A DNA stretch of 23,709 nt, from positions 1-23,709 of IMG/VR virus record IMGVR_UViG_3300017719_000202, one strand, 5' to 3'. A program made the position numbers and the translations under genes. The notes under the pieces are model-generated. The model saw nothing but the letters and a program-made list of their open reading frames with translations, searched no databases and was not told the origin of the DNA. Shown piece by piece: positions 1-23,709 of the stretch. How positions within the stretch are numbered: position 1 is the stretch's first letter; each line of letters opens with the position of its first letter. The DNA is from a virus.

Positions 1-3000
1 CCGCCTGATGTGGATATAGTGGCCATATCTGGTTGTTGATACAAGAAATAGTATCCACTACTGGAAGAATTTTGTCTAACATAAAAAGTGTTATCTGCTT
101 TTATACTGCCATTTGCAAATGGGTTATTTGCGTCAGTATCTGCAATTACAACTGGTGTTCCGTCAACTAAATTAGGTTCATGATTGCCTGCACTTACAAT
201 TATTGTGTCATAGTTACCAGTAATTGAATTACCATATATAGCAGTATTCATTGTGTAACTACCAGCATTTAACATTTCAGTTTCTAATGTTGCTGTTGCT
301 GTTACATTAGCACCTGAGATATCGCTAGTTGTAGTAATAAGTTTATTACTAGTTACATTGGCAGTCATAGCCAAGCCATTACTTTGTATAAATGCTTGTG
401 CTTGGGCGTTAGATATACCAGATCCACCACCTGGTAAATTTGTTAGTTGTGAGCCATCACCTAAAATGTAATTACCTGTAATATTACCAGTTGCATTAAT
501 GGCTGAAACAGTATTAATTGTTCCGTCCATAGTAATGTTAGCATTACCATTACCGTTACCGAATGTTCTGGTGCCTGTATCATTAAAGATAATGTTTCTG
601 TCTGCATCGAATCTTACTATACTCTGATTAAAGCCGTGGTTTACATCTCCACCTTGTTCAGTATATATTTCGTATGCTAGTGGAACAACATTAGTGCTTA
701 CACTCCCAACATCTGAGTCCTGATACACCATTGTGCCCATTGTTTCTAAATAATCTGTGCCGTCATGCCCAAAGAACTTCTCACGTCTTACATAGTCACG
801 TGTTCCTAATGCTCCTGGTGATGCAATACTACCTGTTGCTTTACGGTATATATTTTGTGGACCACCATCTCCTGATCTTGCACTAGTTACATCTAAAATG
901 CTTATACCACTACTAGCAGTATCAGATACAAATTTTAAACCAGTTAGTATTGTATCAGGGTATGTAAAGTTCATACTCTTAGTGCTGTCTATATTAGCAG
1001 TCATGCTTAAACCGTTAGATTGTATAAAGGCTTGTGCATCTGCATTAGATATGCCACCGCCACCACCACCACTTGCATCTGCTGGTGTAAATGTAAATAC
1101 ACCTGTGCCATTATTGTAACTTAGTGAACCGTTGCCACTAGGTGTTGCTGTTGATACACTTAAATCTGTTAAAGCAATGCCTGGAACTGCTGGTGTAAAT
1201 GTAAACACACCGGTTCCATTATCATATGCTAATGCTCCCCCACCACTTGCACTAGCATTAGTTGTGCTAATTGCGGCTCTGCTTCTGGTATTTGTAAAGT
1301 ATTGATTTGTGCCTTCACTTACAATACTAGTTGTAAGTCCTGTTATTCCTGCGCCACCACCTACAAATGTGCCTAATATATTACCGCCTGTAATATTACC
1401 AGTTGCATTTATGTTACTAACAGTATTAATTGTGCCATCTTGTGTGATGTTTGCATTACCCTGTCCATTACCAAATGTTCTGGTGCCAGTATCATTAAAT
1501 ATAATATTTCTGTTTGAATCGTATCTTACAATACTTTGTATAAAGCCATCGTTATGGTCACCTGCCTGATCTGTATAAATTTCATATGCTAGTGGCACAA
1601 CATCTGTGCTTACGCCTCCAACATCTGAATCCTGATACACATGTGAACCGAATGTGTTAATATAATCTGTGCCATCGTGTCCATAATACTGGGTTCTTAA
1701 TACATAATCTCTTGTGCCTATAGCACCTGGTGATGCGATAGTTCCTGTTGATTTTTTATAGTGATTCTGAGGACCACCGTCACCTGATCTGGCACTTGTA
1801 ACATCTAATACAGTAGTTCCTGAACCTGGACTATCTGCTTTTACTACTATGCCTGATAATACAGTATCTGGGTATGTTAAATTAATGGATTTAGTGCTAT
1901 CAACATTAGCAGTCATACTCAATCCACTGCTTTGTATAAATGCCTGTGCCTGTGCGTTTGTTAAACTACTTGTTCCAAATGAACTTAAATCAGGTGGTGT
2001 ATATGTAAATACACCTGTGCCATTATCGTATGCTAATGTTCCTGCACCACTGGCACTGGCCTGTGTTACACTTACAGCACCTCTGCTTCTGGTATTTGTA
2101 AAGTATTGATTTGTTCCTTCTGCTAAATCTGTTGTGCTTTCTGGTAAAACAAATTCTGTGCTACCATTATTACTAAACTTCCACTTGTCTGTGCCTTCGT
2201 CCCACTTAAGGTATGTGTTTGCACTACTGCCTCTGTCTATAATAATTTGACTGTTGGCACTAGGTGCACCTGTTGTGCCATAACCTAATGTTATGTTTCT
2301 GTCTTCTACAAACAAGTCAACTACTGTTTCTGAGTTTATGTTACCTGTTACATTTAAGTTACCACCAATACTTGCATTACCAGTAACTGTTATACCAGTA
2401 GCACCTGTAAATGTTCCGTGAACAGCACTAGTATTAGCAGTTGTTGTAACATTACTATTACTGCTAATAGCACTTGTCATAGTTAAGCCATTGCTTTGTA
2501 TAAAGGCTTGGGCTTGAGCGTTAGATATGCCACTAGGTAAATTACTTAACTGACTACCGTCACCTAAAATAAAATTACCGCTTATATTACCACTAGCATG
2601 TATGTTTGCAGTAGTTGTAACATCCACTTGATTAGCAGGTCTAATATCTAAAAATACTCTACCATTACTGTTGCCGCCAGATGCAGGCTCAACAACAAAT
2701 CCTACTTGCTGTATTACTACATTACTTGCAAAAGTAGGAGCAACATTACTAAATTCTCCTGCAGTTGTTGACATATATAGTGTATCGCCCACTCTAAAGT
2801 CTTCTGATATATCTAGACCGGTTACTGTTCCACTAGTAATAATTTGTTGAAATTCTAAATAGTTAGTAGTTGTTACTGTAGAAATACCAAATGCTCTGTG
2901 TTGAATATTTCCAGCATCTGCTGGATGAACTTGTGGTGAGCTTGTTACTGAATCCCCACCCCCGAATGCCTGAACAGGTGGTGTGCTAATTGCTACTAAT

Positions 3001-4172
3001 TGTCCTGCTGTTAAACCTCTCTGATAAAAACTACCAGATAAAGCAGATGTTTGAGTTTGCTCAGCCTTGCTGGCAACAATACCAGTTAATAAGGAACCAT
3101 TACCTTCAAAACTTTGAGCACCTATCTTACCTGTTAATGAAATATTACCTGCTGATATATTACCGTTAACGCTTCCTGTAGTTCCAAAAGTGGCATGTCT
3201 GGCAAATACATTGCCTGATTGTCTAAATCCTGCACTATCTACTGCACCATCTTTTATAATAATGTTACTTGTAGAAATTATATTTGCACTTGTATTAATT
3301 ATATTACTATAATTGTCAAATAATGATATTACATTAGTATTTCCATACATACCGGTTAATTCACTACCATTACCAATAAAATGGCTAGCAGTAATGTTAC
3401 CAGTTGTTACTATATTAGATGTTTCAGATATGTTGCCATTAAATTCTGATAAACTTGCATAGTAATATGTGCCATCATAAATTAAATTTATAACATTTTC
3501 TGCACTAGGTGATGTATCTAATGTTTTATAATCACTAGTCCAATTCCAATTAGTGATATTGGCATTCATGGTATGACCACCTATGCCGTCTTGTTTTAAA
3601 AATAGAGTTGCAGACCCGCCTGATGATATATTACTTAAAGTAATGTTTGTAACATCATTAACTAAAGTGCATGTATGTATTGTGCCTTGTGCAATATCAA
3701 AGTTTATTGCTCCTGATACATTTCCGCCGTCTATAATAGTTTCTTGCCATTTGACTAATGTTAAATCGTCTAATGTTTGTTCTAATCCTATAACACCTGT
3801 GCTGGCATTGTATGTGATAGGTGATGTGTTAGAAAGTGCAGTTCTAACATTTGCTGGATTGTTTGAAATTAAATTTGTAATTTCAGCATTATTAATGCCT
3901 ACAAAAGTAAAAATACCTGTTGCATTACTGTAAGTTAAACTTCCTAAGTCATAGCCTGTATCTACTACACTTAAACTATTCCTTATCTGGACATTACTTA
4001 ATATACCCTGTTCACTAACTACTATGTTACCCAGAGTAGTATTTGTTACTGATACATTACTAACAGGCTGAGTTACTGTAATTAAATTGTTACTTTCGTT
4101 AACAGATACTGATAAATTTGTTTGTGCTACACTAACATTTAAGTCTGTAGTTGAAACTGTCACATTTGACAT
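1..4172 (-). CDS. Giant modular tail fibre protein, C-terminus beyond window
   Basis: An open minus-strand frame runs from an ATG at 4172 to the left edge without a stop, so at least 1390 codons are present and the C-terminus is missing. I read the frame codon by codon through most of its length. A strong Shine-Dalgarno AAGGAGG lies just upstream. The N-terminus (MSNVTVSTTDLNVSV) is followed by Thr/Asn/Ser/Gly-rich beta-type repeats, with almost no Cys and very few charged residues. Recurring motifs are SNAQAQAFIQSNGL (four copies), YFTNTRSRAAIS (two), and YDNGTGVFTFTP-like segments (about four). Similar motifs are familiar from fibres of marine phages. It is the last gene of the tail cluster in the window, after the glycine-rich fibre and a small baseplate-like protein, so a receptor-binding or side-fibre role is inferred. 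The receptor is unknown. Phage structural protein: very likely; fibre: likely. Confidence 0.85.
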   Translation of the reverse strand, partial: MSNVTVSTTDLNVSVAQTNLSVSVNESNNLITVTQPVSNVSVTNTTLGNIVVSEQGILSNVQIRNSLSVVDTGYDLGSLTYSNATGIFTFVGINNAEITNLISNNPANVRTALSNTSPITYNASTGVIGLEQTLDDLTLVKWQETIIDGGNVSGAINFDIAQGTIHTCTLVNDVTNITLSNISSGGSATLFLKQDGIGGHTMNANITNWNWTSDYKTLDTSPSAENVINLIYDGTYYYASLSEFNGNISETSNIVTTGNITASHFIGNGSELTGMYGNTNVISLFDNYSNIINTSANIISTSNIIIKDGAVDSAGFRQSGNVFARHATFGTTGSVNGNISAGNISLTGKIGAQSFEGNGSLLTGIVASKAEQTQTSALSGSFYQRGLTAGQLVAISTPPVQAFGGGDSVTSSPQVHPADAGNIQHRAFGISTVTTTNYLEFQQIITSGTVTGLDISEDFRVGDTLYMSTTAGEFSNVAPTFASNVVIQQVGFVVEPASGGNSNGRVFLDIRPANQVDVTTTANIHASGNISGNFILGDGSQLSNLPSGISNAQAQAFIQSNGLTMTSAISSNSNVTTTANTSAVHGTFTGATGITVTGNASIGGNLNVTGNINSETVVDLFVEDRNITLGYGTTGAPSANSQIIIDRGSSANTYLKWDEGTDKWKFSNNGSTEFVLPESTTDLAEGTNQYFTNTRSRGAVSVTQASASGAGTLAYDNGTGVFTYTPPDLSSFGTSSLTNAQAQAFIQSSGLSMTANVDSTKSINLTYPDTVLSGIVVKADSPGSGTTVLDVTSARSGDGGPQNHYKKSTGTIASPGAIGTRDYVLRTQYYGHDGTDYINTFGSHVYQDSDVGGVSTDVVPLAYEIYTDQAGDHNDGFIQSIVRYDSNRNIIFNDTGTRTFGNGQGNANITQDGTINTVSNINATGNITGGNILGTFVGGGAGITGLTTSIVSEGTNQYFTNTRSRAAISTTNASASGGGALAYDNGTGVFTFTPAVPGIALTDLSVSTATPSGNGSLSYNNGTGVFTFTPADASGGGGGGISNADAQAFIQSNGLSMTANIDSTKSMNFTYPDTILTGLKFVSDTASSGISILDVTSARSGDGGPQNIYRKATGSIASPGALGTRDYVRREKFFGHDGTDYLETMGTMVYQDSDVGSVSTNVVPLAYEIYTEQGGDVNHGFNQSIVRFDADRNIIFNDTGTRTFGNGNGNANITMDGTINTVSAINATGNITGNYILGDGSQLTNLPGGGSGISNAQAQAFIQSNGLAMTANVTSNKLITTTSDISGANVTATATLETEMLNAGSYTMNTAIYGNSITGNYDTIIVSAGNHEPNLVDGTPVVIADTDANNPFANGSIKADNTFYVRQNSSSSGYYFLYQQPDMATISTSG
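475..1046 (-). repeat. Fibre module, distal copy (912-bp offset duplication)
   Basis: This block matches 1387-1958 at a constant offset of 912 bp (304 codons), in the same reading frame. Shared protein stretches include VYQDSDVG, VVPLAYEIYT, RNIIFNDTGTRTFGNG and INATGNITG. DNA identity is high but interrupted, and many differences fall at third codon positions, so this is a diverged in-frame duplication rather than an assembly artefact. Confidence 0.8.
1387..1958 (-). repeat. Fibre module, proximal copy
   Basis: This is the partner of 475-1046. It encodes the same order of segments, including DGTDYINTFG, VYQDSDVGG, VPLAYEIYTDQ and IIFNDTGTRTFGNGQG. The constant 304-codon register over the whole block, with no indels visible, suggests structural repeat units in the folded fibre. 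Confidence 0.8.
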
Positions 4173-4182
4173 AACTACCTCC

Positions 4183-4692
4183 TTATAGTGCTACAAAGGT
4201 TGATTCGTTTGCTGGATCCCCTGGCACTCTGCCAACTTTTGGATCAAATCTCTCTAAAATTGCATATCTATGTCGTTGTTTTTGTGGTGGAGTATCGTCT
4301 GTTTCCCATTGAAAACTTAATACGGTGCATACTACATTAGCTCTAGCATTTGGCATCACATTACCTGTATACCTTTGTGCAGGTATAGTTAATGCTACTA
4401 AGCCTGATCCGGCACTAGTAGTGTTTATATATGTTGAGGCATTAACATTAGCAGTATTTGAAAAATACCCTGATACATTACTGTCTGAAAAGTTTGGATC
4501 ACCAGTAATATTATTATAACTTACATCTGATAATAAAATTGACTGATAATCAGCACTAAATGTGTAACCTGACACATCTGCGTTGTTAAAATTGTATGTA
4601 TAAGTTTTTTGGTCATCTGGAAAAAATTCCTCGACCTTGACGTTGTCCGCCCCGCCCAAATATTGTGAAAAGCTCAGTAATCGACCTGACAT
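4183..4692 (-). CDS. Small virion protein, possible baseplate/fibre-attachment protein
   Basis: A 169-residue protein starting at ATG 4692, with Shine-Dalgarno TATAGGAG eight bases upstream. Residues ~25-60 (QKTYTYNFNNADVSGYTFSA) resemble the beta-rich N-terminal pattern of phage baseplate/tail-fibre attachment proteins of the BppU type. This is a pattern judgement, not a confirmed family assignment. The middle is Asn/Ser/Thr rich. The C-terminal part (~125-160) is more basic and charged, with QKQRHRYAILERFDP. It lies between two large fibre genes; 10 bases separate its stop from the start of the giant fibre. A structural role at the tail tip or as a fibre adaptor is inferred. Confidence 0.55.
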   Translation of the reverse strand: MSGRLLSFSQYLGGADNVKVEEFFPDDQKTYTYNFNNADVSGYTFSADYQSILLSDVSYNNITGDPNFSDSNVSGYFSNTANVNASTYINTTSAGSGLVALTIPAQRYTGNVMPNARANVVCTVLSFQWETDDTPPQKQRHRYAILERFDPKVGRVPGDPANESTFVAL

Positions 4693-4714
4693 TTGTATAC
4701 TCCTATAGGATAAT

Positions 4715-4736
4715 CAATGTTGATATGCCAACATTG
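4715..4736 (-). other. Perfect 8-bp hairpin in the leader of the 4692 gene
   Basis: CAATGTTG and its exact complement CAACATTG flank a six-base loop. The hairpin lies in the 73-base gap after the glycine-rich fibre gene. There is no U tract on either side, so it is a poor intrinsic terminator. It is 5' of the TATAGGAG ribosome binding site at 4700-4707, which itself lies in a 10-base palindrome TCCTATAGGA (4701-4710). It could be an mRNA processing or stabilising element, or an operator. Confidence 0.5.
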
Positions 4737-4745
4737 TATGTTATG

Positions 4746-4754
4746 TATTTATCC
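4746..4754 (-). promoter_or_regulatory. GGATAAATA element, possible phage promoter
   Basis: The minus strand reads GGATAAATA here, 54 bases before the ATG at 4692. The identical nonamer lies 47 bases before the portal start, and GATAAATA lies 44 bases before the plus-strand operon. It differs by one base from the T4-type late promoter TATAAATA, but no matching sigma factor is visible. The promoter role is an inference from recurrence and spacing. Confidence 0.35.
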
Positions 4755-4765
4755 TTTTTGTTAAT

Positions 4766-7174
4766 TTACAATGAAAGTTTTTTATAACGATACTTCCAAC
4801 GAAAAATAACTGTTCCAGATGCCCCTGCGCCAGGATAATTCATATCTAATTCTGGATTAGGACTGTTTGGATTAAAAGGCGGTTGGTGCCCACCTACTGC
4901 AAATAACCGTCCACCAAATGATGTATTATAATCTGATGTTAAAAGTGCTACATTTGCCAATGCACCTGCTCCACCACCACCACTACCTGTTCCTGGAGCA
5001 CCTGCTGTATTTGTAACAGGACCAGCACTACCAAATGGTGTTATAGGCGGTGAACTTAAAACAGGATAAGTTAAAATATTAACATTACTGCCACCTATAC
5101 CGCCTGTATTACTACTACCACCAGCACCTGCTACAGCACCCCCGCCACCACCTCCAGCGGCGTAAACAATATTTTCTCCAGTAATACTATTTGTTATTCC
5201 GTCTCCACCAGAACCACCTGCAAGTATATTAGCACCCTTAAAACCTGCACCACTTATACTAATACTTGCATTCGAACCAGAACCTCCAGCACCACCACCA
5301 CCACCACCTGCTGTAACTGTAACATCAAAGCCTGATAATGTTGTTTGTTGGTAAAAACCAAATGCACCTGAGTTTCCAGATATATTTCCTCCAGTTCCTA
5401 TTTCATATAGTCGTTCTGAGTTAGTGCCTGACACCTGTGTAGATAATGCGGCGGACCCACCACCAGATCCTCTATAATTACCTGATTGTGCTTGATGAAC
5501 TTGAGTATAATCACCACTGCCACCTTGGTTTTGTCCTAAAATACTAGTTCCACCACCACCTCTTCCGGCTTTATATTTTAAAGAACTATCATAATTTACT
5601 ACTGCATTTGCAGGCGGGCTAAGTAAAACATTACTGCCTGCAAGTTGCTGAGATAATTCATAACCACCAGCAGATTCGTTCCAGGATGAAATGAGTTGTA
5701 AATTTGTTACTGTATGGCCCAAATCTATAGCATTATAATTGCTCCAATCATAATCACTGTTGTTCACTAAATTGTAAATCGCTATAGTGTTTACATTTCC
5801 TAAAATTTGGCCTCCTTCAACTTTTATAATATCTCCTGAGGTTCCTGCGGCTACATTACCAGTAATGCTTACAATAGATACATTAGAATATGCACTACCA
5901 TTAATAAAAAGACCGGTTCCGTATTGATCAACAGTAATTGGCTCTGGCGTAGGTTCTCTAGTCCCATTGGGACTAACTGATGCATATCCTCCTTTGCCTA
6001 TAGATACTGTTGTATTAGAAGATATGTCGAATTCTGTAAAGGAAATATTTGCAGTTTTATATCCACCACCTCCACCGCCACCTCCAGCAGAACCATTATA
6101 ACCAAAATGGTTGACTGGTGGGTTGTTAACATATGCCGCGGCACCTAAGCCACCACCACCACCAGGCCCTACTATGAGTGCCTCTAATTCAGTATTATCA
6201 GGGTCTGCGTTTAAATTGCTAACCGTTAAATTAGCATTAGATCGGACAAATTCTTGAACTCCAACCCATCCTTGCTCTACACTTGTTACTGTTCCTGTTC
6301 CGCTTGAACATGAAACTGTATCTCCTACACTAAATGCTGTATTACCTATATTACCGCCAGGCCAACTATTAAAACCTGCAGTAACTATTGAAACATTGGG
6401 ATCTGTGCCGTCATGTGCTACATTATAGACTATTAATGTGTTTCCATTTGAATTTGTAATAGCATCACCAGGACTTATATTACCTCCAGATAAAATGCTA
6501 TTGGAAATTCTTATACTATTAGTTCTATTAGGAGCAAATGCATTTTCGTTTAAGTTATATTTAATAACTTTATATACAGCACTTAAATTGTCTACGCCAC
6601 CTGTAAATGTATATGTGTTTGCACTACTTCTAATAACTTGTTCTGTATAATTCATTGGTTCTGCAGGGTCTAGATTTGGCACACCATTAGCCTTATATCC
6701 TGATGGATATATATCCCTAGGTGGGTTATTATATCCATCCCTAGCGAAATTATTTTCACTAAATCCATCTGCATAAGCATCGAATGTAACAGGCTGGAAT
6801 GCTGTTACAACATTACTGTTTGCTAAATTTTTGCCGCCTTGGCTTTGAACATTCATAAAGAAGTTTACATTAGCAGTATTATTTGCATCGTAACCTTCAT
6901 CGTATGTGAAACTTAAATTTGCATTGCCTTGACTGTCTAATGTTACTGTTCCTGCAACTAAGGCACTTCCAGATACAAAATTACTGTTTGTAACATTACT
7001 TAAACTGTAATCCAATACAGTATTTGCTGATATATTAGTCCCATCAATATGAAATACAACTGTAGTATTACTGTTGCTTAAACTAGGAGTTACAATAGCC
7101 GTGCCTGCAGGTGCAGGAGTATAAGGAAATTGTTGCCTATAACGTTCTTTAAAGAATCCTAGTCTTTTACTCAC
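4766..7174 (-). CDS. Glycine-rich tail fibre / adhesin-like protein
   Basis: An 802-residue protein starting at GTG 7174, with GGAG seven bases upstream. Residues ~25-115 look like an Ig-like beta-sandwich (IVTPSLSNSNTTVVFHIDG onward). From ~330 there are repeated polyglycine blocks at about residues 338, 367, 538, 625, 675 and 732, separated by beta-rich Asn/Ser/Thr segments. The opening of this region (LIVGPGGGGGLG), GGGGGGGGYKT, and the closing ASGTVIFRWKY match the general pattern of Gly-rich domain phage proteins. Polyglycine runs can pack as polyglycine-II bundles, as in the T-even gp38 adhesin, so a receptor-binding tip is a fair inference. The gene directly follows the fibre assembly chaperone gene. 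Confidence 0.8.
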   Translation of the reverse strand: MSKRLGFFKERYRQQFPYTPAPAGTAIVTPSLSNSNTTVVFHIDGTNISANTVLDYSLSNVTNSNFVSGSALVAGTVTLDSQGNANLSFTYDEGYDANNTANVNFFMNVQSQGGKNLANSNVVTAFQPVTFDAYADGFSENNFARDGYNNPPRDIYPSGYKANGVPNLDPAEPMNYTEQVIRSSANTYTFTGGVDNLSAVYKVIKYNLNENAFAPNRTNSIRISNSILSGGNISPGDAITNSNGNTLIVYNVAHDGTDPNVSIVTAGFNSWPGGNIGNTAFSVGDTVSCSSGTGTVTSVEQGWVGVQEFVRSNANLTVSNLNADPDNTELEALIVGPGGGGGLGAAAYVNNPPVNHFGYNGSAGGGGGGGGYKTANISFTEFDISSNTTVSIGKGGYASVSPNGTREPTPEPITVDQYGTGLFINGSAYSNVSIVSITGNVAAGTSGDIIKVEGGQILGNVNTIAIYNLVNNSDYDWSNYNAIDLGHTVTNLQLISSWNESAGGYELSQQLAGSNVLLSPPANAVVNYDSSLKYKAGRGGGGTSILGQNQGGSGDYTQVHQAQSGNYRGSGGGSAALSTQVSGTNSERLYEIGTGGNISGNSGAFGFYQQTTLSGFDVTVTAGGGGGGAGGSGSNASISISGAGFKGANILAGGSGGDGITNSITGENIVYAAGGGGGGAVAGAGGSSNTGGIGGSNVNILTYPVLSSPPITPFGSAGPVTNTAGAPGTGSGGGGAGALANVALLTSDYNTSFGGRLFAVGGHQPPFNPNSPNPELDMNYPGAGASGTVIFRWKYRYKKLSL

Positions 7175-7177
7175 AGT

Positions 7178-7564
7178 TTACTCCGGTTTAGTGGGCCATG
7201 TTACATCTTGTTTGCTGGATATACTGCTATGACTGTCAGGAACATCTCGCAATGCTTGTCTGTATGTTTGCCATTCTGTTTTTTTACTGTCACTTAATGG
7301 GCTATCTGCACCTACTGTCCAATCACACTCTAATAACATTAAATTACGTCTTTGTCTCATCCAGCCTTGAAAATCATATACTTTAGGCGATTCTACTAAA
7401 GTTAAACTGCTTAAATCTACTTTATATTCTTCCGGATTAATGCAATATTCATTTATAAAACTTTGATCTGTGTTTACTAATTGTCTTTGTGCTACTGCAT
7501 CATCGTTCATTTTACGACATATAACTATTCTGCCTGTTGCTGTTTCATAAAAAGTTCTATACAT
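7178..7564 (-). CDS. Tail fibre assembly chaperone (Phage_tail_APC type)
   Basis: A 128-residue protein. Residues ~70-108 carry the characteristic pattern of this chaperone family: RRNLMLLECDWT, then DSPLS, then W..YRQALRDVP, and the C-terminus ends in WPTKPE, also typical. Family members are thought to help fold or attach tail fibres and are normally encoded next to them. Here the gene sits immediately upstream of the 802-residue glycine-rich fibre and follows the J-like gene with a one-base TAATG overlap. The N-terminal half (MYRTFYETATGRIV) fits a small beta domain. Chaperone identity rests on motif recognition only. Confidence 0.8.
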   Translation of the reverse strand: MYRTFYETATGRIVICRKMNDDAVAQRQLVNTDQSFINEYCINPEEYKVDLSSLTLVESPKVYDFQGWMRQRRNLMLLECDWTVGADSPLSDSKKTEWQTYRQALRDVPDSHSSISSKQDVTWPTKPE

Positions 7565-9687
7565 TATTCTTTCTCACCTTTTGTAACTCTTAAAAATTCA
7601 TAGTTTAATCCACCAAACTCTCCTGTGCCACCTATATCGCTATATCCCTGCAACACAATATTTGCAGTAGTAGGCAACATATCATTTGATATGCCTGCAT
7701 AAGAGGTAGGGTCTACACTTACTTTAAATGAAGCATTTAAAGGCGGAGGTGGTGTTGTGGCTGGCATATTATCTATTGTGATGCCTCCTCCTGTTACTGT
7801 TTGTGTTGCAGTAGCAGTTGCGTTAGCAAAAGTCATTGTTATACTTTGTCTAAATCCTAAGTCATAAATGCCTGATAATGTTCCTCCTAAATTAGCACTA
7901 CTGCTGAATTCATAGTCACCTAAGTCTATTCCAGATACATCGTAACTTTCTGGTGTTGTAATATCTCTAAAAGTTGTTGTAGTGTTTGCCAAAATATGAC
8001 TATTAGGTTGGTCTGTTAACTGCGTTCCTGCACCAAATGTTTTCATATGTTGATTTACTAAAACATTACCAAATGTTGTAGGATCTAATGTTGTATTGTT
8101 ATAAGTGCCATTAAAAACACCAGGAATGTATATAGGTCCTATTACTGGTAACGTAGGTATAGTAACATTGGCAAAAGGTGCATCTGTTGTTACTGCAGGT
8201 GTTGTATAAACACTATCTGCATACTCTAAACATACTACTTGGCATGTTAAAGTAGTGTCTTCTGCTTCTGCTTCTTTAATTTGCATAACTCTAAATAGTT
8301 TATCTGTAAAACCATAAGTTTCGTTAGTGAATTTTATAACATCTCCAACATCTACCTGCAAGAAACTGTGATCCCCAGTAAATGTTACTACTTTATCTAG
8401 TCTGGTTTGTTTTAAATCAATATTTGCAAGTATTTCTACTGAAACTTTGTTGTTTACCATTTCTAAACTGTAATTTAGTTTATTATCTGGCTCTCCAGTG
8501 TTTCTGTCAGCACTAGGTGTTTCTACTAATACTGAATTACGTTGATCTCTGCGTTCTTTGTCAAAATATTCTACTTCTACTGCATTATACTGCTGATACA
8601 AGTCAGTATTTTGTATAGATATTTTACTTACAATATTATCATCATTTGCAACAAAACAACTGCTTTGATTTTGATATATTTGGTTAGGTAAACCTTTGTA
8701 TTTGCCCTGTTTGCCATCAAACAGTAAAAAACTACCGCAACTGCTCATTAATTTGTCTAAATTTGTTTGCACATCATCTAATGTGCCCAATGTGCCATTA
8801 ATTTGGAACCTGGGTTGTGTAGCACCTGTGCTAGGAAATTGTGTAAATGATACTGTTTCATTACCATACCCACTTACACTGGAATTACCTGAACCTGTAA
8901 AACTATCAAAGTCAATAAGTGTATTTGCAATGCCGGCTCCGTATCTGTTATTTGTCATATAATCTATAACTACATTTCCAGGTGCTGTTAAACTGTTTAC
9001 CAAGTTAAAAGTCATTGGTTCCATATTAACTAAACCTTCTTCCTGGTCATAATCTATTTCAGTCATAGCAAATACTAAATCTGTTGCTTTGTAATTAGTA
9101 GTATTAGTCCAATGTGGCATCATTGTGGTTGCATCTACGGCTGAAGTAAGGCCACCTGGCACTGGAAATATCTGATTACTTGCGGCTGTGCCTCCTGCAT
9201 ACAGTCTGACACGAATTTTGCCTGACCAGTTAGTATTAGATGTTCCATTTTGATCAAAAACACTTTGCACTATGTGAGCACTTGCTCCAGATCCAAATGT
9301 AAGTTTTTTATCACCAAATCTTATACCCTGACTACCTATAGTAAATGTGCCTGTATCTGTTTTTTCTGATAAAACAGTAAAATAATGCATCATTTTGTTT
9401 TCATTACTGATATTTGCATCACAGATAGGTCCTGATGTTAAAACATCACCATAAACTATTTGTATTTTGTTGCCTGTGTCCGGCGATAATTGTATTCTGG
9501 TGCCTGGGTTTGGTCCTATACCAGGAATATCTGGCATCATCATGGCACCAAATGCTCTGGCAGTTGCCACAGCCAGTCCTGCTACAATAACACCACCAAT
9601 TATGTGTGCCGCAATAGCATTGTGGATTAAATTAGCACCAATATAACTAACTATTTTTTTAAAAATAAAAGGAACTACCTGTGCCAT
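7564..9687 (-). CDS. J-like tail tip / host specificity protein
   Basis: A 707-residue protein that starts with a hydrophobic, amphipathic segment (~20-50, including AHIIGGVIVAGLAVATARAF). A segment follows (PGTRIQLSPDTGNKIQIVYG, ~60-80) of a kind recurrent at the start of J-like central tail proteins. Beta-rich domains follow; ~440-500 (VGDVIKFTNETYG, KLFRVMQIKEAE) resembles the hub-domain 'GDVI.......F RV..I' pattern common in gpJ and T4 gp27-like hubs. In known siphoviruses this protein closes the tail tip and contacts the receptor or DNA-ejection path. It is much shorter than lambda J (over 1100 residues), so host recognition may be shared with the separate fibre genes downstream. One-base overlaps join it to both neighbours. 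Confidence 0.8.
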   Translation of the reverse strand: MAQVVPFIFKKIVSYIGANLIHNAIAAHIIGGVIVAGLAVATARAFGAMMMPDIPGIGPNPGTRIQLSPDTGNKIQIVYGDVLTSGPICDANISNENKMMHYFTVLSEKTDTGTFTIGSQGIRFGDKKLTFGSGASAHIVQSVFDQNGTSNTNWSGKIRVRLYAGGTAASNQIFPVPGGLTSAVDATTMMPHWTNTTNYKATDLVFAMTEIDYDQEEGLVNMEPMTFNLVNSLTAPGNVVIDYMTNNRYGAGIANTLIDFDSFTGSGNSSVSGYGNETVSFTQFPSTGATQPRFQINGTLGTLDDVQTNLDKLMSSCGSFLLFDGKQGKYKGLPNQIYQNQSSCFVANDDNIVSKISIQNTDLYQQYNAVEVEYFDKERRDQRNSVLVETPSADRNTGEPDNKLNYSLEMVNNKVSVEILANIDLKQTRLDKVVTFTGDHSFLQVDVGDVIKFTNETYGFTDKLFRVMQIKEAEAEDTTLTCQVVCLEYADSVYTTPAVTTDAPFANVTIPTLPVIGPIYIPGVFNGTYNNTTLDPTTFGNVLVNQHMKTFGAGTQLTDQPNSHILANTTTTFRDITTPESYDVSGIDLGDYEFSSSANLGGTLSGIYDLGFRQSITMTFANATATATQTVTGGGITIDNMPATTPPPPLNASFKVSVDPTSYAGISNDMLPTTANIVLQGYSDIGGTGEFGGLNYEFLRVTKGEKE

Positions 9688-10139
9688 TATTTACTCCAAC
9701 TGTAATTTGTTTCTAATTTTTGATATCCAAACTTTGTATAATCTACTGGTAGTTTTTCCATACTAGTAATTACAAAGTTGTCTATATGTTTCTTTTCTAT
9801 GAGATCTTCGCCTCTTTTGTTAAACTCTAATATTAAGTTTACGCCTAATTCACTGTGTCTGGCGCTCTCTGACACCCAGAACGCTATTTCTCTTAACCAT
9901 TTAACATCATGCATCCAGATGTTAGGAAATACTGCTCCTATAATAACGCCTTCTATCTTATCTTTATGTTCGCCTACTAATACTACACCTGTTTGCAAAC
10001 AATCAGTAATTAAGTTTCTGATATACCTGTCATTGTATTTGGGATTTTGTAATTCTGACAGCTCATTGTAATTTGCCATTTCTATAAGCAACTCCATTAC
10101 TCTGTCGTAATCTGCAAATACTGGTGTTCTGATATTCAT
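9687..10139 (-). CDS. GNAT-fold N-acetyltransferase-like protein in tail module
   Basis: A 150-residue protein with a GNAT layout. An N-terminal strand-helix (MNIRTPVFADYDRVMELLIE) is followed by a central strand pair (VVLVGEHKDKIEGVIIGAVF), then WLREIAFWVSESARHSELGV where the acetyl-CoA binding loop is expected, and a late helix-strand (HIDNFVITSM). The canonical Q/R-x-x-G-x-G/A loop is degenerate (ARHSELGV), so activity is uncertain. The substrate is unknown: a virion protein or a host target is possible. It lies between the hub gene and the J-like gene, sharing one base with each, so it is co-expressed with late tail genes. Phage tail modules sometimes carry such a gene, and its role there is not established. 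Confidence 0.75.
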   Translation of the reverse strand: MNIRTPVFADYDRVMELLIEMANYNELSELQNPKYNDRYIRNLITDCLQTGVVLVGEHKDKIEGVIIGAVFPNIWMHDVKWLREIAFWVSESARHSELGVNLILEFNKRGEDLIEKKHIDNFVITSMEKLPVDYTKFGYQKLETNYSWSK

Positions 10140-10810
10140 TATCTTTCTATTGTAGCAGATCTACGTCCACGTCGGCCGCCACCGCCACCGCCGCCTCCGC
10201 CTCCGCCACCACCATAGCCACCTCCGGCTACATAGTCTTTACCAAAGTCAAAGGCTGTGTTAAATAAATTAGGTATTTCATCAAATACTTTATCGCCAGG
10301 AAATAACCTCTTACGCTCTTCTGGGTTTGTTCGTTGTCCTGAAATTTGTTCTTTTAAAACACTATTGATACTGCTGGTCATAACCGTAACAGTCATTGTT
10401 TCTTGATTATCTATTCTGCTGGCATCGTCCTGCACACTAAAGTTTGTTATTACACCTTTGTATCTGGTAAATACTTGCCCTGGTATAATTTCGTTAGTAG
10501 TTAAATCGAAAAATCCTCTCTGTATAGTAACATTACCACCTTTTATAGGCTCTGCTAATATCTGTGCCATATAGTCTGCTTCAGAAGGTATACCTGATAA
10601 ACTTAGTGCAATGTCTCCCTGAGTTTGACGTATGTTATCTGAAAAATCATCTATAGTTAAGAATGTTCCTAACTCATTGTATGTGTTACTGCCAATAGTT
10701 ATAGGTTTATATGCACTACTCATGTAATACACATTGCCGCCTATTTGCACATCTAAAAACAATGCATGACTTATGTTGTTTTCCTGAACACTTGTTATTG
10801 TTGTAGCCAT
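10139..10810 (-). CDS. Tail hub/tip protein with polyglycine-arginine C-terminus
   Basis: A 223-residue protein. Residues ~1-150 form a beta-rich domain (HALFLDVQIGGNVYYMSS; GFFDLTTNEIIPGQVFTRYKG; ITNFSVQDD). The stretch ~150-190 (LKEQISGQRTNPEERKRLFPGD) resembles the '...R....Q...FPGD..F' region of tail-tip proteins in DUF2163-like families, which in known siphoviruses form part of the tail-tip hub. The C-terminus is unusual: AGGGY, thirteen glycines, RRGRRSATIER. Position between the candidate distal tail protein and the J module supports a tail-tip role. Confidence 0.65.
   Translation of the reverse strand: MATTITSVQENNISHALFLDVQIGGNVYYMSSAYKPITIGSNTYNELGTFLTIDDFSDNIRQTQGDIALSLSGIPSEADYMAQILAEPIKGGNVTIQRGFFDLTTNEIIPGQVFTRYKGVITNFSVQDDASRIDNQETMTVTVMTSSINSVLKEQISGQRTNPEERKRLFPGDKVFDEIPNLFNTAFDFGKDYVAGGGYGGGGGGGGGGGGGRRGRRSATIER
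10175..10213 (-). repeat. Thirteen-glycine codon run
   Basis: Thirteen consecutive glycine codons, using a mix of GGT, GGC and GGA, form a GC-rich island in an otherwise AT-rich region. The codons are mixed rather than one repeated triplet, which argues for selection on the peptide over simple slippage. Just downstream are two Arg-Arg pairs separated by a Gly. Confidence 0.85.
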
Positions 10811-11481
10811 TATATAATTGTTTCCATTAATTCAAAGTCACCTGTAAATTCTATAAGGTCATAAGGCACTACACTATATGTAGGGTTTTGTAAGCAAGTT
10901 AAATTAAAATAAACTTCTCTGCCAAGTCTAAGACCACCACTAGTTAATGACACACCAGGCTGATCTATAATTGGTCTGTTTACCTGAACATGAACATTTG
11001 AACTTGTGCTGTATGCAACTTCTGTAGTAACCTGATAAGGGTATTTGTATGTTTGTGTATTGCCATGTGGTTGTAAAAAATCACCAACTTTAAACATAGT
11101 TCCTGAACCTGCACTAATATTTGTAGCATCTATATATAATGTTGAACCTGAAAATCCATTAAGTGTAAGTCCATTTATACCATATGATGAATTTGTTATA
11201 CCGCCCTGATATTTTGTAATATAATCTAATTTTTGTGTGCCATCATTACCTATAGATACATTACTACTTACAGTAACATCTAAAACATCTAATCCAGTAA
11301 GCAACTCTCTGTTTGTAGAGTATGTTAGTCCTTGTGGTGCACCCACAGTAAATCTGTATAAACCTCCCTGTTGCACACTTGTCTTCAAATGGCCACTTCT
11401 GGATATTGTGCTACCTGCACTTTTTCTCTGGTTTATTGTTATAAAACCTGTTTTGTCTATAACTTCTTGTAATGCATCCAT
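10810..11481 (-). CDS. Minor tail protein, possibly distal tail protein
   Basis: A 223-residue protein directly after the tape measure gene, with a one-base overlap on each side. It is beta-rich, with segments such as GGLYRFTVGAPQGLTY, FKVGDFLQPHGNTQTYKYPY and EVYFNLTCLQNPTYSVVPYD. The first residues (MDALQEVIDKTGFITI) are more helical. The gene's place (tape measure, this gene, hub, J) is that of the distal tail or lambda M/L-like proteins, which attach the tip to the tube. No catalytic motif is visible. The assignment rests mainly on synteny. Confidence 0.6.
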   Translation of the reverse strand: MDALQEVIDKTGFITINQRKSAGSTISRSGHLKTSVQQGGLYRFTVGAPQGLTYSTNRELLTGLDVLDVTVSSNVSIGNDGTQKLDYITKYQGGITNSSYGINGLTLNGFSGSTLYIDATNISAGSGTMFKVGDFLQPHGNTQTYKYPYQVTTEVAYSTSSNVHVQVNRPIIDQPGVSLTSGGLRLGREVYFNLTCLQNPTYSVVPYDLIEFTGDFELMETII

Positions 11482-13646
11482 TATCTTGCTCCTGGTATTC
11501 TTCTGGCACCTGCTCTGGTGACACTATATATAAATTCTGGATCTGATGCCACTAATGCTTGGAAACTGGGTGCATCCACGGCATTTATATTGTATATAAC
11601 ATTAGTTGACATACCATTTGCTTGTAAACTACCTGAGCTAGAAGGTCTAAATATTTCTGGTCCATTTTCGCCAACTAGCACTGGTCTGTTAGGCATTAAG
11701 TTACCACCTCCAGCACCTGTTTGTTTAAATCTGCCTAAGAAACCAGATCCACTTAAACCTGCAATAGATCCTGTTGGTCCTACTGAAAAACCAATTGCTT
11801 GTAATATTGGTATAATGAATAACATTTTTATTGCATCTGCTATAAGTTGTTTTACTAGTGTGCTAAAAAAGTTTTTAAAACTATCCAGGGCACTTTTACC
11901 TTCCATTAGTGAGGTTGCTAAATCATCTGCTAGGGTATCTGTTGCTCTATTTAAAACTGATATAAAATCTACTAGAGATTCATTATCTCCCAGTTTTTCA
12001 TCTAATTGTTCTTTAGCGTCTGCAAATTCATCTGCAGAAATTTTACCTGCATTCAATAGTCCTGTTAATGCTGTTAGTTTATCATTATATTCTGAAATAC
12101 TGTCAACATCGTCGAAACTTTCTAAAAACTTATCAAACTCTTCATTTATATTAAATGCATCTTTTAAGGCATCTAAGGCACTTTCATAATCTTTTATTTC
12201 TTTTACTGTTTTAGGATCACCTAATGCTTCATTTAATTTTAATAATTCTGCTTCAAAAGTAGATGCAGAAGGCACAACATCATCTAACATTTCCATATAT
12301 TTTTGTAATGCAGTCAATGTTTTTGCAATAGGTGTTTCTGCCTCAGGTTCCATATCAAACAATGTGCCATTGTCAGTTAATTCGTTAAATTCGTCTGTTG
12401 CTTTTTTTAATTCACTTGCATCAAATAACTCTCTGGGTGGACCCATTTTTTCTGCAAAGTCTTCTGCAACCTCTGAAGCACCTTCCATGGCATTTTTTAA
12501 ACCGTTTATACCTAATACTGTTCCACCAATCCACAATAAACCTTCACCCACTTTTTGCGCGGCTAATTTTAATCTACCTAAGCCTGATAGTATATCGTTA
12601 GGTCCTTCTTTTCTAAATAGTCTACCTATTGCTTTACCTGCCGCAGTAAAAGGTGCTATAAAGAATTTTTTAACACTATCTTTAATTTTTACTAAAAGTG
12701 CCAGTAGTCCTGCCCCACCGGCGGCAAATATACTTGTTCCTTTTTGTAAACTAAACATAGCCTTTGATGCGGCTCCGAGTGCTCTTGCAAATGGGAATAT
12801 AATTGTTGCCACAGCAAATATCTGTGCTAAACCTTTTCCTATTTGCAATAGGCCATCCATGTTTTCTGCTAATTTGTTTATGGCAGATGTTAGGCCTTGT
12901 ATGCTTGTTGCGGCGTCTTCACTAAATGTGTCAAATAATGCCTTTTGAAATTTATCTGTGGCATCGCCTAACTGGTTAAGTTCAAAGTTTATTAAGCCTA
13001 CCTGAGTTGCTAATGCTCCACCAAATCTTTGATTTAATCCTGCAATTAAGCCGTCTGTAATTATTTTAGCACCAGCGGCTGTTTTACCAAATTCTGATAA
13101 TTCATTTCTGGATTTACCAATCTGTTCTTTTAATATTGCAAATACAGGAACACCTCTGTCCTGTAATCTTTGCAAGTCAACTAAACCTAAACCACCATCA
13201 GTTGTTCTGGTTAATAGATCTAATGCGGCTGTTAATGTGCCTGCTTGGTCTGTTGATACAGAAGCCGTGTCGGCAAATGTTTGTAGTAACTGGTCAGTAG
13301 GTTCAATACCAGCACCTTTTAATTGTATAAATGCACCAGTTAAAGTTTGAACTGAAAACTGTGTTGAAGCGGCAAACTGGTTTACCCTATCAAATGCGGC
13401 CGCGCCTTGATCTACACCACCAAATACAACATTTAAACTGTTTTGTAAGTCCTGGAATGCGGCACCTGTTGCCACAATTCCTCTTAATGCCTCAGCACCA
13501 CCCAGTGCCGCAAGAGCGGCTCCTACTTTACCTATACCTATACTACTGTTTTTACTAAACTTATCGACTTTTGCTTCACTTTGAGTGATATTTCTGTCAA
13601 ATTGTTTATTGTCTAGTGTTAATGCTACTTCTATTTTTTTAGCCAT
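11481..13646 (-). CDS. Tape measure protein
   Basis: A 721-residue protein, among the longest in the cluster, with a typical tape measure layout. The N-terminus has helical 'DNKQFDRNITQSEAKVDKF' spacing. A phage tape-measure domain covers ~50-230 (RGIVATGAAFQDLQNSLNVV; AASTQFSVQTLTGAFIQLKG; DRGVPVFAILKEQIG). Hydrophobic segments lie at ~265-295 and ~590-620 and a charged coiled region at ~440-570. Near the C-terminus is the family signature PVLVGENGPEIFRP. In known siphoviruses the protein sets tail length at about 1.5 Angstrom per residue, which would give a tail of roughly 105-110 nm. It is chaperoned by G/GT, encoded just upstream. Confidence 0.93.
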   Translation of the reverse strand: MAKKIEVALTLDNKQFDRNITQSEAKVDKFSKNSSIGIGKVGAALAALGGAEALRGIVATGAAFQDLQNSLNVVFGGVDQGAAAFDRVNQFAASTQFSVQTLTGAFIQLKGAGIEPTDQLLQTFADTASVSTDQAGTLTAALDLLTRTTDGGLGLVDLQRLQDRGVPVFAILKEQIGKSRNELSEFGKTAAGAKIITDGLIAGLNQRFGGALATQVGLINFELNQLGDATDKFQKALFDTFSEDAATSIQGLTSAINKLAENMDGLLQIGKGLAQIFAVATIIFPFARALGAASKAMFSLQKGTSIFAAGGAGLLALLVKIKDSVKKFFIAPFTAAGKAIGRLFRKEGPNDILSGLGRLKLAAQKVGEGLLWIGGTVLGINGLKNAMEGASEVAEDFAEKMGPPRELFDASELKKATDEFNELTDNGTLFDMEPEAETPIAKTLTALQKYMEMLDDVVPSASTFEAELLKLNEALGDPKTVKEIKDYESALDALKDAFNINEEFDKFLESFDDVDSISEYNDKLTALTGLLNAGKISADEFADAKEQLDEKLGDNESLVDFISVLNRATDTLADDLATSLMEGKSALDSFKNFFSTLVKQLIADAIKMLFIIPILQAIGFSVGPTGSIAGLSGSGFLGRFKQTGAGGGNLMPNRPVLVGENGPEIFRPSSSGSLQANGMSTNVIYNINAVDAPSFQALVASDPEFIYSVTRAGARRIPGAR

Positions 13647-13936
13647 TATGATACTCGCTTGATGTAATTTTTAATTAGTTGATCTAATTGTTTAATGCTG
13701 GGCTCTGTGAATCCATTTGGTGCTTGTTTGCTCCAACCTGTATCTAACCGCTCAGCATAAGGATATTTACTGCTAATGGTTGCCCTGTTTAATTTAGTTT
13801 TATTACGAGCGTTTCCGGATCGTATAGGTGTTTTATTTACATAATAAGGATATAATGTTTTCATAACAGAAATAGGCATTTCATCTAGATCATTAATTAA
13901 CCTGTCGAATTGCCTTGTATTAATTGTTAGTTTCAT
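13646..13936 (-). CDS. HK97-gp10-like tail completion/neck protein
   Basis: A 96-residue basic protein. The sequence TPIRSGNARNKT followed by YPYAERLDTGWSKQAPNG matches the pattern 'TP.RSG.LR...YA...E.G' of HK97-gp10-like and minor tail Z-like proteins, which act in joining tail to head or completing the tail. The start at ATG 13936 has GAGGAA directly upstream and overlaps the end of the T frame by 17 bases. It shares one base with the tape measure start. The position between chaperones and tape measure is unusual, since relatives normally lie between the adaptor and tail tube genes. Confidence 0.6.
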   Translation of the reverse strand: MKLTINTRQFDRLINDLDEMPISVMKTLYPYYVNKTPIRSGNARNKTKLNRATISSKYPYAERLDTGWSKQAPNGFTEPSIKQLDQLIKNYIKRVS

Positions 13937-14180
13937 TTCCTCTTACACTTTCCATTGCTTTTATTAAACTTTCTTTGTCATAATCCTGGTGTGCTGTCCC
14001 GTTATGTTTATTATTTGCATGTCTTTCATAACTTACTGCTACATCCATAACCATTAAATCAAATGTATCACCATGTTGTATCAAATGACTTGGCAAAACA
14101 CTATATCGTTTTGCTATTGCATCTAACATCAGTATACTATTGGTATCTGCTGATCCCTCTACTATCTGATGTGTTGTTAC
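13920..14180 (-). CDS. Tail assembly chaperone T extension (made as G-T fusion)
   Basis: This frame is open from 14240 and overlaps the end of G in the -1 frame. After slippage at 14180-14186 it would add 86 residues (starting VTTHQIVEGSAD) to the 97-residue G, giving a 183-residue fusion. The only ATG is at 14129 and has no Shine-Dalgarno, and the sequence before it (SADTNSILM) reads as normal protein, so independent initiation is unlikely. LDAIAKRYSVLPSHLIQHGD resembles the T-part 'IA..F...P..I' pattern of siphovirus chaperone fusions. In lambda, gpG and gpGT bind the tape measure protein and load tail tube subunits. A stand-alone 69-residue product cannot be excluded. Confidence 0.75.
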   Translation of the reverse strand, partial: VTTHQIVEGSADTNSILMLDAIAKRYSVLPSHLIQHGDTFDLMVMDVAVSYERHANNKHNGTAHQDYDKESLIKAMESVRGNETNN

Positions 14181-14470
14181 TTCCCCAACTCTGATGTTAT
14201 CAGTGTTACTGCCTCCATAATGACATCTAATGGTAACACATTACCATCTTTAACTACTGCATTGCCATCTTCATCTAATATCATATCCTGTATTAGTTCA
14301 GTCACACCTGCAGTATCCTCTTTTGCGTTTGCTAATTTAGTAAACACGTCTAGTGGTTGTCTGTCGTAAATGTGGAATTCTAATTCTTCACCGTATTTTT
14401 CTACGATTGTATCCTTATCAATCAGGATTTTAATTAGTTGTGGTTTTTGTGATAGTTCACTTAATTTCAT
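14177..14470 (-). CDS. Tail assembly chaperone G
   Basis: A 97-residue acidic protein. It starts at ATG 14470 with TATAGGAG upstream, whose TAG is the stop of the previous gene. Sequence such as LSELSQKPQLIKILIDKDTI and YGEELEFHIYDRQPLDVFTK fits the short alpha/beta domain of siphovirus tail assembly chaperones. Position between tail tube and tape measure is the lambda G/T position. It ends in a -1 shift site leading into the T frame, which strongly supports the identity. The G:GT ratio is set by frameshift frequency in known phages. Confidence 0.75.
   Translation of the reverse strand: MKLSELSQKPQLIKILIDKDTIVEKYGEELEFHIYDRQPLDVFTKLANAKEDTAGVTELIQDMILDEDGNAVVKDGNVLPLDVIMEAVTLITSELGK
14180..14186 (-). 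promoter_or_regulatory. Candidate -1 frameshift site, G GGG AAG
   Basis: In the G frame the last codons are TTG GGG AAG TAA. A -1 shift lets the glycyl tRNA re-pair perfectly on GGG and the lysyl tRNA on GAA, with one G-U pair. The lambda site is G GGA AAG, so this differs by one base. It lies in the 61-base overlap of the two frames, one codon before the G stop, which could pause the ribosome. Confidence 0.65.
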
Positions 14471-14479
14471 ATCTTTCTC

Positions 14480-14668
14480 CTATAAATCTTTATTTTCGTC
14501 TTGCTGACGTTGTTTTAAATTCTGAACAGCACTATTTACAAATGCTATTCTGCTTGATGCTTTATCTACATCTCTATATGCACATTTCATTTCGTTCTGT
14601 GCTTTAGCCATCTCGGCTTCAATCGATATCAGTATCTCTGCTATCGTGTGATCGTTCCAAATCTTCAT
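14480..14668 (-). CDS. Small coiled-coil protein, unknown
   Basis: A 62-residue, mostly helical protein (HTIAEILISIEAEMAKAQNE; SSRIAFVNSAVQNLKQRQ) that could form a coiled coil. It starts at ATG 14668 with GAGGA five bases upstream, overlapping the preceding gene by 50 bases in another frame. The ribosome binding site makes an independent product likely. I do not recognise a family. It lies between tail tube and chaperone genes, so a tail-assembly role is possible. Confidence 0.6.
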   Translation of the reverse strand: MKIWNDHTIAEILISIEAEMAKAQNEMKCAYRDVDKASSRIAFVNSAVQNLKQRQQDENKDL

Positions 14669-14843
14669 CTTTTTCCTCTATATCTGTATTTATTGTTTCT
14701 GCAGTTTTTTGCTCATTTCCACCAAAGTGTAATGCGTTAAATTCTGCCATAGTATATCCTTTGCCTTCCCAAGTAAATTTATCACTTGCTTTTGCATGTT
14801 TACACCAATCTTTAAATCTTTCAACTGTTGTTGCTTTTAACAT
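14619..14843 (-). CDS. Small conserved-looking protein, unknown
   Basis: A 74-residue protein from ATG 14843, with GAGGA seven bases upstream. The N-terminal two-thirds (FKDWCKHAKASDKFTWEGKG, then YTMAEFNALHF) looks like a folded domain; the 'W..HA....KFT.EGK.YT' pattern recalls small unknown phage proteins. The C-terminus is highly acidic (EEKDEDLERSHDSRDTDID). It is the first gene after the hairpin that follows the tail tube gene. No function can be assigned. Confidence 0.6.
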   Translation of the reverse strand: MLKATTVERFKDWCKHAKASDKFTWEGKGYTMAEFNALHFGGNEQKTAETINTDIEEKDEDLERSHDSRDTDID

Positions 14844-14862
14844 TTTTGTTCCTCATAAAGTC

Positions 14863-14884
14863 TGAGGGCTAATTAAAGCCCTCA
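14863..14884 (-). terminator. Strong hairpin downstream of tail tube gene
   Basis: An 8-bp perfect stem (TGAGGGCT / AGCCCTCA) with a six-base loop, 27 bases past the tail tube stop and 20 bases before the next start. It has five G-C pairs in an AT-rich surround. No U run follows on either strand, so full termination is unlikely. Partial attenuation or a 3'-end stabiliser that lets tail tube mRNA exceed downstream chaperone mRNA is plausible. Confidence 0.6.
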
Positions 14885-14910
14885 TACTATGCTATTTGTT
14901 TAGCAGGTTA

Positions 14911-15390
14911 TTATGCCACACTTGCGTTAGCAAAGTCTCCGTCTACCTCAATAGTTACTGGTGTAACCCAAACTGGGCTATCCATGTTTACTGTTGGAGC
15001 AAGTCCACTAATAAAACCACTACCAGATAGGTATTTGCTTCCACTGTCAGTTCCTTGGAACCCAGCATTGAAGAATACTCTGGTTTTGTTTTTACTACAA
15101 CCAAACAATCCTGTTGATACAACTGTATCTACAGCGGCGCCTGTGCCAAAGAAAGCGGCATCATCTACAACAACGTTCAGAGTAATCTGGTTTGTTGCTG
15201 GTGTTGTCACTGCACTTTCGGCTGTGTTATCTAGAGTTTTAAATCTAAAAACGCCTGTCGAATTGTTTAAAGTTATGTCTTGCATACGAGGGGTTGTGAG
15301 TCCACTACTTCCGGCAATGTTGGCATTAGCGGCACTATCCCCTAGGACTAATACTGCTTCTGATCCTGCACTTACATTAATTATCGCCAT
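14911..15390 (-). CDS. Major tail tube protein
   Basis: A 159-residue beta-rich, Gly/Ala/Thr-rich protein (MAIINVSAGSEAVLVLGDSA; DITLNNSTGVFRFKTLDNTA; NQITLNVVVDDAAFFG; SPVWVTPVTIEVDGDFA). Composition, size and position (after the tail terminator candidate and before the chaperones) fit the tail tube protein that polymerises into the hollow tail. It starts at ATG 15390, with a strong AGGAG eight bases upstream and an ATAATAGGAG leader. It is followed by the hairpin at 14863, which fits a high-expression structural gene. Fold assignment would need structure prediction. Confidence 0.75.
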   Translation of the reverse strand: MAIINVSAGSEAVLVLGDSAANANIAGSSGLTTPRMQDITLNNSTGVFRFKTLDNTAESAVTTPATNQITLNVVVDDAAFFGTGAAVDTVVSTGLFGCSKNKTRVFFNAGFQGTDSGSKYLSGSGFISGLAPTVNMDSPVWVTPVTIEVDGDFANASVA

Positions 15391-15402
15391 TGGTTTCTCC
15401 TA

Positions 15403-15795
15403 TTATACGGTAATAAAATTAAAATTAAATTCATAAGTTAAAACGTCTGCATCAATACTTGTGGTCATTTCACAATCTCTTGTGATCTGATCAGCAACAC
15501 TATTTCTACTGTTTATTATTGAAGCGACTACGGTTTCTATATCAGTTAACGGATTTTTAGCATCCACGCTCAAAAATCCTGTAACACTGGTTTCTGTTTG
15601 AGAAACATCTGCATCATCAAGTGTAGTTATAAAAACTTCCTTGCTGATTTGGTCTTCGCCCAGGTAAACAAACTTCATATTTTTATTATAAAGCGGTTCT
15701 CCTGCACTATCAAAAGGCAACTCGGCACTAATACTTACACTAGTGCCTGTTACTGCTGTTGATATATTTGCGAATAAAGTATCTCTAAAGGCCAT
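15403..15795 (-). CDS. Tail terminator / tail completion protein candidate
   Basis: A 130-residue protein (MAFRDTLFANISTAVTGTSV; FVYLGEDQISKEVFITTLDD; LTDIETVVASIINSRN; DVLTYEFNFNFITV). Short alternating strands and helices plus a C-terminal strand fit the tail terminator (gpU-like) group. Its place, directly between the head-tail adaptor and the tail tube gene, also fits. It starts two bases after the adaptor stop, so it is probably translationally coupled. Family assignment rests on position and general fold. Confidence 0.55.
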   Translation of the reverse strand: MAFRDTLFANISTAVTGTSVSISAELPFDSAGEPLYNKNMKFVYLGEDQISKEVFITTLDDADVSQTETSVTGFLSVDAKNPLTDIETVVASIINSRNSVADQITRDCEMTTSIDADVLTYEFNFNFITV

Positions 15796-15797
15796 TG

Positions 15798-16358
15798 TTA
15801 GCTCACTCTGGTAATTGCTTTACGTCCACGGCTTCTGCGATTTAACTGGAAACTAACCTGTTTCTCGCCATCTTCCACAGTCCCATCTGAGTCTGCGTCG
15901 TAGAATGTAAAGTCATTCATTAATTCTTCAAACAAATCATTGAATCTTGTTTCAAAATACTGTATCTTTTGCACTTCGCTAGACTCTGGATTACCAAAGT
16001 CTGCTATTTTAGGCAACAAATACATATATAAGGCCCCAAAACTACACATGTCTGTGAAGGATTCTTTGTGAGTTAATATTTTTATTGGATCAAAGTCAGG
16101 TAAACTGTTAATACTAGAATAACTGATACCTGCATGATTGATATACTCTCTCCACTGGCTACTCATCTTGATCTTTTGATTGATTCGATTTGTAGTTTTA
16201 GTAGTGAGATCCTCAATATAATTATTTAGATTACCAGGCGTGTCAGGAACATTAGTAAAGTCAATCTCATTGGCTTCGAAAAGTCTCTGATCTTTATCCC
16301 TTACATCATTTGCTTCTGCGTATGTTACTACTTTTCCGTCTGCTACTATAAATGCCAT
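15798..16358 (-). CDS. Head-tail adaptor protein candidate
   Basis: A 186-residue protein just after the major capsid gene. The N-terminus (MAFIVADGKVVTYAEANDVR) is followed by a largely helical section (TTKTTNRINQKIKMSSQWRE; FTDMCSFGALYMYLLPKIAD; YFETRFNDLFEELMNDFTFY) and an acidic patch DADSDGTVEDGE, which resembles a DxDxDG calcium-binding loop. The C-terminus is basic (LNRRSRGRKAITRVS). A helical bundle after the capsid gene fits the HK97 gp6-like head completion/adaptor group that docks on the portal. The ribosome binding site is weak (AAGAG). Confidence 0.6.
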   Translation of the reverse strand: MAFIVADGKVVTYAEANDVRDKDQRLFEANEIDFTNVPDTPGNLNNYIEDLTTKTTNRINQKIKMSSQWREYINHAGISYSSINSLPDFDPIKILTHKESFTDMCSFGALYMYLLPKIADFGNPESSEVQKIQYFETRFNDLFEELMNDFTFYDADSDGTVEDGEKQVSFQLNRRSRGRKAITRVS

Positions 16359-16389
16359 ATTTTTCTCTTATAAATTATTATCTACTGGG

Positions 16390-17361
16390 TTAGACTGACG
16401 CCAATCCTGTAGGTGTATTATTACTTCTAATGAACGAAATTCCAATTGCTTGAGTAATTAAACCTTGCAATAATGCGTCATTGGCTAAGTCTTGAGCTAC
16501 TGATCCAATTGAACCTGAGCTAATTCCGCCTACACCGTTAAGTTCTTTAGCAAGTGCTAATTCTTGTCCTGGTGTAATTACGCCTGCATATAGGCCCTGA
16601 AAATCAGATGGTGCATTGACATTTCTGAGCTCTGCGACCGACGTAGAAAAGAAGTCGAGTGTCGCCGCATTGGCTTGTCCGATTCCTGCCTTAGTAGCAA
16701 TAGCTCTAATAAATGTAGGATGAATTTGTTTAAATCCGTTCCTGACCGTGCTGACTAGTTCAATTTGGTCCCTATTTACAGATTCATGCATCTTGACTTC
16801 TGGCTCTCTTTTTACCATATAGCCTAAAGCGTGATCCGAAAATACGTATCCCAATTCACATGCGCCTACGTTTGCAGTTGCTGATAAACCGTCCATGCCT
16901 ACTGTTACGTTTGCAAGGTTAGTCATAGCCGCTTCTAAGTTGTGACCCATTACGTTAAATCCACCCAAATCCGTGGATTGTGCGATCGCACGACTCAGAC
17001 GAGTTACTACTGCGTTTCTAACTGTGTCATAACCCGCATCTTCCATATCTTCAGTCGTAACTAAAGTTCCGGATCCACGTTTTACTGCTGTTATTTGAAC
17101 TGATGTTGGTGCAAAGTCGTTAACTGGAGTTGCTTGATCGTTTCCACCAATATCAATAATTTTATTTCCTGGGTTTATTGTTGCCCCAGTTGTCCAAGCG
17201 TTTGTTACAGGAACGTTCATTGTGTTACCTGTTCCGCCTGTGATATTATATGCGTTAAGAATAAGTTGCTGATTTGGTAGTAGGACAAAATTGTCAAAAT
17301 ACGGTATTAAATCAGCGACTACGTCTTCATATAAATTTGCAACGTTTGTTGTTGTCGCCAT
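16390..17361 (-). CDS. Major capsid protein (HK97 fold)
   Basis: A 323-residue protein starting at ATG 17361 with AAAGGAG upstream. N-terminal residues (NVANLYEDVVADLIPYFDNF) form the initial helix. The central segment (PTSVQITAVKRGSGTLVTTE, then DMEDAGYD, then RLSRAIAQSTDLGGFNVM) is the typical HK97-fold P-domain strand followed by the spine helix. There is no N-terminal delta-like domain, and the preceding gene encodes a separate scaffold. Such capsid proteins assemble around a scaffold, and the shell later expands. Order portal-scaffold-capsid supports the call. A short hairpin lies upstream. Confidence 0.88.
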   Translation of the reverse strand: MATTTNVANLYEDVVADLIPYFDNFVLLPNQQLILNAYNITGGTGNTMNVPVTNAWTTGATINPGNKIIDIGGNDQATPVNDFAPTSVQITAVKRGSGTLVTTEDMEDAGYDTVRNAVVTRLSRAIAQSTDLGGFNVMGHNLEAAMTNLANVTVGMDGLSATANVGACELGYVFSDHALGYMVKREPEVKMHESVNRDQIELVSTVRNGFKQIHPTFIRAIATKAGIGQANAATLDFFSTSVAELRNVNAPSDFQGLYAGVITPGQELALAKELNGVGGISSGSIGSVAQDLANDALLQGLITQAIGISFIRSNNTPTGLASV

Positions 17362-17394
17362 GATATATCTCCTTTGATATAGTTAATTTATATA

Positions 17395-17414
17395 AGTTTA
17401 AAATTCTTTAAACT
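17395..17414 (-). other. AT-rich 8-bp hairpin between scaffold and capsid genes
   Basis: AGTTTAAA and TTTAAACT pair perfectly around a four-base loop, a few bases after the scaffold stop at 17419. It is AT-only apart from one G-C pair, so it is weak. It could mark an mRNA processing site that separates scaffold and capsid transcripts. No U tract follows it. Confidence 0.35.
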
Positions 17415-17418
17415 GTAG

Positions 17419-18270
17419 TTATTTTCTAATCATTGCCTTTACTTGTGCATCGGTAATACTACCTCTGCTACCAGTAGGGCTCTGAGTTCGCAAACGAACA
17501 TAAGCGGCTCTGTAAGCAGGATCTGACTTCAGTTTACCTGCATCAACTTCCTTGGTGCCTACAACTCCATTTGGTTGCTTGTCTGCGTCAAATGTTGCAA
17601 CGCCTTTTTTAGCAAAAGGTAAGCCTAATGTTTTTCCAACTACTTCAACAGCCGATTTGTAGTCTGGTGTTTCACCATCTACAGTTAGGTAATCTTCACC
17701 ATTTTTAATAGCAAATGTATCACCTTCTAAAAGTAGCATATTTCTGGCCGACATTAAATCAATAACAGCATCCTTCTGGTTGGTATCCCAACTGTTAGGC
17801 ATGTTATCTTTAAGAGTGCCTACATGTTGTTTCAATGCAAAATCCGTCTTAACTTTACTTAATTCGGCTTGCAGTTCTGCAACTGTCTGCTCCTTCTTTT
17901 TAACACTATCCTTTAATTGACTTATGTTAAGAGTATCACCTTGTTCAGTGTCTGTATTCCTTAATTGGTTTACTACACTTCTTACTTGGTCAAAACTATC
18001 TAACTGTAAATCGCTTAAAAGTTTAGCCTCTGCTTCTTTCTTGGCTGATGCGGCAATTCTGTTAACATCGTCGCGTTGATAAACACGGCTTCCGTCAACC
18101 ATCATCTTGTCGCCCACAATTTCCACTTTATTAGATTTCTTGTGTGCTGACTCTATTACAACATCATCAGATTTTGCTAATACTTCCGTATCTATGCCAG
18201 TATCTGTTGTTACTGGTTGCACATTTTCACCTGCAACTGGTGTATCATTTGTGATTGTCTCACTCATCAT
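17419..18270 (-). CDS. Capsid scaffolding protein
   Basis: A 283-residue hydrophilic, acidic protein with two adjacent ATG codons (18270 and 18267) after AAAGGAG. Residues ~1-45 are disordered and Thr/Asp/Glu rich. A charged helical stretch at ~70-150 (AASAKKEAEAKLLSDLQLDS; DSVKKKEQTVAELQAELSKV) forms a strong coiled-coil prediction. The C-terminus is short and basic (GSITDAQVKAMIRK), a usual coat-binding feature of scaffolds. It lies between portal and capsid genes. I see no serine protease motif, so the scaffold may leave intact or be cut by another enzyme. Confidence 0.8.
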   Translation of the reverse strand: MMSETITNDTPVAGENVQPVTTDTGIDTEVLAKSDDVVIESAHKKSNKVEIVGDKMMVDGSRVYQRDDVNRIAASAKKEAEAKLLSDLQLDSFDQVRSVVNQLRNTDTEQGDTLNISQLKDSVKKKEQTVAELQAELSKVKTDFALKQHVGTLKDNMPNSWDTNQKDAVIDLMSARNMLLLEGDTFAIKNGEDYLTVDGETPDYKSAVEVVGKTLGLPFAKKGVATFDADKQPNGVVGTKEVDAGKLKSDPAYRAAYVRLRTQSPTGSRGSITDAQVKAMIRK

Positions 18271-18314
18271 TTTCTCCTTTATTACTCCCTAGAAGTTACG
18301 GGTAATCAAGATAA

Positions 18315-20015
18315 TTAGACGCCATTATCAGTTGTGGTTGCATCCAACAACTGTCGTAGCCTCTTGCGTATCTTGTCACGCATTTCGTCTTTGAATTCTG
18401 TATCTTCTTCTGTGTCCTGGCTGTCTCTAATAGCCTGAACTGCCGCATCATACTCATCATGAGTCATAAACGGCATATATGTTATGTTACCAGCGTCATC
18501 TGAATGACTATGACTGCCTGATCCACCAAGTCTACGGGCTTCTGCTAATGCTTCTGCCTCTGTATCAAAACTTTGTATCTCATCTGGTATGTTTACGCCA
18601 AACATACTGTCATATTGTTTTAAAATGTCCATTCCTAAACGGATTTCTGCCATTTCGCTTTCAATTGCTCTTTTATTGTATTGTCTGTTGTAACTTATGC
18701 TAAAATCGTCTGGTTTTTGTTGGTTTGTCCAATCAAACCAGGTATCCCATAAATTACTTTCTGCATTCTCTAAATTGGTTGCTTTTTTTCTAATTAAAGC
18801 GGCTAATTTATCGTCATATACTTCTATATGTTGCCCACTGTTACTGGATTTTATTAAATCCTCACTACGCAACATTGCAATTTGGCTTAATTTGTCTATT
18901 TTACTGTCTATGCCTATTCTGATCTCAGCCATATTTGCTAGATCTGGACTGACATATTCAAAAACATAACTGCTTTCTCCTGTAAGTCCTGCCTGCACCT
19001 GGATTGTTGCTCCAGGTTCTGCCCCTACCTGTCCGTCGTTCATTTGTGCTGTAGTCTCGTCCAAAACTAATGAAGGATGAGCTCCATAAGTTAAAATTGC
19101 ATAAGCCTCTGCACTATCGCCAAAAATACTTCTCTGTATTCCAGCAACATCCTGAACTACGGTGGTTCCTACACCATTGTATACTTTTTGTGATTGGTAT
19201 ATTGTGGTTACTGGTATGTAACCTAATTCGTTTTCTTGCACTATTCTGTAACTAAAGTCATCAAACATTTCTAATTCGTCTGAATTAACAGGAGGCATAT
19301 AATCCTCGTCCTGTCCTACCCATATAGTTTCTATAGTGCTCGGTGTATAATATCTGTATACACTATGATAGTCATTGTTTTCTAATTGAATAACCATTTT
19401 ATCCAGTAATAAATTACCATTTAAGTCGTATCTGTAATCCCAGTTAGTTACATCTGTAGGAGAATGTAACTTCCATTTAGGAATATCTGAGCCTACTGGT
19501 TTGTAACACTCTACATGGCAAACACCATATATAGTAGTCATTACGTCTACCTGGCTCATAAACTCTGTTAAATTATCCCCTTCTCCATTTACATCTAAAG
19601 TAAAATCGTCTATCTCAGATGTTTCAGGTAGCATCCTTTGTGGTGCTGTTCTAAATAACATACTGTTGTATTCTGCAACAATTAATTTAACATAATTGTA
19701 TACTGGCGTATTTTCCAATTTCTCATTGTAAAAACTGCCTCTGCTTACGTCTACATCTCCTCTTACTACAGCATTCTGATCATAACCATATGATACACGA
19801 GCCCTGCTTTTGCCATCTACAACACCGTCATCATTTAATGAGTATGTGCTGATAGTTTCGCTGGATGTGTTTAAGTCTGATTGATATGCTCTAAGATATT
19901 GACCGTCCTTATATTCTACTCCGCCATAATATGAATTAATGCAAAGTCTCCACTCATTATAGTATCTGGAATATAGGGAATGTGCTGACGTGATAAAGTC
20001 TAAGTAGTCGCTCAA
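18315..20015 (-). CDS. Portal protein
   Basis: A 566-residue protein starting at TTG 20015. The choice rests on the leader, which matches that of the plus-strand operon base for base and places AGGAG six bases before TTG, as before the ATG there. The N-terminus is helical (YSRYYNEWRLCINSYYGG). The central part has the strand-turn region of portals (ETIWVGQDEDYMPP; LGYIPVTTIYQS) and a long late helical region (EIRIGIDSKIDKLSQIAMLR; KKATNLENAESNLWDTWFDW). The arrangement is reminiscent of SPP1/DUF4055-type portals. It sits upstream of the scaffold and capsid genes. The C-terminal ~30 residues are charged. Confidence 0.85.
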   Translation of the reverse strand: MSDYLDFITSAHSLYSRYYNEWRLCINSYYGGVEYKDGQYLRAYQSDLNTSSETISTYSLNDDGVVDGKSRARVSYGYDQNAVVRGDVDVSRGSFYNEKLENTPVYNYVKLIVAEYNSMLFRTAPQRMLPETSEIDDFTLDVNGEGDNLTEFMSQVDVMTTIYGVCHVECYKPVGSDIPKWKLHSPTDVTNWDYRYDLNGNLLLDKMVIQLENNDYHSVYRYYTPSTIETIWVGQDEDYMPPVNSDELEMFDDFSYRIVQENELGYIPVTTIYQSQKVYNGVGTTVVQDVAGIQRSIFGDSAEAYAILTYGAHPSLVLDETTAQMNDGQVGAEPGATIQVQAGLTGESSYVFEYVSPDLANMAEIRIGIDSKIDKLSQIAMLRSEDLIKSSNSGQHIEVYDDKLAALIRKKATNLENAESNLWDTWFDWTNQQKPDDFSISYNRQYNKRAIESEMAEIRLGMDILKQYDSMFGVNIPDEIQSFDTEAEALAEARRLGGSGSHSHSDDAGNITYMPFMTHDEYDAAVQAIRDSQDTEEDTEFKDEMRDKIRKRLRQLLDATTTDNGV

Positions 20016-20029
20016 AAGTTGCTCCTATA
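20016..20029 (-). promoter_or_regulatory. 14-nt RBS leader, portal arm of inverted repeat
   Basis: The minus strand reads TATAGGAGCAACTT and then TTG, the portal start. It is identical over 14 bases to the leader of the plus-strand operon. It includes AGGAG with six-base spacing and decides the TTG start. Confidence 0.75.
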
Positions 20030-20155
20030 GGGGTATTTGTTCTTATGTAATATTACCAGACTATTTATCCGATTTATAATATTTGTTACCTAAAAACTTA
20101 ACTAAAATGTTTAACTTAGATAAATAATAATGTATAATAAATATATTAAAACTAT

Positions 20156-20169
20156 TATAGGAGCAACTT
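20156..20169 (+). promoter_or_regulatory. 14-nt RBS leader, HTH-operon arm of inverted repeat
   Basis: TATAGGAGCAACTT is followed directly by ATG at 20170. It is the inverted copy of the portal leader. TATAGGAG also precedes the genes starting at 4692 and 14470. Confidence 0.75.
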
Positions 20170-20619
20170 ATGACAAAATATACAGAGTATAGACATCGTA
20201 AATCTAGCGACAGAGTGTATGTTGAATCTCAACATTCATATACTGGATTTAAAGACAAGTGGGGTATACATGCCACTGACTTAGCAAAACAAGAAGGTGT
20301 TAGCACCGAGGCAATACATCAAAGGGTATATCTCTATAAAAATCCTTATCAGCGACGCAAAAACCCTACATTATGCGAAAAAATACATCATAAAACAGAT
20401 GTAGAATTAGCATTTGAATTAAACATACATCCGCAAAGTGTTAGAGTAAAGGTTAAAAAATATGGCGATGCTTACCATCCTGGAGAAAAAGAAGGACCTA
20501 ATAAAGGCGTTATATTTGGTAAAAATGACTGGAGAGAAAGCAGAAATGTAAAAAGCAGTAGGTTTTGGCTTATGCCACAACATGAAAATTATCCACATGA
20601 AGCCAGGAAAGGATTATGA
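20170..20619 (+). CDS. DNA-binding protein with two helix-turn-helix units
   Basis: A 149-residue basic protein, first gene of a plus-strand operon. Two helix-turn-helix patterns are visible. One is at ~36-56 (TDLAKQEGVSTEAIHQRVYL), the other at ~77-97 (DVELAFELNIHPQSVRVKVK). Each has the usual small residue and turn (EGVS, NIHP) before the recognition helix. The C-terminus (GKNDWRESRNVKSSRFWLMP) is basic and aromatic. Tandem HTHs fit a transcription regulator or a small-terminase-like DNA recognition protein. I favour a regulator because it diverges from the portal with its own promoter region, but a terminase small subunit cannot be excluded, as none is otherwise seen in the window. Confidence 0.65.
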   Translation: MTKYTEYRHRKSSDRVYVESQHSYTGFKDKWGIHATDLAKQEGVSTEAIHQRVYLYKNPYQRRKNPTLCEKIHHKTDVELAFELNIHPQSVRVKVKKYGDAYHPGEKEGPNKGVIFGKNDWRESRNVKSSRFWLMPQHENYPHEARKGL

Positions 20620-20930
20620 TTAAGTCTACAGATACATTAATACCCATAGAGGTTACTGATACCAGAAGTAGCCGTAATGAGCAAACAAAATATAGAACTA
20701 TAAGTTTTTGGGATCCAAAGAACCGTGAAGAAGTTAAAACTCATGTAGTTAGTAATTTTGGTAATTACACCAGATGGAAAAAAGTTATTAATTACGATTT
20801 AAAATCTGACACAGCAATCCTTAAAGGCGCCTTTAAATATAAAGATATAGATGTAATAGATGCTGACAGCACATTTAGTATGCACCCTGGTGTAAGTTGG
20901 AATGATGTTGCAGACATAATAGGAGAATAA
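20616..20930 (+). CDS. Unknown protein, second gene of plus-strand operon
   Basis: A 104-residue protein whose ATG overlaps the previous stop (ATGA). Segments such as TLIPIEVTDTRS, YRTISFWDPKNREEVKTHVV and YTRWKKVINYDLKSDTAILKGAFKYKDIDVIDAD suggest a compact alpha/beta or beta-rich fold. The end (HPGVSWNDVADIIGE) is helical. There is no signal peptide or membrane segment. I do not recognise a family. Tight overlap with the HTH gene means co-expression. Confidence 0.65.
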   Translation: MIKSTDTLIPIEVTDTRSSRNEQTKYRTISFWDPKNREEVKTHVVSNFGNYTRWKKVINYDLKSDTAILKGAFKYKDIDVIDADSTFSMHPGVSWNDVADIIGE

Positions 20931-20931
20931 T

Positions 20932-21174
20932 ATGAGAGAATATAATAATTTAAGAGAAGGCACAATTCGAACTCGAATCCATAAAAGCAGAGCAGAACAC
21001 AAATACAATAAAAACACTCGTGAAGGTGCCAGACGCATTGCACAAAGCCAGGGCTACCGTTATTCACTATTAGATAGTCCGCAAATGATTGCGTTGCTAA
21101 ACAGAGCAGGTATTGAATTGTTTAATGAATTACCAGAAGGGTTTTCAGAAGGCGATACAATTAAGTTTACATAA
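20932..21174 (+). CDS. Small unknown protein, third gene of plus-strand operon
   Basis: An 80-residue protein one base after the previous stop, with ATAATAGGAG six bases before ATG. The N-terminal half is strongly basic (NNLREGTIRTRIHKSRAEHK; NKNTREGARRIAQSQGYRYS), compatible with nucleic-acid binding. The C-terminal half (MIALLNRAGIELFNELPEG) is an amphipathic helix region followed by an acidic turn (FSEGDTIKFT). No family is recognised. Confidence 0.6.
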   Translation: MREYNNLREGTIRTRIHKSRAEHKYNKNTREGARRIAQSQGYRYSLLDSPQMIALLNRAGIELFNELPEGFSEGDTIKFT

Positions 21175-21551
21175 TGTATAAAAGAACTATTAACATAACA
21201 TGTGATTGGGCTAACGATTGCGTAACTATTGGAACTGAATCTTTTACATTAGAACAATTAAAATTTGAAGATGCACCATTAAGGCAATTAGTTAAAGACT
21301 GTTTAGATGATACAGAAAAGGCACAACTCAGATTGGCTTATCCTGAATGGTATAATGAACTGTTTGAATTGCAACATATTACTACAGAAGATTTAGTAAA
21401 TCAATTAAGACAAAGCAATACACCACATACAAATAAAGCAAGGCCTAGCAGTAATGATATGAGAAACTTCTTTAATAAGGATTATAAAAGGAATTTGTGG
21501 GATCGCAAAAATACCATTACGCCAGTAAGTTATAAACCTACTAAACCTTAG
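21174..21551 (+). CDS. Unknown protein, last gene of plus-strand operon
   Basis: A 125-residue protein joined by a TAATG overlap to the preceding gene. Residues ~1-25 form a beta hairpin (RTINITCDWANDCVTIGTES). A helical acidic region follows (RQLVKDCLDDTEKAQLRLAY; YNELFELQHITTEDLVNQLR). The C-terminal ~35 residues are basic and low complexity (TNKARPSSNDMRNFFNKDYK). The final 11 bases overlap the 3' end of the convergent gene at 21541. I do not recognise it. Confidence 0.6.
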   Translation: MYKRTINITCDWANDCVTIGTESFTLEQLKFEDAPLRQLVKDCLDDTEKAQLRLAYPEWYNELFELQHITTEDLVNQLRQSNTPHTNKARPSSNDMRNFFNKDYKRNLWDRKNTITPVSYKPTKP

Positions 21552-21744
21552 GGTCTCTGCTGTTTATATTAACTCGTTCTGGAAATTCTATATCTGAACC
21601 GTCTTTATTAGTTTTACGTTTGCCGTTAAACTCCTTAAAGACTTCTTTCTCTTTTTTAAATATCTTATCCCAATTATCAGCATAAGCCTTGTCATTGGCA
21701 TTGCGCCTCTGACTTCCCTTACCGCCGTGCCACTGCTTACTCAT
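21541..21744 (-). CDS. Small HGGKGS-motif protein
   Basis: A 67-residue basic protein. I choose ATG 21744 (MSKQWHGGKGSQRRNA) over an upstream ATG at 21771, because homologous N-termini start at this point and the codon overlaps the previous stop as ATGAGTAA. The segment DKAYADNWDKIFKKEKEVF fits small phage proteins that combine 'GGKGS..R' with 'Y..NYD.IF', a group I recall as widespread and of unknown function. It shares the start motif with its upstream neighbour. It lies downstream of terminase in the same direction. Confidence 0.7.
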   Translation of the reverse strand: MSKQWHGGKGSQRRNANDKAYADNWDKIFKKEKEVFKEFNGKRKTNKDGSDIEFPERVNINSRDPKV

Positions 21745-22018
21745 CGTCTTCCGGGTATTGTAAAACACCATTAATGCGAACTTTAAACTTAGGCTTGGGT
21801 TTATCCTTTTTCCAAACTATTTTGTCATAACCATCTTTGTATTGCTCATCATTAACACCAGTGCTTATGCCTGATCCTGGCTTAAAGCCTTCTCCAATAT
21901 CTCGCATCCTGCGTAACTTACTGTTACTGTTAATGAGCTTTTCGTTCTTTACCCACTGGCTACTGTTCTTTTTGGGTGCCTTACTGCCTTTGCCACCATG
22001 TGAACTATTATCAGCCAT
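21737..22018 (-). CDS. Small HGGKGS-motif protein, paralogue
   Basis: A 93-residue basic protein that begins MADNSSHGGKGSKAPKKNSS. The HGGKGS motif is the same as in the next gene. Its later part (NDEQYKDGYDKIVWKKDKPK) parallels YADNWDKIFKK there, suggesting an old tandem duplication with an insertion of ~25 residues (LRRMRDIGEGFKPGSG). The C-terminus is KVRINGVLQYPEDDE. The first eight bases overlap the end of the preceding gene (ATGGCTGA). No function is known to me. Confidence 0.7.
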   Translation of the reverse strand: MADNSSHGGKGSKAPKKNSSQWVKNEKLINSNSKLRRMRDIGEGFKPGSGISTGVNDEQYKDGYDKIVWKKDKPKPKFKVRINGVLQYPEDDE

Positions 22019-22259
22019 CTAATTTCTCCTTGTGTAATAATTTTACAGTATCCTCTGTAATCATTAGCATCACAGTATCGCCTTCTTCTTTGGCTACTTC
22101 TGCCTGCAATATACAACTACCACGGTCCATGCCTATAAACTCTAATGTCCTGTGTGTTTTAGGGTAATTGACTGTAATTTTATATACTTCTTCTGTGGTA
22201 TATCTGGTCATATATTTACCTTGTTCGTTCCAAACTTTAAATGAATGTTTACTTTGCAT
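22011..22259 (-). CDS. Unknown 82-residue protein
   Basis: I choose ATG 22259 (MQSKHSFKVWNEQGKYMTRY), seven bases after AGG; an adjoining GTG at 22262 would add one residue. Short strands (YKITVNYPKTHRTLEFIGMD; DTVMLMITEDTVKLLHKEK) suggest a small beta or alpha/beta fold. There are no membrane segments. It lies in the small-gene block after terminase with overlaps on both sides. The family is not recognised. Confidence 0.6.
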   Translation of the reverse strand: MQSKHSFKVWNEQGKYMTRYTTEEVYKITVNYPKTHRTLEFIGMDRGSCILQAEVAKEEGDTVMLMITEDTVKLLHKEKLDG

Positions 22260-22425
22260 CACACAACCTGCTAGTTATATAAATGTATTTGGTGCCTTCT
22301 GGACACCCCCACAAATACTCTTGTGCCTTTTGTCTACAATTATCTAAATTACTATTTCTGAAATACTTTAGGTATTCCTGTTCTGGTTCTATAACACTAA
22401 TTACATATTCTACTTGCTTATCCAT
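22249..22425 (-). CDS. Unknown 58-residue protein immediately after terminase
   Basis: A 58-codon ORF starts at ATG 22425 (MDKQVEYVISVIEPEQEYLK) and ends at a TAA at 22249-22251. It shares one base with the terminase stop (TAATG). It overlaps the next gene by 11 bases. The product includes NLDNCRQKAQEYLWGCPEGT and ends KYIYITSRLCDAK. Three cysteines and a tyrosine-rich C-terminus are visible. The tight coupling to both neighbours and protein-like composition support a real gene; no function is known. Confidence 0.6.
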   Translation of the reverse strand: MDKQVEYVISVIEPEQEYLKYFRNSNLDNCRQKAQEYLWGCPEGTKYIYITSRLCDAK

Positions 22426-23654
22426 TATAACATCCTTCCTACGCTTCTGGTTACTGGTGCACCACGACTTACATTCTGTTTTATTGGGAATGTTTTAAAA
22501 ACCAAATATCTCAAACTATCAGTTAGATGGTCAAAGCCTGAATTCTTGTCAGGCTGTCTGGTGTTTTCTTTGTATGTGTGTTTAATTAAACACTCTCTGA
22601 GTCTAACACATTGTGGGTCTATTGTCAATCTAATTTCGCCGCTACTGTTACGCAATAATGCATTCACGGCATTTATGCTGTCTGCTACACTAGGATTAGT
22701 TAAATCTGTAAATAATTTGAAGCCATTATTTTTAAGTATAACATGATTACTTATAACACTATTGGTAGACCCTGCTCTGCCTGTGGCATCTGGCATAACA
22801 TTATAAACACGGTCAGGATATCTGTGTTTAATTTCCTTGACCATTTCAAATGTATCTGAGCCATATATTTCTATCTCATCTATAATATGCAAGGCATCAT
22901 TACTTTTAATTCCTATAACAGCACTCATTGGCGAGATATTAAAATCCATTCCTATATATAATGGCATGTTGTTTATGCCAGGAATATCTTTTTTAATTAC
23001 ATTGTGTTCAGTAAAGCCATAAAAGATAACAGATTCGTAGGTGATAAACTGTGCCTCATACTCCTGCTGAAAGCGGCGTTCATCTAGATCTCGGCGAGCA
23101 TCCTCTATCTCTTTGGGAGCCACCTGTCCGCCCTGTATAGTAGTAAACTGATAACTACTCCAATCCTCTGTGGCACCAGCCTGTGCCCATAAGTCCCAGA
23201 AATGGTTACGACCTTTAGGAGATCCTATAAACATAGCATGTCCTAATGTATCTGATAATGTGGGTCTCAACACACTAAACCAGGTATCAGGATCCATGTC
23301 TGCAAATTCATCCAGTGCTATAAAATTATATTTACCGCCTCTCAAAGAATCTTTATTTTCTGAACTACGCAGGGTTATAGTGCTACCATTTACTAATGTT
23401 ACCATTAGTTCTGATTGGTTAATTCGCTTGATCCAGTTCTTGCTGTATAAAGTATCTAATAAATCCTGCCAGATAACTGTTTTGGCTTGCCTATAACTTG
23501 TAGCCATATATAAACATTTCTGATTAGGGAACCTGGCAAACTTAGCCAGCTCATTAATGGCTAAAAATGTTTTGCCAAAACGTCTGCCTGCCGCCACAAC
23601 TCTGAATCTGCTTTTATCGTCAGAAATAGTTTGTTGAGGAGCAGTGAGCTTCAT
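22425..23654 (-). CDS. Terminase large subunit
   Basis: A 409-residue DNA packaging motor. The ATPase half has Walker A GRRFGKT (23-29), Walker B FIALDE (111-116, with D115 and E116) and a coupling motif FIGSPKG (142-148). The nuclease half has the RNase H-like acidic residues: D237 (YIGMDF), D289 (MPDATG) and D375/D379 (GFDHLTDSLRY). It cuts concatemeric DNA and pumps it into the prohead through the portal, encoded in the same direction. At 409 residues it is compact for the family. Start: ATG sharing a base with the upstream stop (TAATG); no strong Shine-Dalgarno, so it is probably coupled to the upstream gene. Confidence 0.95.
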   Translation of the reverse strand: MKLTAPQQTISDDKSRFRVVAAGRRFGKTFLAINELAKFARFPNQKCLYMATSYRQAKTVIWQDLLDTLYSKNWIKRINQSELMVTLVNGSTITLRSSENKDSLRGGKYNFIALDEFADMDPDTWFSVLRPTLSDTLGHAMFIGSPKGRNHFWDLWAQAGATEDWSSYQFTTIQGGQVAPKEIEDARRDLDERRFQQEYEAQFITYESVIFYGFTEHNVIKKDIPGINNMPLYIGMDFNISPMSAVIGIKSNDALHIIDEIEIYGSDTFEMVKEIKHRYPDRVYNVMPDATGRAGSTNSVISNHVILKNNGFKLFTDLTNPSVADSINAVNALLRNSSGEIRLTIDPQCVRLRECLIKHTYKENTRQPDKNSGFDHLTDSLRYLVFKTFPIKQNVSRGAPVTRSVGRML

Positions 23655-23709
23655 TATAACTCTATTTTGGGACTACTAGTGCTGTGTCTGACTTCTGAAC
23701 CATAACCTA
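23654..23709 (-). CDS. C-terminal end of upstream gene (partial)
   Basis: The minus frame from the right edge ends GYGSEVRHSTSSPKIEL and a TAA at 23654-23656 that overlaps the terminase ATG. Only 17 complete codons are visible. A terminase small subunit would be expected here by synteny, but the fragment is too short to tell. Confidence 0.45.
   Translation of the reverse strand, partial: GYGSEVRHSTSSPKIEL

Follow-up and report, generated by a model that had tools for sequence, protein, structure and literature searches.

The tail gene region of an uncultured phage very probably uses a -1 programmed frameshift of the lambda type to yield a GT tail assembly chaperone fusion, judging by the conservation of its sequence. 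That ribosomes slip at this site, at what rate and in which product ratio, and that the products act as chaperones, we infer from the arrangement of the frames and from their persistence in a large set of relatives.

Organization of the locus

The window, which is the whole stretch of DNA analyzed, is a 23,709-base fragment from IMG/VR. The features of the locus, given in the direction of transcription, are the following.

14911..15390, minus strand: probable major tail (tube) protein, assigned purely by position; found at the same place in 52 relatives
14477..14481, minus strand: AGGAG Shine-Dalgarno (SD) motif of G, 6 nt upstream of the G ATG and common to most relatives
14177..14470, minus strand: G, putative short form of the tail assembly chaperone, 97 aa; open reading frame with relatives at 46-95% identity and a fold match
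14180..14186, minus strand: candidate slippery heptamer G_GGG_AAG; G_GGR_AAR at the equivalent codon in 68/68 loci
14177..14179, minus strand: 0-frame TAA stop adjoining the heptamer; TAA/TAG at the equivalent place in 64/68 loci
14126..14172, minus strand: predicted downstream RNA hairpin, separated from the heptamer by a 7-nt spacer, with the basal stem ACAUCAG/CUGAUGU
13920..14180, minus strand: T, extension of 86 aa plus stop in the -1 frame, predicted to be translated only after the shift; conserved in 68 loci
13920..14470, minus strand: GT fusion product of 183 aa, predicted from the frames
13646..13936, minus strand: 96-aa reading frame between T and the tape measure gene, tail completion/Neck1-like (phrog_169, E 2.9e-9)
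11481..13646, minus strand: tape measure protein (Pfam TMP_3, E 9.5e-16)

On the minus strand, the 3' end of G reads GAG TTG GGG AAG TAA. The open T frame extends from 14240 to the stop at 13922-13920. An earlier reading made from the letters of the window (the sequence-only reading) had given these frames and coordinates, the 183-residue fusion and GGGGAAG at 14186-14180 followed by TAA, all of which we find in the sequence. It had also described the ATG at 14129 as the only one of T, which was mistaken, as this is the first of four in-frame ATGs, with others at 14054, 14048 and 13955.

The order of tube candidate, G/T and tape measure gene is conserved among the relatives, with the tape measure present in 52 of them. 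No Pfam or PHROG family matched the presumed tube gene at 14911..15390. The Neck1-like reading frame follows T in 59/59 representatives; its location between T and the tape measure gene was unexpected. Between the presumed tube gene and G, two reading frames on the minus strand (14480-14668 and 14619-14843) overlap by 50 nt in different frames; the 62-aa one of the two has its own AGAGGA ribosome binding site and was found in 58/59 relatives. Further along, a 150-aa reading frame amid the tail genes (9687-10139, minus strand) looks by eye like a GNAT acetyltransferase. The window contains no tRNA genes and gave no Rfam matches.

In the proposed mechanism, most ribosomes would halt at the TAA and release the 97-aa G protein, while a minority would shift back by one base at G_GGG_AAG and then read on in the T frame, completing the 183-aa GT. 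The hairpin 7 nt downstream would make these ribosomes pause, as perhaps would slow termination at the adjoining stop. The function of G and GT in assembly is transferred from lambda (reviewed in PMC5009743); by this analogy, G would coat the tape measure protein, while tail tube subunits would be recruited by the T portion of GT.

Conservation of the slip site

An initial search found 19 relatives that possess both frames, and T lies at -1 directly from the end of G in all of them. A search with a G profile found 289 relatives in IMG/VR, of which 80 were retained, and 68 loci, the window included, are distinct in sequence around the junction. G_GGR_AAR stands at the same codon, with T at -1, in every one of these loci: 51 carry GGGAAAG, the heptamer of lambda, 13 carry the GGGGAAG of the window and 4 carry GGGAAAA. 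Since the relatives were found by similarity of the G protein and the heptamer was not used, this count is free of circularity. Elsewhere in these G genes the heptamer occurs in frame at 0 of 5575 positions. The arrangement of heptamer and T is far beyond chance; the sequence-only reading had held that relatives should keep both the heptamer and the overlap, and they do so without exception.

Because the residues Leu-Gly-Lys that end G are conserved at the protein level, the fair test of selection on the nucleotides is offered by the wobble bases, which were compared in 60 representatives less than 95% identical to each other. The Gly codon of the slip site is GGA or GGG in 60/60, versus 26% of all other Gly codons of G and T. 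The preceding Leu codon ends in G in 56/56, versus a background of 22%, and the remaining four representatives have ATG instead of a Leu codon, so that the G base is kept while the residue is changed. Because the representatives are related, the nominal probabilities (<1e-30) are overstated; the number of exceptions is nonetheless zero. The Lys codon is AAG in 56/60 representatives, a preference that is partly confounded, as the final base of AAG doubles as the start of the Val codon of T. When the site was searched for directly in its GGC and GGT forms, 22 stretches turned up, all of them outside this phage family. Among 26 matches to the GGGGAAG pattern, two were unrelated.

The codon that follows the heptamer in the 0 frame is the stop listed above, and the Val codon overlapping it is GTA in 52/55 cases versus a background of 43%. 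By this measure a stop adjoining the heptamer is favoured. The sequence-only reading had considered this position of the stop unusual, whereas in this phage family it is the rule. Four loci (L009, L034, L037 and L098) have no 0-frame stop adjoining the heptamer, and their G extends for 5-6 codons more, which indicates that the adjacent stop is favoured, yet not essential.

Structure downstream of the slip site

The hairpin downstream of the heptamer had no place in the sequence-only reading. In the window its energy corresponds to z = -4.4, and 0/200 shuffles were as stable; against a synonymously recoded null that preserves the T protein, p was 0.002. When all representatives were taken together, the segment immediately past the slip gave the strongest structure signal of the positions tried in T and G (mean z -1.4), but several relatives, and some clades, show no downstream structure. 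In the clade of the window, the stem has kept its pairing through changes on both sides at 4 pairs, the base pair being A-U, C-G or U-A depending on which of three lineages is considered, and 87.5% of the cells are paired versus 27-48% in slid controls, these values coming from only 4 distinct sequences. The spacer of 7 nt lies within the 4-10 nt past the motif at which hairpins should start according to the rule of Sharma et al. 2014 (PMC4066793). A stimulator resembling a Shine-Dalgarno sequence was seen upstream of the slip in 2/60 representatives, the window not being among them.

A second type of hairpin was observed in L015, L063, L085, L097, L052 and L055. It is a short TCTCATC-GATGAGA-like stem closed by a loop of 5 nt, begins 5-6 nt past the heptamer and takes the place of the longer stem seen in the clade of the window. 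This short stem may partly follow from the conserved residues H-x-I-D-E. Loci with GGGGAAG did not have significantly stronger structure downstream (p 0.06 with no correction for the tree; per-origin mean -1.8).

The GGGGAAG variant and the possible mode of slippage

GGGGAAG departs from the X_XXZ_ZZN rule in that its fourth base is G, whereas the GGGAAAG of the relatives conforms. A quick method placed 7 changes between GGG and GGA at the slip on the tree, at least 4 of them on supported branches. GGG accounts for 11/60 of the GGR codons at the slip (11:49) versus 20/120 elsewhere (20:100; p 0.84), and with this equal share there is no visible selection against GGGGAAG. The family may tolerate the weaker pairing in the A site; alternatively, the P site may be what mainly determines the shift. 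No significant association on the tree was found between GGGGAAG and the preceding TTG codon.

In the window's clade, Gly-tRNA would re-pair perfectly on GGG. If the slip were tandem, Lys-tRNA would re-pair on GAA with one G-U pair and the junction would read ...LGKVTTH; if only the P site slipped, Glu-tRNA would replace Lys-tRNA and the junction would read ...LGEVTTH. Tandem re-pairing of Lys-tRNA on GAA is possible, and a P-site-only slip with Glu is equally allowed. There is an appreciable, though less than even, chance that the slip is not tandem, with either Gly-tRNA slipping in the P site only and Glu being read from GAA, or peptidyl-Lys-tRNA slipping at the TAA. This would be a sub-mechanism within frameshifting, not an alternative to it. 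The perfect re-pairing on G_GGG, compared with the G-U pair required for the move from AAG to GAA in the A site, agrees with such a slip, as does the retention of the stop next to the heptamer. GGG is also not rarer at the slip, as if cognate re-pairing in the A site mattered little. By contrast, the preference for AAG is what slippage of tRNA-Lys predicts, but the base concerned is the one shared with the T Val codon. With a strong stimulator, C_AAG gave 0.93% in the work of Sharma et al. (PMC4066793), who ascribed this value to a shifty Lys-tRNA, so that Lys-tRNA may slip with imperfect pairing.

In E. coli, the best sites of Sharma et al. 2014 (PMC4066793) are ones at which the tRNA in the A site re-pairs cognately. 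Their test set was made up of only the 64 canonical heptamers and 16 tetramers (PMC4066793); GGGGAAG lies outside it and therefore has no value there. Among the papers searched, the single one containing both GGGGAAG and 'frameshifting' is an unrelated breast-cancer study. A more tentative extension, in our view less likely than not, would be that G_GGG_AAG is a working -1 site reached repeatedly from G_GGA_AAG, with cognate re-pairing in the A site dispensable in the hosts and with a shift that is driven by the P site, helped by stop and hairpin, and leaves Glu at the junction.

Probable reading of T through the junction

The sequence of T is conserved from its first codon, with VTTH or VTSH in most loci. 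Over codons 2-16 of T, which precede any T ATG, substitutions counted in non-overlapping pairs of relatives fell 52/40/120 on codon positions 1/2/3 (p 4e-12). ATG, GTG and TTG are absent from the first 15 T codons in 53/60 representatives and from the first 30 in five. An SD-like sequence precedes a T start in 3 representatives only, at codons 27-28, and the window is not among them: from the opening of its T frame through the first 30 codons, none was found before a start codon. The remark of the sequence-only reading that the start at 14129 lacks a ribosome binding site thus holds. It had also named a stand-alone T with its own binding site as the finding that would speak against the frameshift; no relative showed a usable start for T near the junction that is preceded by a ribosome binding site. 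The coding signal at the slip and the scarcity of start codons together make a stand-alone T gene very unlikely.

We accordingly regard it as highly improbable that T is a separate gene, on which translation would re-initiate past the stop of G, at the ATG at 14129 or at some other start. This ATG is present, the GGGGA run just upstream of the G stop could be a weak Shine-Dalgarno sequence, and Sharma et al. 2014 (PMC4066793) suspected such an artefact in G_GGG constructs. However, the conserved sequence and the coding signal start at the slip, which lies 17 codons upstream of 14129, the ATG itself is not conserved among the representatives, and the fixed wobble bases of G_GGR would be left unexplained. 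In one locus, L076, T is truncated by a stop at codon 33; as its near relative L077 is intact, this stop may be a sequencing error or reflect a defective copy.

Least probable of all is that transcriptional slippage joins the frames, or that the break is an indel or a sequencing error, since despite the four-G run of the window the identical -1 break is found at the same codon in 68 independent sequences, 55 of which (55/68) have just three G at the site. Transcriptional slippage sites are usually much longer runs of A or T (cf. PMC3711429).

Identity of the proteins

G and T of the window matched no Pfam or PHROG family. Among their relatives, 8/59 members gave a weak Pfam match to Phage_TAC_13 (PF16459; best E 0.007), and one T member matched the tail chaperone family phrog_183. 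An AlphaFold2 model of G (pLDDT 85) resembled a predicted tail assembly chaperone in BFVD with a TM score of 0.89 (E 2.3e-9). In the PDB, the first-ranked Foldseek match of this model was the HK97 chaperone 2ob9 (E 0.078; Z 5.4, moderate), and a moderate Z of 4.3 was obtained against YqbN. The predicted T structure is helical, has middling confidence (pLDDT 73) and resembled only unnamed phage proteins. A search of PDB sequences found nothing, and direct hhalign comparisons of G with HK97 gp13 and of T with lambda T gave no match. Taking the fold of G, the conserved gene order and the -1 architecture together, a G/GT tail assembly chaperone is the best-supported identity, as far as sequences and models can indicate.

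The GT fusion, consensus T and the capsid protein found no match in 50,697 phage records. Consensus G gave a match to a Listeria phage enzyme (E 0.01), which was rejected as an internal chance match. No relatives were detected in bacterial genome contigs. The terminase shares about 42% identity with its counterparts in Vibrio and Pelagibacter phages, and the GC content is low (37%). A marine origin and the host are guesses drawn from these two features; no relative of the tail or capsid proteins was found among cultured phages.

Comparison with known systems and significance

The likeness to lambda G/GT lies in the -1 direction, the product logic and the position between the tube and tape measure genes. 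The lambda heptamer, G_GGA_AAG, is the exact site of 51/68 relatives, whereas the window has G_GGG_AAG. The stop adjoins the heptamer in the window and lies 6 codons further on in lambda; the window also differs in the compact hairpin that follows after the 7-nt spacer. T is 86 aa long compared with 144 aa in lambda, and similarity between the two T sequences was not detected. HK97 has an annotated -1 fusion, gp13/gp13-14, and G is structurally similar to 2ob9 without similarity in sequence. In the HK97 overlap the only plausible site, G_GAA_AAG, is also non-canonical, with its mismatch in the P site. The GGGGGAA chaperone sites of actinobacteriophages (PRFect, PMC10885494) are likewise non-canonical and G-rich, and G-U re-pairing at GGGGGAA was proposed by the authors of that study (PMC10885494). 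GGGGAAG does not fit the XXXYYYZ pattern of PRFect, and a motif of four G and two A is not obviously among the motif names in PMC10885494.

While the G/GT mechanism of the lambda type is well known, the comparisons made here support a new, uncultured family of it, which has a recurrent variant of the slip site and a conserved hairpin. With its 289 relatives in IMG/VR, this phage family, abundant but both uncultured and unannotated, would join those with the lambda-type chaperone frameshift. Since GGGGAAG and GGGAAAG alternate at one codon within this family, it offers a natural comparison of two sites, by which the role of re-pairing in the A site may be tested.
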